Of a stretch of 60,170 nucleotides of DNA, positions 1 to 60,170 are shown one piece after another (within the stretch, counting starts at the first letter, position 1; every line of letters begins with the position of its first letter). The notes under the pieces are model-generated. The model saw nothing but the letters and a program-made list of their open reading frames with translations, was not told the DNA's origin and searched no databases. The stretch covers positions 1 to 60,170 of IMG/VR virus record IMGVR_UViG_3300031616_000006; one strand, written 5' to 3'. The position numbers were made by a program, and so were the translations under genes. The stretch comes from a virus.

Positions 1-127
1 CATGACCTACACGCAAACCGTCATCGACAACTTCAACGACAACTCCTTCAACACGTCGATTTGGGCAACCCCGTCTGGCGCTACGGGCATCGCTGAGACA
101 TCGGCCGCACTTCGCATCTCGGCTTTG
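1..127. repeat. Terminal overlap, identical to 60044-60170
   Basis: The first 127 bases are repeated exactly at the end of the window. A 127-base overlap equals a common maximum k-mer size of short-read assemblers, so this most likely marks a circularly closed contig and not a biological terminal repeat. The unique genome would then be 60,043 bp. The overlap lies inside the gene starting at base 2, so that gene is complete and not truncated. Confidence 0.93.
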
Positions 128-730
128 GCAGCATATCCAGAAGTTCGATCGACGCAAAATCAGAATTTGTCAACGGGTATTGTGGCGGCTAAGGTTTCTA
201 GTTCTGGAACTAGCACCGCCTCCACCGAGATGTATTTCGGCGCATCAGATAGTGCCGGGAACATCATCATGGCTCGAGCAGAGCCCACTGGCGGTACGTG
301 GACCTTTGTCGTAGCTGGCGCAGTTACGATTGGAACCCCAACAATCCTCGTTACGAACCTATGGACCGGCTGGACCCAAGGGCACTGGCTGGGCATCGGG
401 CGAGTGGCCGCCGATAACATCTGCCATCTGTATAAGTCGGCTGACGGCGTCACATGGACTGAGATGGGATACGTGACTCTCGGTGGCACCTTCGGTAAGA
501 CTGCCGTTGGTTTGGATCTCACAGTGGGCGTGTACTCAAGCACCTCGACGTGGATCGGCGTCTTCGACGACGCGTCATATTTCGCGTATACCTCCGACGT
601 GGCCGGCAAAGTCCGCTCCGGCGGCGCTTGGGTGTCACCAACAGCGATCAAAGTCCGCTCCGGCGGCGCCTGGGTGTCACCAACAGCGATCAAGGTCCGT
701 TCGGGTGGGGCCTGGGTGTCACCGACATAG
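2..730 (+). CDS. Tail adhesin / minor tail protein with tandem C-terminal repeats
   Basis: A 242-residue protein starting at the ATG at base 2; across the circular join it follows the tail-fibre gene ending at 60032. Residues 1-170 are rich in Ser, Thr, Gly and Trp, with alternating beta-strand character like a jelly-roll or lectin-type domain. The last 40 residues are three copies of a 14-residue unit (KVRSGGAWVSPTAI). A related GxW-type tail ends the fibronectin protein at 8700-9689. Such repeats are usual at the tips of actinophage host-binding proteins. A role in host recognition is inferred from repeat style and position beside tail genes; no catalytic motif is visible. Confidence 0.7.
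   Translation: MTYTQTVIDNFNDNSFNTSIWATPSGATGIAETSAALRISALAAYPEVRSTQNQNLSTGIVAAKVSSSGTSTASTEMYFGASDSAGNIIMARAEPTGGTWTFVVAGAVTIGTPTILVTNLWTGWTQGHWLGIGRVAADNICHLYKSADGVTWTEMGYVTLGGTFGKTAVGLDLTVGVYSSTSTWIGVFDDASYFAYTSDVAGKVRSGGAWVSPTAIKVRSGGAWVSPTAIKVRSGGAWVSPT
608..727 (+). repeat. Three tandem 42-bp repeats in the adhesin C-terminus
   Basis: Units at 608-649, 650-691 and 692-727 (the last cut by the stop codon) encode 14 residues each. The first two are almost identical in DNA, while the third has several silent changes, pointing to stepwise recent duplication. Confidence 0.92.
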
Positions 731-744
731 GGAAGGGAGTCAAC

Positions 745-1122
745 GTGATCTCGTTTGGGATCAGTGGATCCACCAAGCGAACGGAAGACTTTCTCCGAAA
801 AATGTCCCGGGGGAGCTTTTTCCAGGGACTTGATGGTCTTGCTCGCGAAGGCGTAAACGCTTTGGCTTCAGCGACTCCCGTTGACTCCGGTTTGGCCTCG
901 ACGTCGTGGGATTACAAAATCGAGCAGTCCAAGACGTCATGCACGATCACATGGACGAATACCGACGTCGAGAATGGCTTTCCCGTGGCCATCATGCTTC
1001 AGTACGGATACGGAACAGGAACCGGCGGATACGTGCAAGGTGTGGATTACATCAATCCCGCCATGAAGCCCGTATTCGATCACATTGCTGACAAGGTATG
1101 GAAGGCGGTGACCTCCGCGTAA
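745..1122 (+). CDS. HK97 gp10-like tail/connector component
   Basis: A 125-residue protein starting at GTG 745 behind a GGGAAGGGAG ribosome site; the open frame extends further upstream but inside the adhesin gene. The PVDSGLASTSW segment, then a strand-rich middle with LQYGYGTGTGG and INPA, follow the pattern of HK97 gp10-like (neck/tail-completion) proteins. Its stop overlaps the tape measure start (TAATG). In most siphoviruses this family sits before the major tail protein; here it directly precedes the tape measure gene, so a different tail role is possible. Confidence 0.55.
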   Translation: MISFGISGSTKRTEDFLRKMSRGSFFQGLDGLAREGVNALASATPVDSGLASTSWDYKIEQSKTSCTITWTNTDVENGFPVAIMLQYGYGTGTGGYVQGVDYINPAMKPVFDHIADKVWKAVTSA

Positions 1123-4100
1123 TGGCGTCCATTGAAGAACGCGTCGTAGCAATGAAGTTCGACGGCAACCAGTTCCTCAACGGTATCAACCAGAGTCTGA
1201 CAGCTCTCGACAAGCTCAACAAGGGTTTGAAGATGCAGGAGGGCGTCAAGGGATTTTCCAACCTTGGCACCGCCGCTCAGGCCCATGTCGGCGCACTGAA
1301 GAACATCGAAAACGGCGTTCAGAAGATCTCCGACCGGTTCAAAGCGATGGGTGTTGTCGGTATGGCAGCACTCTCCAACGTCACGAATCAGGCGATATTT
1401 GCCGGTCAGACGATGTTGAAGTCTCTGACGGTTGGTCCCATCCTTGACGGTTTCCGCGAGTACGAGACTAACCTCAACTCGATCCAGACCATTCTGTCCA
1501 ACACTCAGGCCGCCGGTACCAAGCTCAAGGACGTCACCGCAGCACTGGATGAGCTCAACCATTACTCCGACCAGACGATCTACAACTTCTCGGAGATGGC
1601 GAAGAACATCGGCACGTTCACCGCCGCCGGTGTTGGACTGAAGCCGGCCGTTGCCGCGATCAAGGGTATCGCTAACTTGGCGGCACTCTCGGGATCGAAC
1701 TCGCAGCAGGCCTCCACGGCGATGTACCAATTGTCGCAAGCCATATCCTCAGGTCGCGTTTCCCTGGAGGACTGGAACTCAGTCGTCAATGCCGGTATGG
1801 GTGGCACCGTATTCCAGAGAGCACTGGCACAAAACGCCGAGAAGATGGGAACCCTGAGTAAGGGTGCAGTCACTCTCAAGGGCGACATGAAGAATGTCAC
1901 CATCGAGGGTAAGTCTTTCCGAGAATCCATCACCGCCAAGCCTGGAGAAGAATCCTGGCTGACTTCGGAAGTACTGACAAGAACTCTGGCTCAGTTCACA
2001 GGCGATTTGTCCGATGCAGAACTGGCAGCCCAGGGATTCAACGCTGCTGAGATCAAGGCTATTCAAGCACAAGCCAAGATGGCCAAGAACGCCGCAACCG
2101 AGGTCAAGACGCTCTCGCAGCTGCTGGGAACCGTCAAAGAGTCGGTAGGATCCGGTTGGGCCGCGACCTGGAAGACCATCTTCGGCGACTTCCCTGAAGC
2201 GAAGAAGCTTTTCACCAACGTCAACAACGTGCTTGGCGGGTACGTCACCGCGTCCGCCAACGCACGGAACAAGGTTCTGGGTGACTGGAAGGCGATGGGT
2301 GGTCGCACGGCCATCATCAATGCCATATCCAACACGTTCAAGGCCTTGGTAGCAGTCGTCACTCCGATCAAGAACGCGTTCAGGGAGATATTCCCAGCAA
2401 CGACCGGCAAACAGCTAGCCGAGTTCTCCAAATCCATTGAAAGATTCACCAAGAGTCTCATCGTCAGTGGATCCACGGCGAACAACATCAAGCGGACGTT
2501 CGCCGGCGTGTTCGCAGTGCTTGGGATCGGCTGGGAGATCGTCAAGCAGATCGTCAAAACCTTGATGACTCTCTTCGGGATAGCTACAGAAGGCTCCGGG
2601 GGATTCCTCAAGACAACGGCTAGCATCGGTGATTTCCTTGTCGCTCTACACAAGGCAATTGCCGAGGGAGAAGGTCTGAGTAAGTTCTTCTCCGGTCTAG
2701 GTAAGGTGTTGGCACTCCCGATCAAGCTGATCAAAGCGATCGCCGGATATTTCGGATCGCTATTCAAGGATCTGGACTCGGCTGACGCCACCAAGGCCAT
2801 TTCGTCGGTCACCAAGAAGCTCGAGCCGTTTGGTAAATTGGGTGCTCTTGTCGCCAAAATCTGGGGTAAAGTAATCGGTATCCTGGATAATGTCGGAGCG
2901 TCTTTCTCCAAGATCGGTAGCAAGATCTCCACTGTCTTCGGTGGACTTGGAGAACAGATCGTCAGCGCATTCACCGGCTTGGATTACAAGGATATTCTTG
3001 CGACGTTTAATACCGGCCTCTTTGCAGGTCTGGTTCTTCTGATCAAGAAATTCCTGGGAAACGGTGGTGGTATCACCGGCATATTCGACAGCATTGGAGA
3101 AGGTTTCGAGAATCTAACTGGCGCCCTTGGTGCCATGCAGAACACCCTCCGCGCAGCGACTCTGCTTCAGATCGCTCTGGCCGTGGGCATTCTTGCGGTA
3201 TCCATGAACGTCCTGGCGAAGATCGACGCCGCAGGTCTTACAAGAGCTAGTGCTGCGATCACCGTCATGTTCACTCAACTAATCGGAGCGCTTCTCCTGT
3301 TCGAGAAGTTCTCCGGTTTCAAGGGTTTCGCCAAGATGCCATTCGTAGCGGCATCGATGATTCTCCTGGGTGTTGCGATCAACGTTCTCGCGATAGCCGT
3401 CAAGCAGCTAGCGGGACTCAGCTGGGAGGATTTGGCGAAGGGTCTCACCGGAGTAACGGTCTTGCTCGGTTCTCTTATCGCCACGGTCAAACTCATGCCC
3501 AACCCCGCTTTGACAATCGCGTCAGCGGCAGGGTTGGTTATCATGGCCGCAGCTATCAAGATCCTTGCTAGTGCTGTGACTGATTTGTCTGGTCTCAGCT
3601 GGGAGGAAATGGCGAAGGGACTCATCGGGGTAGGCGTTCTCCTGGCCGGTATCACTCTCTTCTCCAAATTCGCTTCCGCGAATGCCGCTGGGATCTTGGG
3701 CGGGGCAGGGATCGTCCTGCTCGCTGCCGGAATCAAGATCCTTGCGAGTGCCATGAAAGATCTGGCGGGAATGTCATGGGAGGAGATCGGTCGAGGTCTG
3801 GTTGCCCTGGCTGGTGGTCTCGGCATTATCACCGCGGCGTTGGCCATCATCCCCCCGACAGCGATTGTTTCGGCTGCGGCAGTTCTCGTCGTAGCCCTCT
3901 CGCTGGGCAAGATCGGAGATTCGCTCGAGCAACTGGGCGGCATGTCCTGGAGCGAGATCCTCAAGGGACTCGTCACCATGTTCGGCGCCTTGGCAATCAT
4001 CGCTGCCGGCATGATCGCCATGACCGAGGCTCTACCTGGGGCTGCGGCACTACTCGTCGTCGCTCTATCCCTTGGGAAGGTCGCCGACGCTCTGGTGGTC

Positions 4101-6431
4101 ATGGGCGCGATGGACTGGGAAGCCATTGGCAAATCGATGGTGGTTCTGTTCGGATCGCTGACTCTCATATCCGCGGCAATGATCGCCATGACCGAGGCCC
4201 TTCCGGGTGCGGCGGCTCTTCTGGTGGTCGCTGCGGCATTGGCGATTCTCGCTCCGGTTCTTGTAACCTTGGGGAGCATGTCGTGGGGTGAGATCGGTAA
4301 GGGGTTGCTGGTTCTTGCCGCTGCTCTAGCTATTATAGGCGTAGCAGGGGCTGTTCTAGCTCCGGTAGTCCCGGCACTCATTGGTTTGGGTGCAGCGATC
4401 GCTCTTCTAGGCGTGGGTGCTGCTCTGGCCGGCGTAGGCGTCCTTGCTCTGTCGGCTGGCTTGGCTGCTCTGGCTATCACAGGTGCTGCGGGTACTGCGG
4501 CACTGGTGGCAATGGTTTCGGCTCTTATCGGCCTTATTCCGGCAGCCATGCAGGCGATCGGAAAGGGATTGATACTCTTCGCCGAGGTCGTCGCAACGTC
4601 AGGTCCAGCAATTACCAGAGCTTTGGTCACGGTTCTCAACTCGTTGATCACAGCCATCGCCGAGAATGCTCCTAAGATCTCGAACCAGTTGTACAAGATG
4701 TTGATCCTACTTGTTCAGACCATGAACAAGTATGCAGGACCTTTGGCAGACGCCGGCGCGAAGCTGGTGGTAAACATCCTCAACGGTCTTGCGCGCAATG
4801 TGCCCAAAATGGCAGCTGCAGCCACCAACGTAGTTGTCGCTTTCATCAATGCCATTTCCAAGAATCAGGGTCGTGTGATCGACGCTGGTGTCAAGATGAT
4901 CATCAGCTTCGTCAATGGAGTGGCTAACGCTATTCGCAGCAACTCCGCGGCGATGAACGCCGCCGGTCGTAACCTGGGCTCAGCAATCATCCAGGGTATG
5001 GTCAGCGGTATTTCCGGCGGCATCGGTGCCATCACGTCCAAGGCACGAGAGATCGCCAGTTCGGCCCTCAGCGCGGCAAAGAGCGTGCTGGGCATCCATT
5101 CCCCGTCGAAGGAATTCGAGAAGGTCGGTAAGTTCGTCAACGACGGCTTCCGCAAGGGTCTGGACGGCAATAAGAAGCAGGTTACTGACGCGTTCAATGA
5201 CCTGAAGGACATGCTGGCGAGTCTGCGTAAAGAGTCCAGCAAGGACGTCGATACGTTGGACGCTAAGCTCAAGAAGCTCCGACGTACAGGTGGCAGCAAG
5301 AAAGACATCGCCAAGACCAAGGCTTCTTTGGCGCAAGCCAAGAAGGAAGAGAAAGCCAGCAACCTAGCGTACAACGAGTTGACCAAGAAGCTCAAGGATG
5401 AGTCCTCTGCTCTTGGCGTGTTGGCTGACAAGTACGATAACGTTACCAGCAAGCTCGATGCCGCCAACCAGACGCTGGCTGACGCCAAGAAGACCCGCGA
5501 CGACTACAACAAGTCCATCGTCGATCAGTTCGGGAATGCTATTGACCCGACCGGCGATACCAAGGTCGAGACCTATATCGCGGATCTGAAGAAGCAGCTG
5601 GAAGATACGAAGACCTTCACTAACACGATCCAGCAGCTGCGTGCTCTGGGTCTGAACGACGAGACATACAAGGATCTGCTATCGGCTGGTCCAAGTGCCT
5701 TGCCGTTCATGACCGATCTCCTTGCTAACGGTAAAGCCGGGATCGATGAGATCAACTCCTTGAACAAGCAGCTCGACAGCGTGTCGAGTTCTCTTGGACA
5801 GACCGCCTCCTCGGCTCTGTACCAAGCCGCAGTTGATTCGGCCGCGGGTATTGTCAAGGGTCTACAGAACCAGCAGGCAGCGATCGAGAAGCAGATGGAC
5901 AAGATCGCCGATGCGATGGTCAAGTCCATCAAGAAGAAGCTGGGTATCAAGTCCCCGTCGAAGGTCTTCGGGGAAGTTGGTAAGTTCTCCGCTCAAGGTC
6001 TTGCGAACGGTCTTGACAGCAACGCCGGTGTTGTCGCCAAGTCCGCAGAATCAATGGCCGACACGGCAATCGTATCGCTGCGGAAGTCTCTGTCCAACGT
6101 CGACAAGATGGTCGCCGGGAACGTCGATCTCCAGCCATCTATTCGACCCGTTCTGGACTTGACGGATATTCGTAAGAATGCCGGAAAGATCAGCGGTCTG
6201 CTCCCCAACGGTGCGAAGATGACCGTGATGGGAGCGTATAACAACGCCGTCGACGTAGCAACGCAAGTCCGAAACAACGGTAACGACCCTGGTGATGGAA
6301 CTGACGGGAGTGGTGGAGCGATGCTTGCCTACACCCAGAACATCTATTCGCCCAAGGCCGTATCCACGGCGGAGATTTACCGTCAAACAAAGAGTCAGTT
6401 GTCTACGGTGAAGGGAGCTCTGTCGACATAA
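1122..6431 (+). CDS. Tape measure protein
   Basis: A 1769-residue protein setting tail length and probably forming the DNA-ejection channel. ATG 1122 overlaps the previous stop and has a GGCGGTG site upstream. The N-terminus (about residues 60-250) resembles the tape-measure N-terminal domain. Residues about 765-1100 contain at least six degenerate repeats built around [GS]xSWEExxKGL, each followed by a hydrophobic Ala/Leu/Val/Ile stretch long enough to span a membrane. The C-terminal third is Lys/Ala-rich coiled coil. Two copies of a typical tape-measure motif occur, LGIHSPSKEFEKVGKF and LGIKSPSKVFGEVGKF. The length predicts a tail of about 250 nm by the usual 1.5 angstrom per residue rule. 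Confidence 0.95.
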   Translation: MASIEERVVAMKFDGNQFLNGINQSLTALDKLNKGLKMQEGVKGFSNLGTAAQAHVGALKNIENGVQKISDRFKAMGVVGMAALSNVTNQAIFAGQTMLKSLTVGPILDGFREYETNLNSIQTILSNTQAAGTKLKDVTAALDELNHYSDQTIYNFSEMAKNIGTFTAAGVGLKPAVAAIKGIANLAALSGSNSQQASTAMYQLSQAISSGRVSLEDWNSVVNAGMGGTVFQRALAQNAEKMGTLSKGAVTLKGDMKNVTIEGKSFRESITAKPGEESWLTSEVLTRTLAQFTGDLSDAELAAQGFNAAEIKAIQAQAKMAKNAATEVKTLSQLLGTVKESVGSGWAATWKTIFGDFPEAKKLFTNVNNVLGGYVTASANARNKVLGDWKAMGGRTAIINAISNTFKALVAVVTPIKNAFREIFPATTGKQLAEFSKSIERFTKSLIVSGSTANNIKRTFAGVFAVLGIGWEIVKQIVKTLMTLFGIATEGSGGFLKTTASIGDFLVALHKAIAEGEGLSKFFSGLGKVLALPIKLIKAIAGYFGSLFKDLDSADATKAISSVTKKLEPFGKLGALVAKIWGKVIGILDNVGASFSKIGSKISTVFGGLGEQIVSAFTGLDYKDILATFNTGLFAGLVLLIKKFLGNGGGITGIFDSIGEGFENLTGALGAMQNTLRAATLLQIALAVGILAVSMNVLAKIDAAGLTRASAAITVMFTQLIGALLLFEKFSGFKGFAKMPFVAASMILLGVAINVLAIAVKQLAGLSWEDLAKGLTGVTVLLGSLIATVKLMPNPALTIASAAGLVIMAAAIKILASAVTDLSGLSWEEMAKGLIGVGVLLAGITLFSKFASANAAGILGGAGIVLLAAGIKILASAMKDLAGMSWEEIGRGLVALAGGLGIITAALAIIPPTAIVSAAAVLVVALSLGKIGDSLEQLGGMSWSEILKGLVTMFGALAIIAAGMIAMTEALPGAAALLVVALSLGKVADALVVMGAMDWEAIGKSMVVLFGSLTLISAAMIAMTEALPGAAALLVVAAALAILAPVLVTLGSMSWGEIGKGLLVLAAALAIIGVAGAVLAPVVPALIGLGAAIALLGVGAALAGVGVLALSAGLAALAITGAAGTAALVAMVSALIGLIPAAMQAIGKGLILFAEVVATSGPAITRALVTVLNSLITAIAENAPKISNQLYKMLILLVQTMNKYAGPLADAGAKLVVNILNGLARNVPKMAAAATNVVVAFINAISKNQGRVIDAGVKMIISFVNGVANAIRSNSAAMNAAGRNLGSAIIQGMVSGISGGIGAITSKAREIASSALSAAKSVLGIHSPSKEFEKVGKFVNDGFRKGLDGNKKQVTDAFNDLKDMLASLRKESSKDVDTLDAKLKKLRRTGGSKKDIAKTKASLAQAKKEEKASNLAYNELTKKLKDESSALGVLADKYDNVTSKLDAANQTLADAKKTRDDYNKSIVDQFGNAIDPTGDTKVETYIADLKKQLEDTKTFTNTIQQLRALGLNDETYKDLLSAGPSALPFMTDLLANGKAGIDEINSLNKQLDSVSSSLGQTASSALYQAAVDSAAGIVKGLQNQQAAIEKQMDKIADAMVKSIKKKLGIKSPSKVFGEVGKFSAQGLANGLDSNAGVVAKSAESMADTAIVSLRKSLSNVDKMVAGNVDLQPSIRPVLDLTDIRKNAGKISGLLPNGAKMTVMGAYNNAVDVATQVRNNGNDPGDGTDGSGGAMLAYTQNIYSPKAVSTAEIYRQTKSQLSTVKGALST
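3405..4300 (+). repeat. Degenerate SWEE-type protein repeats inside the tape measure gene
   Basis: At least six units of about 45-55 residues each begin with a variant of LSWEEMAKGL (LSWEDLAKGL, MSWEEIGRGL, MSWSEILKGL, MDWEAIGKSM, MSWGEIGKGL) followed by a 25-30 residue hydrophobic run. They are diverged in DNA, so the expansion is old. Confidence 0.8.
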
Positions 6432-7261
6432 TGTCAATCATCAAAGTTGAAGTTGTGAATCGGCAGGGCAACCTGCTCACTCTCCCGCTCGACGATATTG
6501 CGGGAGGGTTCATCGTCAAGGAGATCCAGGGTCTCGATCCGGTACAAGCGACCCTGGTCTCCTCGAATTTCGCCACGCTGGACGGCGAGGAATACCAGTC
6601 CAGCAGCCTTGAGAAACGTAACATCCATATCATTCTGGAGTACAATCCAGACTACACGTTGGATCAGACGGTACGGGGACTGAGGAAGCAGCTATATCCC
6701 TACTTCAGGCCTAAGTCCCCTATCACTCTCAAGGTGTACATGACGGACGGTTTGATTGTCCAGATCGACGGTCGGGTTGAAACGATGGAGGCTCCGTTAT
6801 TCACGGCGACGCCGACGGTTGATGTATCGATCGTCTGTTTCAAGCCTGACTTCATCAACCCGACCCCGGTCGTCATCACCGGCCTGTCCACGTCGGACGC
6901 AACACCTACATCGTTCGACGTGGACGGGTCGGAGGACACGGGCATCGAGCTCACGCTAACGGTCACGAGAGCGACCATGAGTGAGTTCACTGTCTACCAC
7001 ACACCCCCGGGTGGAAGTGTGGTCACGCTGCAGGTCACTGCCGCCTTGGTCTTGGACGACGTGGTCCGTATCGACACGCGTCCAGGATCCAAGGCGGCAA
7101 CCCTGACGCGGGCTAGCAATACGACGTCGTTGCTGTACGCCGTTTCTCCGCAGTCGATTTGGACAACGCTGGAGAATGGTACCAATCAGATTCGTGTCTA
7201 CACGACTGGTACGGGATGTCCGGCAACCGTCCAGTATTACAACAGGTACGGAGGCCTGTAG
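6431..7261 (+). CDS. Distal tail protein (Dit-like)
   Basis: A 276-residue protein overlapping the tape measure stop by one base. Position directly after the tape measure gene and before the Gp37-like protein is the canonical distal-tail slot. The N-terminal half (INRQ-like start, LPLDDIAGGFIVKEIQGLDP, then YFRPKSPITL) matches the siphovirus tail-component family; the C-terminal half is a beta-rich domain ending in a short G-rich tail. It would form the hexameric hub at the tail tip. Confidence 0.82.
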   Translation: MSIIKVEVVNRQGNLLTLPLDDIAGGFIVKEIQGLDPVQATLVSSNFATLDGEEYQSSSLEKRNIHIILEYNPDYTLDQTVRGLRKQLYPYFRPKSPITLKVYMTDGLIVQIDGRVETMEAPLFTATPTVDVSIVCFKPDFINPTPVVITGLSTSDATPTSFDVDGSEDTGIELTLTVTRATMSEFTVYHTPPGGSVVTLQVTAALVLDDVVRIDTRPGSKAATLTRASNTTSLLYAVSPQSIWTTLENGTNQIRVYTTGTGCPATVQYYNRYGGL

Positions 7262-8433
7262 TGGAGCTGTACACGCTCGATGCGCTTCTTCGCCGAACTG
7301 AGGTATTCGACACCTTCGAGTCCTTCATTTGGACCGAGCGATACGACAAGTACGGCGACTTCGAATTGGACATCACGTCGACTCTGCGAGCAAGAACTTT
7401 GCTCAAGGTTGGTACTCTCCTGGCCATGAATCTGTCGCATTACGTCATGGTCATCGAGACGGTCGGGGATGGTACTGATAGCGAAAACCGGAAAATGCTG
7501 AAGGTCAAGGGACGATCTCTCGAGGTTATCCTCTACGACCGCGTAGCAAAGGAGTCGCTATCAGATACCACAACTTCCCCAACGTGGGAGATTACTGGCC
7601 TGACGGCTACCGCCGCGGCACGCAAGATCTTCCACGATATTTGCGTAACCGGGATACTCAGCTCGTACGACGTGATACCGTTCATATACGAAGGCACGTT
7701 TCTTGCGGCGAGTACTATCGCGGAACCCGTCGACCTGGTAACCATCGCGCTCGAGCCGACCACCGTGTACGACGCCATCGTGCAGATTGCGGATATCTGG
7801 AAATTCGGATTCCGTTTGCTGCGGGAATACGATACGTCAAAGCTCTGGTTCGACGTCTACACCGGTCGCGATCGTACTACAAGCCAGACAACAAACCCCG
7901 CCGTGGTGTTTACGCCCGAGCTGGACAACTTGCAGAACACTAATCAGCTCATCACCATCGAGGGCTCCAAGAATGTGGCGTACGTATATTCTCCCGACGG
8001 TTTCGAGATGGTATACGCCGATGACGTCGATCCCGACGTATCAGGATTCGAGCGTCGAGCCCTGGTTATCAACGCCACGGATATCACGACGGGAAGTGTT
8101 CCTGACGTGTCGGCCGCCCTCATTCAGCGAGGTCAAGATGAGCTTGCGAAGGCTAAAACGTACCAAGCCTTCGACGGCGAGATCAACCCCAACAGCAGTT
8201 ACGTTTACGGGACGGACTACAATTTGGGCGACCTCATCGAGCTGCGGGACGTCGATGGCGTCACCAATGTCATGCGCGTCACCGAACAGATATTCGTGTC
8301 CGACAGGGAAGGCCAGCGGTCCTATCCCACCTTCACGATCAATCAGTTCATCAACACGGGATCGTGGCTTTCCTGGCTCAATAGCAAGATGTGGGCCGAG
8401 ATGACTACCGAAGAGTGGATCGACCAGCCCTAG
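7261..8433 (+). CDS. ReqiPepy6 Gp37-like tail protein (tail-tip hub)
   Basis: A 390-residue protein translated from GTG 7261, which shares bases with the preceding TAG. The opening LYTLDALLRRTEVFDTFES and the pattern of a WTERYDKYGDFELD strand, a KGRSLEVIL segment and a C-terminal YNLGDLIEL are characteristic of the Siphovirus Gp37-like family, the actinophage equivalent of the gp27-type tail-associated protein. It should sit below the distal tail protein and carry the adhesins. No lytic domain is visible. Confidence 0.85.
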   Translation: MELYTLDALLRRTEVFDTFESFIWTERYDKYGDFELDITSTLRARTLLKVGTLLAMNLSHYVMVIETVGDGTDSENRKMLKVKGRSLEVILYDRVAKESLSDTTTSPTWEITGLTATAAARKIFHDICVTGILSSYDVIPFIYEGTFLAASTIAEPVDLVTIALEPTTVYDAIVQIADIWKFGFRLLREYDTSKLWFDVYTGRDRTTSQTTNPAVVFTPELDNLQNTNQLITIEGSKNVAYVYSPDGFEMVYADDVDPDVSGFERRALVINATDITTGSVPDVSAALIQRGQDELAKAKTYQAFDGEINPNSSYVYGTDYNLGDLIELRDVDGVTNVMRVTEQIFVSDREGQRSYPTFTINQFINTGSWLSWLNSKMWAEMTTEEWIDQP

Positions 8434-8448
8434 TGAAGGAGGTTTGAG

Positions 8449-8691
8449 ATGGCGGTCGGAGATCAAGCAGTAGCAGCCGGCATGACGCTCGTGCCCGAGA
8501 CCGGTAACGACGACGCTCGTATTCGCTGGGGTGCTCGGGAGATTAACCGCACCCGCGACTTCATCGCAGCAGTGAAGGCTCTCATTCCCGTAGGGACGTC
8601 GGGTTTCCGCACGGCTGCCGGTATCTCATCGGGAACGGCTTCTCCCACGGGAGGCGTTGACGGGGATATTTACTTCAAGATTGTAAGTTAG
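8449..8691 (+). CDS. Small minor tail protein
   Basis: An 80-residue protein with a strong AAGGAGG ribosome site seven bases before the ATG. It contains REINRTRDFIAAVKAL and a Gly/Ser-rich C-terminus ending in GDIYFKIVS, a terminal strand also typical of phage fibre proteins (compare the end of the fibre at 59070-60032, SVWFTIP). Its place between the Gp37-like and fibronectin proteins suggests a fibre or adaptor on the tail tip. Confidence 0.6.
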   Translation: MAVGDQAVAAGMTLVPETGNDDARIRWGAREINRTRDFIAAVKALIPVGTSGFRTAAGISSGTASPTGGVDGDIYFKIVS

Positions 8692-8699
8692 GAGCCCCA

Positions 8700-9689
8700 G
8701 TGGTCGATTACAAAAAGGACACTGGTAGCTCCGGCGAGATGATGATCCGGGACACCGGAACTTATGTCGAGTTCTGGATCAACTCGCATAACTCGTCCAC
8801 CTTCAACCACGATTTGCCGTGGGGTTATACGGTCAACGGTACGACCAACAACAGTCGTTCGTTCGACTACGGCGCCGGTGACGACTGGCAGAAACTCGGC
8901 AGTTGGAACGTCACCACGGATCAAACGGTGACGTTCCGATTGTTCGACACAGGAACTAGTGGTTTCGGTGGTCCGACAACGCTGAGTCATGCCATCGATC
9001 GAATCCAGCTACCAGGAAAGCCAAGCACTCCTGTTATCTCGTCAATCACGTCGACTAGCATGCGAGTCGTGTGGTACTCGGGAACCTACGGCGGCGAACC
9101 CCCCGATCTGCGTCAGCTGGCTCGTAACACATCCAACACACTGACCGGTGCGACGATCTTTTCCTCCGATGGCGATACCACGGTCACGGGTCTCGCCCCT
9201 GGAACGAAGTATTACTTCTGGGGAAGAACCCACAACTCCAAGGGATATTCTCCTTGGTCGGATGTGGCGTCGGCGACGACGTTGAGAACGCCCGATGCTC
9301 CAGACTCACCGATCGTGTCAACGCCTACCCAGACCAGTGTAGTGGCGTCGTTCACCGACAACGGTAATGGTGGATCGGCTATTCTGGAGCGTCAGATTGC
9401 TTATAACACCGTAAACTCAACGACCGGTGTTACTGCGGTCACATACACTGGCGTCATGACCATCGCCGGTCTTGAGCCGGGAACGTTGTACTACTTCTGG
9501 TCGAGAGCTCGTAACTCTACGGGTTGGGGATCATATTCTGCTGCGGTGAGTCAAAAGACCATCGCAGGAGCATACTTCAACGACGCAGGAGTGTGGAAAG
9601 AAGCCGTCCCGTATGTCAAGGATGGTGGTGTATGGAAGCTCGCTCGTCCTTGGGGTCGTGTCGCGGGAGTTTGGAAAGAGACGATCTAG
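8700..9689 (+). CDS. Minor tail protein with two fibronectin type III domains
   Basis: A 329-residue protein from GTG 8700 behind TAGGAG. Residues 1-100 form a beta-rich virion-binding domain. Residues about 103-195 and 200-290 are two fibronectin type III repeats, each with the LxPGTxYYFWxRxxNSxG signature near its end. The last 40 residues have three GVWK units that resemble the GGAWV repeats of the adhesin at 2-730. Such proteins decorate tail tips and are thought to bind carbohydrates weakly. It is the last virion gene before the lysis genes. Confidence 0.85.
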   Translation: MVDYKKDTGSSGEMMIRDTGTYVEFWINSHNSSTFNHDLPWGYTVNGTTNNSRSFDYGAGDDWQKLGSWNVTTDQTVTFRLFDTGTSGFGGPTTLSHAIDRIQLPGKPSTPVISSITSTSMRVVWYSGTYGGEPPDLRQLARNTSNTLTGATIFSSDGDTTVTGLAPGTKYYFWGRTHNSKGYSPWSDVASATTLRTPDAPDSPIVSTPTQTSVVASFTDNGNGGSAILERQIAYNTVNSTTGVTAVTYTGVMTIAGLEPGTLYYFWSRARNSTGWGSYSAAVSQKTIAGAYFNDAGVWKEAVPYVKDGGVWKLARPWGRVAGVWKETI

Positions 9690-9704
9690 AGAACGAGGTG
9701 CTAC

Positions 9705-10046
9705 ATGTCTGAGGAAATGATCGTTGCGCTAATAGCAGCGATAGGGGGTGTTGCGACTTCTTCTGGTATATGGAGTTATATTCAGAGGAGAAGTAACAAT
9801 CACACTGCACAAACCCGTCTTTTGATGGGATTGGCCTATGACAAGATCATCACGATCGGCATGGGCTATATTCAGCGTGGATGGGTTTCCAAGGACGAAT
9901 ACGAAGAGTACCTCAAGTACTTGGTGGAGCCTTACAAGGAAATGGGCGGCAACGGCGTTGCTGACAGAATTGCCAAGGATGTAGGCGCTCTGCCGTTCCG
10001 CACCGTGCAGTTCGCGGAGATCGTGATCAAGGAGAACACGACATGA
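9705..10046 (+). CDS. Membrane protein next to holin
   Basis: A 113-residue protein with one N-terminal membrane helix (about residues 5-25), then a basic stretch and a soluble alpha-helical domain containing YIQRGWVSKDEYEEYLKYL and PYKEMGGNG. Its stop overlaps the start of the holin gene (ATGA). Similar proteins lie beside holins in phages of Gram-positive bacteria; a role as co-holin or antiholin is inferred from position. Confidence 0.6.
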   Translation: MSEEMIVALIAAIGGVATSSGIWSYIQRRSNNHTAQTRLLMGLAYDKIITIGMGYIQRGWVSKDEYEEYLKYLVEPYKEMGGNGVADRIAKDVGALPFRTVQFAEIVIKENTT

Positions 10047-10375
10047 AACTCACTAACAAGATCTACAACCTCGTCAAGTACTTCACCACGATCTTCCTGC
10101 CCGCCGTCGGTGCTCTGTACTACGGTCTGGCTCAGATCTGGGGTTTCCAGAACCCGGAGGACGTGAACGGCACGATCAACCTGATCATCGTCTTTCTCGG
10201 CGTGCTGATCGGTATCTCGAGCCGTCAGTACAAGAAGGCGACCCATGATGGATACGACGGCGATCTGATCGTGTCCGAGGTGGACGGAGAGAAGTACCTG
10301 GGGCTCGGGGTGAACGAGAGCGTCGAGGCGATGCAGTCCAAGGACGAGGTTCGTCTGCGAGTCGTCGAGAAGTAG
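10043..10375 (+). CDS. Holin
   Basis: A 110-residue protein with two predicted membrane helices (about residues 15-32 and 44-58) separated by a short loop containing IWGFQNPEDVNG, then a charged C-terminal tail. The start MKLTNKxYNLVKY and the ALYYGLAQIWG segment match holins of actinophages. It would permeabilise the host membrane to release the endolysin, which is encoded far away at 47435-48196. Confidence 0.8.
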   Translation: MKLTNKIYNLVKYFTTIFLPAVGALYYGLAQIWGFQNPEDVNGTINLIIVFLGVLIGISSRQYKKATHDGYDGDLIVSEVDGEKYLGLGVNESVEAMQSKDEVRLRVVEK

Positions 10376-10389
10376 GGCAAATCGGTTCA

Positions 10390-10421
10390 TCGCAAGGAAA
10401 ACATGGGTTATAATGAGACCC
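10390..10421 (+). promoter_or_regulatory. Early-type promoter, copy 1
   Basis: TCGCA, then AAAACATGG, then a perfect TATAAT (10409-10414) and GAGACCCC. The same arrangement recurs eight more times in the window. It heads the gene at 10441, whose product follows about 20 bases downstream of the expected start of transcription. Confidence 0.8.
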
Positions 10422-10440
10422 CTATGCCTTAGGAGAACCC

Positions 10441-10896
10441 ATGTTCAACTTCAACGATACCACTCACGCCGACAAACTCGACAAGGCTATCGCCGACCTT
10501 CTCGAAGAGCTGGACGCTCTGACAGGAAGCCAAGAAGACTATACCACCACTGCCACCAACCTCGCCAAGCTCATGGAGCTCAAGAACCAGGCCATCAAGA
10601 CCGGCAACGAAGCAACCAAGATCGAGAACGATAACATCAAGGCCCAGACCGACAATCTCAACGAACGAGAGAAGATCCAGACCGAACAGTCTAAGATCGA
10701 TCTGGACCGAGACAAGTTTCGCCTCGACACGGACAAATTCGCTGCCGATCAAGAAACCCTGCGCTCTTGGAAACCCAGTCCTGACGCGATCGTTGGAGCG
10801 GCGGCCAGTGTCATCGGCATCCTGTTCGTGCTCCACTACGAGAAGCTCGGCGTCGTCACGTCGAAAGCCCTCGGCTTCATCGGTAAGATGAAGTAA
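10441..10896 (+). CDS. Coiled-coil protein with C-terminal membrane anchor
   Basis: A 151-residue protein from its own promoter, with an AGGAG site before the ATG. Residues 10-105 are highly charged and helical (long coiled coil rich in Asp, Lys, Asn, Gln). Residues about 116-135 form one membrane helix, followed by a short basic tail. Proteins with this layout (SPDAIVGAAASVIGIL before the anchor) are common in actinophages and have no known function. It would face the cytoplasm. A terminator follows directly. Confidence 0.75.
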   Translation: MFNFNDTTHADKLDKAIADLLEELDALTGSQEDYTTTATNLAKLMELKNQAIKTGNEATKIENDNIKAQTDNLNEREKIQTEQSKIDLDRDKFRLDTDKFAADQETLRSWKPSPDAIVGAAASVIGILFVLHYEKLGVVTSKALGFIGKMK

Positions 10897-10923
10897 CACC
10901 AACTCCCCCGCACAGACGATCGA

Positions 10924-10960
10924 AGAGGGGCGTGCCTAAAAACACGCCTTCTCTTTTTTG
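10924..10960 (+). terminator. Rho-independent terminator
   Basis: A GGGCGTG/CACGCC stem with an AT-rich loop (CCTAAAAA) followed by TTCTCTTTTTT. It closes the unit begun at 10390, and the next promoter begins three bases later. Confidence 0.85.
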
Positions 10961-10962
10961 CC

Positions 10963-10994
10963 TCGCAAGAAATACACGTTTTATAATAGAAGGT
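10963..10994 (+). promoter_or_regulatory. Early-type promoter, copy 2
   Basis: TCGCA, AAATACACG and a perfect TATAAT (10982-10987), then AGAAGG in place of GAGACC. Transcription would start near 10993 and reach the T-run at about 11075 without passing a convincing open reading frame. Confidence 0.75.
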
Positions 10995-11080
10995 TCCACT
11001 CAATGGTAGCTGGATTAAAGACTGATTCGATGCTATCAAGCGCATCGACATTGAAGGTCGCCTTTCTTTTTTTCTTTCTC
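10993..11080 (+). ncRNA. Candidate small structured RNA
   Basis: About 85 nt lie between a promoter-like site and a T-rich terminator, with no plausible gene. Base pairing is visible: TCAATG (11000-11005) can pair with CATTGA (11049-11054), enclosing a 7-bp hairpin TCGATGC (11027-11033) with GCATCGA (11042-11048). A short AAGG/CCTT hairpin then leads into CTTTTTTT. The length and closed fold suit a phage small RNA. The D-loop-like CAATGGTAGC is tRNA-like, but no anticodon arm or T-arm fits. Confidence 0.55.
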
Positions 11081-11134
11081 GCAAAATCCCCGGCGGAGAA
11101 AATTCGGGATTGTTTTCCTAGAGGATCGATCTTA

Positions 11135-11626
11135 ATGACTGACCTACATGTAGTCGAGCTAGACAGATGTCATATATGCTCGGCGAAACTCGTGAACAAT
11201 CCCCTCTATCCCGAAGCGGTGTCTAAGTACTGTCCTCGTGATGGGGACTACTTCATTCAACGTTTCCTCGGTCGTGAACCAGTGGTCATATTTCGACCGT
11301 TCGACGTAGAGGAGACGATTGTCGAGAAGGACCCGGATCCCGACCCAGATCCGATCGCACTCCCGGTACCGCGTCGCATCATACCGACATTAGAAGACGG
11401 GGTCCGCTTGAATCGCTGGACAGTGGCTCGTGCCGGTATCCGTGCTGGGCATCCTGGCTATATTCTTCGGTGCAATGAAACGCGCCGCGTGTTCTCGAGC
11501 GTCAAGAAAGCGGCCGAGATTATGGGACTGTCTAAGACGGCTTTGTCGAGGCATCTGAACGGTAAGCAAGATGACGTGGCCGGCTACACCTTCGCCAAAA
11601 TGGGGCATAACATAGGATACCTCTAG
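11135..11626 (+). CDS. Zinc-finger protein with NUMOD1-like DNA-binding domain
   Basis: A 163-residue protein from ATG 11135, behind CTAGAGGATCG. The N-terminus has a CxxC pair (CHIC, about residue 13) and a second Cys (YCPRDGDYF) like the zinc ribbons at 31160-34287. A (DP)4 linker follows. Residues about 120-155 (VFSSVKKAAEIMGLSKTAL, then RHL) form a helix-turn-helix of the NUMOD1 type usually attached to homing nucleases. No nuclease motif remains, so it may be a DNA-binding regulator derived from a homing enzyme. Confidence 0.65.
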   Translation: MTDLHVVELDRCHICSAKLVNNPLYPEAVSKYCPRDGDYFIQRFLGREPVVIFRPFDVEETIVEKDPDPDPDPIALPVPRRIIPTLEDGVRLNRWTVARAGIRAGHPGYILRCNETRRVFSSVKKAAEIMGLSKTALSRHLNGKQDDVAGYTFAKMGHNIGYL

Positions 11627-11631
11627 AAGCC

Positions 11632-11664
11632 TCGCAAAAAATACACGGGCTTATATGAGACCCC
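11632..11664 (+). promoter_or_regulatory. Early-type promoter, copy 3
   Basis: TCGCA, AAATACACGG, a TTATATG -10-like box and GAGACCCC, ending about 28 bases before the ATG at 11692. Confidence 0.75.
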
Positions 11665-11691
11665 ACAGTGTAAATTTTGGAAGGAATCCCC

Positions 11692-11871
11692 ATGAATAAC
11701 AAGACCAAGATCGTCATCGCCATGACCGTCGCCGCCGTTGCTACTCCTGCAGTCATCACCGTCGCTTATCGCGTCGGCACGATGGCCAGCAAGATGAAGA
11801 GCGCCGTCGCCGACCGTTTCGTTGACGACTCGTTCGCGTTCAACGTGGAAACCCCCCAGACCACCAACTGA
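11692..11871 (+). CDS. Small single-pass membrane protein
   Basis: A 59-residue protein with a basic N-terminus, one membrane helix (about residues 7-27) and an amphipathic tail. It has its own promoter (11632) and terminator (11881). The 68-residue protein at 13151 has the same layout, and both terminators have the same loop and tail, so the two units appear to be diverged copies. Function unknown. Confidence 0.75.
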   Translation: MNNKTKIVIAMTVAAVATPAVITVAYRVGTMASKMKSAVADRFVDDSFAFNVETPQTTN

Positions 11872-11880
11872 CCTCACCGC

Positions 11881-11915
11881 CTCTAATCCTACATGGGATT
11901 AGAGTTTTCGTTTTC
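11881..11915 (+). terminator. Rho-independent terminator
   Basis: A perfect 9-bp stem CTCTAATCC/GGATTAGAG with a TACATG-type loop, followed by TTTTCGTTTT. The loop and tail match those of the terminator at 13366. Confidence 0.92.
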
Positions 11916-11936
11916 ATCCCTCAGAAAGGTACCGCC

Positions 11937-12029
11937 ATGCTCAAGGTCCTCTTCCACCTCGTCATGACCGTCATCACCGGTGGCCTCTGGCTGGTCGGTC
12001 TGCTCATCTGGGCCATCGTCAAGAAGTAA
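11937..12029 (+). CDS. 30-residue membrane peptide
   Basis: A very short gene with an AGAAAGGT ribosome site: one hydrophobic helix (LVMTVITGGLWLVGLLIWAIV) framed by Lys residues. It begins a run of tightly spaced small genes (12045, 12234, 12452, 12719, 12962) that may share a transcript. Function unknown. Confidence 0.65.
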   Translation: MLKVLFHLVMTVITGGLWLVGLLIWAIVKK

Positions 12030-12044
12030 TAGAAAGGAAACGTC

Positions 12045-12221
12045 ATGTACTTCGATGCCGTCCTCGTCGAGGGCTACAAGCCGATCTTCAACGGAACACC
12101 CGAAGAAACCAAGAAATGGCTCGAAACCCACAAGGACGACGTCGATGTACAAAAGGCTGAGGTATGTCTCGGTCGCACGTTGACTTACACGTCCATCGAG
12201 AACTATCTCAAAAACGCTTAA
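12045..12221 (+). CDS. Hypothetical 58-residue protein
   Basis: Starts at ATG 12045 behind AGAAAGGAAA. It is soluble, of mixed charge, with one Cys and a C-terminal YTSIENYLKNA helix. I recognise no family. Clean codon use and an AAAGGAG site for the next gene directly after the stop support it as a real gene. Confidence 0.65.
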   Translation: MYFDAVLVEGYKPIFNGTPEETKKWLETHKDDVDVQKAEVCLGRTLTYTSIENYLKNA

Positions 12222-12233
12222 AGGAGCACCGCT

Positions 12234-12455
12234 ATGTCCCGTTTCTTGAAGAACCGATCGTTCGCCGTCAAGGTCCTCAAGGACGAGGACATCAACGGTG
12301 GTGCTCCCGACAATGACCCCAACCGTAATCCCTTCGAGGGCGTCGAGATCGCGGCAGCCTATGCCGAGGTCGCCAAGGAATTCGTCACGCACGCGGCTCT
12401 GACCATCAGCGGAGTCTGGGCCGCGTGCAAGATCGTGGAGAGGATCTGCCGATGA
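12234..12455 (+). CDS. Hypothetical 73-residue protein, possibly membrane-associated
   Basis: Translated from ATG 12234 behind AAAGGAG. An Asn/Asp/Pro-rich middle precedes an amphipathic or membrane helix near residues 45-68 (AALTISGVWAACKIV). The stop overlaps the start of the next gene. No known family. Confidence 0.6.
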   Translation: MSRFLKNRSFAVKVLKDEDINGGAPDNDPNRNPFEGVEIAAAYAEVAKEFVTHAALTISGVWAACKIVERICR

Positions 12456-12715
12456 AGCTCTATAACTTCATGCAAATCGACACCTGTCCGATCTGCGGGA
12501 ATGAAACGTGGCCGGTCGAGAACGGTTATCTTGGCGTGAAACAGGTAGTCGAGATGCCTGCCGATGTGACGTTTCGGATCGTCTGTAAAGACAAAGACGA
12601 CAATCTGACGTGCGGTGAGTTTCGCATCACGCGCAAGGATCAGTCTTCGCTGACGGACGACTGGGTTGCCACGTACATTCCGGTCGACTTCGCGATGATG
12701 TTTGGGGAAACCTAA
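12452..12715 (+). CDS. Zinc-ribbon protein, 87 residues
   Basis: ATG 12452 overlaps the previous stop (GATGA). A CPICG pair near residue 10 and two further Cys at about residues 48 and 56 (IVCKDKDDNLTCGEF) form a likely four-Cys zinc site. It is an outlying member of the zinc-ribbon group concentrated at 31160-34287. Function unknown; such ribbons bind nucleic acid or protein. Confidence 0.65.
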   Translation: MKLYNFMQIDTCPICGNETWPVENGYLGVKQVVEMPADVTFRIVCKDKDDNLTCGEFRITRKDQSSLTDDWVATYIPVDFAMMFGET

Positions 12716-12718
12716 GCT

Positions 12719-12937
12719 ATGTTACTCGACGATCTGTACCTCATGGGCGACGAAGACTGTGGCGTTGGAGTCAACTGTAAGTTCTGCGATCGTGGTGGCC
12801 TTCCCGTGATCTACTATTCCTTCCCCGAAGACAAGACGTATTCCGCCACCGACGTCGTCATCGTTAACTCGATCACCGGATTTATCAGTGCGATGAAAAA
12901 GCACGTCGCAACGCACAACACACCCCCCGTTTCGTAG
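12719..12937 (+). CDS. Hypothetical 72-residue protein with CKFC motif
   Basis: Begins three bases after the previous stop. It contains DCGVGVNCKFCDRGG near the N-terminus, a Cys-rich knuckle that could bind metal, and a C-terminal half that could pair with a partner (ISAMKKHVATH). Function unknown. Confidence 0.6.
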   Translation: MLLDDLYLMGDEDCGVGVNCKFCDRGGLPVIYYSFPEDKTYSATDVVIVNSITGFISAMKKHVATHNTPPVS

Positions 12938-12961
12938 CATTCTCATCGAGAGGACCTGCAA

Positions 12962-13087
12962 GTGACCAAGGACCAGAAAACGGTTCTTCGCGCCATCGGC
13001 GTTTTCGTAGGTTTCAAAGCGGTCCTCGCCGCTGGAATCTACTACTCGTCGAGGCACTACCGGAAGTTGATCACACGCTGTTCGTGA
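12962..13087 (+). CDS. 41-residue membrane peptide
   Basis: GTG start behind GAGAGGACC. A single membrane helix (about residues 10-28, IGVFVGFKAVLAAGIYY) is followed by a basic C-terminus (SRHYRKLITR). It is the last gene before the promoter at 13095. Function unknown. Confidence 0.6.
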   Translation: MTKDQKTVLRAIGVFVGFKAVLAAGIYYSSRHYRKLITRCS

Positions 13088-13094
13088 CGACTCC

Positions 13095-13126
13095 TCGCAG
13101 AAAAAACATGGGTTAATATGAGACCC
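13095..13126 (+). promoter_or_regulatory. Early-type promoter, copy 4
   Basis: TCGCA, AAAAAACATGGG, a TAATAT -10-like box and GAGACCC. It drives the gene at 13151. Confidence 0.78.
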
Positions 13127-13150
13127 ATGACCCCCGCAAAAGGAGACATC

Positions 13151-13357
13151 ATGAACCCCGCCAAGAAGGCCCTCACTCGTTCCGTGAAGTTCGTTTCCGA
13201 CCACCGCATGCCCATCGCCATCGTCACCACCGCCGTAGTAACTACGGTCGTCGTGAAGAAAACGGTCGGCAACATGCACAAGGCCGCGATCGACTTCATG
13301 AGCGAGAAGGGCATCCTGGAGGAGTACTACGCCACCTTCGAAGACGTCACCAACTGA
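13151..13357 (+). CDS. Small single-pass membrane protein
   Basis: A 68-residue protein behind AAAAGGAG. Basic N-terminus, Val/Thr-rich membrane helix (about residues 21-38), amphipathic C-terminus with several acidic residues. It sits in a promoter-gene-terminator cassette that mirrors 11632-11915, down to the shared text between the stop codon and terminator (CTGAYCTCACCG). Function unknown. Confidence 0.75.
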   Translation: MNPAKKALTRSVKFVSDHRMPIAIVTTAVVTTVVVKKTVGNMHKAAIDFMSEKGILEEYYATFEDVTN

Positions 13358-13365
13358 TCTCACCG

Positions 13366-13402
13366 CTCTAAGACCCCTACATGGTCTTAGAGTTTTCGTT
13401 TT
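13366..13402 (+). terminator. Rho-independent terminator
   Basis: A perfect 10-bp stem CTCTAAGACC/GGTCTTAGAG followed by TTTTCGTTTT. The stem sequence differs from the terminator at 11881 by compensatory changes, which supports selection for the hairpin itself. Confidence 0.92.
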
Positions 13403-13431
13403 GCTTCGCCTACATCAGAAAGGCCTGGACA

Positions 13432-13839
13432 ATGAATTCATTCCTTACACTCGTCCAAGTCATCCTCTCTTCCTTCTGCGTCCTGTTCATCGTTCTGATG
13501 CTCGCCGTGGGAAGCATCCTCCTCATCGACATGCACCACGGCTCGACGCACGAAATGCGGGTACAGAAGGCCCGGGTCGAAGCAAACGAAAGACGTGAGA
13601 AGGCCGTTCGCACGAAGGATTCCGTCAAGGAGATGCTCCGCAAGGAGCAATTGCGTCGCGAGAAGGAGGCAGCGGCGCACGAGGGACTCTTCCAGGACCA
13701 CTACATCTACAGCTTCGACACCAACGGAGCGGTAATCTCCCGCATTGTCAGGATTCCGACGGAGGAGGGTTTGGCGTATTACAAGACAATGGACGAGCTC
13801 GCCGACTTCCAAATCTTCGACAACACCGAGGATCTATAA
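13432..13839 (+). CDS. Membrane-anchored coiled-coil protein
   Basis: A 135-residue protein from ATG 13432 behind AGAAAGG. Residues 8-34 form a membrane helix, residues about 40-85 a charged coiled coil (Arg/Glu/Lys-rich), and the C-terminal 50 residues a small mixed domain. It abuts the DUF6353-like gene with no gap, so the two probably act together at the membrane. Confidence 0.68.
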   Translation: MNSFLTLVQVILSSFCVLFIVLMLAVGSILLIDMHHGSTHEMRVQKARVEANERREKAVRTKDSVKEMLRKEQLRREKEAAAHEGLFQDHYIYSFDTNGAVISRIVRIPTEEGLAYYKTMDELADFQIFDNTEDL

Positions 13840-14619
13840 ATGACGATCGCAGATCTGGCCCGGCGAGCATCCAAACTCGCCATAGACAATTCGCCCACGA
13901 TCCTTACCACCTTCGGTGTCGTGGGCACCATCACCACCGCATATCTCGTCGGTAAGGCTTCCTTCGAGGCGTCGGACGTCATTCGTCTCAAGGAAGCCGC
14001 CGACGAGGAACGCGGGATCGTCATCGGTAATCCTCGCGAGGTCATCAAGGACCGGGTCAAGCTGGTCTGGCGCCTGTATATCCCCTCAGCGACCATGGGC
14101 GTCGCGGCCGTCGCCTGTATCATCGGAGCCAATCGCGTGGGATCCCGCCGTGCCGCCGGCCTCGCGGCGGCATATTCCATCAGCGAGAAGGCCTTCGACC
14201 AGTACAAGCAGAAGGTCGTCGAGAAGATCGGCGAGCGCAAGGAAGAGCAAGTACGCGACGAGATCATGCAGGAACGCGTGAACGAGTCGTACACTCCGGG
14301 TATGGAGATCTACGGTCTCGAGAGCGGTGAGCTGTGCTACGACAAGTTCAGCGACCGCTACTTCAAGAACACCGTGGAGGGGATTCGTTCAGCCGAGAAC
14401 GATCTCAACTTCGCCTTGATCCACGACGGGTATGCCTCCCTGGCGGAGTTCTACCAGTTCCTGGGTCTACCGTCGCCGGCATATTCGGAGGGTGTCGGAT
14501 GGAATTCGGACCGCAAGCTCGAGGTCCGCATCTCGACCATGATGGCTCACGGGGAGAAGCCGTGCCTCTCCATGGACTTCAAGAACGAGCCAACCCCCGA
14601 CTACGGTCGATTTCGCTGA
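13840..14619 (+). CDS. DUF6353-like membrane protein A
   Basis: A 259-residue protein. Two membrane segments (about residues 20-38 and 84-105) enclose a charged loop. The following AAYSISEKAFDQYKQKVVEKIGE helix is the family's most conserved stretch, then a soluble C-terminal domain (LGLPSPAYSEGVGWNSD). The protein at 18320 shares this layout (AAYAGLDRAYKEYRQRVV; LGLPRTKAGAVVGW) and is a paralog. The family is frequent in actinophages and has no known function. Confidence 0.75.
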   Translation: MTIADLARRASKLAIDNSPTILTTFGVVGTITTAYLVGKASFEASDVIRLKEAADEERGIVIGNPREVIKDRVKLVWRLYIPSATMGVAAVACIIGANRVGSRRAAGLAAAYSISEKAFDQYKQKVVEKIGERKEEQVRDEIMQERVNESYTPGMEIYGLESGELCYDKFSDRYFKNTVEGIRSAENDLNFALIHDGYASLAEFYQFLGLPSPAYSEGVGWNSDRKLEVRISTMMAHGEKPCLSMDFKNEPTPDYGRFR

Positions 14620-15021
14620 CCGGAACGCTCTCAGGCGCATTCATATCCTCCTGAGTAGTGGATGCAGTACCGCAATGTACTTGGCGACACGTAACAGCGG
14701 GGATTGTGAGTAATCCTTGTACGGGGGGGTCGGCGTATAGTCAATAGTGAAAACTCCGTGGTCAAGCCATGATCGACGGTAAGTAGCGAAGACCGACGCT
14801 AGATCTTAAACGACAGACATGCGCCCTCTACTCTCGCAGGAAAAACATGCATTACAATGAGACCCAAAGCAGAACATCTTGCACTGAGCGAAGTGGCGCC
14901 TGAGTACATTCATTGAGAGTGGCTCAGGACAGGTGCATTCATTGAGAATGGCCGAAACTGATTTGGGTTTTCATTTTCTCGCCACCCCCGATCAAACAAA
15001 AACAACTCGAAAGGTAACACC
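14620..15021 (+). other. 400-bp non-coding stretch with promoter and RNA-like hairpins
   Basis: No gene is visible. It holds hairpins CTCAGG/CCTGAG (14630-14655), GGATT/AATCC (14701-14716) and, after the promoter at 14834, CCTGAG/CTCAGG (14899-14928). A direct repeat of RCATTCATTGAGARTGGC lies at 14906-14923 and 14935-14952. The transcript from 14834 would carry a leader of about 150 nt before the gene at 15022. The 14620-14830 part may be an untranslated RNA or decayed sequence. Confidence 0.5.
14834..14865 (+). promoter_or_regulatory. Early-type promoter, copy 5
   Basis: TCGCA, AAAAACATG, TACAAT and GAGACCC. It lies about 155 bases upstream of the next start codon, so it produces the longest 5' leader of the series. 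Confidence 0.78.
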
Positions 15022-15345
15022 ATGTCTGAGACCACCACCGTCGCCACCAAGACCGTCGAGAAGGCCGCCAAGGTCGCCCCGAAGGTCTCCGAGGAACTCG
15101 CCAACCTGATCTCGGACGCTGGCCTTCCCGTCGTGACCGACATCACCGAGCTGTCCTTGGACGTCCCGGTCAAGGTCGTGCTGAACCAGAAGCTCGTCGT
15201 CAGCGTGAGCGTCGTGATCGGTGCCGCGGCCGGCATCGGCGGACTGTTCCTCGCCAAGAAGCTGAAGAGCCTCCGTGACGCCAAGAAGGACAAGATCGCC
15301 GACGACGAGCTGAACGACGAGCTGGCCACGGTCGAGAAGGCCTAA
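15022..15345 (+). CDS. Small membrane protein, 107 residues
   Basis: ATG 15022 behind CGAAAGGT. The N-terminal half is Ala/Val/Lys/Glu-rich and amphipathic, one membrane helix lies near residues 60-78 (VVSVSVVIGAAAGIGGLFLA), and the tail is highly charged (KKLKSLRDAKKDK). Strong C- and G-ending codon bias suggests high expression. Function unknown. Confidence 0.72.
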   Translation: MSETTTVATKTVEKAAKVAPKVSEELANLISDAGLPVVTDITELSLDVPVKVVLNQKLVVSVSVVIGAAAGIGGLFLAKKLKSLRDAKKDKIADDELNDELATVEKA

Positions 15346-15366
15346 CCACCACCGTCCGACGAGAGT

Positions 15367-15400
15367 AGGCCCTGTTCGATACACGGGGCCTCTTCTTCTC
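15367..15400 (+). terminator. Rho-independent terminator
   Basis: AGGCCC (15367-15372) pairs with GGGCCT (15386-15391), followed by a pyrimidine tail TCTTCTTCTCTCC. Confidence 0.7.
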
Positions 15401-15435
15401 TCCTCCTACACCACTACCCGAGGAAAACATACAAC

Positions 15436-15939
15436 ATGTTCCAGTACACGGTGACGTACAAAGACTTCAACGACGTCGAGCACGTCGAGAAGCTTCATTT
15501 CCACATCATGGTCCCCGAGATCGCGGACCTGGAGTTCAACCCGGTCTTCGACGGCAGTATGGGCGACTACGTCCGTCAGGCCATGGCGTCCGGCGAGGGT
15601 CAGAAGATCTACACCTTCTTCAAGATGCTCATCGTCAACTCCTACGGTCGCCGCTCCGAGGATGGCGCCAAGTTCCTCAAGCGAGAGGAGTTCACCGAGG
15701 ACTTCCTCAACTCGCCGGCGTACGAGAAATTCTTCGAGTGGCTGACGCTCGACTCGCCGGACGGAAAGAACGCCGAGAAATTCTGGGCCGGTATCATGCC
15801 GGAGCGGATCATCAAGGAAGCCGACGCGGTCGAGAAGGAAGCAGCAGCAGCCGGCAAGAAGGACATCACCCAGATGACGAGAGAAGAGCTCGTCGAGGCC
15901 ATGCAGAAACGCGTCTCCGACAAGGAGATCACGGTCTAA
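15436..15939 (+). CDS. Tail assembly chaperone-like protein
   Basis: A 167-residue protein. The middle (MLIVNSYGRRSEDGAKFL, then EDFLNSPAYEKFFEWL) follows the pattern of phage tail assembly chaperones, which keep the tape measure protein soluble while the tail tube forms. The C-terminus is Ala/Glu/Lys-rich. Unexpectedly it lies among early membrane genes, about 16 kb from the major tail genes measured through the join. No slippery heptamer is obvious near its end. Another chaperone candidate sits at 57709. The assignment rests on pattern memory only. Confidence 0.6.
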   Translation: MFQYTVTYKDFNDVEHVEKLHFHIMVPEIADLEFNPVFDGSMGDYVRQAMASGEGQKIYTFFKMLIVNSYGRRSEDGAKFLKREEFTEDFLNSPAYEKFFEWLTLDSPDGKNAEKFWAGIMPERIIKEADAVEKEAAAAGKKDITQMTREELVEAMQKRVSDKEITV

Positions 15940-16372
15940 CGGACCGGCTAGACGTCCTTGACGACGTGGTCAGACAAGAATCACAAATTCGAGCAGATAC
16001 CAGGAATCCCTACCGAGCCGGCCTCTAACGGAGAGCCTGTCGATAAGGACATCTGTAGGTACATTACCGAAGCCACGTCGTCAAGGAACCAAACGCGGAG
16101 ATGGGGAGTCAGCAAGGATGCTCGTGGTCCTCTTGTGGGGGTCTCACCCACGACGCCTATTCAGGATGCTGACTTGTAAGCGACAGCCTAGTTGCGGTGG
16201 GGAATCCCGCGTACATGTGCCCCTTCTCCGTCATACGTCGAGGATCTAGCACTAGAGAAGAATGCTCGTGCTCCGCCAATTAATGAAGAGTGCTGAGATG
16301 GTGCAAAACCATCATGGAGCGCGGGCGTCACCTTCGACCAAAACATATTCTCATCCTCCCCGAAAGGTCATC
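15940..16372 (+). other. 430-bp non-coding stretch with structured RNA candidate
   Basis: No gene with a ribosome site is visible. A long-range 8-bp stem AGTCAGCA (16107-16114) with TGCTGACT (16167-16174) encloses an inner hairpin GTGGG/CCCAC (16135-16151); a competing pairing TCGTGG/CCACGA (16122-16127 with 16148-16153) would swap conformation. A GATGGT/ACCATC hairpin lies near 16298-16315. The segment may be an untranslated RNA or a long regulated leader for the gene at 16373. Confidence 0.45.
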
Positions 16373-16837
16373 ATGTTCAACTTCAATGCTCTCGCCGTCA
16401 CGAAGTTCATCGTCTCGGGCATCGTCGGTATCGGAACCGCCAAGATCGTCGGCGGGGTCATCAAGGAGCACGTGAAGCCCGAGACCCTCATCGACAAGGT
16501 CACCATCACTGCCGCGGCCTGGGTGCTCAGCGGCGTCACCACCACGGCTACCAAGAAGTACACCAACGAGATTATCGACGGTGTCGCAGAGGCTGTCACT
16601 GCGGGCGTCGACAAGTTCAAGCACGACGCCAAGCTCGGGCGTATCGACCGCGAGGAATCGACCTTCGAGGAAGAGGGTCTCAACCCCGACGACTACCGCA
16701 AGAGCCCCGAGACCAACAAATGGGTGAAGATCGAAAAGTACCCCGAGGGCGATCTTCTGACCGACGAGGCTGCCGATGATGAACACGTCCAGAAGGTGAA
16801 CGACATCACCGACAAGGTTAAGAAGAACGCCAGCTAA
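16373..16837 (+). CDS. Membrane protein with charged C-terminal domain, 154 residues
   Basis: ATG 16373 behind CCCGAAAGG; the frame is open further upstream but lacks a ribosome site. Two hydrophobic segments (about residues 9-27 and 42-58) precede a charged soluble domain with EEGLNPDDYRKSPETNKW. It shares the MFNFN start with the protein at 10441. Function unknown. Confidence 0.7.
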   Translation: MFNFNALAVTKFIVSGIVGIGTAKIVGGVIKEHVKPETLIDKVTITAAAWVLSGVTTTATKKYTNEIIDGVAEAVTAGVDKFKHDAKLGRIDREESTFEEEGLNPDDYRKSPETNKWVKIEKYPEGDLLTDEAADDEHVQKVNDITDKVKKNAS

Positions 16838-16882
16838 CCACCGGCACGTCCTATATATTTGCGGATTGAGGCATACACTCTG

Positions 16883-17539
16883 ATGGAAGAATTCCCCAGC
16901 AATTCGCGCAGACCAGCAAGCCCTCTCGACAGTACACCCCCGGCTGTCGAGGAGGAACGCAAGATCGATAAGGTCATCACCGGCAACGTCATCAAGCGCA
17001 AGAAGCCTCTCGGCCGGCGCTTCATGGATACTTTCTTCGCCAAGGACTCCGGCGGTGTCTTCAACTACCTCTTCCGCGATGTTCTCGTGCCGGCTTTGCA
17101 AGACATGGCGACCGACATGGTCAAGCAGGGTATCGAGAGGGCTGTCTACGGCGAGGTTCGCTCGACGGGACGCAGTGTTCGAGGAAGCAGCTACGTTCCT
17201 CGCACTCATGTCAGCTACGACCGACCAAATCCTGTCGTCAGACCGGCAACGCCGCTGGTGTCTCCCGCCACCCGTCGCGCGGTTGTCCAACCCTCGGCAT
17301 TCGACATCGGGGAGATCATCCTCGACACCCAGATCAACGCCCAGGTCGTCGTCGCCGAGCTCGACAAAATCGTCGGTGTGTATGGCGCCGCAACGGTAGC
17401 CAACCTCAATGATCTGATCGGTCAGACGAGCGCGTACACCGATCACAAGTGGGGTTGGACCGATCTCACCCAGCTGTCGGTCAAGCGCATCCGCGAGGGC
17501 TATCTTCTGATCCTCCCGGATCCGGAGGACTTGCGGTAG
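16883..17539 (+). CDS. Conserved phage protein with C-terminal GWTDL domain
   Basis: A 218-residue protein; ATG 16883 has GAGG about a dozen bases upstream. Residues 30-90 are basic and then amphipathic (FNYLFRDVLVPALQDMATDM), followed by a Pro/Arg-rich linker. The C-terminal 75 residues (DxxINAQVVVAELDKIV, YGAATVANLNDLIG, HKWGWTDL, REGYLLILP) form a domain common in phages of Gram-positive hosts and of unknown function. The protein at 17663 is a stand-alone, diverged copy of this domain. Confidence 0.65.
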   Translation: MEEFPSNSRRPASPLDSTPPAVEEERKIDKVITGNVIKRKKPLGRRFMDTFFAKDSGGVFNYLFRDVLVPALQDMATDMVKQGIERAVYGEVRSTGRSVRGSSYVPRTHVSYDRPNPVVRPATPLVSPATRRAVVQPSAFDIGEIILDTQINAQVVVAELDKIVGVYGAATVANLNDLIGQTSAYTDHKWGWTDLTQLSVKRIREGYLLILPDPEDLR

Positions 17540-17543
17540 CACG

Positions 17544-17666
17544 ATGAGCAAAGAGCGACAGATCCTGGCCCAGCTATATTCATCTACATGGGTGGCCGGG
17601 AAGAGTGACGCACAAGTGCTAGCCATATACAGGCGTCTTCAGTCGAGAGGTGCGATCAAAACATGA
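17544..17666 (+). CDS. 40-residue hypothetical protein
   Basis: A short gene between two overlapping neighbours; its TGA overlaps the next ATG (ATGA). It is helical and basic (LAQLYSSTWVAGKSDAQVL, then AIYRRLQSRGAIK). No family recognised. The overlap spacing and codon use support it. Confidence 0.5.
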   Translation: MSKERQILAQLYSSTWVAGKSDAQVLAIYRRLQSRGAIKT

Positions 17667-17992
17667 ATGCCATCGGTTTCAGATTCAGTATCCAAGGACT
17701 AGCAAAGCCGGGCAGGAATAGTAGTTTCCACATTCGAATCGTTAGTAACGATCAGACTCGAGTGGAAAGTATTCTCCGTGAAATGACAAGTGTGGTCGAC
17801 GACGAGGGGTACGCTTCCATCGTCACTCTTCGCGATCTCAGCGAGGTCGATCGACGCGTCGGTCATGACCACGAGTATGAAAACCACTGGGGTTGGGTTT
17901 CTGTAAGAACGGCCGTTATTCTCGAGACGGACGAAGGTTTCGTCCTCAGTCTTCCTCCGGCTCTGCTCATTGACGGAGGATCTAAATCATGA
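17663..17992 (+). CDS. Stand-alone copy of the GWTDL-type domain
   Basis: A 109-residue protein. YASIVTLRDLSEV, NHWGWVSVRT and DEGFVLSLPP align in order and spacing with YGAATVANLNDLIG, HKWGWTDLTQ and REGYLLILPD of the protein at 16883, which indicates domain duplication within this locus. It lacks the N-terminal membrane-like part. Function unknown. Confidence 0.6.
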   Translation: MNAIGFRFSIQGLAKPGRNSSFHIRIVSNDQTRVESILREMTSVVDDEGYASIVTLRDLSEVDRRVGHDHEYENHWGWVSVRTAVILETDEGFVLSLPPALLIDGGSKS

Positions 17993-18120
17993 TCCAAGAA
18001 CATCAGTACCGTAGCGACTACAACGGCGGCCCGTGCACCCACAAATGGCACTCGACTCCGTGTGGACGACCGCGAGAAGAGCACTCGGAAGTCGATTACA
18101 AGACGCGGGATGAGAAATGA
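17989..18120 (+). CDS. 43-residue Cys/His-containing protein
   Basis: ATG 17989 overlaps the previous stop and has GGAGGATC upstream. GGPCTHKWHSTPCGRPREEH offers two Cys and two His that could bind one metal ion. Its stop overlaps the next start. Function unknown. Confidence 0.5.
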   Translation: MIQEHQYRSDYNGGPCTHKWHSTPCGRPREEHSEVDYKTRDEK

Positions 18121-18323
18121 GGAAAGCTCGACTTCTTGTGGTGGTCGACCTGGATCAGATGCCGGGAACGATGCATACCGCTCAGTCGGCCCAGGAAGTC
18201 ATTCAGAACGTTCTCTACCAGCGGATGTCTCACTACAAGCCGGCAGTGTCGTTGGCTCCCGCACCAACATTCGACAGTGCCGATATTCAGACGATCAACG
18301 CCGAAGGAACTGACGCAGCATGA
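18117..18323 (+). CDS. 68-residue hypothetical protein
   Basis: Overlaps its neighbours at both ends (ATGA). The sequence starts with a hydrophobic strand (ARLLVVVDLDQ), followed by a helix and a disordered acidic tail. The translational coupling with the DUF6353-like gene downstream suggests a shared role. No family recognised. Confidence 0.55.
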   Translation: MRKARLLVVVDLDQMPGTMHTAQSAQEVIQNVLYQRMSHYKPAVSLAPAPTFDSADIQTINAEGTDAA

Positions 18324-19249
18324 ACCTCGAAGCCATGAAGGACCTCGCCACGAGCAAGTTCGCTCGTCAGGTACTGGTCACCCAGAAGCACTCGCCCAAG
18401 ATCCTATTCGTCGCCGGTGTGGTCGGCGTCGTCGGGACTGTCGTCCTGGCCTGCCGGGCCACTCTGAACGTCGCCGAGGTTCTCGACCATCACGAGATCG
18501 ACGCAAAGCTCATCAAGGGCGAATACCCCGCCACGCAGTTGGCCGACGAGAACGTCGAGAAATCCCTCCGGAAGCTCAAGGTCAAGACCGGCCTCGAGAT
18601 CGCCAAGCTCTACGCCCCGGCCGTCGGCGTCGGCGTCCTGGCAGTGGGCGCTCTGACCGGATCGCACGTCGTCTTGTCCAAGCGCAACACCGCGGTCATG
18701 GCGGCCTATGCCGGGCTCGACCGAGCGTACAAGGAGTACCGTCAGCGCGTCGTCGCCGAGTACGGCCAGGATGCCGACCACAAGTTCGTCATCGGTGCCG
18801 AGCGCGTGCACGTCGAGGAGAAGACGGCCGACGGCAAAACCAAGATCACGACGAAGGACGTGGTCAAGAAGGACAGTCCGTTCAAGGGCGCCTCGCCCTA
18901 TGCGGTCCTCTTCGACGAGAACACCGCCCCGCACAAGTTCACGCGGGAACCCGGCATGAATGCCATGCTTCTCGGCGTGCAGCAGCAGCATGCGACTGAC
19001 AGGCTTCGTGGCCGGGGACACCTCTTCCTCAACGAGGTCCATGACATGCTGGGCCTTCCTCGCACCAAGGCCGGCGCGGTCGTGGGCTGGGTCTACCGCA
19101 ACGACAGCGAGGAGAAGACGGGCGACAACTACGTCAGCTTCGGCATCTCCGAGGGCGACTGGGAGCGGGGCGACGCGTTCGTCAACGGCGAAGAGCTCTC
19201 CGTCTGGCTGGACTTCAACGTCGACGGCGTCATCCTCGACCTGATCTGA
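18320..19249 (+). CDS. DUF6353-like membrane protein B
   Basis: A 309-residue paralog of the protein at 13840. Membrane segments near residues 28-46 and 96-112 flank a charged loop (DHHEIDAKLIKGEYPA). The conserved helix MAAYAGLDRAYKEYRQRVV follows, then a larger soluble domain. Conservation is visible at LGLPRTKAGAVVGWVYR near residue 245. Very strong G/C-ending codon use. Two copies of this family in one genome suggest a hetero-oligomer or divergent function; what it does is unknown. Confidence 0.75.
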   Translation: MNLEAMKDLATSKFARQVLVTQKHSPKILFVAGVVGVVGTVVLACRATLNVAEVLDHHEIDAKLIKGEYPATQLADENVEKSLRKLKVKTGLEIAKLYAPAVGVGVLAVGALTGSHVVLSKRNTAVMAAYAGLDRAYKEYRQRVVAEYGQDADHKFVIGAERVHVEEKTADGKTKITTKDVVKKDSPFKGASPYAVLFDENTAPHKFTREPGMNAMLLGVQQQHATDRLRGRGHLFLNEVHDMLGLPRTKAGAVVGWVYRNDSEEKTGDNYVSFGISEGDWERGDAFVNGEELSVWLDFNVDGVILDLI

Positions 19250-19263
19250 GAAGGGCACTCCAC

Positions 19264-19380
19264 ATGCGTTACAAAGAAAAGCGGATGGCGTACATCCTTG
19301 TGGGTGTCGCCTGGTGTCTCGTCGGTGCCCAGGTCGTCATCGGCGGGGTATCGATGATCATCGGCGGAGGTAAGAAGTGA
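19264..19380 (+). CDS. 38-residue membrane peptide
   Basis: ATG 19264 behind GAAGGG. The basic start MRYKEKR precedes one membrane helix (MAYILVGVAWCLVGAQVVIG) and a Gly-rich end (GGGKK). The stop overlaps the GTG of the next gene. Function unknown. Confidence 0.6.
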   Translation: MRYKEKRMAYILVGVAWCLVGAQVVIGGVSMIIGGGKK

Positions 19381-20228
19381 ACAAGTCATACCTCATCGCC
19401 GGTGGCGCATCCGTCGCGTCTCTGGCGGTCGGCGCAGTTGGTGGATATTTCCTCGCCAAGAGGAAGTTCGACATCCTGCTCGACGAACGAATCAACGTCG
19501 AGGTCGAGGCGACCAAGAAGCACTACTCGGTCCTTCTCATGCAGGCACGGGACAAACCGGCCAGCCCCGCGGATATTCCGGCAGCGGCAGCGGCTGAGGA
19601 CGACGGCGACGTCGACGAGCCGGAGGAGATCACCGAGGCTGACCAGGAAGTCATCGCGAAGGGTCGTCAGACTCTCGCCCAGGCATCTACGGCGCTGACC
19701 AACTACCAGGGATATGCGGACAAACCGTCCCTGGACGAGGTCGTCAAGAGCAACATCTTCACCACCGCGGCCAGCCCGAAGAAGTCCCTTCCGCCCCGGG
19801 ATCCGACCACAGGTCATTTCCTGCCGAAGCCGGCCGCGCAGTCGAACGCGGAGCAGACGCCGTATCTGATCACCCACAAGGATTTCCTGCTGAACGACGG
19901 CGAATACGAGCAGGTGAACTACAAGTACTTCGTGAACGACAAGACGCTGATCGACTACGACAACGAGTCCGTCGAGATCGGCCGCGTGGGCGAGGTCAAC
20001 CTCACTCTCTTCCCCCAAGTACCCAAGGACGAGCCCAGCATCATCTGCGTCCGCAACGAGTGGCTGCAGACCGACTTCGAGATCCAGCTCGTGCATGAGA
20101 GCTTGACCGAGTACATGGGCTTCGGCGACGGCGAGGAGGACCCTGATGAGGATGAGGATCCCGACTTCGCCGACCTGGACGTCGACACGCAGTCGAGGAT
20201 CATCGAGAACGCACGCCACCAGAACTAG
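19377..20228 (+). CDS. Membrane-anchored conserved phage protein
   Basis: A 283-residue protein from GTG 19377. Residues 5-25 form a Gly/Ala-rich anchor. An acidic, Ala/Pro-rich linker follows (residues 60-150). The C-terminal domain begins at TPYLITHKDFLLNDGEYEQV, a stretch widely conserved in phages of Gram-positive hosts next to replication genes, and ends with an acidic Asp/Glu run. It is probably cytoplasmic apart from the anchor. Function unknown. Confidence 0.68.
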   Translation: MNKSYLIAGGASVASLAVGAVGGYFLAKRKFDILLDERINVEVEATKKHYSVLLMQARDKPASPADIPAAAAAEDDGDVDEPEEITEADQEVIAKGRQTLAQASTALTNYQGYADKPSLDEVVKSNIFTTAASPKKSLPPRDPTTGHFLPKPAAQSNAEQTPYLITHKDFLLNDGEYEQVNYKYFVNDKTLIDYDNESVEIGRVGEVNLTLFPQVPKDEPSIICVRNEWLQTDFEIQLVHESLTEYMGFGDGEEDPDEDEDPDFADLDVDTQSRIIENARHQN

Positions 20229-20245
20229 AAAGAAGGTGAGAAGTA

Positions 20246-20779
20246 ATGCCGCTTGACGAGGCATATTTCGTGTGGCTCTACAGTCAAGTCGGCTCGGTAC
20301 AGAATCGCAACCGCTCCAAGACTTACTGGACTCTCCTGAGGCTTCTGCACGAAAAGAAGTTCACCTGGACAAAGAAGTTCGACAAGGACGGAAACCGAGC
20401 GCAAGACGGCAAGAATCTCCGCAGGGAGTTCTTGCGCACCACCGGAACGGCACTCAACAAGATCGATGACGGCTGGATGGATCTCGACTGCTCCATGCTC
20501 GAGCTGTTCGTCGCTTTGTCGTGGAAGCTCGCCTTTGAAGGAGAGGGCGAGCCACACGAATGGTTCTGGGTGCTCATCGACAACATCGGCTTGACCGAGT
20601 GCAACGACGCGAATCCCCCCGAGAAGGTGATCATTGACGAAATCCTCGACAAGGTGATTTACCGCGAGTACGCCCGCAATGGCGCCGGCGGTCTCTTCCC
20701 CTTGCAGAGGACCAAAGAAGACCAGCGAGGCGTCGAGCTCTGGTATCAGATGCAGGCATATCTCCTGGAACGATTCTAA
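20246..20779 (+). CDS. Conserved phage protein upstream of DNA polymerase
   Basis: A 177-residue soluble protein behind AAGGTGAG. Conserved blocks: YFVWLYSQVGS at the start, EWFWVLIDNIGL in the middle, and NGAGGLFPL with DQRGVELWYQMQAYLLE at the end. This family lies just upstream of replication genes in many phages of Gram-positive hosts, which suggests a replication accessory role. No catalytic motif is recognised. Confidence 0.65.
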   Translation: MPLDEAYFVWLYSQVGSVQNRNRSKTYWTLLRLLHEKKFTWTKKFDKDGNRAQDGKNLRREFLRTTGTALNKIDDGWMDLDCSMLELFVALSWKLAFEGEGEPHEWFWVLIDNIGLTECNDANPPEKVIIDEILDKVIYREYARNGAGGLFPLQRTKEDQRGVELWYQMQAYLLERF

Positions 20780-20799
20780 CAATCCGGGAGGAGGGGTAG

Positions 20800-23700
20800 A
20801 TGGATTTCTTTCAGATCGCAGTAAAAGAAAAAAAAGGTGGAGGGCTAGAAGCTTATCCCGATTTTGTAGTAGGGCGCTCCGAAGACCTGATGGTCCGAGC
20901 GAAAAACTTCTACGCCATCTGGAATGAAGAAGCGAACCTGTGGTCCACCGATGAATACGACGTACAGCGCATCGTGGACGACAAGCTTCATTCGTACCAG
21001 AAACAAAACCGCGATGTCGTCAGCATCAAGACGATGCGTAGCTTTGGCTCGAACGGGCAGAGTACCTTCCGCAAGTTCATGAGTCAGATCGGCGACAACG
21101 CGCACCAGCTAGACGAGAAGCTGACGTTCCAAGGCACGAAGGTAGGTAAGAAGGACTACGTCAGCAAGAGACTTCCATACGACCTCGCCCCCGGGGATAT
21201 TTCGGCATGGGATGAGATGGTCGGTACGCTCTATGATCCGGAGCAGCGCGCCAAGATCGAGTGGGCCATCGGATCGATCATCTCGGGAGATTCCAAGAAG
21301 AACCAGAAGTTCGTTGTCCTTTACGGTCCTCCGGGCGCCGGCAAGGGTACCATCATCAACATCGCCCTGAAGTTGTTCGACGGGTACGTGACGACGTTCG
21401 ATGCGAAGGCGCTGGGATCGAACGGTAACCAATTCGCCGCGGCAGCCTTCGCGGGTAACCCCTTGGTTGCCATCCAGCACGATGGCGACTTGTCCCGCAT
21501 CGAAGACAACACCACCCTGAACTCGATCGTCTCCCACGAGATCATGAAGGTGAACGAGAAGTACAAGCCTTCGTATGACTCTCGCATCAATGCGTTTCTT
21601 ATCATGGGCACCAACAAGCCCGTGAAGATCACGGACGCTCAATCAGGTCTCATTCGCCGGCTGATCGACGTGCATCCGACGGGAACCAAGCTTCCGCCGA
21701 AGAAGTACCACGCGTTGATGGCTCAGATCGATTTCCAATTGGGCGCGATCGCGGACCACTGCCTAGCTGTCTACAAGAAGATGGGCAAGAACTACTACAG
21801 CAACTATCAGCCGTTGGAGATGATGTTCCAGACGGATATCTTCTTCAACTACATCGAGACCTACTACGACGTCTTCAGCGCTCAGGATGGTGTGAGCGCC
21901 AAGCAGGCGTGGAACCTCTACAAGGAGTATTGCGAAGAAGCCAACATCGACAAGCCGCTCCAGCTCCACCGCTTCAAGGCGGAGCTGACCAACTACTTCG
22001 AGAAATTCGAAGAGCGTGCGATGATCGACGGCATCATGGTGAGGAGCTATTACTCCGGATTCAAAGCCCAACCCTTCAAGACACCGGTGGACGATGATGC
22101 GACGACGTTCATGCTGCGCATGGAAGAAACCACATCTCTGCTCAACCTGGAGCTGGCGGAATATCCGGCCCAGTACGCGAAAGCCAACGGGTCGCCCGAG
22201 AAATATTGGGATGACTCGGGGCGGGATATCGGGGGCGTTCTGAAGAAACCGCGACCGTCCCAGGTCGTGAGTACTCTTCTGCGGGACATCGATCCGACCC
22301 GCGAGCACTACGTCAAACTCCCCGACAACCACATTGTCATCGACTTCGACCTGAAGGGCGGAGATGGCAACAAGTCTCTTAGACGAAATCTGGAGGCAGC
22401 TGCTACGTGGCCAGCCACTTACGGGGAGCTTAGCAAGAGCGGCGACGGAGTACACCTCCATTACCATTACGACGGAGATCCAGAACGGCTCGATTCTGTT
22501 TACGCTGATGGGATCGAAGTCAAACGGTACGCTGGAAACGCAGCGTTACGTCGCCGATTCACCCGTTGTAACGATGTTCCAATCGCTACTATAAGTAGCG
22601 GTCTGCCCCTCAAGGAGAACAAGCGAGTGATCGAGCCAGGGACCATGAAGAGCGAGAAGGCCCTTCGGGACCTGATCCTTCGCAATGTTCGGAAGGAAAT
22701 CCACCCCGGAACTAAGCCGTCGATCGACTTCATCAAGAAGATCCTTGATGACGCCTACAACGACGGTCTGACGTTTGACGTCAGCGACCTCCGTCAGATG
22801 ATCACGACGTTCGCCAACAACAGCTCCAACCGGGCGCTGGAGTGTCTGAAGATCGTTCAGTCCATGCGCTGGAAGTCCGAGGATGTCTGTCTGGGCGACG
22901 GGACGACATTGGAGCCCGGGAAGAAGCCGACGGGGCTCGTCGACGAGCGCGAGGTCTTCTTCGACATCGAGTGCTATCCGAACCTGTTCGTCATCTGCTG
23001 GAAGTTCGAAGAGGATGACCCCTCTCCGGACAGCGTCACGCGGATGATCAACCCGAAGCCGCACGAGGTCGAGGCTCTCTTCCGTCTCAAGCTCATCGGC
23101 TTCAACGTCCGTCAATACGATAACCACATGATGTGGGCTGCCGCGCTGGGCTACAGCATCGAGCAGTTGTACAAGCTGTCACAGCGGATCATCAGCGGCG
23201 CGATCGGGGCCAAGTTCGGCGAGGCGTTCAAGCTGTCACACACCGACATCTACGACTACAGCACCAAGAAGCAAGGTCTGAAGAAGTGGCAAATCGAGCT
23301 GGGGCTGGAGCACCGCGAGATGGACTTGGCGTGGGATCAGCCCGTGCCGGAGGATCGCATCATGGACGTCGTGGCGTACTGTGTGAACGACGTGGTCTCC
23401 GAGGAGCACGTCCACAAACACCTTCACGGCGACTACACGGCTCGTCTGATCCTGGCCGACTTGGCCGGCCTGACCCCCAACGACACCACCGCCAAGCTAA
23501 CCGCCGCCATCGTATTCGGGAAGGAGAAGAACCCCCAGAAGAGCTTCGTCTACACCAAGCTGGACAAGGAGTTCCCCGGGTATGTCTTCGAGGCAGGTAA
23601 GAGTACGTACCGAGATGAGCTGGTCGGCGAAGGTGGTTACGTCTACGCCGAGCCAGGGATTTACCGAGACGTTGCGCTCCTCGATGTCGCTTCTATGCAC

Positions 23701-24867
23701 CCTACATCGATCGGTCAGCTCAACCTCTTCGGTGAGTATACGCCACGTTACATGGCTCTCGTCGAGGCACAACTGGCAATCAAGCGTGGTAATTACGGTG
23801 AAGCCAAAGACCTTCTCGGAGGAAAGCTCCGTCCATACATCGAGGAGATTGAGTCCCTCGGGGAGAAGGATTCTGAAGCGGCCAAGAAGGTGGCAGCAGA
23901 GCTTCGTAATGGGCTGAAGATCGCGATGAACATCGTCTACGGTCTGACGTCGGCGAAGTTCGACAACCCGTTCCGAGACCTCCGCAACATCGACAACATC
24001 GTCGCCAAGCGCGGTGCGCTGTTCATGATCGACCTGAAGCACTTCATTCAGGAGCAGGGCTACATCGTCGCCCACATCAAGACCGACTCGGTGAAGATCC
24101 CCAACGCTACACCCGAGATCATCGAGGCGGTGCAGAACTTCGCCGCGAAGTACGGCTACGCAATGGAGTACGACCCCAAGACGGATCAATACGCCAAGCT
24201 GGCTCTGGTCAACGATGCCGTCTACGTGGCGAAGAAGGACGAGTGCGTCAGCAACTGCTGGACGGCGACGGGGACGCAGTTCCACAAGGACACAAACCCG
24301 TACGTCTTCAAGAAGTTGTTCGGCTACGAAGACGACATCAACTTCTACGACTTGTGCGTGACCAAGCACGTTCAGCAAGGCGCCTTGTATCTGGACTTCG
24401 GCAAGACGGCCGGGTCGAGGGAGCACGACGGATGGATCGACAGCGCCTTGCGTGAGATCAAGTTCGTCGAGAAAGAAATCAAGGATCTGCTGAAATCTGC
24501 GGCCAAAAACGCCGGCGCCAACGTGGTTTTCAACGACGGTCAGCGTTCGGAAGAGTCCTTGAGCGAGGCCAAGCAGCTCTACGACGAAGCCCTGACGAAC
24601 CTGATCCACATCGGCAAGACCGGCCGCTTTACCCCCGTCAAGGAGGGCTACGGCGGCGGACAGCTGTACCGCATCAAGGACGGCAAGCACTACGCTGTCG
24701 CCGGCACCAAGGGTCACCTCTGGGTCGACTCCAATATCGCCATGGATCTCCCGGGCGACGCGATCGACTACGCCTACTTCGAGAACCTCGTTGAGGAGGC
24801 CAGGAATAACCTGGATCAGTTTCTCGTGGGTAGTGGCTTCGCTACTGTTGACGAGTTCCTAGCATGA
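20800..24867 (+). CDS. Fused SF3-type helicase, AEP-like primase and family B DNA polymerase
   Basis: A 1355-residue protein that appears to hold most of a replisome. Residues about 110-380 contain a Walker A motif GPPGAGKGT (176-184) of a superfamily 3-type ATPase. Residues about 505-620 resemble an archaeo-eukaryotic primase: DFD (515-517), SGDGVHLHYHY (547-557) and a following NDVPIATISSGLPL. Residues about 715-1330 are a family B polymerase: exonuclease motifs DIE (722-724), FNVRQYD (768-774) and YCVND (860-864); motif A DVASMHP (from 962), motif B KIAMNIVYG (1040-1048), motif C KTDS (1094-1097, in place of the usual DTDS). All key acidic residues are present, so each activity is probably functional. 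Confidence 0.88.
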   Translation: MDFFQIAVKEKKGGGLEAYPDFVVGRSEDLMVRAKNFYAIWNEEANLWSTDEYDVQRIVDDKLHSYQKQNRDVVSIKTMRSFGSNGQSTFRKFMSQIGDNAHQLDEKLTFQGTKVGKKDYVSKRLPYDLAPGDISAWDEMVGTLYDPEQRAKIEWAIGSIISGDSKKNQKFVVLYGPPGAGKGTIINIALKLFDGYVTTFDAKALGSNGNQFAAAAFAGNPLVAIQHDGDLSRIEDNTTLNSIVSHEIMKVNEKYKPSYDSRINAFLIMGTNKPVKITDAQSGLIRRLIDVHPTGTKLPPKKYHALMAQIDFQLGAIADHCLAVYKKMGKNYYSNYQPLEMMFQTDIFFNYIETYYDVFSAQDGVSAKQAWNLYKEYCEEANIDKPLQLHRFKAELTNYFEKFEERAMIDGIMVRSYYSGFKAQPFKTPVDDDATTFMLRMEETTSLLNLELAEYPAQYAKANGSPEKYWDDSGRDIGGVLKKPRPSQVVSTLLRDIDPTREHYVKLPDNHIVIDFDLKGGDGNKSLRRNLEAAATWPATYGELSKSGDGVHLHYHYDGDPERLDSVYADGIEVKRYAGNAALRRRFTRCNDVPIATISSGLPLKENKRVIEPGTMKSEKALRDLILRNVRKEIHPGTKPSIDFIKKILDDAYNDGLTFDVSDLRQMITTFANNSSNRALECLKIVQSMRWKSEDVCLGDGTTLEPGKKPTGLVDEREVFFDIECYPNLFVICWKFEEDDPSPDSVTRMINPKPHEVEALFRLKLIGFNVRQYDNHMMWAAALGYSIEQLYKLSQRIISGAIGAKFGEAFKLSHTDIYDYSTKKQGLKKWQIELGLEHREMDLAWDQPVPEDRIMDVVAYCVNDVVSEEHVHKHLHGDYTARLILADLAGLTPNDTTAKLTAAIVFGKEKNPQKSFVYTKLDKEFPGYVFEAGKSTYRDELVGEGGYVYAEPGIYRDVALLDVASMHPTSIGQLNLFGEYTPRYMALVEAQLAIKRGNYGEAKDLLGGKLRPYIEEIESLGEKDSEAAKKVAAELRNGLKIAMNIVYGLTSAKFDNPFRDLRNIDNIVAKRGALFMIDLKHFIQEQGYIVAHIKTDSVKIPNATPEIIEAVQNFAAKYGYAMEYDPKTDQYAKLALVNDAVYVAKKDECVSNCWTATGTQFHKDTNPYVFKKLFGYEDDINFYDLCVTKHVQQGALYLDFGKTAGSREHDGWIDSALREIKFVEKEIKDLLKSAAKNAGANVVFNDGQRSEESLSEAKQLYDEALTNLIHIGKTGRFTPVKEGYGGGQLYRIKDGKHYAVAGTKGHLWVDSNIAMDLPGDAIDYAYFENLVEEARNNLDQFLVGSGFATVDEFLA

Positions 24868-25001
24868 GCGGGGCTGAGGCTGTCGTCTGGTGCGTGGGAT
24901 TGCTCTGTACGACTGTTGTGATTTGCGTCGCCATCATCTCCTTCGCATACATGATCGCAGGAAATCAGGACAAAAAGGCGGAGACCAGCAACGGCGAATA
25001 A
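24864..25001 (+). CDS. 45-residue membrane peptide
   Basis: ATG 24864 overlaps the polymerase stop. One long membrane helix with three Cys (about residues 8-32, VWCVGLLCTTVVICVAII) precedes a short charged tail. Translational coupling to the polymerase hints at membrane tethering of replication, but this is inference only. Confidence 0.6.
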   Translation: MSGAEAVVWCVGLLCTTVVICVAIISFAYMIAGNQDKKAETSNGE

Positions 25002-25050
25002 CTCCACTCGGCCGGGTAGGTGAGATGCGCGAAGAGAGGAAGGGTATCTA

Positions 25051-25236
25051 ATGACGCCTGGTCTGGTGATGGTGAACGATGACGTTGTCGGATCCTTCGA
25101 GCTGGACAACAAAGAAAGACTTCTCATCACCATGAACACGGGGTGGCTCGGCGTTAAAGAAGCGCTGTCGTTCACCTCTGAGCAAGGAATTCTCTTGGGT
25201 TTGATGCTCAAGCCCGACGTCGACGAAGATCTATAA
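25051..25236 (+). CDS. 61-residue hypothetical protein
   Basis: ATG 25051 behind GAGAGGAAGG. Small, probably all-beta and acidic at the C-terminus, with a GWLGVKEALSF segment. Soluble. No family recognised. Confidence 0.6.
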   Translation: MTPGLVMVNDDVVGSFELDNKERLLITMNTGWLGVKEALSFTSEQGILLGLMLKPDVDEDL

Positions 25237-25246
25237 GGAGTATCAC

Positions 25247-25474
25247 ATGGCCATTGACATGGCACTGAGCGGAGTTCCTGTCACGATCAACGGTGTTCGG
25301 GTCGGGAAGGCAAAGGTCTCGATGACCGATGGCTTCTTCATCGAATTCGATGACGGTCAGATCCAGGCACGACGCATCGTCAAGATGATCGCCGAAGGGA
25401 AGGCCGACGGAATCTCGATCGATGCCAACTGCGTCCAGTCGGACGGTTCTCCTTTTCGCCCGACACTGGACTAA
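25247..25474 (+). CDS. 75-residue hypothetical protein
   Basis: ATG 25247 behind AAGGAG. A compact fold is likely: paired strands VPVTINGVRVGKAKV and FFIEFDDGQI, then a helix ARRIVKMIAEGK. No family recognised. The next gene is 128 bases away, beyond an imperfect palindrome. Confidence 0.6.
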   Translation: MAIDMALSGVPVTINGVRVGKAKVSMTDGFFIEFDDGQIQARRIVKMIAEGKADGISIDANCVQSDGSPFRPTLD

Positions 25475-25516
25475 CAACTGGCTCAGCACCCGCAAGCGTT
25501 TCCAAGTGCACCGTCT

Positions 25517-25535
25517 CAGGTAGATATCTTACCTG
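25517..25535. promoter_or_regulatory. Imperfect palindromic operator candidate
   Basis: CAGGTAGATATCTTACCTG: outer arms CAGGTA/TACCTG around a centre with the inner palindrome AGATATCT. It holds the TAGATATCTTA core also found at 36911, 37031, 37695, 42874 and 44034 (the last three as TAGATACCTTA). Placed in the gap between 25474 and 25603, it could be a binding site for a phage regulator. Confidence 0.6.
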
Positions 25536-25602
25536 TCCGATTTATCCCCTCGCTGGAACCAACTAAAAAATCTCGACCGCCACTCAGAGAAGGATCTACA
25601 TC

Positions 25603-25812
25603 ATGGCGACGAAGAAAGAGAAGCGAGCAACAGCTCTTGCCAAGCGAGAGACGTTCTTAGCGGATGAGCGAGCACGAGGCTTGGCTGCATTGGAGCGGGA
25701 CCGTGCTGTCCGCATCGCTCACGAGGAAGAACTGCGCCGTGAGGCGGTCGAGTACAACCGGCACCTGAACAACATTCTCGCAACGGCTCTACTGCGCGAC
25801 AGCCTCCGTTAA
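25603..25812 (+). CDS. 69-residue charged helical protein
   Basis: ATG 25603 behind AGAAGGATC. Almost entirely helical and charged (KKEKRATALAKRE, ERARGLAALERDRAVR), possibly a short coiled coil. No family recognised. Confidence 0.6.
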   Translation: MATKKEKRATALAKRETFLADERARGLAALERDRAVRIAHEEELRREAVEYNRHLNNILATALLRDSLR

Positions 25813-25847
25813 ACCTATCGACCGCCAGAGAAAAGAGATAATACACG

Positions 25848-26435
25848 ATGGCGAACGAAATCGCCCTGCGTCCGCGATATTCCCCAGAGCGTCAGGTGCG
25901 GCGTGAGACGATCACGTTCCGGAGCGCTCAGATCATCTTCCGGAACTTCACCGGCAAGCCCGGTCCGTACAACGAGGAGGGGGAGCGTAGCTTCGCCATC
26001 CTTCTCGACGAGGAGCTCGCGCAAGACCTCGCCAACCGAGGGATGAACATCAAACCCCTCAAGCGTCGCGAGGAAGACGACGACCAGATGTACTACCTGC
26101 CGGTCACCGTCAGCTATCGGCGCCGGGGGCCGCGCATCTACATGGTGACGGGCGACGGCGACACGATGCCGCTGCGCAAGACGCTGTTGCCCGAGGACAT
26201 GGTCGAGATGATGGACAATCTCGAGCTGAGCGAGGCCCACATGGTCATCGCCGTCTCCAACTACGAGGTCCGCGGTACCAAGGGCAAAAAGGCGTATCTC
26301 CAGAGCTTCTTCGGCCACGTCCTCATGGACGAGCTGGAGCAGGAGTACGCCACCGTCGAGGACATGATCCACGTCGACACCAAGGAACACGAGGTGATCG
26401 ACAACATCATCGACGGGGAATACACGCTTCACTAG
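25848..26435 (+). CDS. Probable single-stranded DNA-binding protein
   Basis: A 195-residue protein. The blocks ITFRSAQIIFRNFTGKPGPY, GERSFAILLDEELA and NIKPLKRREEDDDQMYYLPV, then VSNYEVRGTKGKKAYLQSFF are shared with a phage family annotated as ssDNA-binding or OB-fold proteins. Alternating beta strands and an acidic C-terminal tail (EYATVEDMIHVDTKEHEV) fit that role. Gene position downstream of the polymerase supports replication use. OB-fold geometry is inferred, not seen. Confidence 0.65.
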   Translation: MANEIALRPRYSPERQVRRETITFRSAQIIFRNFTGKPGPYNEEGERSFAILLDEELAQDLANRGMNIKPLKRREEDDDQMYYLPVTVSYRRRGPRIYMVTGDGDTMPLRKTLLPEDMVEMMDNLELSEAHMVIAVSNYEVRGTKGKKAYLQSFFGHVLMDELEQEYATVEDMIHVDTKEHEVIDNIIDGEYTLH

Positions 26436-26443
26436 GTACGGGG

Positions 26444-26467
26444 GTTAGTCAAGGGAGGATGACTAAC
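26444..26467 (+). promoter_or_regulatory. Hairpin presenting the ribosome-binding site
   Basis: GTTAGTCA (26444-26451) and TGACTAAC (26460-26467) form a perfect 8-bp stem whose 8-base loop is AGGGAGGA, the ribosome-binding site of the gene at 26469. The start codon begins two bases after the stem. Translation could be controlled by hairpin stability or by a protein that binds the loop. Confidence 0.75.
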
Positions 26468-26468
26468 A

Positions 26469-26675
26469 ATGGTATATCCGCAGAGGAATGGAGAAGAGGG
26501 GCCGCGATCCTTCTTCTCCATTCCTCATGAGGAAGAGCTTTACTACGACGAAGACACGCTCTTCAAAGTTCTATACGCACTAGTACGAGCCGGGCTGTCT
26601 ATGGATCAGGCGAATGCAGCCATCGATCGCATAAATGAAGACGGCGTCCTTTTCCGCGAGAGGAAACATTTATGA
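26469..26675 (+). CDS. 68-residue protein with FRER-type C-terminal motif
   Basis: ATG 26469 with the ribosome site inside a hairpin loop. The second half (DEDTLFKVLYALVRAGLSMD, then AAIDRINEDGVLFRER) matches the end of the virion-region protein at 44104 (DDRTIPKVRAVLKDYGLSDK, LIANLHAAGILFRER). The shared module looks like a small three-helix, winged-helix-like domain. The stop overlaps the next start. Function unknown. Confidence 0.62.
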   Translation: MVYPQRNGEEGPRSFFSIPHEEELYYDEDTLFKVLYALVRAGLSMDQANAAIDRINEDGVLFRERKHL

Positions 26676-27118
26676 AGGCCACTCAGTTCATGAGCCGACC
26701 GTTCATCGTCGCAGGGTGTCAGGTCACGGAGCACAATATGGCAGCCATCGCGAAATGGTGCCAAGGGTACGTCATCACGGATGCGGAAAAGCCGTTCGTT
26801 CGGGTACCCGTGAACCGTCCGACCAACCAGCGCCAGACGCAGGCGTTCGTTGGGTCGTGGGTTCTTCTCTCCACCCTGCGAGGGGAGCCCAGTTTCAAGG
26901 TCTACAGCGTCGAATCGCTGGAGAAGAGCTTCATACCTCTGGCTGAGGTGGTCAACTTGCCGGAGATGGATGAGCCGATCGACATCCCCGAGGTGGAGGA
27001 GGTTGAGCCCGGAAAGACGGATAGCGTTGTGGCGCATGACCGAGTCGGCAGCAACGTCCGGGCACTTCCGGTACAGGGCGGGACCAAGGCTCCGGTGCAG
27101 TTCCGCTCAGCGACATAA
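26672..27118 (+). CDS. Conserved phage protein, 148 residues
   Basis: Overlaps the previous gene (ATGA). N-terminal blocks KATQFMSRPFIVAGCQVTEHN and KWCQGYV, then RQTQAFVGSWVLLS and FKVYSVESLEKSF form a compact domain seen in phages of Gram-positive hosts. The C-terminal 50 residues are acidic and disordered. Function unknown. Confidence 0.6.
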   Translation: MKATQFMSRPFIVAGCQVTEHNMAAIAKWCQGYVITDAEKPFVRVPVNRPTNQRQTQAFVGSWVLLSTLRGEPSFKVYSVESLEKSFIPLAEVVNLPEMDEPIDIPEVEEVEPGKTDSVVAHDRVGSNVRALPVQGGTKAPVQFRSAT

Positions 27119-27172
27119 CTACATAAGGTAATCATCCCCCTTACATACGAATATCTACGCGGGAGACCTATC

Positions 27173-27625
27173 GTGACCATGATCACCAAACTTGTCAATG
27201 GGATCATCTACCTCGACGTGGTACCGAGAATGTATCGGTTCAACCCCGAGACGGAGGACTTGTTCTTCGCCGACGATCTCGAGGAGGGCATGCTGGTTCT
27301 CGTCGAGAAGTGGCGTGATCGTAACGCAGAAAGCAGCGAGCTTTCCACCGTCGAGCACGAGCTGCTCATCACGAATCGGTGGTGCATCATCGTCGACCTT
27401 CGACGTGATGAATCCAACGTGTACTTCATCGGCGAGTACGACGACGGCCAGCGACACATCCGCACCTCCACCAAGACCGGTGGATGGTACGTCAGAAAAG
27501 ATTCCATCCGGTATAAAGGTCAGACACCTTACCCCGAGGGTACTCTTCTCGTGGATCGCATGATGGCGCCCACGATCGCATCATTGAGTGCCCGTCGCGA
27601 GGGAAAATCGAAAGAAGGAGAGTAA
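27173..27625 (+). CDS. 150-residue hypothetical protein
   Basis: GTG 27173 behind GGGAGACC. Mostly beta, with VLVEKWRDRN and RWCIIVDLRRDESNVYFIGEY in the middle and a basic tail. No family recognised. The intergenic 27119-27172 upstream contains no promoter of the repeated type. Confidence 0.55.
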   Translation: MTMITKLVNGIIYLDVVPRMYRFNPETEDLFFADDLEEGMLVLVEKWRDRNAESSELSTVEHELLITNRWCIIVDLRRDESNVYFIGEYDDGQRHIRTSTKTGGWYVRKDSIRYKGQTPYPEGTLLVDRMMAPTIASLSARREGKSKEGE

Positions 27626-27628
27626 CAC

Positions 27629-27727
27629 ATGTCTCTCGATGAGATCAAGCGATTCATCAGTGAAAACAAGAAGGGTCTGATCGTCGGTGCCATCGCCGCT
27701 CTCGCCATCCGAGCCCTCATACGCTGA
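27629..27727 (+). CDS. 32-residue membrane peptide
   Basis: ATG 27629 behind AAGGAG. A charged N-terminus (MSLDEIKRFISENKKG) precedes one short hydrophobic helix (LIVGAIAALAIRALI). It overlaps the next open frame. Function unknown. Confidence 0.6.
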   Translation: MSLDEIKRFISENKKGLIVGAIAALAIRALIR

Positions 27728-27890
27728 CCATCGCTGTTACGAGGCAGACGGATATTTCTGCATCGACGGTGAGATCTATGGCCACTGCGAGGCGGAGTTC
27801 TGCTCGGGTGGTTGCGAGAAACTAGAGAAGTGTTCTTGTCCGAAGCACGAAAACGAAACGGAGAAGTGTAGTGCCGAAGATCAAGCCTGA
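27687..27890 (+). CDS. Cys-rich small protein
   Basis: Up to 67 residues if read from GTG 27687; no later start exists before the Cys cluster. Eight Cys appear in C-x6-C-x8-C-x4-C-x3-C-x4-C-x-C-x10-C spacing, with several His, suggesting a small metal-bound or disulfide-knotted fold. It overlaps both neighbours, so the start codon remains uncertain. No known family. Confidence 0.5.
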   Translation: MPSPLSPSEPSYADHRCYEADGYFCIDGEIYGHCEAEFCSGGCEKLEKCSCPKHENETEKCSAEDQA

Positions 27891-28086
27891 GCGTATCGCC
27901 GGGATCGTCGCTCTGTCATATCTGGTGCTGATTCCCGTCGCCGCGGCATACGCCTACCGCAAGATTCAGATCATCGATCGTGATCTGAGAATCGTCTGGG
28001 ACAACGAGTTTCCCGGCGCATACCCCCGCACGCCTCTTTTCGGCGACAAGCTGACTGAGGCCGTAGAGAAGGTGCTCGACCGATGA
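27871..28086 (+). CDS. 71-residue membrane protein
   Basis: GTG 27871 behind GGAGAAG. One membrane helix (about residues 8-27) then a basic stretch and a soluble tail. Its stop overlaps the next start (GATGA). Function unknown. Confidence 0.6.
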   Translation: MPKIKPERIAGIVALSYLVLIPVAAAYAYRKIQIIDRDLRIVWDNEFPGAYPRTPLFGDKLTEAVEKVLDR

Positions 28087-28355
28087 CAACCCCCGAAAAG
28101 CAGGCGGAGGAACTCTGCAAGGCGTTCGAGAGCGGCGCGAGAACGTGGCACATTGAGAACTACACATGGTCGTCAACGGTGATGTTTTATCTCGCGGCGA
28201 TCCACCTGATCGAGCACAAGCCGTTCGCCGACGAGGAAGTGCAGCGGATGGTCATGTGTTTCCTCGACGATAAGCTCGCCGCGGCTTCCGAGAAACTGTT
28301 GCACACCGCGATCAAGAACCTCAAAGAGGTGGTCAATGCCTATCCCGTGGACTAG
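28083..28355 (+). CDS. Small helical protein, paralog family member 1
   Basis: A 90-residue soluble protein. The core VMFYLAAIHLIEHKPFADEE, then VQRMVMCFLDDKLAAASEKL, aligns with the proteins at 29276 and 29846 (hydrophobic helix, short loop, [SDE]xxVQxxxVxYxxxK). Three copies within 2 kb indicate local duplication. It carries one Cys pair that is not arranged as a zinc site. Function unknown. Confidence 0.6.
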   Translation: MTTPEKQAEELCKAFESGARTWHIENYTWSSTVMFYLAAIHLIEHKPFADEEVQRMVMCFLDDKLAAASEKLLHTAIKNLKEVVNAYPVD

Positions 28356-28569
28356 CAAACATGCCACGTCGGAGGAACCACCAAGCCACGTCAAAGCAGT
28401 ACGTGACGAATTCAACGAGCACATCGCCGACAGGACCGACAAGGAATGTGACTTCTGCGGTCCGTCGGGATCAATCTGGAAGTGGCGCCACAACGGTGGC
28501 TCGGAATGCTGGCTCGAGATGGACGGCATCGGTCCGTGGACGGAAGTAGCAACGCAACCCTCGGAGTAA
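28336..28569 (+). CDS. 77-residue protein with a CDFC motif
   Basis: ATG 28336 lies 20 bases inside the previous gene. It contains ECDFCGPSGSIWKWRHNGGSEC: Cys, Cys, His and Cys could form one metal site. A Trp-rich patch follows. Function unknown; possibly a distant relative of the zinc ribbons downstream. Confidence 0.55.
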   Translation: MPIPWTSKHATSEEPPSHVKAVRDEFNEHIADRTDKECDFCGPSGSIWKWRHNGGSECWLEMDGIGPWTEVATQPSE

Positions 28570-28580
28570 GGAGAAGCGAC

Positions 28581-28844
28581 GTGCCGACATATTCCTTCGG
28601 AGAGCTCACCACGGAAATCACTGCCACCGAGAACAAGATCTATGAAATGATCGACAAGGGCGATCCGAGTTCTTTGAACGAAGCCAAGGGCCTGGTACAC
28701 GAGCTCGCAGAGACTTTGCGAGGAATCCTCAAGGACACGGATGCACTTGCGTCCCGTACCCCCAGGCATTCCCGCATCAACATGTCCAACACTAACGGAC
28801 CCGTCCAGGTCGGAAACGGCTGTGTCCAGACCAACCAATTCTAA
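28581..28844 (+). CDS. Helical protein with amyloid-like C-terminal motif
   Basis: An 87-residue protein from GTG 28581 behind AAGGAGAAG. The N-terminal PTYSFGE is shared with the next gene. Residues 15-60 form two helices. The C-terminal end SNTNGPVQVGNGCVQTNQF has the alternating V-Q-V-G-N pattern of RHIM-like and other bacterial amyloid signalling motifs. Family membership is not proven; the motif is short and compositionally simple. Confidence 0.55.
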   Translation: MPTYSFGELTTEITATENKIYEMIDKGDPSSLNEAKGLVHELAETLRGILKDTDALASRTPRHSRINMSNTNGPVQVGNGCVQTNQF

Positions 28845-28876
28845 CTCGCGACCCGAACGTTAAGAGGGGATCCAAC

Positions 28877-29260
28877 GTGCCTACGTATTCTTTCGGCGAG
28901 GACAGTCCGCTGAAGTTCACGATCTCCGACAAAACGGCCGAGCTCTACAATCAGGCCGTCGAGCAGTTCTTCAAGGCTCAGACCCGCTTCAACCAGAAGT
29001 TCGGCCGGCGGTGGGATCCCTCGAAGGATCCGATCGCGATCTCTTGGACGAAGAAGCAGCGCAAGGCCTGGGACCGTTTCGCCGACGTGTTCAACGATGT
29101 TGTCCAGAGCGAGGGGCCCTTCCACGTGAACGACATCATGGACGATTTCCTGGTGAAAAACGCCGTCTCAGCGGCTTCTGTAGCACCTGGTGGCCGGGGG
29201 CGTGCCATCACCCTTGCTGCGGGCTGCGGGGCCCTCTACGTGCTTCTCAGAGGGCTGTAG
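28877..29260 (+). CDS. Protein with TYSFGE N-terminus and C-terminal membrane segment
   Basis: A 127-residue protein from GTG 28877 behind AGAGGGG. It starts with PTYSFGE, like its upstream neighbour, followed by a helical middle (AVEQFFKAQTRFNQKFGRRW). A Gly/Ala-rich hydrophobic segment near the end (AITLAAGCGALYVLL) may enter the membrane. Paired with the previous gene, it may form a two-component unit. Function unknown. Confidence 0.58.
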   Translation: MPTYSFGEDSPLKFTISDKTAELYNQAVEQFFKAQTRFNQKFGRRWDPSKDPIAISWTKKQRKAWDRFADVFNDVVQSEGPFHVNDIMDDFLVKNAVSAASVAPGGRGRAITLAAGCGALYVLLRGL

Positions 29261-29275
29261 GGGCATCTAAGTGCC

Positions 29276-29524
29276 ATGAATCCGCGACAGAAGAAGAAAT
29301 TCGACGCGATCGTCGCCGACTTCGACAAGTTCTACCGTACAACATGTAAGAAGGATGGAATACCTGACAATTCGGTAGCGCGGACCGCCTTCTACGAAGC
29401 CTGCTTGGGTATCGTCAGAGATGGTCCACGTCTGCGATCGGCCGAGGTTCAATCCGAACTCGTCAGATATTACACCAAGTTAAGAAATGAGGAATACCGA
29501 AAGGTCATACTAGAGTTGGATTGA
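29276..29524 (+). CDS. Small helical protein, paralog family member 2
   Basis: An 82-residue protein. KFYRTTCKKDGIPDNSVART, FYEACLGIVRDGP and SAEVQSELVRYYTKLRNEEY align with the proteins at 28083 and 29846. Soluble and helical. Function unknown. Confidence 0.6.
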   Translation: MNPRQKKKFDAIVADFDKFYRTTCKKDGIPDNSVARTAFYEACLGIVRDGPRLRSAEVQSELVRYYTKLRNEEYRKVILELD

Positions 29525-29538
29525 GGAGACAGGAATAC

Positions 29539-29844
29539 ATGTCTTTCAAATCAGCAGGAGATATGGCTGGGTTGATCGTCAGGTCACTTGCCTTGGATGT
29601 GCTGGCCCCCATCATGGCTCAACCATTGACCTTACTCGACGATCAGGCCGAGATGATTCGAGAGGGAAAGAGTCGGGGTGCTCATCTGGAATCGCTGTGG
29701 GAAGCCCAGCAAATTCAGGGAGCTTTGCTCAACGAGCTCGAGGAAGAGCACTTCGCTCCCTACCTCGAGCTCATCCGCATGAAGGCTTTGACGGATCCAC
29801 GATGGAACATCGTGTTGGATATCCTGGAAGGACGGGCGATTTAG
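29539..29844 (+). CDS. 101-residue helical protein
   Basis: ATG 29539 behind GAGGAGACAGG; an upstream in-frame TTG at 29521 has no ribosome site. Leu/Glu-rich throughout, with LLDDQAEMIREGKSRGAHLE and LLNELEEEHFAPYLELIRM, so probably a helical bundle. It lies between two members of the 28083 paralog family and may be their partner. No family recognised. Confidence 0.55.
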   Translation: MSFKSAGDMAGLIVRSLALDVLAPIMAQPLTLLDDQAEMIREGKSRGAHLESLWEAQQIQGALLNELEEEHFAPYLELIRMKALTDPRWNIVLDILEGRAI

Positions 29845-29845
29845 C

Positions 29846-30214
29846 ATGCGTACGATGGCCGATGTACTGGTCAATCGAATCGTGAAAGACCTCGATGAAA
29901 CCTATCGGGTATTTCTCCAGGATATGGAGCTGCCCGATACCCCCGTCGTCAAGTTGGGATTCTGCGTGGCCGCGGTTCATGTCGTCACAGCAAATCCTAT
30001 TCCCGAGTCGAAGGTCCAAGCTGGCGTCGTCAAGTATCTGCAAGAGAAACAGTACGAAGCTCTAACAGACGAAAGCGATGACCTTCTCGATTCCATCAAA
30101 CTTACCCACCTCCAGGTCAGCGGCAACGCCGCGGTCAAGCGTCGAAAAGAAACGGAAGCCATTCGACAGGCGTTGATGAAGAACCCGAACGGATCCGATG
30201 CCTGTGACGGATAG
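29846..30214 (+). CDS. Small helical protein, paralog family member 3
   Basis: A 122-residue protein. TYRVFLQDMELPDTPVVKLG, CVAAVHVVTANP and SKVQAGVVKYLQEKQYEAL match the proteins at 28083 and 29276. A longer C-terminal helix with a basic patch (AAVKRRKETEAIRQALMK) is unique to this copy. Function unknown. Confidence 0.6.
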   Translation: MRTMADVLVNRIVKDLDETYRVFLQDMELPDTPVVKLGFCVAAVHVVTANPIPESKVQAGVVKYLQEKQYEALTDESDDLLDSIKLTHLQVSGNAAVKRRKETEAIRQALMKNPNGSDACDG

Positions 30215-30226
30215 ATAGGAGATCGG

Positions 30227-30412
30227 ATGTCGTTTCTCACCAGAATTCTGGTCGCGCTGCTATTCTTCGTCATCGGCATGACCGTCTATTCGCGGTTCAA
30301 GACGTCGCCTCGTCCCACGACGACAAGGGCGCGCCTTCTCTGGATAGTGCTTCTGACATGCATAGCCGGGGTCGTTGCCATGAGCGACATGGTTTGGGAC
30401 CGGTTGCAGTAA
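30227..30412 (+). CDS. 61-residue membrane protein, two helices
   Basis: ATG 30227 behind AGGAG. Membrane helices near residues 4-20 and 37-53 are joined by a basic loop (RFKTSPRPTTTRAR). Its transcript ends at the terminator 30433-30462. Function unknown; a holin-like role cannot be excluded, but the holin is at 10043. Confidence 0.58.
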   Translation: MSFLTRILVALLFFVIGMTVYSRFKTSPRPTTTRARLLWIVLLTCIAGVVAMSDMVWDRLQ

Positions 30413-30432
30413 GAGATGGTTGACAAAAGATT

Positions 30433-30462
30433 GAGTCCGGTAAATACGGGCTCTTTCTTTTT
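30433..30462 (+). terminator. Rho-independent terminator
   Basis: A 7-bp stem GAGTCCG/CGGGCTC (one G-U pair) with an AT-rich loop, then TTTCTTTTTC. It is followed at once by a promoter of the repeated type. Confidence 0.85.
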
Positions 30463-30463
30463 C

Positions 30464-30496
30464 TCGCACGAAAAACATGGATTATTATGAGACCCC
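30464..30496 (+). promoter_or_regulatory. Early-type promoter, copy 6
   Basis: TCGCA, GAAAAACATGG, TATTAT and GAGACCCC, about 20 bases before the ATG at 30516. Confidence 0.78.
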
Positions 30497-30515
30497 TACT
30501 CGCTAAGGAATCATA

Positions 30516-30758
30516 ATGTCCATCGCCATGATCATAATCTCGTTCCTCGCCGGCACCATCATTGCCAGCTTCGCCACCAACTTCTACCGTAACGAAATCG
30601 ACCGCCAACACAAGGCTGACACCGTCAAAGCCCTTGCGCAGCAGGCCGAGGATTCGTTTCGTGCAGGGTACATGCGCAGCGAATGCAACCGCGTGGCCCT
30701 CCGGAAGAGGCGCGAGATAACGATCGTCCACGAGACCCACGTGATGTCCAACGCCTAG
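30516..30758 (+). CDS. Membrane-anchored 80-residue protein
   Basis: ATG 30516 behind AAGGAATC. One N-terminal membrane helix (about residues 3-22) and a charged helical tail (HKADTVKALAQQAEDSFRAG). Single-gene unit with its own promoter and terminator. Function unknown. Confidence 0.65.
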   Translation: MSIAMIIISFLAGTIIASFATNFYRNEIDRQHKADTVKALAQQAEDSFRAGYMRSECNRVALRKRREITIVHETHVMSNA

Positions 30759-30770
30759 CCCCATCTCACC

Positions 30771-30800
30771 CGCAGTGCCCTCACAAGGCATTGCGTTTTC
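30771..30800 (+). terminator. Rho-independent terminator
   Basis: A 9-bp stem CGCAGTGCC/GGCATTGCG (one G-U pair) with a CTCACAA loop and TTTTCG tail. Confidence 0.85.
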
Positions 30801-30806
30801 GCCTCA

Positions 30807-30838
30807 TCGCAGAGAATACATGGGTTTATATGAGACCC
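30807..30838 (+). promoter_or_regulatory. Early-type promoter, copy 7
   Basis: TCGCA, GAATACATGGG, TTATATG and GAGACCCC, about 20 bases before the ATG at 30859. Confidence 0.78.
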
Positions 30839-30858
30839 CCTCTGTGAAAGGCACTAAC

Positions 30859-31071
30859 ATGAACGTTGCTGAAATCTTCATCGCTCACGTGCTCTACGGT
30901 AACCCGGGAATGTTGCACGTCACTGCCGACGGCGAGAAGCTCTACTTCTTGCTCGAAGGACATCTGATGTTCGTCGACGCCCCGAAAGGTACATCGTACA
31001 GTAACATGACCGACGCAGAACTCAACGTCATCCTACAAGATGCCCTGAACGAACGGATGAACTCACACTAA
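30859..31071 (+). CDS. 70-residue soluble protein
   Basis: ATG 30859 behind GAAAGGC; the frame is open upstream but through the promoter. Central strands LHVTADGEKLYFLLEGHLMF and a C-terminal amphipathic helix. Single-gene unit between promoter 30807 and terminator 31081. No family recognised. Confidence 0.62.
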   Translation: MNVAEIFIAHVLYGNPGMLHVTADGEKLYFLLEGHLMFVDAPKGTSYSNMTDAELNVILQDALNERMNSH

Positions 31072-31080
31072 ACCCATCCG

Positions 31081-31114
31081 ACTCTGGACCCCATACCCGG
31101 GTTCAGAGTTTCGC
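31081..31114 (+). terminator. Hairpin terminator
   Basis: An 11-bp stem ACTCTGGACCC/GGGTTCAGAGT with one G-U pair and a 7-base loop. The T-tail is weak (TTCGCC), so termination may be partial. Confidence 0.7.
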
Positions 31115-31146
31115 CAACGTTGAAAAACATGGCCTTTCCTTTTTGA
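31111..31146 (+). promoter_or_regulatory. Diverged promoter-like element
   Basis: TCGCC, then GAAAAACATGGCC, then TTTCCTTTTTG. The middle matches the repeated promoter, but the TATAAT box is missing. It resembles the late-type elements at 42874 and 44034 (GAAAACATGG, then TGTCCAGTTTTG). It precedes the DUF3310 and zinc-ribbon gene cluster. Confidence 0.4.
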
Positions 31147-31159
31147 GGAAGATCCACTA

Positions 31160-31927
31160 ATGGACATCGCGCACACTACCGGACAAACTACAAAGCGCTT
31201 CCGGACTAAACAAGAACTGATCGAGAGGGTTACCCTGATGGAAAACGGCGCCACCTACGAGCAAGCTTTCGCTGGCGAGGAGTTCGGCGACACCTGGAAC
31301 CGGCTGCTTGACGAGAACGTAACCCCCACGACGGAAAACGTCGTGCACCCGAGCCATTACAACCAGTACAACGGCTTCGAGGTGATCGACGTGTGCGAGC
31401 AGTTGGTTGGTCCCGACGGCCGAGCCGGTTTCAACCTCGGCAACGCGTTCAAGTACATCGCTCGCGCCGGCTGGAAGAACCCGGAGACCCATGTCGAGGA
31501 CCTCGAAAAGGCGAAGTTCTACCTCCAGCGCGAGATCGATCGGGTCGACAAGGTTGTCACGGTCGAGGGTCAGGCCTTGGCGAAGGAAGACCCGTCAGAG
31601 GAGATGCCGGTTCACCGCTGTCCGGTGTGTTCTCTGAGGTTGCAGTCGGTTTACAAGGATGACGTTACGTTGTTCTGCATGAACAACCATGGCTCGATGT
31701 ATTTCGGTCCGGGATCGGCGACGGGCGTGTGGAATCCCAAGCCAGTCCACGATGAATCCTCGAATACGCCGCATGAAACAGAGTCCCGCGTCTACGCGGT
31801 CGTCCATTGCCCGGTGTGCGAGATTGTCTTGGATCAGGACTCCGTCATCCCGAACCTGTTCTACTGCCCCGACAACCACGGAACCATGCGCTTCACCAAA
31901 TTCCTTCCGATCAAGGGAATGGGCTGA
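31160..31927 (+). CDS. DUF3310 domain protein fused to two zinc ribbons
   Basis: A 255-residue protein behind GAGGAAG. Residues about 60-130 carry the DUF3310 signature (VVHPSHYNQY, GNAFKYIARAGWK, EDLEKAKFYLQREID), the family of the T7 gp1.7 nucleotide kinase. Two CPVC ribbons follow, at about residues 154-177 and 217-240, each ending in a C-x(2-3)-NHG motif and a short strand. The fusion of a nucleotide-metabolism domain to the zinc ribbons that fill the next genes is unusual and offers a clue to their purpose. Confidence 0.82.
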   Translation: MDIAHTTGQTTKRFRTKQELIERVTLMENGATYEQAFAGEEFGDTWNRLLDENVTPTTENVVHPSHYNQYNGFEVIDVCEQLVGPDGRAGFNLGNAFKYIARAGWKNPETHVEDLEKAKFYLQREIDRVDKVVTVEGQALAKEDPSEEMPVHRCPVCSLRLQSVYKDDVTLFCMNNHGSMYFGPGSATGVWNPKPVHDESSNTPHETESRVYAVVHCPVCEIVLDQDSVIPNLFYCPDNHGTMRFTKFLPIKGMG

Positions 31928-31928
31928 C

Positions 31929-32138
31929 ATGCCGAAGAAAAAGAAGTCTCGGAAGGAAATACTCGAGGAGCTCTTCAAGGACATGCAGTACTGTCCTATC
32001 TGCGGCCATCTTCTCAAACAGACGGGAACTGTCGCCGGCCTTCTGAAGGCGTGCCCCACGTACCATGGCGTCATGTACGTGACCGGTAAGCGACACGGTA
32101 GCAAGATCGGAATCTTCTTGGAAGTTCACGAGGAGTAA
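31929..32138 (+). CDS. Zinc-ribbon protein, 69 residues
   Basis: ATG 31929, two bases after the previous stop. A basic start (PKKKKSRKE) is followed by CPICGHLLKQTG and KACPTYHGVMYV: Cys, Cys, Cys and His form the ribbon typical of this cluster. Probably a nucleic-acid- or protein-binding adaptor. Function unknown. Confidence 0.7.
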   Translation: MPKKKKSRKEILEELFKDMQYCPICGHLLKQTGTVAGLLKACPTYHGVMYVTGKRHGSKIGIFLEVHEE

Positions 32139-32141
32139 CAC

Positions 32142-32375
32142 ATGACAATCCAATGGCTCTCTGCCACGAGTGAGATGTATTGTGTCGACTCCGGCAGTCC
32201 CGTTCAACGCGAAGGCGATCGCTGTATCCGCCACGGCGCGGCGTCCACGTTCTGCTACACGTCGGTGCGTGATCCTCGCTGCGAACACCCGCGGGTGTCG
32301 CCGAACCACATCTACCCGCATTGCTCGGAATGCGGGCGTAATGGATACCGTACCCCATTCGCGGAAGCACCATGA
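32142..32375 (+). CDS. Cys/His-rich protein, 77 residues
   Basis: Contains five Cys and several His (YCVDSG, RCIRHG, FCYT, RCEHPR, HCSECGRNG), enough for one or two metal sites, but with a spacing different from its neighbours. Its stop overlaps the next start (CATGA). Function unknown. Confidence 0.6.
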   Translation: MTIQWLSATSEMYCVDSGSPVQREGDRCIRHGAASTFCYTSVRDPRCEHPRVSPNHIYPHCSECGRNGYRTPFAEAP

Positions 32376-32557
32376 CGAGGTTGATGGATTTCTTCCACCT
32401 CCTCAATGACCTTCGCTTCTGTCCCATCTGCGCCTGGCGTCTCGTCCAGCATGACACTGACAGCCACGTAAGGAGGTGCCCCAACCACGGAAACGTATTT
32501 ACCATCGTTAAGGGTGACGATGGCTACGACGTACGAGTTGACCTGACCAGTGAATGA
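32372..32557 (+). CDS. Zinc-ribbon protein, 61 residues
   Basis: Nearly all ribbon: FCPICAWRLVQHD, then RRCPNHGNVFTIVKG, preceded by one short helix (LMDFFHLLNDL). A minimal version of the module repeated in this cluster. Function unknown. Confidence 0.7.
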   Translation: MTRLMDFFHLLNDLRFCPICAWRLVQHDTDSHVRRCPNHGNVFTIVKGDDGYDVRVDLTSE

Positions 32558-32570
32558 CTAGGGAGTAATA

Positions 32571-32963
32571 GTGCTGCGACTGATCCGTAATCTCGTGTAC
32601 GGCCTGGGTTTCTGGCCTAAGGTCGGCACGATATTTCATTCGCCGTCACTGGCATTCATGCTGTCGTACCGAAAAGCGGTTGAGAAGATGAAGTATCCTG
32701 TGGTGATCGATTTGAATAATCGATCGGCATGGGACGAGGTGGCTGAGACCGTGGATCTGATGGAGCTGGAAACGAATGACGTCGATCCACGATCGGCCTT
32801 GTATCGAAGCATGAACTTCTGTCCCATGTGCGGAACGCTCCTTGTCGGTCTCGTCGTCGACGTCAAGCAATGCCCACACCTGCACGGCACGGCACGCACC
32901 CACGATGGACCTGATGGTTTGCCCGCCATCTTGTTCAAGCCAGCGGAGGGACTTGACGGATGA
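32571..32963 (+). CDS. Zinc-ribbon protein with basic N-terminal domain
   Basis: A 130-residue protein from GTG 32571 behind GGGAGTAATA. The first 75 residues are basic and then helical (LMLSYRKAVEKMKYPVVID-like middle). The ribbon FCPMCGTLLVGL...CPHLHGTART follows near residue 83-104. The stop overlaps the next start. Function unknown. Confidence 0.68.
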   Translation: MLRLIRNLVYGLGFWPKVGTIFHSPSLAFMLSYRKAVEKMKYPVVIDLNNRSAWDEVAETVDLMELETNDVDPRSALYRSMNFCPMCGTLLVGLVVDVKQCPHLHGTARTHDGPDGLPAILFKPAEGLDG

Positions 32964-33310
32964 ACCTAGCTCGGATGGCTAATCGCATAGCATACTGTCC
33001 GGTGTGTGGAGATCACATGAGTCGTAAATTCGTCTCGCGAACACAAGCACAGCTCACGTGCGACAACGATGGTCAGTTCTTCCTCAAGCACAGCGGCGAT
33101 TCGTGGCTGGCGGTCTTCCTTGGTAAATTCGTCGATCGAGAAAAAGCAGAGAATGTCGGCGGATTGAACTACTGTCCCGTGTGTGCCGAGCCTTTGGTCG
33201 ATGCCATCGTCGATGATGAGTTCCGCAAGGGATGCAGTACTCACGGCGAATTCGTGGTCCGGATCGTCAACCACACCCCCGCGATCGTGTACATCATGGA
33301 GCATTGGTAA
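32960..33310 (+). CDS. Double zinc-ribbon protein
   Basis: A 116-residue protein with two complete modules: YCPVCGDHMSRKF...TCDNDGQFFLK (about residues 12-45) and YCPVCAEPLVDAI...GCSTHGEFVVR (about residues 72-100). In the first the usual His is Asp, so its metal ligand set may differ. Its TAA overlaps the next ATG. Function unknown. Confidence 0.7.
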   Translation: MNLARMANRIAYCPVCGDHMSRKFVSRTQAQLTCDNDGQFFLKHSGDSWLAVFLGKFVDREKAENVGGLNYCPVCAEPLVDAIVDDEFRKGCSTHGEFVVRIVNHTPAIVYIMEHW

Positions 33311-33468
33311 TGACTTTGACGGAGGAAGCAATCCGGGACGCTCTAGAGTACCTAGAAGCCGTCTACGATCGCGACAGAGCGCCTAACAGCCCTAACTGGG
33401 AGGAGACTAAGCCGAGAGTAGAAAAGTATCTCAGGCACCTCTACAGAGGGCCGGAGAGGGTATCGTGA
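33310..33468 (+). CDS. 52-residue hypothetical protein
   Basis: Coupled to its neighbours on both sides by overlapping stop and start codons. Helical and charged (TEEAIRDALEYLEAVYDRDR), soluble. No family recognised. Confidence 0.58.
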   Translation: MTLTEEAIRDALEYLEAVYDRDRAPNSPNWEETKPRVEKYLRHLYRGPERVS

Positions 33469-33638
33469 TGTTGACCGCATTTGGATATTTCGTCGTAGCA
33501 GTGGTCTTTGGTTTTGTGGATCTGATCGCGGTGATTATCTATCTTCTTGTGGTAAACAAGCAGCTGAATCACGAGAACGAGCATCTCAAGAATGTCCTCG
33601 ATAAATACTACAGCGACGGGTGGAAGCAATTCTCATGA
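33468..33638 (+). CDS. 56-residue membrane protein with coiled-coil tail
   Basis: ATG 33468 (or GTG 33465 one codon earlier) behind GGAGAGGG. A membrane helix (about residues 6-28) is followed by a short coiled coil (NKQLNHENEHLKNVLDKYY). Function unknown. Confidence 0.6.
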   Translation: MLTAFGYFVVAVVFGFVDLIAVIIYLLVVNKQLNHENEHLKNVLDKYYSDGWKQFS

Positions 33639-33895
33639 GCATGTACTATGTCAACCCCCGCAACGAAAATCATGAGATCTTTGCGGGGTGGGATCAGCCG
33701 CTGAACACCTACTTCGCTCATGTCATCGACAAGACAAAAATCGAGTACTGCGATGATGGTCGCGACCTCTTGTGGATCGGCTGCGTTCTGAATGAGATCC
33801 AGGACGTGCAACAAATCGTCACTGCACTGCGTCCTTACATGGACTACGACGAGGACGAGCTGATCCGGACGCTCCAACGAGACGCAAAGGCGTAA
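33635..33895 (+). CDS. 86-residue hypothetical protein
   Basis: ATG 33635 overlaps the previous stop. Soluble and acidic, with YYVNPRNENHEIFAGWDQP at the start and IQDVQQIVTALRPYMDYDED near the end. No family recognised. Confidence 0.58.
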   Translation: MSMYYVNPRNENHEIFAGWDQPLNTYFAHVIDKTKIEYCDDGRDLLWIGCVLNEIQDVQQIVTALRPYMDYDEDELIRTLQRDAKA

Positions 33896-33912
33896 GGAGC
33901 TCCGTAATAACC

Positions 33913-34287
33913 ATGGATCTAAACCCCCAGGTAGTTCGCCTCGTAGGGACCCCCGGTTTTACTCGTACCGATCTACATCGCAGATTTATTCGTGCCGCGC
34001 GTTCGGTTCTCGAGCGTGACGCTGTCCAGGAGGATCGAGAACCAGAGATGGTGATGAAAGTGAACGTGCAGGATGCGCTGAACCGCTTGACAGTGTGTCC
34101 CGTGTGTGGCGCGGGCTTGACGGTGTACCCCGACTATCCGACGGAGCGGTCGTGTCACTGCGGTGATTTCACTATCACCGAGGTGTGGACGAACGGTGAT
34201 GTCACCTTCGAGTTCAAGATGATCGGCCACCTTGAAGAGGGTGAGACCCCCGTCAGTCCCGATCTCGAGGATGACGTAAAGGCATGA
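33913..34287 (+). CDS. Zinc-ribbon protein, 124 residues
   Basis: A basic helical N-terminus (LHRRFIRAARSVLERDA) precedes the ribbon VCPVCGAGLTVYP...SCHCGDFTI near residues 61-87, here closing with C-x-C. The C-terminal tail is acidic. It is the last member of the cluster. Function unknown. Confidence 0.68.
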   Translation: MDLNPQVVRLVGTPGFTRTDLHRRFIRAARSVLERDAVQEDREPEMVMKVNVQDALNRLTVCPVCGAGLTVYPDYPTERSCHCGDFTITEVWTNGDVTFEFKMIGHLEEGETPVSPDLEDDVKA

Positions 34288-34487
34288 GCAATCGTTTGTT
34301 CGCATCGGTATTCGTTTGGATCACCATCACCTCGGGTTGGTTTTGGCGAGTAATAGGAGAACACCGCACGCTTCCCGATAGCGTCAGGATTCCGGGGTGC
34401 TTACTAACCGGCTTCTTTCTAGTTTTCTGGCTGCGATACCAGTTAAATCGCAGCGACGGGAAGAGCGACGAGAGCGAGAGTGACTGA
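34284..34487 (+). CDS. 67-residue membrane protein
   Basis: Overlaps both neighbours. Two membrane helices (about residues 6-21 and 38-52) with a basic then acidic Ser/Asp/Glu-rich tail. The helicase GTG lies inside its last codons, so helicase translation may be coupled to it. Function unknown. Confidence 0.55.
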   Translation: MSNRLFASVFVWITITSGWFWRVIGEHRTLPDSVRIPGCLLTGFFLVFWLRYQLNRSDGKSDESESD

Positions 34488-36663
34488 GCTATACCCCCAC
34501 CAGGTCGAGGCCTTGAGGAAGCTGTCGAACGGCAAGATCTTGTGGGGTGGCGTTGGATCCGGCAAGACCCTAGTGGCTGCTGAGTACTACAAACTGAGAG
34601 AGGCACCCCGAGATGTCTACGTCATCACAACCGCCAAGAAACGAGACTCCCGAGACTGGCAAGAGCAGTTCTACGAGCTCGACGTCGGACCTGCCACCGG
34701 ACCTTCTGTCGGCGATCCAGGAGCTGTACGTGGCGGGCACGGTAACTCTGATCGAGGCGTACAAGATGAAGTGCTACTACATGCTGGAGGAAGAGGACGC
34801 GAAGGATCCAGGTCCCCAAGTTCTGGAGGAGTTCCGCAAGAGTCTCCCCCTTGCCGATTGGGATGCAAAGCCAACACGGGAGGGGTTCATCGCGATAGAC
34901 AAGATGAAAGCGGAGCGAGACCGCATCTTGTCGTCGGTCAAAGAGCAGAGCTTCATGGAGTTGAGGGAGCGTACCAAGCGACTTGTGGATGGTGCGACGA
35001 AGATCGTCTACAAGGACAACACGTTTCTCGACGACTCCATGACCATCACGGTCAAGGTACCGAATTCGTTCTTGCGGGGGATGCCTGTCAACGATGCTCG
35101 CCGGCTGGTGGGAATGCCGCCATTGCCCGAGATGTGGCCGGCGGAGCAAATCCAGACGGACTTGATCAGTCGGGAGTATGGTCCGCGTCCGACGGGAGAC
35201 ATGGCGATCGATCTTCCATGGCCAACGCATCCGAATCCGGAGATGGTTCGATACTTCAAGGAGAATCCTCCTATTCGAATGGGCCGTGTCACCGGCATGG
35301 TGGATGTGGAGGAGAACGACCAGGGTCTGACGGTCAACGGAAAGACCAATCCGTTCCCCTCGAAGCCGGATCATGTCCATCGGGAGGAGATCCAGACGAC
35401 GACCTCACTGTACGGGGGGATTCGCTGGGGAAGGCGGGACGATATCCCTGGGTCCTCACCGTCGACAGCTGGAACAACATCAACAAATACGCCGGCGTCG
35501 AAGGAGCCTTCTTCATCTTCGACGAGCAGCGACTTGTCGGATCCGGAGAGTGGACCAAGTCCTTCCTCCGCATCGCCCGACGAAACCACTGGATCCTGCT
35601 GACGGCTACACCCGGCGATACGTGGATGGATTACATTCCCGTCTTCGTCGCGAACGGCTTCTATAAGAACCGTACGGCGTTCAAGAGGGAACACGTCGTC
35701 TACAACACCTTCACGAAATTCCCGAAGGTGGACCGCTACATCAGTCAGGGAAAGCTGTTACGGCTGCGCAAAGGGCTTCTTGTGGAGATGCCGTTCCAGA
35801 AGCACACGATGCGACATTCGGTGGAGACCCCTCTCGCGTATGACAAGGTGGTCCTTGAGAAGGTGCTCAAGGATCGCTGGCATGTGTATGAGGAACGACC
35901 CTTGCGAGACGTCGGTGAGATGTTCTCGGTCGCACGTAAGGTCGTCAACAGCGACCCTAGCCGGCTGGAGATGGTGAAGGATCTATGGAAGAAACACCCG
36001 AAGCTGATCATCTTCTACAACTTCAACTACGAGCTGGAGGCGTTACGGGGCCTTATCGATACGTCCTCGTCGATGAGAACGGGCACGAACTCGTTCGAGA
36101 AGTCGTCGTTGACCAAGGGTGGCTTGCCGAGCCCATCAGAGAAACCATCATTGGCGAAGACGCGGACTGGGCATTCTTGGCGCCTCGAGAGCGAGAAAAC
36201 AAACTCTGGCGAGACAGCAAAAGCGAGGAGGGACGAGTGGACTACCTCAACCGGGACAAGTACCGAGAGATGCTCCAAGACTTCGCCGACCGGCACATGT
36301 TTGAACACTCAGACGTCTGGCGAGACTGGCAACGGGCAGTCGATGGCCTTAGCCGAGTGGAATGGCCACAAACACCAGCCGATTCCCTCAACGGACCGGT
36401 GGCTCTACCTGGTCCAGTACACCGCTGGAGCGGAGGGGTGGAATTGCATCGAGACGGATGCCATGATCATGTACTCCCTCAACTACTCATGGAAGGTCTC
36501 CGAGCAGGCGGAGGGACGTATTGATCGGCTGAACACTCCGTTCCGGGACTTGTGGTACTACAAGTTCACCTCCGATTCGTGGATAGATCAGGCCATTGAG
36601 AGGTCTCTGAGAGCTAAGGAGACCTTCAATGAGGCCAAGTATGTGGGACTGTTTCCGGGCTGA
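34480..36663 (+). CDS. SNF2/DEAD-like helicase interrupted by two out-of-frame coding segments
   Basis: One open frame of 727 codons from GTG 34480. Helicase motifs read in this frame: GGVGSGKT (residues 23-30), VITTAKKRDSRDW, DEQR (348-351), LLTATPGDTW, KLIIFYNFNYELEALRGL, YLVQYTAGAEGWNC and QAEGRIDRL. Two stretches, roughly codons 69-307 and 523-622, read in frame as Gly/Ser-rich non-protein-like sequence, while another frame encodes normal protein there. Without them the helicase would be about 390-400 residues, a usual length for compact phage helicases. Whether the full chain is made, or the segments are bypassed, spliced out or read by frameshifting, cannot be decided from sequence. A hairpin terminator overlaps the stop. 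Confidence 0.7.
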   Translation: MTELYPHQVEALRKLSNGKILWGGVGSGKTLVAAEYYKLREAPRDVYVITTAKKRDSRDWQEQFYELDVGPATGPSVGDPGAVRGGHGNSDRGVQDEVLLHAGGRGREGSRSPSSGGVPQESPPCRLGCKANTGGVHRDRQDESGARPHLVVGQRAELHGVEGAYQATCGWCDEDRLQGQHVSRRLHDHHGQGTEFVLAGDACQRCSPAGGNAAIARDVAGGANPDGLDQSGVWSASDGRHGDRSSMANASESGDGSILQGESSYSNGPCHRHGGCGGERPGSDGQRKDQSVPLEAGSCPSGGDPDDDLTVRGDSLGKAGRYPWVLTVDSWNNINKYAGVEGAFFIFDEQRLVGSGEWTKSFLRIARRNHWILLTATPGDTWMDYIPVFVANGFYKNRTAFKREHVVYNTFTKFPKVDRYISQGKLLRLRKGLLVEMPFQKHTMRHSVETPLAYDKVVLEKVLKDRWHVYEERPLRDVGEMFSVARKVVNSDPSRLEMVKDLWKKHPKLIIFYNFNYELEALRGLIDTSSSMRTGTNSFEKSSLTKGGLPSPSEKPSLAKTRTGHSWRLESEKTNSGETAKARRDEWTTSTGTSTERCSKTSPTGTCLNTQTSGETGNGQSMALAEWNGHKHQPIPSTDRWLYLVQYTAGAEGWNCIETDAMIMYSLNYSWKVSEQAEGRIDRLNTPFRDLWYYKFTSDSWIDQAIERSLRAKETFNEAKYVGLFPG
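34685..35400 (+). other. Out-of-frame coding segment 1 inside the helicase gene
   Basis: In the +1 frame relative to the helicase this stretch encodes about 235 protein-like residues (LSAIQELYVAGTVTLIEAYK, MRVGMPPLPEMW-type and HPNPEMVRYFKENPPIRMGR segments) with normal GC-rich third positions. The open frame runs 34613-35602, but residues outside the given limits mirror helicase codons and look artificial. A possible internal start is GTG 34730 with AGGAG seven bases upstream. No family recognised. Confidence 0.6.
36045..36345 (+). other. Out-of-frame coding segment 2 inside the helicase gene
   Basis: In the -1 frame relative to the helicase this stretch encodes about 100 protein-like residues (YVLVDENGHELVREVVV, WAFLAPRERENKLWRDSK, DKYREMLQDFADRHMFEHSD). 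No in-frame start codon exists at its beginning, so it cannot be an independent gene and would have to be reached by frameshift or represent an insertion that broke the frame. Confidence 0.58.
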
Positions 36664-36697
36664 CCCAACCCCCTCGCGGGTCAGCCCGGGGTATTTA
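36655..36697 (+). terminator. Strong hairpin at the end of the helicase gene
   Basis: A perfect 12-bp stem CCGGGCTGACCC/GGGTCAGCCCGG overlapping the stop codon, loop of 11 bases, tail GGTATTTAT. It separates the helicase transcript from the origin-like region. Confidence 0.8.
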
Positions 36698-36730
36698 TCC
36701 ACACGAACTCGGGCATAGTAGGTCAAGTCT

Positions 36731-36887
36731 GGCCTAGGTCCATGAAACGGACATTGTCTTTTTGGAATGGGTAAGTATGGTGTCATAAAGGGACAATCCT
36801 GGCCTGGGTCCATGAAACGGACATGCTAATCCGGCATAATGGGATAACTCGGGCCTAGGTCCATGAAACGGACACTGAAACGGACAT
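36731..36887 (+). repeat. Iterons (GGCCTRGGTCCATGAAACGGACA)
   Basis: Three near-identical 23-24-bp copies start at 36731, 36801 and 36852, followed by a partial fourth (TGAAACGGACAT, 36876-36887). Spacing is 70 and 51 bases. The core AAACGGACA occurs once more at 37098-37106, beyond the AT-rich zone. Confidence 0.9.
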
Positions 36888-36910
36888 CCTGCGCAAAGAT
36901 GGACGAAATT

Positions 36911-36949
36911 TTAGATATCTTGTCGCAGGAAAAACAAGGCTTATCATAG
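36911..36949 (+). promoter_or_regulatory. Early-type promoter copy 8 with TTAGATATCTT box
   Basis: A TTAGATATCTT box is joined to TCGCA, GAAAAACAAGG and a TATCAT -10-like box (36942-36947). Transcription from here would run into the inverted repeat of the origin region and could prime replication or serve the gene at 37171. Confidence 0.6.
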
Positions 36950-36957
36950 TCCTCCAA

Positions 36958-37090
36958 CTGCCACTTTTGCAGAAAAAATGTCAAAAACTTTTTTAATACT
37001 CCCCTCTAGGGTATCTAACGAGTATATATATTAGATATCTTAAACGCGATTTTAAAAAAGTTTTCGACAAAATTTGTGGAAAAGTGGCAG
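36958..37090. repeat. Large inverted repeat with AT-rich centre
   Basis: The left arm 36958-36996 and right arm 37052-37090 match as inverted repeats at about 33 of 39 positions, including perfect outer (CTGCCACTTTT/AAAAGTGGCAG) and inner (AAAACTTTTTTAA/TTAAAAAAGTTTT) blocks. The 55-bp centre carries a TTAGATATCTTA box (37031-37042). Confidence 0.85.
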
Positions 37091-37170
37091 ACGGGCAAAA
37101 CGGACACCCTCTACAAGGAATCTCCATACAGCGCCCTAGCAAGGCTATATAGAAAGCGAGTGCCCCTCGC

Positions 37171-37698
37171 ATGACGCATGACGTTCCGTTCTCCTCCGTG
37201 CCCGAAGAGCGATGGAGTGAGATAAGCGACTTCCCTGGATATTCAGTAAGCGATTGGGGGAGAGTTCTCAACATGCGTACTGGTTTCTACATCAAGCCCA
37301 CAAGAAACACCAAGGATCTCTACATCGTGGGGATGATGAAGAACACGGTTCAGCACAAACGGTCGCTCCCGTTGCTCGTAGCCTCCGAGTTCGTTCGGCG
37401 ACCCAATCAAGCGTTCGACGTTCCGATCAATCTGGATGGCGACCGCGCTAACAACCACTACACCAACCTCATGTGGCGACCGCTGTGGTTTGCCCGCAAG
37501 TATAGTCGACAGTTCTACGACGACCACGTCACCTTTGTCGATCCGATCGAGGACGTGGAGACTGGGGAGCTCTACAAGAATTCCATGCATGCCGCCACGC
37601 TGCATGGGATCCTCGACATCGAGATTTATCTGTCCATGTGCAACAACACGTACGTCTGGCCGACGGGTCAGATCTTCCGCGAGGCGCTAGACCGTTAG
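37171..37698 (+). CDS. NUMOD4/HNH-like protein, probably catalytically dead
   Basis: A 175-residue protein. The start ERWSEISDFPGYSVSDWGRV is a NUMOD4 DNA-binding motif found on homing nucleases. The later NLDGDRANNHYTNLMW resembles the HNH core, but the first His is Asn and the His usual in the preceding HxLVAxAF helix is Pro (LPLLVASEF). With two key His missing, cleavage is unlikely. Placed next to the origin-like region, it may be a DNA-binding protein recruited from a homing enzyme. Start chosen at ATG 37171. Confidence 0.68.
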   Translation: MTHDVPFSSVPEERWSEISDFPGYSVSDWGRVLNMRTGFYIKPTRNTKDLYIVGMMKNTVQHKRSLPLLVASEFVRRPNQAFDVPINLDGDRANNHYTNLMWRPLWFARKYSRQFYDDHVTFVDPIEDVETGELYKNSMHAATLHGILDIEIYLSMCNNTYVWPTGQIFREALDR

Positions 37699-37737
37699 AT
37701 ACCTTAACGCACGCAAAACACGGGTTATAATAGAAGG
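37695..37737 (+). promoter_or_regulatory. Early-type promoter copy 9 with TTAGATACCTTA box
   Basis: TTAGATACCTTA, CGCACGCAAAACACGGG, a perfect TATAAT (37726-37731) and AGAAGGG. It joins the upstream box of the late-type elements with the -10 box of the early-type promoters, and overlaps the end of the previous gene. It heads the nuclease and polymerase-like genes. Confidence 0.78.
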
Positions 37738-37809
37738 GATAGAATAAGCCGTGTAATTCATGCGAGGTTTCGCCATGCCCTGACTTTTTCAGCGTGAGAG
37801 GAGGATCCC

Positions 37810-38130
37810 TTGCTTGAGGGTGAGTACAAAACCCGATTGACTAAGCGAATCTATCGCCGATTTGGTGAGGATCGCTGCATCGTCGTGCGTCTCGATTCAG
37901 CCCTTCTGCAAGGGATTCCCGACATGGGCGTGCTTTTCATTGGTGGATTTTGGGGACTCCTCGAGGCGAAGACAAGTCTGACGGCGAAGCGGCAACCGAA
38001 TCAATCGTACTATGTTGAGCACATGAACCGAATGTGTTTCGCGGCTTTCATCTGTCCCGAGAACGAAGAGGCCGTTCTACATGAGCTTCAACAAGAATCC
38101 GAGAATCATTGGGCAGCACGCCTTTCTTAG
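37810..38130 (+). CDS. VRR-NUC-like PD-(D/E)xK nuclease
   Basis: A 106-residue protein from TTG 37810 behind GAGAGGAGG; a TTG start is unusual, but this ribosome site is the best present. GIPDMGVLFIGGFWGLLEAK contains the catalytic Asp and the ExK of the PD-(D/E)xK fold. The later NQSYYVEHMNRMCFAAFICP completes the pattern of small phage nucleases thought to resolve branched DNA. The end overlaps the next gene by 50 bases. Confidence 0.72.
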   Translation: MLEGEYKTRLTKRIYRRFGEDRCIVVRLDSALLQGIPDMGVLFIGGFWGLLEAKTSLTAKRQPNQSYYVEHMNRMCFAAFICPENEEAVLHELQQESENHWAARLS

Positions 38131-38635
38131 TCCAAGCAACTATCAGTGGCTGGATTACGACGAGGACAAACTGACCCGCGTCTTCTTCGAGAAACAACAG
38201 ACAAAGCGAGGCGACGAGCTTCATGCTTACGCCCAGCGCGCCATCGACCTCGGTATCCGACAAGCCGAGAACAACACCACACTGAGCTTGTACATCAACG
38301 ACGCCATCGGTCATCGCATGCAAGCCGAGGTACCGCTGTACTACTCTGACGAATGCTTCGGTACTGCTGACGCTTGTGGATTTCGCGAGAACCATCTTCG
38401 CATCCACGATCTCAAGACCGGTAAGATCGTAGCCAGCATGAAGCAGCTGCTGATCTATGCCGGCATCTTCTGCTTCGAGTACCGCATGTCTCCCAACGAG
38501 ATCAGCATCAGTCTGCGTATCTACCAGAACGATGCCATCACGGAGATGATCCCCGATCCCTCAGACATCCTGCTAGTCATGAGTCGAATCAAGACGCAAG
38601 CTGAACGGATCGCGTACCTGCGAGAGGAGGACTAG
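38081..38635 (+). CDS. RecB/Cas4-like exonuclease
   Basis: A 184-residue protein. The GTADACGFRENHLRIHDLKTGK stretch, read in parts, carries the catalytic Asp and the D-x-K of the RecB nuclease family, and the following QLLIYAGIFCFEY holds the expected Gln-Tyr motif. It would trim DNA ends in recombination or replication. It overlaps the VRR-NUC gene, and both belong to the unit started at 37695. No Cys cluster of the true Cas4 type is present. Confidence 0.75.
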   Translation: MSFNKNPRIIGQHAFLSPSNYQWLDYDEDKLTRVFFEKQQTKRGDELHAYAQRAIDLGIRQAENNTTLSLYINDAIGHRMQAEVPLYYSDECFGTADACGFRENHLRIHDLKTGKIVASMKQLLIYAGIFCFEYRMSPNEISISLRIYQNDAITEMIPDPSDILLVMSRIKTQAERIAYLREED

Positions 38636-38637
38636 TA

Positions 38638-41421
38638 GTGGTTGTCATTCCGGAAGATGAATACCTCGCACAACAAGGCGTTCTTGCCCACTACGGAACA
38701 CCTCGCCATTCAGGTCGCTATCCGTGGGGTTCTGGCGGTGACGAAACGAGTCAGCGAAACCACACGCTCCTGACGACGGCCAACGAGCTGAAGAAGCAGG
38801 GTCTCAGTGAGACTGAGATTGCTCGTGGTCTAGGTGTCACTACGACGCAGTTGCGTGACATCAGGACAGTCGCTCTCAACGAGGCCAAGCAAGACCAGAT
38901 CCACATGGCTGCGAAGCTCAAAGAGAAGGGCCTGTCGAACGGCGCCATCGCTGCCCGTATGCGAGAGGCCGGCTACAAGGTCTCGGGTGAATCCCAGGTT
39001 CGCGCTCTCCTCAAGCCAAGCCAGGAAGATCGGATCAAGGTCCTCGACAACGTCACGGACACCCTGCGCAAAGCTGTGGATGAGAAAGGCTTCATCGACG
39101 TCGGTGCTGGTGTGGAGTTCCAACTCAACATCACCAGTACCAAGCTTCGCAGTTCGCTGCAGAAGTTGAAGGATGAAGGGTACGTGGTACGCGAGGTCAA
39201 GATCGAGCAGTTGGGTACAGGCAAACAAACCAACATGCGCGTTCTGGCCAAGCCTGATACATCGTGGGGCGAGGTTCAGCGCAACCGCCACAACATCCAG
39301 CAACTACAGGATTATTCGGATGACGGCGGTCGCACGATCCTGAACTTGATCCCACCCAAGTCCATCAGCTCAAAGCGGATCGGCATTCGCCACGAGGAAG
39401 ACGGCGGTGCTGCTGCCGACGGCGTGATCTACGTTCGTCCTGGCGTCTCTGACGTCTCGCTTGGTGGCAAACGGTATGGCCAGGTGCGTGTCGCTGTCGA
39501 CGGCACACACTATCTCAAGGGCATGGCCATCTACAAGGATGATCTGCCGGCCGGCGTAGATCTGGTGTTCAATACAAACAAGAAGAACACCGGCAACAAG
39601 CTTGACGCCATGAAGCCGATGAAGCGTACACGGGCGGCAGAGGACGATCCTAGTAAGCCCGAGAAATTCACCGGACCCGTCGATCAAGACAACCCTTTCG
39701 GTGCGAGCATTAGTCGGCAGATCGGCGATCGTGATCCGGCAACGGGTAAGATCAAACATCTCACCTCGGTCATGAACATCGTCAACGACGAGGGTAAGTG
39801 GGACGAATGGTCGAAGAGCCTATCGTCCCAGATGTTGTCGAAGCAGAAACCGGCCCTGGCCAAGGAGCAACTCGACCAGACCTACACCAAGAAGAAGGCC
39901 GAGCTCGACAGCATTCTGTCATTGACGAATCCATCGGTTCGCAAGAAACTACTTGAAGCCTACGCCGATGGCGCTGATTCGTCTGCGGTCCACCTCAAGG
40001 CCGCTCATCTTCCTCGTCAGAAGACACAAGTGATACTACCCTTGACCGACATCAAGCCTACTGAAGTCTTTGCTCCTGGCTTCAGAAACGGCGAACGTGT
40101 CGCTCTTGTACGGTTCCCTCACGGTGGTACATTCGAGATTCCTGAACTCACCGTGAACAACAAGAATCCAGCCGGCCGAAAGCTCATAGGCCCGGATGCA
40201 CAAGACGCGATCGGCATACATCCTAAAGTTGCCGAACGTTTGTCTGGTGCCGACTTCGATGGCGACAACGTGTTGGTCATACCCAACAACTTGGGTAAGA
40301 TCAGGTCTACCGCAGCCTTGGAGGGTTTGAGAAACTTCGACCCGAAATCTAAGTATCCTCCTTACGAGGGTATGAAGGCGATGACCGAACGCGAAAAGGG
40401 ATTTGAGATGGGCAAGATCTCGAATCTCATCACAGACATGACCATCCAGGGCGCTAACACCGAAGAACTCGCTCGTGCGGTGCGTCATTCCATGGTCGTC
40501 ATCGATGCTGAAAAGCACAAGCTGGACTTCCGTCGTTCGCACGAAGACAATGGAATCCCGGCTCTGACGAAGAAGTACCAGTCAGGAACGTCAAGTGGTG
40601 GTGCATCGACGCTCATCTCGAGAGCCACGTCACGGCTGGATGTTGGCGATCGGAAAGAAAGGCCTGCTGCACAAGGCGGACCTATCGATGCTGCGACTGG
40701 CAAGAGGGTGTTCGTGCCCACTAACAAGTCGTGGACTGATGCGTCAGGGAAAGTGCACTTCCGAACTCAGCAATCCACCAAGCTTGCCGAGACAGACAAC
40801 GCACATACCCTGTCGTCGGGCACTGTCATCGAGAAGGTGTATGCGGATCACTCGAATCGGTTGAAATCGTTGGCCAACCAAGCACGCAAAGAGTTGGTCA
40901 CTATCAAACCGAAACGGTATTCGCCTTCTGCAAAGATCGCGTTCACGTCCCAGGTTGAGACCCTAAACGCTAAATTGAACCTGGCTCTGCGAAACGCCCC
41001 CCTCGAAAGACAAGCCCAGGTCTTTGCAAACGCCACTGTTCGACTGAAGATCCAAGCCAATCCTTCCTTGAAGATCAAGGAGAACAAGGCTGAACTCAAG
41101 AGAGTAAAGTCTCAGGCTCTTGCGGCAGCCCGCATTAGGACTGGTGCGGAGAAGAACAAGTTCGAGATCACTGATCCAGAATGGGCAGCGATTCAGGCAG
41201 GAGCCATCGCACCCAGTAAGTTGGATCAGATCCTCAACCATGCGGATCTGGACCGAATCAAGGAACTGGCAACACCAAGAACGCCGATCAAGATGAAGAC
41301 ATCTGATGAGGCTAAGGCTAGGTCCCTACATGCAAGAGGCTACACATGGGCCGAAGTAGCCGACACTCTCGGTGTGTCTGTGTCCACGATCCAGAAGACC
41401 CTCAAGGTGGAAGGAGACTGA
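38638..41421 (+). CDS. Putative single-chain double-psi beta-barrel RNA polymerase with HTH domains
   Basis: A 927-residue protein. Residues 539-543 are DFDGD in the context GADFDGDNVLVIPNN, the metal-binding signature of two-barrel RNA polymerases (bacterial beta-prime, YonO-like phage enzymes). The preceding RVALVRFPHGGTFEIP and HPKVAERL match the beta-prime order. Conserved KISNLITDMTIQGA and ARAVRHSMVVIDAEKHKLD follow. Residues about 45-110 hold two HTH-like repeats and residues about 890-922 an HTH (GYTWAEVADTLGVSVSTIQK). The N-terminus carries HYGTPRHSGRYPWGSG, a tag seen on other phage proteins. Start is GTG 38638. It may transcribe late genes; activity is inferred from motifs. Confidence 0.72.
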   Translation: MVVIPEDEYLAQQGVLAHYGTPRHSGRYPWGSGGDETSQRNHTLLTTANELKKQGLSETEIARGLGVTTTQLRDIRTVALNEAKQDQIHMAAKLKEKGLSNGAIAARMREAGYKVSGESQVRALLKPSQEDRIKVLDNVTDTLRKAVDEKGFIDVGAGVEFQLNITSTKLRSSLQKLKDEGYVVREVKIEQLGTGKQTNMRVLAKPDTSWGEVQRNRHNIQQLQDYSDDGGRTILNLIPPKSISSKRIGIRHEEDGGAAADGVIYVRPGVSDVSLGGKRYGQVRVAVDGTHYLKGMAIYKDDLPAGVDLVFNTNKKNTGNKLDAMKPMKRTRAAEDDPSKPEKFTGPVDQDNPFGASISRQIGDRDPATGKIKHLTSVMNIVNDEGKWDEWSKSLSSQMLSKQKPALAKEQLDQTYTKKKAELDSILSLTNPSVRKKLLEAYADGADSSAVHLKAAHLPRQKTQVILPLTDIKPTEVFAPGFRNGERVALVRFPHGGTFEIPELTVNNKNPAGRKLIGPDAQDAIGIHPKVAERLSGADFDGDNVLVIPNNLGKIRSTAALEGLRNFDPKSKYPPYEGMKAMTEREKGFEMGKISNLITDMTIQGANTEELARAVRHSMVVIDAEKHKLDFRRSHEDNGIPALTKKYQSGTSSGGASTLISRATSRLDVGDRKERPAAQGGPIDAATGKRVFVPTNKSWTDASGKVHFRTQQSTKLAETDNAHTLSSGTVIEKVYADHSNRLKSLANQARKELVTIKPKRYSPSAKIAFTSQVETLNAKLNLALRNAPLERQAQVFANATVRLKIQANPSLKIKENKAELKRVKSQALAAARIRTGAEKNKFEITDPEWAAIQAGAIAPSKLDQILNHADLDRIKELATPRTPIKMKTSDEAKARSLHARGYTWAEVADTLGVSVSTIQKTLKVEGD

Positions 41422-41684
41422 TGGACTTCTACATGCTCACCACTACAGACAACCCATTCAGTCCCGTAACACAGTACGATGAGTGGCACACATGGGACAT
41501 GGCACAAGGGTACTGGTCGAACTCTCTCTTGGCTAGAGTGGTTCGTACCTCGCCAGACTTGTCGGATGCTGATCAAGATCTGGCGATTCAGGAGGCGATC
41601 GATGAGATCGTTACCGAGAATGTTTCTGGAGTACATACAAAGGTCAGAGCAAGCTCGGAAGCGACTGTCCTATCTTCCTCTTGA
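41421..41684 (+). CDS. Small conserved protein coupled to the polymerase-like gene
   Basis: An 87-residue protein whose ATG shares a base with the preceding TGA. MDFYMLTTTDNPFSPVTQYD, GYWSNSLLARVVRTS and LAIQEAIDEIVTENVSG are conserved in phages that carry a similar polymerase-like protein, from memory of such loci. The tight coupling suggests a partner subunit. Its C-terminal 22 residues overlap the next frame. Confidence 0.62.
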   Translation: MDFYMLTTTDNPFSPVTQYDEWHTWDMAQGYWSNSLLARVVRTSPDLSDADQDLAIQEAIDEIVTENVSGVHTKVRASSEATVLSSS

Positions 41685-41787
41685 TCAAGCAGTAATCAAG
41701 TCGGAAGCTTTGGTGGTTCGTGAGATTGCCAAAGAGAACAAAGAGTTCAACGACTCTTTGATTCGGGCGAACTTCTCGTTCGTCTGA
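41620..41787 (+). CDS. 55-residue protein overlapping the previous gene in another frame
   Basis: ATG 41620 lies 65 bases inside the previous gene, in the +1 frame. The helical sequence (EYIQRSEQARKRLSYLPLDQ, IKSEALVVREIAKENKEF) looks protein-like, with a possible GGAGGCG site about 28 bases upstream that is too far for direct use. It could be a separate gene or the true C-terminus of the previous protein reached by frameshifting. A terminator follows. Confidence 0.5.
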   Translation: MFLEYIQRSEQARKRLSYLPLDQAVIKSEALVVREIAKENKEFNDSLIRANFSFV

Positions 41788-41801
41788 AAAGTTTTGGGAT
41801 G

Positions 41802-41834
41802 GGGGGAGGGGTCCGCAAAATCGGACCCCCCTCT
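41802..41834 (+). terminator. GC-rich hairpin terminator
   Basis: GGGGTCCG (41808-41815) pairs with CGGACCCC (41822-41829) around CAAAAT, flanked by further G and C runs. A second hairpin CCGGGG/CCCCGG follows at 41875-41896. They close the early/replication region. Confidence 0.75.
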
Positions 41835-41963
41835 GCATCGCCGCCCTCCTATATTTTCCCCCGGCGGCATTTTTCCGGGGAAGTTTCTGGCCCCGGGTTG
41901 CCTAGGACGGGTAAGTGTAAGGGTCAAGATTCATCCGTGAGAGAATCGTTCTCACACAACATG

Positions 41964-42073
41964 AGGCTGGTAGCTCAACTGGCAGAGCAGCGGGTCTAGT
42001 GGCGGTCGGGTCGCGCCCGATACGTGCTTGTAATTCATCCCGTCAGTTGTGGGTTCGACTCCCACTCAGTCTC
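41964..42073 (+). tRNA. tRNA-like gene with oversized anticodon loop
   Basis: Acceptor AGGCTGG/TCAGTCT (7 pairs with two G-U), TA at positions 8-9, a D-arm GCTC/GAGC and a perfect T-arm GTGGG-TTCGACT-CCCAC are all in place. The anticodon stem GCGGG/CCCGT fits a normal 5-base variable loop, but its loop is 44 bases instead of 7 and contains a hairpin TCGGG/CCCGA. No CCA is encoded. It could be a decayed tRNA, a tRNA with an unknown insertion, or a tRNA mimic. Confidence 0.6.
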
Positions 42074-42077
42074 CTTG

Positions 42078-42217
42078 GGGATGGTAGCTCAGTTTGGTTG
42101 AGCATCGACAAGAACGTGAGCCATCGGTTCGATTCCGGCCGGGCAATTGGGCTCGTAGTTCAGTGGTAGAACGCACGATACGTCGAAGGTACGTTGGTTC
42201 AAATCCGACCCATCCCA
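42078..42217 (+). tRNA. Composite tRNA-like sequence with two D-arms and two T-arms
   Basis: GGGATGG (42078-42084), TA and D-arm GCTC/GAGC open the element; a T-arm-like GG-TTCGATT-CC (42126-42136), then GGGCTCG, TA and a second D-arm GTTC/GAAC (42158-42172) follow; a perfect T-arm GTTGG-TTCAAAT-CCGAC and CCATCCC (42210-42216) end it. The last acceptor strand pairs perfectly with the first, not with the nearer GGGCTCG. Neither half shows a normal anticodon arm; a weak TAC-GTCGAAG-GTA hairpin would present CGA. It may be two decayed tRNAs or a nested tRNA-like fold. Confidence 0.5.
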
Positions 42218-42240
42218 CGACCCCCCGAAAGGTAAACCTC

Positions 42241-42867
42241 ATGTCCATCGAGTCCCTCGACGACCTACGACCCGGCGACTTCATGATCGCCGGTCAGTCC
42301 GCAGCACCCGCCAAGCTTCTCGTGTACGGCGGCGAGCTCCTCCTCCACGAGCAGGTCCGTGTCGGTCGATTCGCAGCCGGACATGCCGGCATCATCGGAC
42401 CGGACGCCAAGACCATCATCGAGGCTATGCCTCACGGAGCTCGTGAACGGGACATCCGTCCCTCCGACTGGTCGCCAGCACAAGCGTACTTCCGTCTCCC
42501 CGAGGACTATCCGGGACAGGCCCACGATGCCGCGTTCGTCGCTCGAGCCATGGTGGGTACGCCATACTCGTTCGCGTCCTACGTCTACATCGCAGCGTTC
42601 TTGGCCGGCTTCCAGCCCGAGTGGCTTGCTCATCGCATTGACCGCCGTCATGATGACGTGTCGGTTCTTCAACTTCCAAGCGGACGCTACGCCAAGACAA
42701 CCCTCCCGATCGAGGCCATCTGCTCGGTCCTGGCCGAACAAGCATGGAGTCTCACCGGCAAGAAGGTCATCCACGGAACTCACCCACAGGTCGTGACGCC
42801 TGGTATGCTCACCATGCAGTTGTGGAATCGAGACGGCGTCATCCGCGGCGGTGCAGGTCTGCTGTAG
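42241..42867 (+). CDS. NlpC/P60-like (YiiX-type) cysteine hydrolase
   Basis: A 208-residue protein behind CGAAAGGT. LRPGDFMIAGQS near the start, GHAGIIGPDAKTIIEAMPHG (His near residue 48) and a Cys in EAICSVLAEQAW near residue 161 fit permuted papain-like hydrolases that act on peptides or lipids of the cell envelope. No signal peptide. It stands alone between the tRNA-like array and the late-type element at 42874. The catalytic assignment is tentative. Confidence 0.62.
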   Translation: MSIESLDDLRPGDFMIAGQSAAPAKLLVYGGELLLHEQVRVGRFAAGHAGIIGPDAKTIIEAMPHGARERDIRPSDWSPAQAYFRLPEDYPGQAHDAAFVARAMVGTPYSFASYVYIAAFLAGFQPEWLAHRIDRRHDDVSVLQLPSGRYAKTTLPIEAICSVLAEQAWSLTGKKVIHGTHPQVVTPGMLTMQLWNRDGVIRGGAGLL

Positions 42868-42873
42868 CTGGGG

Positions 42874-42917
42874 TTAGATACCTTAGCGGAGAAAACACGG
42901 CCTGTCCAGTTTTGCCT
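42874..42917 (+). promoter_or_regulatory. Late-type promoter-like element, copy 1
   Basis: TTAGATACCTTAGCG, GAGAAAACACGG, CCTGTCCAGTTTTGCCT. It is nearly identical over 43 bases to 44034-44077. It keeps the GAAAACAYGG core of the early promoters, but TGTCCA replaces TATAAT. It precedes the virion genes from 42959 on. Confidence 0.65.
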
Positions 42918-42958
42918 GTTGATCATGAAATACCCACGTACAAGAAAGGACTCGATTC

Positions 42959-43186
42959 ATGGCGAATCAGACAGTCGCGGTTGGGGTCATCAACACCGGG
43001 ACCGCGGTCTCGCCCAATCAGACCCCGATGCAGATCACCCTGGTCAATCCGGACGGCAGCGCTGCCGGGACCGTCAAGAAGGCCGCAGCCCAGGTGGACA
43101 CGGTCGCCGCGGACCTTGCCGCGCTCAAAGTGGACTTCAACCTGCTTCTGGCGAAGCTGCGCACCGCCGGCGTCATCGCTCCGTAG
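42959..43186 (+). CDS. Small virion protein (head fibre-like)
   Basis: A 75-residue protein behind AGAAAGGA. MANQTVAVGVINTGTAVSPN and QITLVNPDGSAAGTV, then a helical AADLAALKVDFNLLLAKLRTAG, follow the pattern of small head-fibre or decoration proteins found in actinophage structural regions. It is the first gene after the late-type element and probably highly expressed. Confidence 0.6.
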   Translation: MANQTVAVGVINTGTAVSPNQTPMQITLVNPDGSAAGTVKKAAAQVDTVAADLAALKVDFNLLLAKLRTAGVIAP

Positions 43187-43198
43187 TACTAGTGGTCG

Positions 43199-43226
43199 AG
43201 GAGGGGTCAGAAGGCCCCTCTTCCCC
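43199..43226 (+). terminator. Hairpin terminator (possibly partial)
   Basis: GAGGGG/CCCCTC (43201-43206 and 43215-43220) with tail TTCCCC. The weak T-tail suggests partial termination, which would give the upstream decoration gene higher expression than the packaging genes. Confidence 0.55.
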
Positions 43227-43272
43227 GCGCCCCATCACCCCCACAAAACTCTACTAGAAGGGAGTTGAATCC

Positions 43273-43626
43273 ATGCCTCGACGTGGGGAAAGTCCACCGG
43301 ACAGAGTTCCAAGTCGACGCAGACCGGCCTCAACTCCTGACGCTCGAGAATCTCAGATGATCGATCTGGCGGATCAACTCGCTGAGAGACAACTTCGAGA
43401 AGGAACAGCGTCCGCTCAGGTCATCACCCACTACCTCAAGCTAGGTTCGTCCCGCGAGAGACTCGAACAAGAGAAGTTGTCGCTGGAAACCGAATTGGTC
43501 AAGGCGAAGACCGAAGCAATTGCCGGTCAACAGCGACAGGAAGAACTCTTCCTCGAAGCAATCAGGGTTATGCGTGCTTATTCCGGTAATCCTGAAACGC
43601 CGGCGATCGAGGGTGAATTCGGATGA
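43273..43626 (+). CDS. Terminase small subunit-like protein
   Basis: A 117-residue protein behind AGAAGGGAG. A basic Arg/Pro-rich start leads into DARESQMIDLADQLAERQLR, REGTASAQVITHYLKLGSSR and a coiled coil EQEKLSLETELVKAKTEAIA. This is the common pattern of small terminase or DNA-packaging proteins of actinophages. Its stop overlaps an HNH nuclease gene, a frequent packaging partner. It lies 6.4 kb from the large subunit, an unusual distance. Confidence 0.72.
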   Translation: MPRRGESPPDRVPSRRRPASTPDARESQMIDLADQLAERQLREGTASAQVITHYLKLGSSRERLEQEKLSLETELVKAKTEAIAGQQRQEELFLEAIRVMRAYSGNPETPAIEGEFG

Positions 43627-44030
43627 TCAAATCTCATTCGGAGCTCGAGCAACTGAGCACCTTCGAGGAAAGATTCCAATACCTCAAGTTAACTGGCGCT
43701 GTTGGGTCGGCCACGTTCGGATACGACCGGTATTTGAACCAAGGTTTCTACAAGTCGAATCTGTGGAAGCGTGCGAGGACCTTTGTCATCGCCAGAGACT
43801 ATGGTTGCGATCTCGGATTGACGGGATACGAGATTCACGACCAGGTTTATGTTCACCACATGAACCCGATGAGCCCTGAGGACATCAAACACTCGAATGT
43901 CGACATTCTCGACCCGGAGTATTTGATCTGTGTCACGCATCTCACGCACAATGCCATTCATTACGGGGACGAACGTCTACTTCGAAGAAACCATGTGGAT
44001 CGGCAACCGGGCGACACCAAACTCTGGTAA
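43623..44030 (+). CDS. HNH endonuclease (packaging-associated)
   Basis: A 135-residue protein. FYKSNLWKRARTFVIARDYG, VYVHHMNPMSPED and ICVTHLTHNAIHYG contain the two-His, Asn, His set of HNH nucleases. Such nucleases next to terminase genes are required for cutting DNA during packaging in several siphoviruses. All key residues are present, in contrast to the protein at 37171. Confidence 0.85.
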   Translation: MIKSHSELEQLSTFEERFQYLKLTGAVGSATFGYDRYLNQGFYKSNLWKRARTFVIARDYGCDLGLTGYEIHDQVYVHHMNPMSPEDIKHSNVDILDPEYLICVTHLTHNAIHYGDERLLRRNHVDRQPGDTKLW

Positions 44031-44033
44031 CGG

Positions 44034-44077
44034 TTAGATACCTTAGCGCAGAAAACATGGACTGTCCAGTTTTGCCT
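44034..44077 (+). promoter_or_regulatory. Late-type promoter-like element, copy 2
   Basis: TTAGATACCTTAGCG, CAGAAAACATGG, ACTGTCCAGTTTTGCCT, differing from 42874-42917 at about four positions; a shared GATC-TGAA follows both. It precedes the gene at 44104. Confidence 0.65.
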
Positions 44078-44103
44078 CGTGATCTTGAAGAAGGGCTTTT
44101 CTG

Positions 44104-44430
44104 ATGGACCGTATGATCTCGCTCGGTGTCGGAACCGAGGGCGCGGAGGATTACTTCGGCACGTTCCAAGACATCTCCGAGCTTGCGAAAAACCTGGGTT
44201 TCACTCACGGCTACGTCAATGTGACGGCTCATGTCGTCGCGGACTCCGAAGACGAGTCGGATGATGGCCCGAACGACGAAGAGCTCTATCACGATGATCG
44301 CACCATCCCCAAGGTTCGTGCCGTTCTCAAGGATTACGGTCTATCCGACAAGACCGTCAGCGATCTGATCGCTAACCTTCACGCGGCGGGAATTCTGTTC
44401 CGGGAACGCCGGCAGAACAACGAGGGATAA
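44104..44430 (+). CDS. 108-residue protein with FRER-type C-terminal motif
   Basis: ATG 44104 behind GAAGGGCT-type sequence. N-terminal GFTHGYVNVTAHVVAD, an acidic middle, and a C-terminal module shared with the early protein at 26469 (DRTIPKVRAVLKDYGLSDKT, LIANLHAAGILFRER). The module may be a small DNA-binding fold. First gene after the second late-type element. Confidence 0.6.
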   Translation: MDRMISLGVGTEGAEDYFGTFQDISELAKNLGFTHGYVNVTAHVVADSEDESDDGPNDEELYHDDRTIPKVRAVLKDYGLSDKTVSDLIANLHAAGILFRERRQNNEG

Positions 44431-44433
44431 CCG

Positions 44434-44679
44434 ATGACCGTTATCCCTATGCCTCGAGCTGCTCTTCGCGATGAGTTCTACGAACGTCGCGACTCCCGCG
44501 CAAACCCATCAACGGATACTCACCCCGATTCCCCCGGCGGAGACGTGGTGCGACGGTATCCGACACTCCCCGACACTGTCTACCATCGTGCGATACGAGT
44601 GGCTGCCGCTCGCGGTAAGTTCGCCAACGATCTCGCTCATAATGGTAGACCATCCCTCACCAACAAGGGCAACCACTGA
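44434..44679 (+). CDS. 81-residue hypothetical protein
   Basis: Begins three bases after the previous stop and overlaps the next ATG by one base. Arg/Pro/Asp-rich with a central disordered stretch and a C-terminal helix (VYHRAIRVAAARGKFANDL). No family recognised. Confidence 0.55.
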   Translation: MTVIPMPRAALRDEFYERRDSRANPSTDTHPDSPGGDVVRRYPTLPDTVYHRAIRVAAARGKFANDLAHNGRPSLTNKGNH

Positions 44680-45800
44680 TGGTCGACTGGTCCGAAATCA
44701 CGGGAAAGCCGGATTACATGCTTCCCCACAACACGCCGCTCCGCAAGTGGTATGCCGCGCTAGCCAACCGGCATTACTCCCCCGCTAAAATCGCCGTCAT
44801 CGGCGATTCTCTGTCAGAGGGTGTCGGTGCCAGCCAATTCGGTCGGGGCTGGGTCCCGAAGATGACGGAACTTCTCCGCGCTCGCTTCCCGAGCGCTGGT
44901 AGTTCTCTCGGCGGAGCCGGTTTCGTGGCTTCCTGGGACAACCCCGGTTACGGCGGCGGTGCCCCGAGCTACACCTATCCCGTCATCCAAAACAGCGGTT
45001 ACTACTCAGAGCAAACGGGCTTCTCGTTGAAGTCCAACACTCTTCTGACGCCCGGCGACAAGCTGACATACACGTTCACTGGAACATCGATCCACGTCTG
45101 GTACTTGAAACAGTACGGTGGCGGCAATTTCTCAGTGATGATTGACGGTACCATTGTCGCGGCAAGCGTTGTTACGGCAGCCTCAGTATCGGGTGTCGTC
45201 GTATGGACTTCTGCGGCGCTGACTCCTGGAAATCACACAATCCAGGTAACACGGCTTGCCACCGGCGGTTCGTATTCCGTGATCATCAACGGTTTCCGAG
45301 TCTTCAACGGCGATGAACTCAAGGGAATCCAGATTTTCAACGGGTCTCAATCGGGTTTGACTTCTGCGAATTTCGTGGAAGGCGCTGAGGACTGGGACCG
45401 CTGGGCTCGCTGGTTGGGCGTCATCAAACCGCAACTGGTGATCCTCGAACTCGGTCTCAACGACTGGGCCAGTGACACGCCGATGGCTTCGTTCAAGATG
45501 AACCTGAAGCTGCTGATCTCGACGATCCGAACACAAGCCACCACCGACCCGTCGATTGTCGTCTTCGCGGCTACCGAGGCGAATTCTGGTAGTTACGCCT
45601 CGACATATACCCAGCTTCACCAGGTTTGGGAGCAAGTGGTCGCTGAGGACACCAAGACAGCATTGTTCGATGCATCTAGTCGGTTCATCTCACCGAATGT
45701 GGACAATTCGGACGGATACTACTACGACATGATGCATCCCAGCGATAAAGGTCACGCTGCCATCGCCGATCGCATGGTTTCTTTCTTGTCGCCTCTGTGA
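44679..45800 (+). CDS. GDSL/SGNH hydrolase, virion-associated or secreted
   Basis: A 373-residue protein. Catalytic blocks: GDSLSEG (about residues 42-48, nucleophile Ser), LGLNDW (block III, about residue 260) and DMMHPSDKGH (Asp and His of the triad, about residues 350-359). A beta-sandwich insert (about residues 120-215) sits between blocks. Such enzymes deacetylate or de-esterify surface glycans and often belong to tail or capsid decorations. No signal peptide is present, so it probably reaches its target on the virion. Confidence 0.82.
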   Translation: MVDWSEITGKPDYMLPHNTPLRKWYAALANRHYSPAKIAVIGDSLSEGVGASQFGRGWVPKMTELLRARFPSAGSSLGGAGFVASWDNPGYGGGAPSYTYPVIQNSGYYSEQTGFSLKSNTLLTPGDKLTYTFTGTSIHVWYLKQYGGGNFSVMIDGTIVAASVVTAASVSGVVVWTSAALTPGNHTIQVTRLATGGSYSVIINGFRVFNGDELKGIQIFNGSQSGLTSANFVEGAEDWDRWARWLGVIKPQLVILELGLNDWASDTPMASFKMNLKLLISTIRTQATTDPSIVVFAATEANSGSYASTYTQLHQVWEQVVAEDTKTALFDASSRFISPNVDNSDGYYYDMMHPSDKGHAAIADRMVSFLSPL

Positions 45801-45831
45801 TACGCACCCTCCGTAACGAAAGGCATTTTCC

Positions 45832-46617
45832 GTGAAGGTCAGAATTATCTCTGCTGTGTCGGCTTTCCTGCTGGCACTCACAGCGTCGCTCGCCATCGCG
45901 AGCCCGGCCATGGCCGCGCAGTATTACTACTACTCTGGTGCGCAGGAGACGGTCAGCGGAGTCACTGCGGTCAGGGCGCTCATCGAGGTCGGAAACCCCT
46001 GGCTCTCAGGATACGAGCAGCACTCAGTTCGCCAGCTCGGGCTGCAGGGTGGAGCGTCTCTGGGCGACGCAGTCGAGATCGGCGTAGGCCGCTTCAATCA
46101 CGACACCGGCGTCTTCCCGACGAACGTCCCTCGGCTCTTCGTATACCGATGGACGAATGGTGCTCCTGGTGGTTACAGCGACTCGACATGGATCCCGGTG
46201 TCCAACCTGGCCGGCTACACGCGAGGGATGGATCTGACACCGTTCATCGGCAACAAGATCCTGTTCGAGATGCGACTGACAGGAACGACGTGGACTTTCC
46301 GCCTCAACAATGTCGAGTTCGGTCGCTTCCCGGCCAGTAACTGGACCAGTCCGACGTTCACCTCGGCCACGCGCTTCATCGGCTACGACGAAATCGCCAC
46401 GACTCGCGTCATCGGGTCCACCTGCACCGACCTCGGCGGAGCTCCGCCGATCCTGGCGACTGCTTCGGCGGGTTATTCCTTCGAGGACGTGCTCTACCTC
46501 CCCGGACCGACCTCGGGCAACCTGTCCCCCTTCGCTACGGATGCCACCAAGTGGAACGCCGCGCTGAAGACGGGACTGACCGACGCTTTCAACTCTGGCG
46601 GACCAGGCCTCTGCTAG
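45832..46617 (+). CDS. Secreted protein with Sec signal peptide, neprosin-like fold
   Basis: A 261-residue protein from GTG 45832 behind CGAAAGG. Residues 1-28 form a classic signal peptide (basic start, LLALTASLAIA core, PAMA-A cleavage site), fitting export from a Gram-positive host. The mature part has alternating beta strands and motifs reminiscent of the neprosin family (GVGRFNHDTGVFP, RLFVYRW, FGRFPASNW). Exported phage proteins that are not part of the lysis system are rare. It could alter the host surface or act on competitors; the role is unknown. Confidence 0.68.
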   Translation: MKVRIISAVSAFLLALTASLAIASPAMAAQYYYYSGAQETVSGVTAVRALIEVGNPWLSGYEQHSVRQLGLQGGASLGDAVEIGVGRFNHDTGVFPTNVPRLFVYRWTNGAPGGYSDSTWIPVSNLAGYTRGMDLTPFIGNKILFEMRLTGTTWTFRLNNVEFGRFPASNWTSPTFTSATRFIGYDEIATTRVIGSTCTDLGGAPPILATASAGYSFEDVLYLPGPTSGNLSPFATDATKWNAALKTGLTDAFNSGGPGLC

Positions 46618-46630
46618 AAAGGAAGACAAC

Positions 46631-46921
46631 ATGGCTCTCGGCCCTCATGAGATCCAGCATCGTTTCGGTTTTCATCCCGGAACGGACACCACCATCCCCA
46701 AGCACGAGAAGATTCGACAAGCCTATGTGGCTTTTGCGGAATTCTTGGACGCGACGCTCGGTGATTGCGATGCGGAGACAGTCAAGCAGGTCTTCGCCAG
46801 GCTCCAGGATTCGTCTATGTGGGCCAACTACGCAATCGCTCGTTTGGCGCCGCTGGAGAGTCCCGAGAGGCGTGTCGTTACCGCCAAACCCAAACCACCA
46901 TTCGCGGGGGTGAAGGGGTAG
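46631..46921 (+). CDS. Acb2/Tad1-like cyclic-nucleotide sponge
   Basis: A 96-residue protein behind GAAAGGAAG. The pattern IQHRFGFHPGT, KHEKIRQAYVAFAEFLDATL and SSMWANYAIARL matches the Acb2 helical-hairpin family, which sequesters the cyclic nucleotides of CBASS and related immune signals and so blocks abortive defence. The two His/Arg ends and the WANxAIAR helix are the best-conserved family features. It lies beside DUF6275 and the endolysin, a placement I recall from related phages. Ligand is not predictable here. Confidence 0.75.
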   Translation: MALGPHEIQHRFGFHPGTDTTIPKHEKIRQAYVAFAEFLDATLGDCDAETVKQVFARLQDSSMWANYAIARLAPLESPERRVVTAKPKPPFAGVKG

Positions 46922-46924
46922 ATC

Positions 46925-47197
46925 GTGCTTCAAGCAAGAGCCAAGAAGCTGATCTACGAGTACGTCAAGAATCATCTCGAGAAGACTAACAACCAGGCAG
47001 CTTTCACTGCTGATGACGTCTTCCTGGTCTGGTTCAACAAGAGCATCGAGAACTGGAAGGCTCTTGTCGGAACGACCCTTCCTGACGAACTCTACTACGA
47101 GGTCACGCATAACGGTGTCAAACACGAGACGTACATCGACGCTTACATGAAGGTCGAGCATGTCATCATTCCTGATCCGCCACCGTCTCCTCTGTAA
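46925..47197 (+). CDS. DUF6275-like protein
   Basis: A 90-residue protein from GTG 46925. AKKLIYEYVKNHLEKTN, VFLVWFNKSIENWKALVGTT and YYEVTHNGVKHETYIDAYMK are the typical blocks of this small phage family. A Pro-rich end (PDPPPSPL) follows. Function unknown; often near tail or lysis genes. Confidence 0.75.
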   Translation: MLQARAKKLIYEYVKNHLEKTNNQAAFTADDVFLVWFNKSIENWKALVGTTLPDELYYEVTHNGVKHETYIDAYMKVEHVIIPDPPPSPL

Positions 47198-47249
47198 AGA
47201 AACCGAGATGAACTACAAAACCCCCGGCAAGGAAAGGAGAACCGTCAAA

Positions 47250-47435
47250 ATGGCAGACGACAACGACCCGACAGTAGCGTCGGGTACCGAGCAGCTCGAG
47301 TTGAGCTTCCCCGACCCCGACGAATTCCCGTCGTACGACGAGGTCGATTCCGACGACGGAGAATCCGAGCTCCCGGGCGACAGTTTCGATGAGGCTGTTG
47401 CCGACTTTGACAGCGAAGGATGCGGGTGCGTCTGA
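47250..47435 (+). CDS. 61-residue acidic protein with CGC end
   Basis: ATG 47250 behind GGAAAGGAG; an upstream ATG at 47208 lacks a ribosome site. More than a third of residues are Asp or Glu, and the C-terminus ends EGCGCV. Its stop overlaps the endolysin start (TGATG). The acidity recalls DNA-mimic proteins, but nothing else supports that. Function unknown. Confidence 0.6.
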   Translation: MADDNDPTVASGTEQLELSFPDPDEFPSYDEVDSDDGESELPGDSFDEAVADFDSEGCGCV

Positions 47436-48196
47436 TGGCACTCTCGCAGAACGGCTACAAGTCTCGCGACTCCAGCCTCATCGCCACCTACACCGTCGTT
47501 CGCGACGTGAAGCTAAGTCTCCGCAAGGGTGACGCCCCCGTAGTCCTGTTGCACTGGGCTCGGTGGTTCGACAAGCACATCGAGCCGCTGACCAAGGTGG
47601 ACTGTGGCGGCTACAACCCTCGCGCGATCGCCGGCTCGGGAATCGACAGCAACCACGCGTCCGGCACGGCCGAAGATCTCAACTGGCGCAAGCACGTCCG
47701 CGGGAAGCACAATACCTTCTCCGCGGAGAATCAGAAGAAGATCCGAGCCCAGCTCAAGTTCTACGAAGGCGTCATCCGATGGGGTGGTGACTACAAGAAG
47801 GCCACCATCGACGACATGCACTTCGAGGTGAACGCCGGTCCGAAGGAACTCGCCCGGATTGCCAAGAAGTGCAAGGACGCCGACAAGCCGAAGCCGGCCG
47901 TCGTTTATAAGGACGTCAAGGTCGACGGCGTCCTCGGTCCGAACACGACGAAATTGTGGCAGCACGTCACCAAGCAGAAGGTGACCGGGAAGCTGGACGC
48001 GGCTTTCGTCAAGTGGCTCCAGTCCTTCCTCAAGGCGCGAGTCGATCACCGACTCGTCGTCGACGGCGACCTCGGCAAGAAGACCATCGCGGCACTCCAG
48101 CGATACCTCAAGAGCCCCGTCGACGGCTACATCACTGAGCCGAGGTCGGAGTTGGTCGTGGCGCTCCAGCGTCGCATCAACGAGGGCCGCTTCTAA
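47435..48196 (+). CDS. Endolysin: M15 peptidase with two peptidoglycan-binding repeats
   Basis: A 253-residue protein. The catalytic part (about residues 40-145) has SNHASGTAEDLNW and DDMHFEVN, the zinc-binding His-Asp-His pattern of M15 D-Ala-D-Ala-type peptidases that cut the cell-wall stem peptide. The C-terminal half has two peptidoglycan-binding-like repeats (VDGVLGPNTTKLWQHV and VDGDLGKKTIAALQRYL). No signal peptide, so export depends on the holin encoded at 10043. Confidence 0.88.
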   Translation: MALSQNGYKSRDSSLIATYTVVRDVKLSLRKGDAPVVLLHWARWFDKHIEPLTKVDCGGYNPRAIAGSGIDSNHASGTAEDLNWRKHVRGKHNTFSAENQKKIRAQLKFYEGVIRWGGDYKKATIDDMHFEVNAGPKELARIAKKCKDADKPKPAVVYKDVKVDGVLGPNTTKLWQHVTKQKVTGKLDAAFVKWLQSFLKARVDHRLVVDGDLGKKTIAALQRYLKSPVDGYITEPRSELVVALQRRINEGRF

Positions 48197-48214
48197 ACCG
48201 AAAGGGATTCTCAC

Positions 48215-48586
48215 GTGGCTTCAGTTCTCACAAGCATCAAGAAGAGTCTCGGTATCGGTGAAGACGACACCGCTTTCGACCCCGATATCGTGATGTACAT
48301 CAACACGGTCTTCTCGACGTTGAACCAGTTGGGTGTCGGTCCGGATGCAGGCTTCCTGATCGAGGACAAAGAAGCCACGTGGGAATCTTTTCTCGGTACC
48401 GACCCGCGTCTCAACTTTGTACCAACGTACATGCTGTTGCGAGTTCGTCTTCTGTTCGATCCTCCGGGAACGTCCTTCACTATTGACGCCATCAAGACCC
48501 AAATCTCGGAGTACGAATGGCGCATCAACGTGTTCCGGGAGGTGCAACTGTGGCCGTATCCGCCGGTAGTGGTTCCGGAGGTGTAG
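48215..48586 (+). CDS. Head-tail connector protein (gp6-like)
   Basis: A 123-residue protein from GTG 48215 behind CGAAAGGG. It resembles gp6-like adaptors: helices with DDTAFDPDIVMYINTVFSTL and FVPTYMLLRVRLLFDPP, and the closing RINVFREVQLWP. The location before the large terminase, and not after the capsid gene, is not the common order. It would ring the portal and seat the tail. Confidence 0.78.
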   Translation: MASVLTSIKKSLGIGEDDTAFDPDIVMYINTVFSTLNQLGVGPDAGFLIEDKEATWESFLGTDPRLNFVPTYMLLRVRLLFDPPGTSFTIDAIKTQISEYEWRINVFREVQLWPYPPVVVPEV

Positions 48587-49713
48587 ACCCGGCGAAGTCC
48601 TACGTCATCGTGTTGATTCCCGAGAAGAACGACGAAGTCTGGCAGGTTTCCAGTGAGAAAGTTCCTCACTTGACTCTCTGCTATCTCGGGGGTCAGCTCG
48701 ACAATGTACAACGCGTTACTCAGTTCATTGGTCATCTCGCTGCGACATCGCTGTCGAGAAGTACATACGGCGTAGATCATCGCGGCGTCCTTGGGGACAA
48801 ATCCGCAGACGTCCTGTTCTTCAACGATCACGTTGCTGCCATTCTCGAGACGACTCGTGTTCAGCTTCTGAGCAATATCGACATCGCCACGGCCTACGGC
48901 ATGACCGAACAGTTCGACACGTGGAAGCCGCATCTGACCCTGGGGTGGCCTGACGCGCCGGCGAAGACCAACATCGAGGGAATACCGTTCGCGGTAACTT
49001 TCGACCGCATCGCATTGTGGACAGGAGATTTCGAAGGAGTTGAATTTCCGTTGAAGAACGACAACGAAGAACTGTCCATGGCAGCCAAGGGCGAAGCATT
49101 CTTCCAGCATTTCGGCGTCAAGGGCATGCACTGGGGCGTACGCCGCGAGGATTCGGGTGGTTCGGCTACAAGTACCAAAGACGCTAAGGCCGAGAAGGCG
49201 ACCACAACGGCCCGATCGAACGACGCCAAACTCTCGACGATGCAAGAAAAGGATCGACGAGCGCAAACGGCCCGATCGAACGACGCCAAACTCTCGACGA
49301 TGCAAGAAAAGGATCGACGAGCGCAAACGGCCGACAAGCTCAAGCAGAAGCGACTCGTCGATCTCAAGTCGTCCAAGGACTCTCGCGAGGCCGGCTTTGT
49401 CAAGACGAAGGCCAAGATCTCCGGCGTCAACACCCTCTCGAACCAGGATCTTCAAACTCTCATCACGCGAATGAACCTCGAACGTCAGTTCAAGGATCTG
49501 AAGAAGATCGAGCATGAGGACACCGTCATCGGGATGGGTAAGAAGTGGGCCGGCAACTTCCTCAACGATGTTGCCAAGGACACCGCGGCGTCGTGGCTCA
49601 AGCGTCCCGGCTCGAATGCTTCCGGTCGCACGAGTGCTCGTGCATATTCGTGGGGCCAGCAAGTCGGCGGCGCCATCGATGGCACTGTAGTTCCTAAGGC
49701 GATCTCAGCGTGA
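48550..49713 (+). CDS. 2H phosphoesterase fused to a KGMHWG-tagged virion protein
   Basis: A 387-residue protein; GTG 48550 has GGGAGG upstream. Residues about 15-165 form a 2H phosphoesterase domain with two H-x-T motifs, HLTLCYLG and PHLTLGW. The family includes 2',5'-bond-cleaving enzymes and the anti-CBASS enzyme Acb1. Residue about 180 starts HFGVKGMHWGVRRED, a short motif common in phage head proteins near portal genes. The rest is Lys/Asp/Ala-rich coiled coil with a 20-residue perfect repeat. It may be packaged in the head and injected. The target molecule is unknown. Confidence 0.72.
   Translation: MAVSAGSGSGGVDPAKSYVIVLIPEKNDEVWQVSSEKVPHLTLCYLGGQLDNVQRVTQFIGHLAATSLSRSTYGVDHRGVLGDKSADVLFFNDHVAAILETTRVQLLSNIDIATAYGMTEQFDTWKPHLTLGWPDAPAKTNIEGIPFAVTFDRIALWTGDFEGVEFPLKNDNEELSMAAKGEAFFQHFGVKGMHWGVRREDSGGSATSTKDAKAEKATTTARSNDAKLSTMQEKDRRAQTARSNDAKLSTMQEKDRRAQTADKLKQKRLVDLKSSKDSREAGFVKTKAKISGVNTLSNQDLQTLITRMNLERQFKDLKKIEHEDTVIGMGKKWAGNFLNDVAKDTAASWLKRPGSNASGRTSARAYSWGQQVGGAIDGTVVPKAISA
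49206..49325 (+). repeat. Perfect 60-bp tandem duplication
   Basis: Two identical in-frame copies (49206-49265 and 49266-49325) inside the phosphoesterase fusion gene, each encoding 20 residues. The lack of any silent change implies a very recent event or active maintenance. Confidence 0.95.
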
Positions 49714-49871
49714 GTCAACCACTGCACGGCACGATCAGCGACCGTCTCAGGAAACTGTTCTCTCCTGGCGATAAAGCGTGGACGGCTCCACGACCACGAG
49801 AATCCACGCCGATGCCGAAAACCGGCGTACAAGGCGTCCGCCTCAGTAAGGGTCGACGAAAGGCGAAGTGA
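49710..49871 (+). CDS. 53-residue basic protein
   Basis: GTG 49710 overlaps the previous stop (GTGA). Strongly basic and Pro/Arg/Lys-rich (KAWTAPRPRESTPMPKTGVQ, then SKGRRKAK), probably disordered and nucleic-acid binding. Its stop overlaps the next start (TGATG). Function unknown. Confidence 0.55.
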   Translation: MSQPLHGTISDRLRKLFSPGDKAWTAPRPRESTPMPKTGVQGVRLSKGRRKAK

Positions 49872-49999
49872 TGGGAGTAGAACCCCCTCACCAAAGCAAA
49901 ACACCTCGTGGTTGGTACTGCTCACGACGATGGAATCACGAGGGACCGTGCGCTCTTCATCCGCGGTGGTGGCTGAGGATCCTACTGAAGATCTGCTAA
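49871..49999 (+). CDS. 42-residue CSRRWNHEGPCA-type protein
   Basis: Coupled to the previous gene. The GWYCSRRWNHEGPCALHPRW stretch, with two Cys and two His around Gly-Pro, recurs in tiny proteins of other actinophages and could hold a metal ion. Function unknown. Confidence 0.55.
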   Translation: MGVEPPHQSKTPRGWYCSRRWNHEGPCALHPRWWLRILLKIC

Positions 50000-50014
50000 G
50001 AGAGGAGGTTGGCG

Positions 50015-51757
50015 ATGGCCCTGTCGAACACGGCGACGCCCTATTACTATGGACAATTCCGTGATTCGGTTCTTCGAGGAGAAATCCCTGTTAATCGGGA
50101 AATTTCTCTGGAAATGAACCGTATCGATGCGCTCATCGCCAACCCCAATATCTACTACGACGATCAAGCGATCGAAGGATTCATTCTCTATTGCGAGAAT
50201 GAGTTGACGTTGACCGACGGTAGCGATCTTCATCTCCTCCCCTCGTTCAAGCTCTGGGCAGAGCAGATCTTCGGGTGGTACTTCTTCGTTGAGCGTAGCG
50301 TGTACGAGCCAACACCGGATAATCATGGTGGCCATTACGTCACTAAGGTTATCAAGAAAAGACTCACTACCAAGCAATACCTGATCGTCGCCCGTGGTGC
50401 GGCCAAGTCGATGTACGCGTCTCTCATTCAAAGTTTCTTCTTGAATGTCGACACCCAAACGACGCATCAGATTACCACCGCGCCGACGATGAAACAGGCT
50501 GAGGAAGTGATGTCGCCGATCCGTACGGCCATCACGCGCTCGCGAGGACCACTCTTCAAGTTCTTGACGGATGGATCGCTGCAGAACACGACGGGTTCGA
50601 AAGCCAACCGCGTGAAGCTTGCATCGACGAAGAAGGGCATCGAGAACTTCCTCACCGGCTCGATCATCGAGATTCGGCCGATGTCCATCAATAAACTCCA
50701 GGGCCTTCGGCCTAAGACGTCAACGGTGGATGAGTGGCTGTCGGGCGACCTCCGCGAGGATGTCATCGGTGCCATCGAACAGGGTGCATCCAAGTTGGAC
50801 GATTGGCTCATCGTCGCGATCAGTTCGGAAGGAACCGTTCGTAACGGGTCAGGCGATACCGTCAAAATGGAACTCGCCACCATCCTTCGTGGCGACTACC
50901 AGGCCCCGCACGTCTCGATCTTCCACTACAAGCTCGACGAACTCGACGAAGTAAACCACCCTCGTATGTGGGTCAAAGCAAATCCGAATCTCGGTAAGAC
51001 GGTTACGTACGACACGTACCAACTGGATGTGGAACGAGCCGAGAAAGCTCCTGCTTCCCGGAACGACATCCTTGCCAAGCGATTCGGAATTCCCATGGAG
51101 GGCTACACGTACTTCTTCACCTACGAGGAAACGATCCCGTTCCGGCGTCGTCACTTCGACAACATGCCGTGTGCTCTCGGGGCCGACCTTTCGCAGGGCG
51201 ACGACTTCTGTGCGTTCACATTCTTGTTCCCCGTGCGGGACGGGTTCGGCGTTAAGACGCGGAGTTACATTACCAGTCTGACGTTGACGAAGCTTCCTGG
51301 AGCCATGCGTCACAAGTACGATGAGTTCATCAACGAAGGCAGTCTCCACGTGCTTGAGGGCTCGGTCCTCGACATGATGGACGTGTATGATGATCTCGAT
51401 CGTTTCATCTTGGCGCAGGGATACGACATTCGAGCATTCGGATTCGACCCCTACAACGCCAAGGAATTCGTGACTCGTTGGGAAGCGGAGAACGGTCCTT
51501 TCGGAATCGAGAAAGTCATCCAGGGATCCCGGACCGAATCAGTTCCCCTGGGTGAATTGAAGATCCTTGCGGGCGAGCGTCAGCTTTATTTCGACGAAGA
51601 CCTGATGCAATTCGCCATGGGTAACGCCATCACCCTCGAAGACACGAACGGTAACCGCAAGCTTCTCAAGACCCGATACCAAGACAAGATCGACAACGTG
51701 GCCGCCCTGATGGACGCCTATATCGCATGGAAGCTCAACAAGGAGGCATTCGAATGA
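50015..51757 (+). CDS. Terminase large subunit
   Basis: A 580-residue packaging motor. ATG 50015 is eight bases after GAGGAGG; a TTG two codons earlier is less likely. The ATPase domain has VARGAAKSMYASL (Walker A-type), and STVDEWLSG as the Walker B region. The nuclease domain begins at ALGADLSQGDDFCA (first catalytic Asp), with further acidic residues downstream (FGFDPYNAKEF). It cuts and pumps DNA into the prohead with the small subunit at 43273. Confidence 0.93.
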   Translation: MALSNTATPYYYGQFRDSVLRGEIPVNREISLEMNRIDALIANPNIYYDDQAIEGFILYCENELTLTDGSDLHLLPSFKLWAEQIFGWYFFVERSVYEPTPDNHGGHYVTKVIKKRLTTKQYLIVARGAAKSMYASLIQSFFLNVDTQTTHQITTAPTMKQAEEVMSPIRTAITRSRGPLFKFLTDGSLQNTTGSKANRVKLASTKKGIENFLTGSIIEIRPMSINKLQGLRPKTSTVDEWLSGDLREDVIGAIEQGASKLDDWLIVAISSEGTVRNGSGDTVKMELATILRGDYQAPHVSIFHYKLDELDEVNHPRMWVKANPNLGKTVTYDTYQLDVERAEKAPASRNDILAKRFGIPMEGYTYFFTYEETIPFRRRHFDNMPCALGADLSQGDDFCAFTFLFPVRDGFGVKTRSYITSLTLTKLPGAMRHKYDEFINEGSLHVLEGSVLDMMDVYDDLDRFILAQGYDIRAFGFDPYNAKEFVTRWEAENGPFGIEKVIQGSRTESVPLGELKILAGERQLYFDEDLMQFAMGNAITLEDTNGNRKLLKTRYQDKIDNVAALMDAYIAWKLNKEAFE

Positions 51758-52185
51758 GAGTTGAGGGTGAGAAGCCTTCCTTGGATGAGCTTGCTCACTT
51801 TGGTATCAAGGGCATGAAATGGGGCATTCGAAGTGCGGATCAACCACTGAATGCCAACTACACCTCGCGAATGCGCTCCAATGATCGACAAGTTCATGGT
51901 AAACGCGCAGTCGAGCGGATCAACACCCATCTGAACGAGGGCGGAACGCGTGATGATGCGCTGCGTCGAGAAGATATTCGTAATGCTCGCCAACGTCTTC
52001 TCGCCGCCGGCGCACTGTACGCTACTTCGTTGTTGGTGACGCATGGTTCGGTTCAAGTGTCCACTATGGCCGAAAACAATCGTACTGCTGCTAGAGACGC
52101 TGCGGTTGGCATCGGCTCCAAATCAACTCCGCTGAACTACATCAAACCTCGCGGCGGGGTCCACACTATTACTACGATGAAGTAG
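51754..52185 (+). CDS. Small virion protein with KGMKWG tag
   Basis: A 143-residue protein whose ATG overlaps the terminase stop. It begins with LAHFGIKGMKWGIRSADQ (residues 12-29), the same motif as in the 48550 protein. The rest is helical and basic with one hydrophobic stretch (LLAAGALYATSLLV). The motif plus position between terminase and portal suggests a head-internal protein. The function of the motif is not established. Confidence 0.65.
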   Translation: MRVEGEKPSLDELAHFGIKGMKWGIRSADQPLNANYTSRMRSNDRQVHGKRAVERINTHLNEGGTRDDALRREDIRNARQRLLAAGALYATSLLVTHGSVQVSTMAENNRTAARDAAVGIGSKSTPLNYIKPRGGVHTITTMK

Positions 52186-52199
52186 AAAGGGGGTGAGAC

Positions 52200-53531
52200 A
52201 TGCCAATCGTTGACCGAATCAAGCACGCGTGGAACGCCTTCCTCAAGCTGGACACGAATCGAAATGATTTCGATTACAGCAGGGGCCCCGTCACCTACGG
52301 CTCAGCGCGACCCGATCGAACTCGGATGCTGTTCGGTAACGAACGCACCATCATTTCCTCGATCTACAACCGACTGGCTCTCGACTGTGTCGAAATCGAT
52401 ATCCTCCATGTTCGAACGGATGCCGATAAGCGATACGTGGGGGATGTTGACAGCGGCTTGAACAACTGCCTTACAATCGAGGCCAACATCGATCAAGCAG
52501 CTCGAGCGTTCCGCCAAGATGTCGTCATGACGCTCTTCGACAAGGGCGTGGTGGCGCTAGTTCCTGTCGACACGACGGTGGATCCGAACGCGTCGGGAAG
52601 CTTCGATATCCAAACCATGCGTGTCGGGCATATCGTTGGCTGGCACCCCCAAGAAATTCGGGTCGAGGTCTGGAACGAAAAACTCGGGCAACGGCAAGAG
52701 GTCACGCTGGGTAAGAAGTTCGTGGCCATTGTGGAGAATCCGCTCTATGCGGTCATGAATGAACCGAACTCGACGCTTCAGCGATTGATCCGAAAACTCA
52801 ACTTGCTCGACAACATGGATGAGTTGGTGAGTTCGGGTAAGCTCGACATGATCATCCAACTCCCATACGTCATCAAGTCCGATGCCCGTCGCAACGACGC
52901 AAACCGGCGACGTACGGAGATCGAAGAGCAACTTCGGGGCAGCAAGTACGGTATCGCGTATACCGATGGCACCGAGAAGATCACTCAGCTCAATCGCCCT
53001 GTCGAGAACACGCTGCTGAAGCAGATCGAGTGGCTGGTGACACAGCTATATTCGCAACTCGGTCTCACGCCCGAGGTGATGAACGGTACCGCGGACGAAG
53101 CAACCATGAAGAACTACTACAACCGAACGATCAACCCGATCGTCATGGCCCTTGTCGAGGAGATGAAGCGAAAGTTCATCACCAAGACGGCTCGGTCACA
53201 GCGGCAGTCCATCATGGCGTTCCGCGATCCCTTCAAGATGGTTCCCATCAGCGATCTCGCGGAAATCGCCGACAAGCTGTCACGGAACGAGATCGTCACC
53301 GCCAACGAGATGCGTCAATTCATGGGAATCAAGCCGGCGCAAGATCCCAAGGCCGATCTTCTCATGAACAGCAACATGCCTCAGCCAGGCCAACTTCCTG
53401 CGTCCAACGTCCAGACGATCGACGGGCAAGTGGTAGATACTGGCGGGGATGCGGCCGTTCAGTCTGCTATGAACGAGCTGGAAGGTACCGTCGACCAGAT
53501 CTTCAGCGATCTGGGGCTCACGAGTGGATAG
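52200..53531 (+). CDS. Portal protein
   Basis: A 443-residue protein behind AAAGGGGGTGAG. Order after terminase and before the protease-capsid gene, and segments RIKHAWNAFLKLDTNR, FGNERTIISSIYNRLALDCV, QLYSQLGLTPEVMNGTADEA and ANEMRQFMGIKP, identify the SPP1/HK97-type portal family. It forms the 12-subunit ring through which DNA enters and leaves. Confidence 0.92.
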   Translation: MPIVDRIKHAWNAFLKLDTNRNDFDYSRGPVTYGSARPDRTRMLFGNERTIISSIYNRLALDCVEIDILHVRTDADKRYVGDVDSGLNNCLTIEANIDQAARAFRQDVVMTLFDKGVVALVPVDTTVDPNASGSFDIQTMRVGHIVGWHPQEIRVEVWNEKLGQRQEVTLGKKFVAIVENPLYAVMNEPNSTLQRLIRKLNLLDNMDELVSSGKLDMIIQLPYVIKSDARRNDANRRRTEIEEQLRGSKYGIAYTDGTEKITQLNRPVENTLLKQIEWLVTQLYSQLGLTPEVMNGTADEATMKNYYNRTINPIVMALVEEMKRKFITKTARSQRQSIMAFRDPFKMVPISDLAEIADKLSRNEIVTANEMRQFMGIKPAQDPKADLLMNSNMPQPGQLPASNVQTIDGQVVDTGGDAAVQSAMNELEGTVDQIFSDLGLTSG

Positions 53532-54045
53532 CCTCCTACAGCATCAATACGACGCAGTAGCTCGACGGGAATACTATCTTCGCACCCGAAAGCTTGTGGG
53601 CCGAGCGAAGAATACCACTCTTCCCGCTGTCAAAACTACTCCGACGAAGGCACTTCCCCCGAAGAAGACGCACGCCCAACGCCAGAAGGAATTGGAAGCG
53701 CGTATTACCAGGCTTCAGGGGAAACTCGAACAGCTCCGAGCGGCGCTCAAGGTTTTGGTAGAAGCAGCACAGAAGCGCAGTGGAGTCGCTAAGAATTCTG
53801 CTGAGCAGGCGGCGATTGATAAGTACCAATCGTCGCATTCTTCTGATCCCACCTCGAAGTACGAGAAGATGACTCAGAAGCAGAAAGATGCTGCGGCCAA
53901 AGCCGTTGAGAAGTATCGGGACAAGAACAAAGTCCTCGAAGATCAGGCGACAGATCTGAACAAGAAGATCAAAGCCATCCGCGACCGCATCAAGCGCATA
54001 CAAAAGACAGGCTCCGTCGGAGCCAGTACATCTACTACACGGTAA
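53524..54045 (+). CDS. Coiled-coil head assembly protein (scaffold-like)
   Basis: A 173-residue protein from GTG 53524, overlapping the portal stop. The N-terminal LLQHQYDAVARREYYLRTRK is typical of proteins between portal and capsid genes in phages of Gram-positive hosts. The rest is Lys/Ala/Glu-rich coiled coil (residues about 55-165). It may act in scaffolding or bind the protease. No MuF ADP-ribosyltransferase motif is seen. Confidence 0.65.
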   Translation: MDSLLQHQYDAVARREYYLRTRKLVGRAKNTTLPAVKTTPTKALPPKKTHAQRQKELEARITRLQGKLEQLRAALKVLVEAAQKRSGVAKNSAEQAAIDKYQSSHSSDPTSKYEKMTQKQKDAAAKAVEKYRDKNKVLEDQATDLNKKIKAIRDRIKRIQKTGSVGASTSTTR

Positions 54046-54062
54046 GAGAGGAGCCTGTCAAA

Positions 54063-56168
54063 ATGGCAGCAGAACCCGATTTCGGCGGGTACGCCACCAA
54101 GGCTGGCATCAGGTGCTCCGACGGACGAGTCATCAAGCCCGAAGCCTTCCAGCACATGGACGGCAAGACGGTCCCGCTCGTCTGGCAGCACGGTCATTCC
54201 GCAACGGACAACATTCTCGGCCACGCCGTTCTCGAGGCGCGCGACGACGGTGTTTACGCCCGCGGCTACTTCAACGGTACGAAGAACGGCCAGCACGCCA
54301 AGATGGCCGTGATGCATCGCGACATCGAGTCCCTGTCGATCTACGCCAATCAGCTCAAGGAGATGAACAAGAACGTTTCGCACGGCAACATCCGCGAGGT
54401 CAGTCTCGTTCTCTCCGGAGCCAACCCCGGCGCCAAGATCGACTACGTCCGGATCCAGCACAGCTCTGACCCGGACGACATCACCGAGCTCGATGACGAA
54501 GCTATCATCCACTCGGGCGAAGGTCTCGACATCTCCGAGAGCGACGAAGCGATCGTGGCATCGGTCGAGGAGAAGCTCGAACACGCGCAGAGCGACGGCA
54601 AGACCGTCAAGGACATCTACGATGCGATGTCCGACGAGGAGAAGAGCGTTCTTCACTACATGGTCGGCGTGGCCCTCGACGAGGCAGCCAAGAGCAACGC
54701 CATGAGCCAGGCCGACACCGATGCCGACGTCGTCGTGCATTCCGACGAGGCGGACACCGCCGACAACCCCGACACCACCGGCTCTGCCGAGCAGACCAAC
54801 ACCGATGAGGGCATCGCCCATCAGGAAGGAAACACCAACATGGCTCGCAACCTCTTCGAGCAGCAGGCTGCCGACGGCGCCGGTACGACCGAAGGTCACT
54901 CGCTGTCGCACGCCGACGTCACCGCCATCTTCGAGCAGGGCCGCAAGCTGGGCTCGCTGAAGGCGGCCGTTGAGCAGTACGTCGACGCCGTCAACGCCGA
55001 GGGCAAGCTGCAGCACGGTATCACCAACATCGACATCCTGTTCCCGGACGCCAAGAACATCACCGGCGCCCCGGAGCTGGACAAGCGTCGGACCGAGTGG
55101 GTCTCCTCCGTCCTGGCCGGCACCCGCCACACGCCCTTCTCGCGGATCAAGACCTTCGCCGCGGACCTGACCCAGGACGCGGCCCGCGCCAAGGGCTACA
55201 TCAAGGGCAACTACAAGCTCGAGGAATGGTTCGGCGTTACCAAGCGCACCACCACGCCGACCACCGTCTACAAGAAGCAGAAGCTCGACCGCGACGACAT
55301 GCTCGACATCACCGACTTCGACATCGTCGCCTTCCTGAAGGCCGAGATGCGGCTCATGACCGAGGAGGAGATCGCGCGTGCGATCCTCATCGGCGACGGG
55401 CGTGGCCTCAGCGACGAGGACAAGGTCAAGGACCCGCAGGGGGCCTCGGACGGCGCCGGCATCAGGTCGATCCTGAACGACCACGAGTACTTCGTGACCA
55501 CGCTGTACGTGAACGTCGACGACGCCAGCTCGACCTACGACGAGGTCGTCGACTCCGTCATGGACGGCATGGAGTTCTACAAGGGCACCGGCACGCCGAC
55601 CTTCTACACCACGATCCCGGAACTCAACAAGTTCCTGAAGGCCAAGGACACCACCGGCCGGCGGCTCTACGAGAACCGCGATCAGGTCGCCCAGGCCCTG
55701 GGTGTCGACAAGGTCGTCACGGTCGAGCCGATGAAGGAGATCTCCGGCCTGGTCGGCGTCATCGTCAACCTGAACGACTACAACGTCGGCACCGACCGCG
55801 GTGGCGAGCTGACGATGTTCGACGACTTCGACATCGACTACAACCAGCAGAAGTACCTGCTGGAGACCCGGCTGTCCGGCGCCCTGGTGCGTCCGAAGGC
55901 CGCCCTGGTCATCCGCAAGACCGCCGCGGCGAACGTCCTGGTTGCTCCGGTCAAGCCGGCCTTCGTCGCCAGCACCGGCGTGGTCACGATCCCGTCGGTC
56001 ACCGGCGTGGTCTACAAGGGCGCCGACGGCACCACCACGCTCACCGCGGGTGCTCAGACCGCTCTGGCGGCCGGTGCGTCCACGACCGTCTACGCGGTTG
56101 CGGCGTCGGGCTACTACTTCGCCAGCACCGCCGAGGACTCCTGGTCCTTCACGCGGCCGGCGGCCTGA
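54063..56168 (+). CDS. Fused prohead protease and HK97-type major capsid protein
   Basis: A 701-residue protein. Residues about 1-150 resemble the caudoviral prohead serine protease: catalytic His in VWQHGHSATDN and Ser in IESLSIYANQ, then EVSLVLSGANPGAKI. Residues about 150-255 are acidic and scaffold-like. Residues about 260-620 form an HK97-fold capsid (SHADVTAIFEQGRKLGSLKA, EWFGVTKRT, ARAILIGDGR, VEPMKEISGLVGVIVN). Residues about 625-701 form an Ig-like domain also seen in the tail protein at 56810. An internal AGGAAGGA and ATG 54840 could make the capsid part alone. Confidence 0.88.
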   Translation: MAAEPDFGGYATKAGIRCSDGRVIKPEAFQHMDGKTVPLVWQHGHSATDNILGHAVLEARDDGVYARGYFNGTKNGQHAKMAVMHRDIESLSIYANQLKEMNKNVSHGNIREVSLVLSGANPGAKIDYVRIQHSSDPDDITELDDEAIIHSGEGLDISESDEAIVASVEEKLEHAQSDGKTVKDIYDAMSDEEKSVLHYMVGVALDEAAKSNAMSQADTDADVVVHSDEADTADNPDTTGSAEQTNTDEGIAHQEGNTNMARNLFEQQAADGAGTTEGHSLSHADVTAIFEQGRKLGSLKAAVEQYVDAVNAEGKLQHGITNIDILFPDAKNITGAPELDKRRTEWVSSVLAGTRHTPFSRIKTFAADLTQDAARAKGYIKGNYKLEEWFGVTKRTTTPTTVYKKQKLDRDDMLDITDFDIVAFLKAEMRLMTEEEIARAILIGDGRGLSDEDKVKDPQGASDGAGIRSILNDHEYFVTTLYVNVDDASSTYDEVVDSVMDGMEFYKGTGTPTFYTTIPELNKFLKAKDTTGRRLYENRDQVAQALGVDKVVTVEPMKEISGLVGVIVNLNDYNVGTDRGGELTMFDDFDIDYNQQKYLLETRLSGALVRPKAALVIRKTAAANVLVAPVKPAFVASTGVVTIPSVTGVVYKGADGTTTLTAGAQTALAAGASTTVYAVAASGYYFASTAEDSWSFTRPAA
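54823..54842 (+). promoter_or_regulatory. Internal ribosome-binding site and start for the capsid part
   Basis: AGGAAGGA (54823-54830) lies nine bases before an in-frame ATG (54840) at residue 260, exactly where the capsid-like sequence begins (MARNLFEQQAADG). This spacing is better than that of many true gene starts in the window, and would give excess capsid protein over protease. Confidence 0.7.
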
Positions 56169-56183
56169 TAGCCATATCGGGCG

Positions 56184-56528
56184 ATGGCTAAGTTCTTCGG
56201 GGAGCTTGGCTACGGTGAATCCACCGAGAAGGGGGCGACGGGAGTGTGGGAAGACGTCATCGTAGAGAAATCGTACTACGGCGATATTCTTCGCAACTCC
56301 CGTCGTCTCCAGAACGGTCAATACGTCAACGACGATATTACCGTCGACAACTCGGTCAGCATTGTGGCTGATGCGTACGCCAACGAACATTTTCACGCCA
56401 TCAAGTACGTCGTATGGGCCGGGGTTCGCTGGATCGTGACCAACGTTACGGTTCAGCGACCCCGGCTTATCCTGGAGCTGGGGGGTGTTTACAACGGACC
56501 GACGCCTACAGCTCCAGTCACTCCTTGA
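56184..56528 (+). CDS. Head-tail joining protein (head closure-like)
   Basis: A 114-residue protein following the capsid gene. FFGELGYGEST, YYGDILRNSRRLQNG, NDDITVDNSVSIVADAY and a final strand-rich part with RWIVTNVTVQRPRLIL recall head-completion proteins that cap the connector. Mostly beta. It overlaps the next gene by 44 bases. Confidence 0.68.
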   Translation: MAKFFGELGYGESTEKGATGVWEDVIVEKSYYGDILRNSRRLQNGQYVNDDITVDNSVSIVADAYANEHFHAIKYVVWAGVRWIVTNVTVQRPRLILELGGVYNGPTPTAPVTP

Positions 56529-56799
56529 GGAGTTGTTGGGTGAGCGGAAGGTATATTTTCAACCCCCACCCAACAAAACGATGGCCTATCCGTGTATCGT
56601 CTACCAGCGAGACGACGCGAATACGGAATACGCTGGGAACCTGCCCTACACCGTCCAACAGCGTTATCAAGTGACGCTCATCGCCCAGGATCCGGATAGC
56701 GATATTCGGTCCAAGATCGCCGCCCTACCGTTGAGTCGCTACGAGCGTTTCTTCGCGGCGAACAACCTGAATCACGATGTCTTCGTGGTTTATTTCTGA
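56485..56799 (+). CDS. Tail terminator / tail completion protein
   Basis: A 104-residue protein from GTG 56485. LQSLLEELLGERKVYFQPPP, MAYPCIVYQRDDANTEYAGN and YQVTLIAQDPDSDI match the tail-completion family that ends tube polymerisation and joins tail to head. It precedes the major tail gene, the usual position. Confidence 0.75.
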   Translation: MFTTDRRLQLQSLLEELLGERKVYFQPPPNKTMAYPCIVYQRDDANTEYAGNLPYTVQQRYQVTLIAQDPDSDIRSKIAALPLSRYERFFAANNLNHDVFVVYF

Positions 56800-56809
56800 G
56801 GAGAAAAGC

Positions 56810-57688
56810 ATGACCAAGCTCGCTTGGGACAAGGTCGGTGAGCGGCTCTACGAGACCGGTGTCGACCATGGTGTCCTCTACATCCCGAACAGCCTCGGCG
56901 TCTACAACACCGGCTTCTCCTGGAACGGTCTGACGACCGTCACGGAGTCGCCGTCGGGTGCGGAGGCCACGGCCACGTACGCGGACAACATCAAGTACCT
57001 GACCCTGGTTTCCGTCGAGGAGTTTGGCGGCACCGTCGAGGCCTACACTTACCCGCCGGAGTTCGCCCAGTGCGACGGCACCGCCGACTACGAAGGAATC
57101 GGCGTCGGTCAGCAGCCCCGAAAGCACTTCGGTCTGTGCTACCGCACCCGTCTGGGCAACGACCTCGCCGGCACCGACTACGGCTACAAGCTCCACCTGG
57201 TCTACGGCGCCCTTGCGGCGCCGTCGGAGAAGCCGTTCGCCTCGATCAACGACACACCTGAGGCGATCACTTTCAGCTGGGAGTTCTCGACCACGCCGGT
57301 CGAGGTCGGCACGGTCGGCGGCACCGAGTTCAAGCCCACGGCCACACTCGTGATTCCGTCGACCGGAGTGGACGCGGATGCGCTCGCCACCCTGGAGGAC
57401 CTTCTCTACGGCACGGTCGGCACCGACCCGAGCCTTCCTCTTCCGGCAGCGGTTCTGGGTCTGTTCACCGGCACGATCGTGGTGGCCACGCCGACGTCGC
57501 CGACCTTCAACAGCACCACGCACGTGATCACGATCCCGACCGTCACCGGTGTGATCTACATGATCAACGGCGAGGTCGTCACCGGAACCGTGACCATCGC
57601 AGTGGACACCGTCGTGAACGCCGTGCCGGCCGCGGGCTACAAGTTCCCGGCCGTCACCGACAGTGACTGGTTCTTCGACTTCGTCTAG
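56810..57688 (+). CDS. Major tail protein 1
   Basis: A 292-residue tube protein behind GAGGAG. MTKLAWDKVGERLYETGVDH, TVEAYTYPPEFAQCDGTA and RKHFGLCYRTRLGND are characteristic of actinophage major tail proteins. The last 70 residues (from about ATPTSPTFNSTTHVITIPTV) form an Ig-like add-on related to the one ending the capsid protein at 54063. Very strong C/G-ending codon use points to high expression. It has a close paralog at 58266. Confidence 0.88.
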   Translation: MTKLAWDKVGERLYETGVDHGVLYIPNSLGVYNTGFSWNGLTTVTESPSGAEATATYADNIKYLTLVSVEEFGGTVEAYTYPPEFAQCDGTADYEGIGVGQQPRKHFGLCYRTRLGNDLAGTDYGYKLHLVYGALAAPSEKPFASINDTPEAITFSWEFSTTPVEVGTVGGTEFKPTATLVIPSTGVDADALATLEDLLYGTVGTDPSLPLPAAVLGLFTGTIVVATPTSPTFNSTTHVITIPTVTGVIYMINGEVVTGTVTIAVDTVVNAVPAAGYKFPAVTDSDWFFDFV

Positions 57689-57708
57689 AACTGAAAGGAG
57701 GCCCGAGA

Positions 57709-58248
57709 GTGCTCCAATTACAGGTCCCGATGTCCGAGTCGTTCGACGAAGTGTCGAACTTGTTCATCACGTCGTACTACGCCATGGAGTTGGAGCACTC
57801 TTTGGTCTCACTGTCAAAATGGGAGGCATTCTTCGAGAAACCGTTCCTTAGTCCAGCAGACAAAACCGACGAAGAAATTCTTTGGTATGTCCGGGCTATG
57901 ACGGTGTCTCCCAATACTCCTCCGGAGGTTTTCCTGAGACTTTCTCAGAAGAACTTCTCGGAGATCAACGACTACATCAACGGTAAGAGCACCGCGACGA
58001 CGTTCCGAGAAATGCCGCACAGTCCGAGCAGCAAGGAAGTCATCACTGCAGAGATCATCCGATACTGGATGATCGCACTGAACATCCCGGCCGAGTACGA
58101 GTCTTGGCATCTGAACCAACTCTTCGCTCTGATCCGAGTAACCAATCTGAAGAACGCTCCGGCAAAGAAGATGGGCCGACAGGAAGCGGCGCGGAGGCAA
58201 CAGAGTCTCAACGCACAACGACTTGCTCAATTGGGAACTAGGGGCTGA
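57709..58248 (+). CDS. Tail assembly chaperone candidate
   Basis: A 179-residue protein from GTG 57709 behind AAAGGAGG. YYAMELEHSLVSLSKWEAFF, KPFLSPADKTDEEILWYV and NFSEINDYINGKSTATTF belong to a protein family usual between major tail and tape measure genes in phages of Gram-positive hosts. A chaperone role for tape measure folding is inferred from position. The C-terminus is basic and helical. It lies between the two major tail paralogs. Confidence 0.65.
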   Translation: MLQLQVPMSESFDEVSNLFITSYYAMELEHSLVSLSKWEAFFEKPFLSPADKTDEEILWYVRAMTVSPNTPPEVFLRLSQKNFSEINDYINGKSTATTFREMPHSPSSKEVITAEIIRYWMIALNIPAEYESWHLNQLFALIRVTNLKNAPAKKMGRQEAARRQQSLNAQRLAQLGTRG

Positions 58249-58265
58249 GAGGAGGGAACGCACAC

Positions 58266-59054
58266 ATGACAAGGCTTACCTGGGGTTCGGTCGGAACGCA
58301 CTTCTACGAAGCCGGCGTCGACCGAGGCGTTCTGTACCTTGACGCGCAGCCGGGCGTTGTTTGGACGGGACTCATCTCGGTCACGGAAAGTTCCTCTGGC
58401 GGAGAGGCTAAGCCCTACTACGTTGATGGCGTGAAATACTTGAATCTCTCGTCTGCCGAGGAGTTCGAAGCCACCATCGAAGCCTATACCTACCCGGCAG
58501 AGTTCGGTCAATGCGATGGTACTGCTCGTGTTCGACCGGGATTCTTTGTGACGCAGCAGAGTCGTAAACCTTTCGCTTTGTCTTACCGCACGAAGATCGG
58601 TAACGATCAAGACGGCGACGACCACGGTTACAAGATTCACATCATCTACAATGCGCTTGCAGCGCCCTCGCAGCAAGCGCATGACACGATAGCCGATTCG
58701 ACGCCACCCACGAACTTCAGTTGGAATATCACCACGAAGCCCGTGGTGATATCTGGCTATAATCGAACCGCGCATGTGGTGATCGATTCTCGCTACGTCC
58801 ACCCCATCACATTGGGTTCGGTGGAAGACGTTCTTTACGGAACGGCATCGACTGCGGCATCGCTCCCAACGTTCGCTGATCTGGTCACCATATTCGACAC
58901 GCTCGTCGACCTCGAAGTCGTCGACAACGAAGATGGCACGTTCACGATCACCGGTCCCGACGAGGCAATCGTCATGATCGAAGCAACCATCGCCGAAATC
59001 ACATGGCCGACCGTGGTACCTGTCGACGCTGACACGTACACGATCAGCTCGTAA
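58266..59054 (+). CDS. Major tail protein 2 (paralog)
   Basis: A 262-residue protein similar to that at 56810 over the first 200 residues (MTRLTWGSVGTHFYEAGVDR, TIEAYTYPAEFGQCDGTARV, RKPFALSYRTKIGND). Codon use is less biased than in the first copy, so it may be made at a lower level, for example as a minor or capping subunit. The C-terminal 40 residues form a different short beta domain. Confidence 0.85.
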   Translation: MTRLTWGSVGTHFYEAGVDRGVLYLDAQPGVVWTGLISVTESSSGGEAKPYYVDGVKYLNLSSAEEFEATIEAYTYPAEFGQCDGTARVRPGFFVTQQSRKPFALSYRTKIGNDQDGDDHGYKIHIIYNALAAPSQQAHDTIADSTPPTNFSWNITTKPVVISGYNRTAHVVIDSRYVHPITLGSVEDVLYGTASTAASLPTFADLVTIFDTLVDLEVVDNEDGTFTITGPDEAIVMIEATIAEITWPTVVPVDADTYTISS

Positions 59055-59069
59055 CAGAAAGGTGGTCTC

Positions 59070-60032
59070 GTGGCTACCGTTACCGTAGTAACCGCCGAGC
59101 GAACCCTTGAGATCGAGGCGAATTCGGTCACTGGCGGACATATCGATGGATCCGGACATCTCATCCTCACCACCTTCGACGCGACGGAGATCGACTGCGG
59201 ATCTGTCGTTGGATCCATTTCCTCGGCCAGCGATACCGTACAAGGTATCGTCGAGCTAGCGACCGACACGGAGACCATCACCGGCACTGATTCGGCACGG
59301 GCAGTAACCCCGTTCGGTCTCTCTGCTCTGACGGCCGCCGACACGCGTCGTGGTCTCGTCGAGCTGGCTACCAACGCCGAAGTGGCCACCGGTACCGATA
59401 CGACCAGAGCTGTCACCCCGGCTGGCTTGACCTCGCTGGTGGCCAGCGACACGGCTAAGGGCATTGTCGAGCTGGCTACCAACGCCGAAACGGCTACGGG
59501 AACCGACGCAGTCCGTGCCGTCACTCCTGCTGCACTGGCAGCCCTCATCGCCACGGATGTCATTCGTGGGCTCGTTGAGCTGGCTACCAACGCCGAAACA
59601 GCTACGGGAACGGATGCTACTCGCGCCGTCACGCCGGCAGCACTCGCCTCGCTTATCGCCACATCGTCGGCGAAAGGTATCGTCCAGCTCGCGACCACGA
59701 CGGAAGCGACCACGGGAACCGACACCGCGAAGGCGATCACCGCGGCAGGCGTGCAGGCAGTTCGGGCGCTTCTCCAGCCGTTGGACTCGGACCTAACGAC
59801 CATCGCCGGCCTAACGGCAACGACCGACAATGTGATCCAATCCAAGTCGGGCGCATGGGCCAGTCGCACCATGGCGCAGCTTGCCACTGACTTGGCTGCA
59901 ACCGGAGAGTTCCCCGACATGATGCTCTACTCGGGTGGCTCTTACGGCGATGCAGATGGCGCGAAGATCTACTGCGGCAGCGCCGATCCGGGATCCGTCA
60001 CCAACGGTTCCGTGTGGTTCACGATTCCGTAA
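59070..60032 (+). CDS. Tail fibre with 36-residue repeats
   Basis: A 320-residue protein from GTG 59070 behind AGAAAGGTGG. Five repeats (59244-59783) with the pattern GIVELATNAETATGTD, then RAVTPAALAALIA form the shaft, as in many phage fibres. An N-terminal beta region probably joins the tail; the C-terminus ends in SVWFTIP. It lies between the major tail and tape measure genes, whereas fibres usually follow the tape measure. Confidence 0.85.
   Translation: MATVTVVTAERTLEIEANSVTGGHIDGSGHLILTTFDATEIDCGSVVGSISSASDTVQGIVELATDTETITGTDSARAVTPFGLSALTAADTRRGLVELATNAEVATGTDTTRAVTPAGLTSLVASDTAKGIVELATNAETATGTDAVRAVTPAALAALIATDVIRGLVELATNAETATGTDATRAVTPAALASLIATSSAKGIVQLATTTEATTGTDTAKAITAAGVQAVRALLQPLDSDLTTIAGLTATTDNVIQSKSGAWASRTMAQLATDLAATGEFPDMMLYSGGSYGDADGAKIYCGSADPGSVTNGSVWFTIP
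59244..59783 (+). repeat. Five 108-bp repeats of the fibre shaft
   Basis: Units start at 59244, 59352, 59460, 59568 and 59676. Units 2 to 4 are most alike (GAGCTGGCTACCAACGCCGA shared), and the last is the most diverged. Confidence 0.9.
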
Positions 60033-60043
60033 GGGATATCTCA

Positions 60044-60170
60044 CATGACCTACACGCAAACCGTCATCGACAACTTCAACGACAACTCCTTCAACACGTC
60101 GATTTGGGCAACCCCGTCTGGCGCTACGGGCATCGCTGAGACATCGGCCGCACTTCGCATCTCGGCTTTG
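60044..60170 (+). repeat. Second copy of the terminal overlap (5' end of the adhesin gene)
   Basis: Identical to bases 1-127. It holds the start codon (60045) and first 42 codons of the gene described at 2-730, and so shows how the contig closes. Confidence 0.93.

Follow-up and report, generated by a model that had tools for sequence, protein, structure and literature searches.

Phage P23-45 encodes gp64, a proven phage RNA polymerase, while gp66 of the crAss-like phage phi14:2 and gp96 of P23-45 are two-barrel phage RNA polymerases (RNAPs) packaged in the virion for early use (PMC10770324). YonO of SPbeta, a temperate Bacillus phage (Bacillota), is a single-chain two-barrel RNAP with an aspartate triad (PMC5467207). 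Hundreds of sequenced phages have a gene of another family, PHROG 4291, annotated either as "helix-turn-helix protein" or as "RNA-dependent RNA polymerase"; no measured activity for any relative was found in the literature searched, where the family is uncharacterised. The gene analysed here belongs to PHROG 4291 and lies in a 60,170-nt stretch of viral DNA, henceforth referred to as the window. We propose, with a probability of roughly 0.58, that its product is a packaged one-chain DNA-dependent RNA polymerase, loaded by a tag, that fires the early genes and its own operon from a conserved motif. The enzyme would combine a two-barrel catalytic core with built-in helix-turn-helix (HTH) domains that replace a sigma factor. 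The tag, HYGxxRxSGRYPWGSG, would load it into the virion, it would enter the cell together with the DNA, and it would start transcription of the early genes and of the VRR-Nuc/exonuclease/RNAP operon at TCGCRNGAAWWACAYG..YTATAATGA.

The ORF check gave a 927-residue frame on the + strand with a GTG start and a stop codon at 41419-41421. The gene and its predicted parts are as follows:

38638-41421, + strand: predicted single-chain two-barrel RNA polymerase, PHROG 4291 member (927 aa, GTG start; profile, models, Foldseek)
38767-39012, + strand: N-terminal HTH-like helices (residues 44-125), candidate promoter-reading module (profile match, secondary structure)
39016-39249, + strand: winged-HTH-like stretch (residues 127-204; Pfam HTH_24 at 162-183 with E=6e-4, below the cut-off; secondary structure)
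39481-39522, + strand: QVR...KG motif (residues 282-295), candidate DPBB-B lysine motif (invariant Q282, R284, K294 and G295; QVR...KG also in P23-45 gp64)
40021-40284, + strand: predicted DPBB-A catalytic barrel (residues 462-549; strand order, hhalign to P23-45 gp64 in register)
40252-40266, + strand: DFDGD metal-binding triad (residues 539-543; invariant in 102 sequences)
40387-40518, + strand: two conserved helices past the barrel (residues 584-627, EMGKISNLITDM...HSMVVIDAEKH), candidate bridge-helix region (alignment, secondary structure)
41299-41406, + strand: C-terminal HTH (residues 888-923; Pfam)

The frame and motif positions given in an earlier, sequence-only reading were reproduced, with DFDGD at residues 539-543, RFPHGG at 492-497, HPKVAERL at 528-535 and HYGTPRHSGRYPWGSG at 18-33. 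The HTH signal it had placed at both chain ends was also recovered, by Pfam matches at the C-terminus (HTH_23/HTH_38, residues about 896-923, E about 6e-7 to 9e-7) and by the helices and winged-HTH-like stretch at the N-terminus. The match to PHROG 4291 was full-length (E=0, 1263 bits; residues 12-923 against profile positions 8-906 of 909). In an alignment of 102 sequences, the members of which are 42-77% identical to the window protein, SGADFDGD (536-543), including D539, D541 and D543, was invariant, as were QxR (282, 284) and KG (294-295). Chance was ruled out because of the end-to-end match and the invariance of S536-D543 across the 102 sequences. A catalytically dead descendant, retained as a DNA-binding structural protein, would agree with most annotations, which mention an HTH protein only, and with the structural label of the homologue in Lactococcus phage 1706; yet both the DFDGD triad and QxR...KG are unchanged throughout the 102 diverse sequences, which would be unexpected for a dead enzyme, and this explanation was judged barely credible.

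Relatives were detected by tblastn in 250 of 50,697 phage records. Most are from phages of Arthrobacter, Gordonia and Streptomyces, and outlying ones are from Lactococcus and Faecalibacterium phages. These relatives are labelled "helix-turn-helix DNA-binding protein", "RNA-dependent RNA polymerase" or hypothetical. One scan of genome contigs identified 138 relatives, mostly in prophages of Lachnospiraceae and Oscillospiraceae. The window protein is a further member of a widespread, already annotated family.

Two AlphaFold2 models, with 68 and 102 sequences as input, had mean pLDDT values of 81.9 and 87.3 and pTM values of 0.71 and 0.79. The tag region was disordered and the remainder well predicted in both. 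The best PDB matches identified by Foldseek for both models were QDE-1 (E=7.7e-9 and 5e-7), the non-virion RNAP gp62 of P74-26 (E=1e-6 to 1e-5) and plant RDR2 (E about 1e-6 to 2e-5), and the further matches listed were likewise two-barrel polymerases, for the most part the large subunits of multisubunit RNAPs. All top matches were two-barrel polymerases over 518-965 columns, but the whole-chain TM-scores were just 0.2-0.4, so the kinship rests on the core of the fold and not on the whole shape. Comparison of the family profile with P23-45 gp64 by hhalign aligned 76 columns at 33% identity, in register exactly over the catalytic barrel, with a weak score (E=0.0044 for one comparison, probability 8%). 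By eye, gp64 holds QVR...KG at the place corresponding to the candidate DPBB-B motif, which in the window protein is N-terminal to DPBB-A. The single-chain two-barrel-type polymerase claimed in the sequence-only reading is supported by the exclusively two-barrel top matches and by the barrel alignment, while the comparison with YonO that it had proposed gave no detectable sequence similarity, only an unrelated stretch of 20-21 residues by hhalign. A PDB sequence search with the single protein or the family profile was discarded as it returned just HTH fragments and chance matches. The protein very likely belongs to the two-barrel RNAP class and would be an active polymerase.

The name used in PHROG and RefSeq implies an RNA-dependent RNA polymerase that copies RNA templates, and the best structural match is indeed of the QDE-1/RDR fold. 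Such an activity is highly improbable for this protein: the window derives from a dsDNA phage without an RNA stage, the tested single-chain phage relatives of the fold are DNA-dependent (PMC5467207, PMC10770324), and a conserved DNA motif and HTH domains accompany the protein.

The polymerase gene shares its operon with the following genes:

37810-38130, + strand: VRR-Nuc-type endonuclease, first gene of the RNAP operon (domain call; synteny in isolates)
38081-38635, + strand: Cas4/RecB-type exonuclease, second gene of the RNAP operon (domain call; synteny in isolates)
41421-41684, + strand: small conserved ORF of 87 aa, possible partner, overlapping the RNAP stop codon (TGATG); orf76 in phage 1706

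The gene order VRR-Nuc, Cas4-type exonuclease, RNAP and small ORF is common to isolates, at the right genome end, and a homologue of the small ORF was recognisable after the RNAP in 151 of 155 loci. The small ORF downstream of the RNAP may encode a partner protein.

Several further observations were made in the window. The gap upstream of the operon (36709-36877) contains three 48-nt repeat copies, 73-100% identical, with CCTRGGTCCATGAAACGGACA in common. In the SNF2-type helicase frame at 34480-36663 the best PHROG stretch begins only at residue 328, and a 329-aa ORF in another frame (34613-35602, without Pfam match) overlaps the unmatched SNF2 part, as if by insertion. Two tRNA-like genes, at 41964-42073 (110 nt, with an apparent insert) and 42149-42217, scored 43 and 37 bits with Rfam and were not called by ARAGORN. 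Paralogous DUF6353 proteins are encoded at 13840-14619 and 18320-19249 in the early region. Positions 1-127 and 60044-60170 form an identical 127-bp direct repeat; the assembly is thus probably circular and complete, with its opening point among the tail genes.

Repeats in the window gave the lead to an intergenic promoter-like motif of roughly 30 bp, TCGCRNGAAWWACAYG..YTATAATGAGACC, always on the transcribed strand; it recurs in this orientation in seven related contigs and in eight actinobacterial isolates. The copies and variants in the window are:

10390-10419, + strand: motif copy, early region (repeats, weight-matrix scan)
10963-10992, + strand: motif copy, early region (repeats, weight-matrix scan)
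11632-11661, + strand: motif copy, early region (repeats, weight-matrix scan)
13095-13124, + strand: motif copy, early region (repeats, weight-matrix scan)
14834-14863, + strand: motif copy, early region (repeats, weight-matrix scan)
30464-30493, + strand: motif copy (repeats, weight-matrix scan)
30807-30836, + strand: motif copy (repeats, weight-matrix scan)
36923-36952, + strand: motif copy (weight-matrix scan)
37707-37736, + strand: motif copy upstream of the VRR-exo-RNAP operon, ACGCACGCAAAACACGGGTTATAATAGAAG (motif scan)
42872-42929, + strand: motif variant without TATAAT, D18 pair, copy 1 (repeats)
44032-44089, + strand: motif variant without TATAAT, D18 pair, copy 2 (repeats)

A weight matrix was derived from 14 seed sites in the window and the seven related contigs and scanned over 18 phage genomes and contigs; the isolate genomes supplied no seed sites and were new material for the scan. 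Across the window, the seven contigs and the eight actinobacterial isolates, 139 sites were found on the transcribed strand versus 3 on the opposite one, and shuffled sequences gave numbers near 0. The isolates with the motif infect Arthrobacter, Gordonia, Curtobacterium, Streptomyces, Microbacterium, Rhodococcus and Bifidobacterium. A single site, immediately upstream of the RNAP operon, was present in Faecalibacterium phage FP_oengus, and the motif was absent from Lactococcus phage P078 in the weight-matrix scan. A Bacillota version, CGCR..AAAAACA....CTTTTATG, was observed immediately upstream of the RNAP operon on the + strand in 49 of 73 distinct prophage regions and on the - strand in none (0.05 expected). 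Within the viral, mainly actinobacterial set, the strict pattern picked up the operon promoter in just 13 of 77 upstream regions, and many others had variant spacers before TATAATAGAAGG. The exact long form was present in 39 viral contigs, 23 of them with an RNAP sequence; among those without one, three exceed 30 kb and end before the RNAP locus, and the remainder are short pieces of about 16 kb or less. A literature search found no papers on this motif in phages.

In the motif logo, CGC (columns 2-4) and C (column 13) were 99-100% conserved, ACA at columns 12-14 forming with CGC the most conserved block, and TATAAT occupied columns 20-25. Owing to the TATAAT, host RNAP with a phage factor could use the actinobacterial motif, and a phage regulator could read it instead of the polymerase. 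The motif would then be a host-RNAP promoter combined with a phage activator or repressor site, and the protein would make primers or work in recombination alongside the VRR-Nuc and Cas4 nucleases encoded next to it, in keeping with its strict synteny with both nuclease genes and with its N- and C-terminal HTH domains. We consider this quite unlikely. The most conserved block falls in what would be the variable spacer of a sigma-70 promoter, the logo shows no conserved TTGACA-like -35 block, the spacing from CGC to TATAAT does not match a -35 element of the sigma-70 type, and the Bacillota motif retains CGC..AAAAACA although its -10-like part drifts to TTTTAT. We predict recognition of the conserved motif by the window polymerase and regard it as probable.

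Motif sites cluster past the tail genes and ahead of the DNA polymerase, often directly before VRR-Nuc. In the window and six near-complete relatives, none of 61 sites fell within the TerL-to-tail span, though this span accounts for 36% of the sequence (binomial P about 2e-12). The sequence-only reading suggested that the polymerase could transcribe the virion genes; the motif positions do not support this, since the sites precede early genes and the operon of the polymerase itself, and early genes are therefore the predicted targets. This placement, the Bacillota operon sites and the presence of RNAP sequence on contigs with the long form suggest that the motif belongs to the PHROG 4291 polymerase. 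The D18 pair, intergenic, 90% identical and similar to the early motif apart from the missing TATAAT, sits in the left arm before the terminase, and its copy at 42872 is the transcription template proposed earlier. No copies of the pair were found in the other scanned genomes.

The proposed loading signal and two window proteins with a look-alike tag are located as follows:

38689-38736, + strand: N-terminal tag HYGTPRHSGRYPWGSG (residues 18-33), proposed virion-loading signal (near-invariant in the family; disordered in the models)
48517-49713, + strand: 2H-phosphoesterase-like protein with an internal DUF7211 tag (HFGVKGMHWGVRR), adjoining the terminase (DUF7211 E=7e-10; 2_5_RNA_ligase2 E=2e-4, below the cut-off)
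51727-52185, + strand: small protein with an N-terminal DUF7211-type tag (HFGIKGMKWGIR), between terminase and portal (tag search)

Among 134 distinct sequences, the S, G, R, P, G, S and G of the tag LxHYGxxRxSGRYPWGSG were 100% conserved and H, Y and W 98-99%; the sequences were gathered by the pattern SGR(Y/F)P(W/Y/F)G, so part of this conservation was preset. SGR(Y/F)P was found in 74 of 80 prophage proteins, and tblastn with the tag returned essentially the PHROG 4291 family alone. Several proteins of the same phages, often encoded near terminase and portal, bear the look-alike DUF7211 tag (PF23847), H(Y/H/F)G(V/I)xG(M/Q)KWGVR. The two tags have only LxH(Y/H)G and WG in common, and the DUF7211 profile had no match to the polymerase at E up to 10. 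Enzyme domains on DUF7211-tagged proteins include a papain-fold Gln_amidase (E=1e-11 in L071, 1.8e-6 in L152), a GNAT acetyltransferase (E=8e-13 in L049) and a 2H phosphoesterase (E=6e-7 in Pepy6 gp013, weaker in the window). A literature search found no phage papers on the SGRYPWGSG tag or on a DUF7211-type tag. Separately, the tagged 2H-phosphoesterase gene contains a perfect 60-nt tandem duplication (49206-49325), and in Rhodococcus phage ReqiPepy6 (14185-19935) seven adjacent genes between terminase and portal, gp015-gp021, each start with a DUF7211 tag and are otherwise varied.

In the record of Lactococcus phage 1706, ORF75, the RNAP homologue (36% identity), is labelled "structural protein", as is ORF7, which bears two DUF7211-like tags. 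We infer that this database label came from virion proteomics, because small early-region proteins of 1706 bear the same label. The Faecalibacterium phage papers contained no virion proteomics of a polymerase homologue. Co-occurrence of the tag, the RNAP and a capsid-protease fusion was dropped as independent evidence, since their host distributions are nearly identical and mark one lineage. The near-invariant disordered tag, its head-module look-alikes and the 1706 label lend circumstantial support to a role of the tag in virion loading. These, together with the conserved promoter-like motif, are what the present analysis adds to the sequence-only reading.

The polymerase might instead be a non-virion enzyme like YonO or P23-45 gp64, being made early by host RNAP, then transcribing early or middle genes and its own operon from the motif, with the tag serving, for example, membrane or nucleoid docking. 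Its gene is indeed located in the replication half and has a motif copy of its own, its closest solved phage relative is the non-virion gp62 of P74-26, and the actinobacterial motif contains a host-like TATAAT. The deposition of 1706 ORF75 as structural, the resemblance of the near-invariant disordered tag to tags of head-module proteins and the marking of early genes by the motif argue against this alternative, which we regard as rather unlikely. Packaging of the polymerase in the virion of the window phage is, from this analysis, the somewhat more probable outcome.

A broader and doubtful, though possible, extension is that throughout this lineage of Actinomycetota and Bacillota phages LxH(Y/H)G...WG tags form a general virion-cargo address. 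The RNAP would be packed and injected along with enzyme-like proteins (papain-fold glutamine deamidase, GNAT acetyltransferase, 2H phosphoesterase) and would read a sigma-independent promoter, the CGC..AAAAACA core of which is kept across two phyla. If a packaged polymerase with its own promoter is confirmed, the current labels conceal a self-starting transcription system, the matched enzyme and promoter would offer a new tool in one chain of about 100 kDa, and the pair would be a tractable model of sigma-free promoter recognition in two-barrel polymerases. The motif makes the prediction testable now using existing isolates.

With respect to known systems, QDE-1 and plant RDR2 are the closest overall PDB folds to the window protein, but they are eukaryotic RNAi enzymes and match with TM-scores of only about 0.3. 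The virion-carried phi14:2 gp66 and P23-45 gp96 have chains far larger than the window protein or fused to a tape measure, and the fold match to phi14:2 gp66 was weak (Foldseek E=0.015). We know of no short tag on either. YonO transcribes late genes, whereas the motif of the window phage marks early genes. P23-45 gp64 and P74-26 gp62 are likewise single-chain two-barrel RNAPs, related to the window protein by the fold match, the in-register catalytic barrel and QVR...KG; gp64, at 616 aa, differs in having neither the tag nor terminal HTH domains. The nearest relatives are the homologues in the phage isolates Scap1 and Rima of Streptomyces, 1706 of Lactococcus (ORF75) and FP_oengus of Faecalibacterium (gp55), which belong to the same PHROG 4291 family with full-length homology at 36-57% identity, carry the same tag and, in most cases, share the same operon order.
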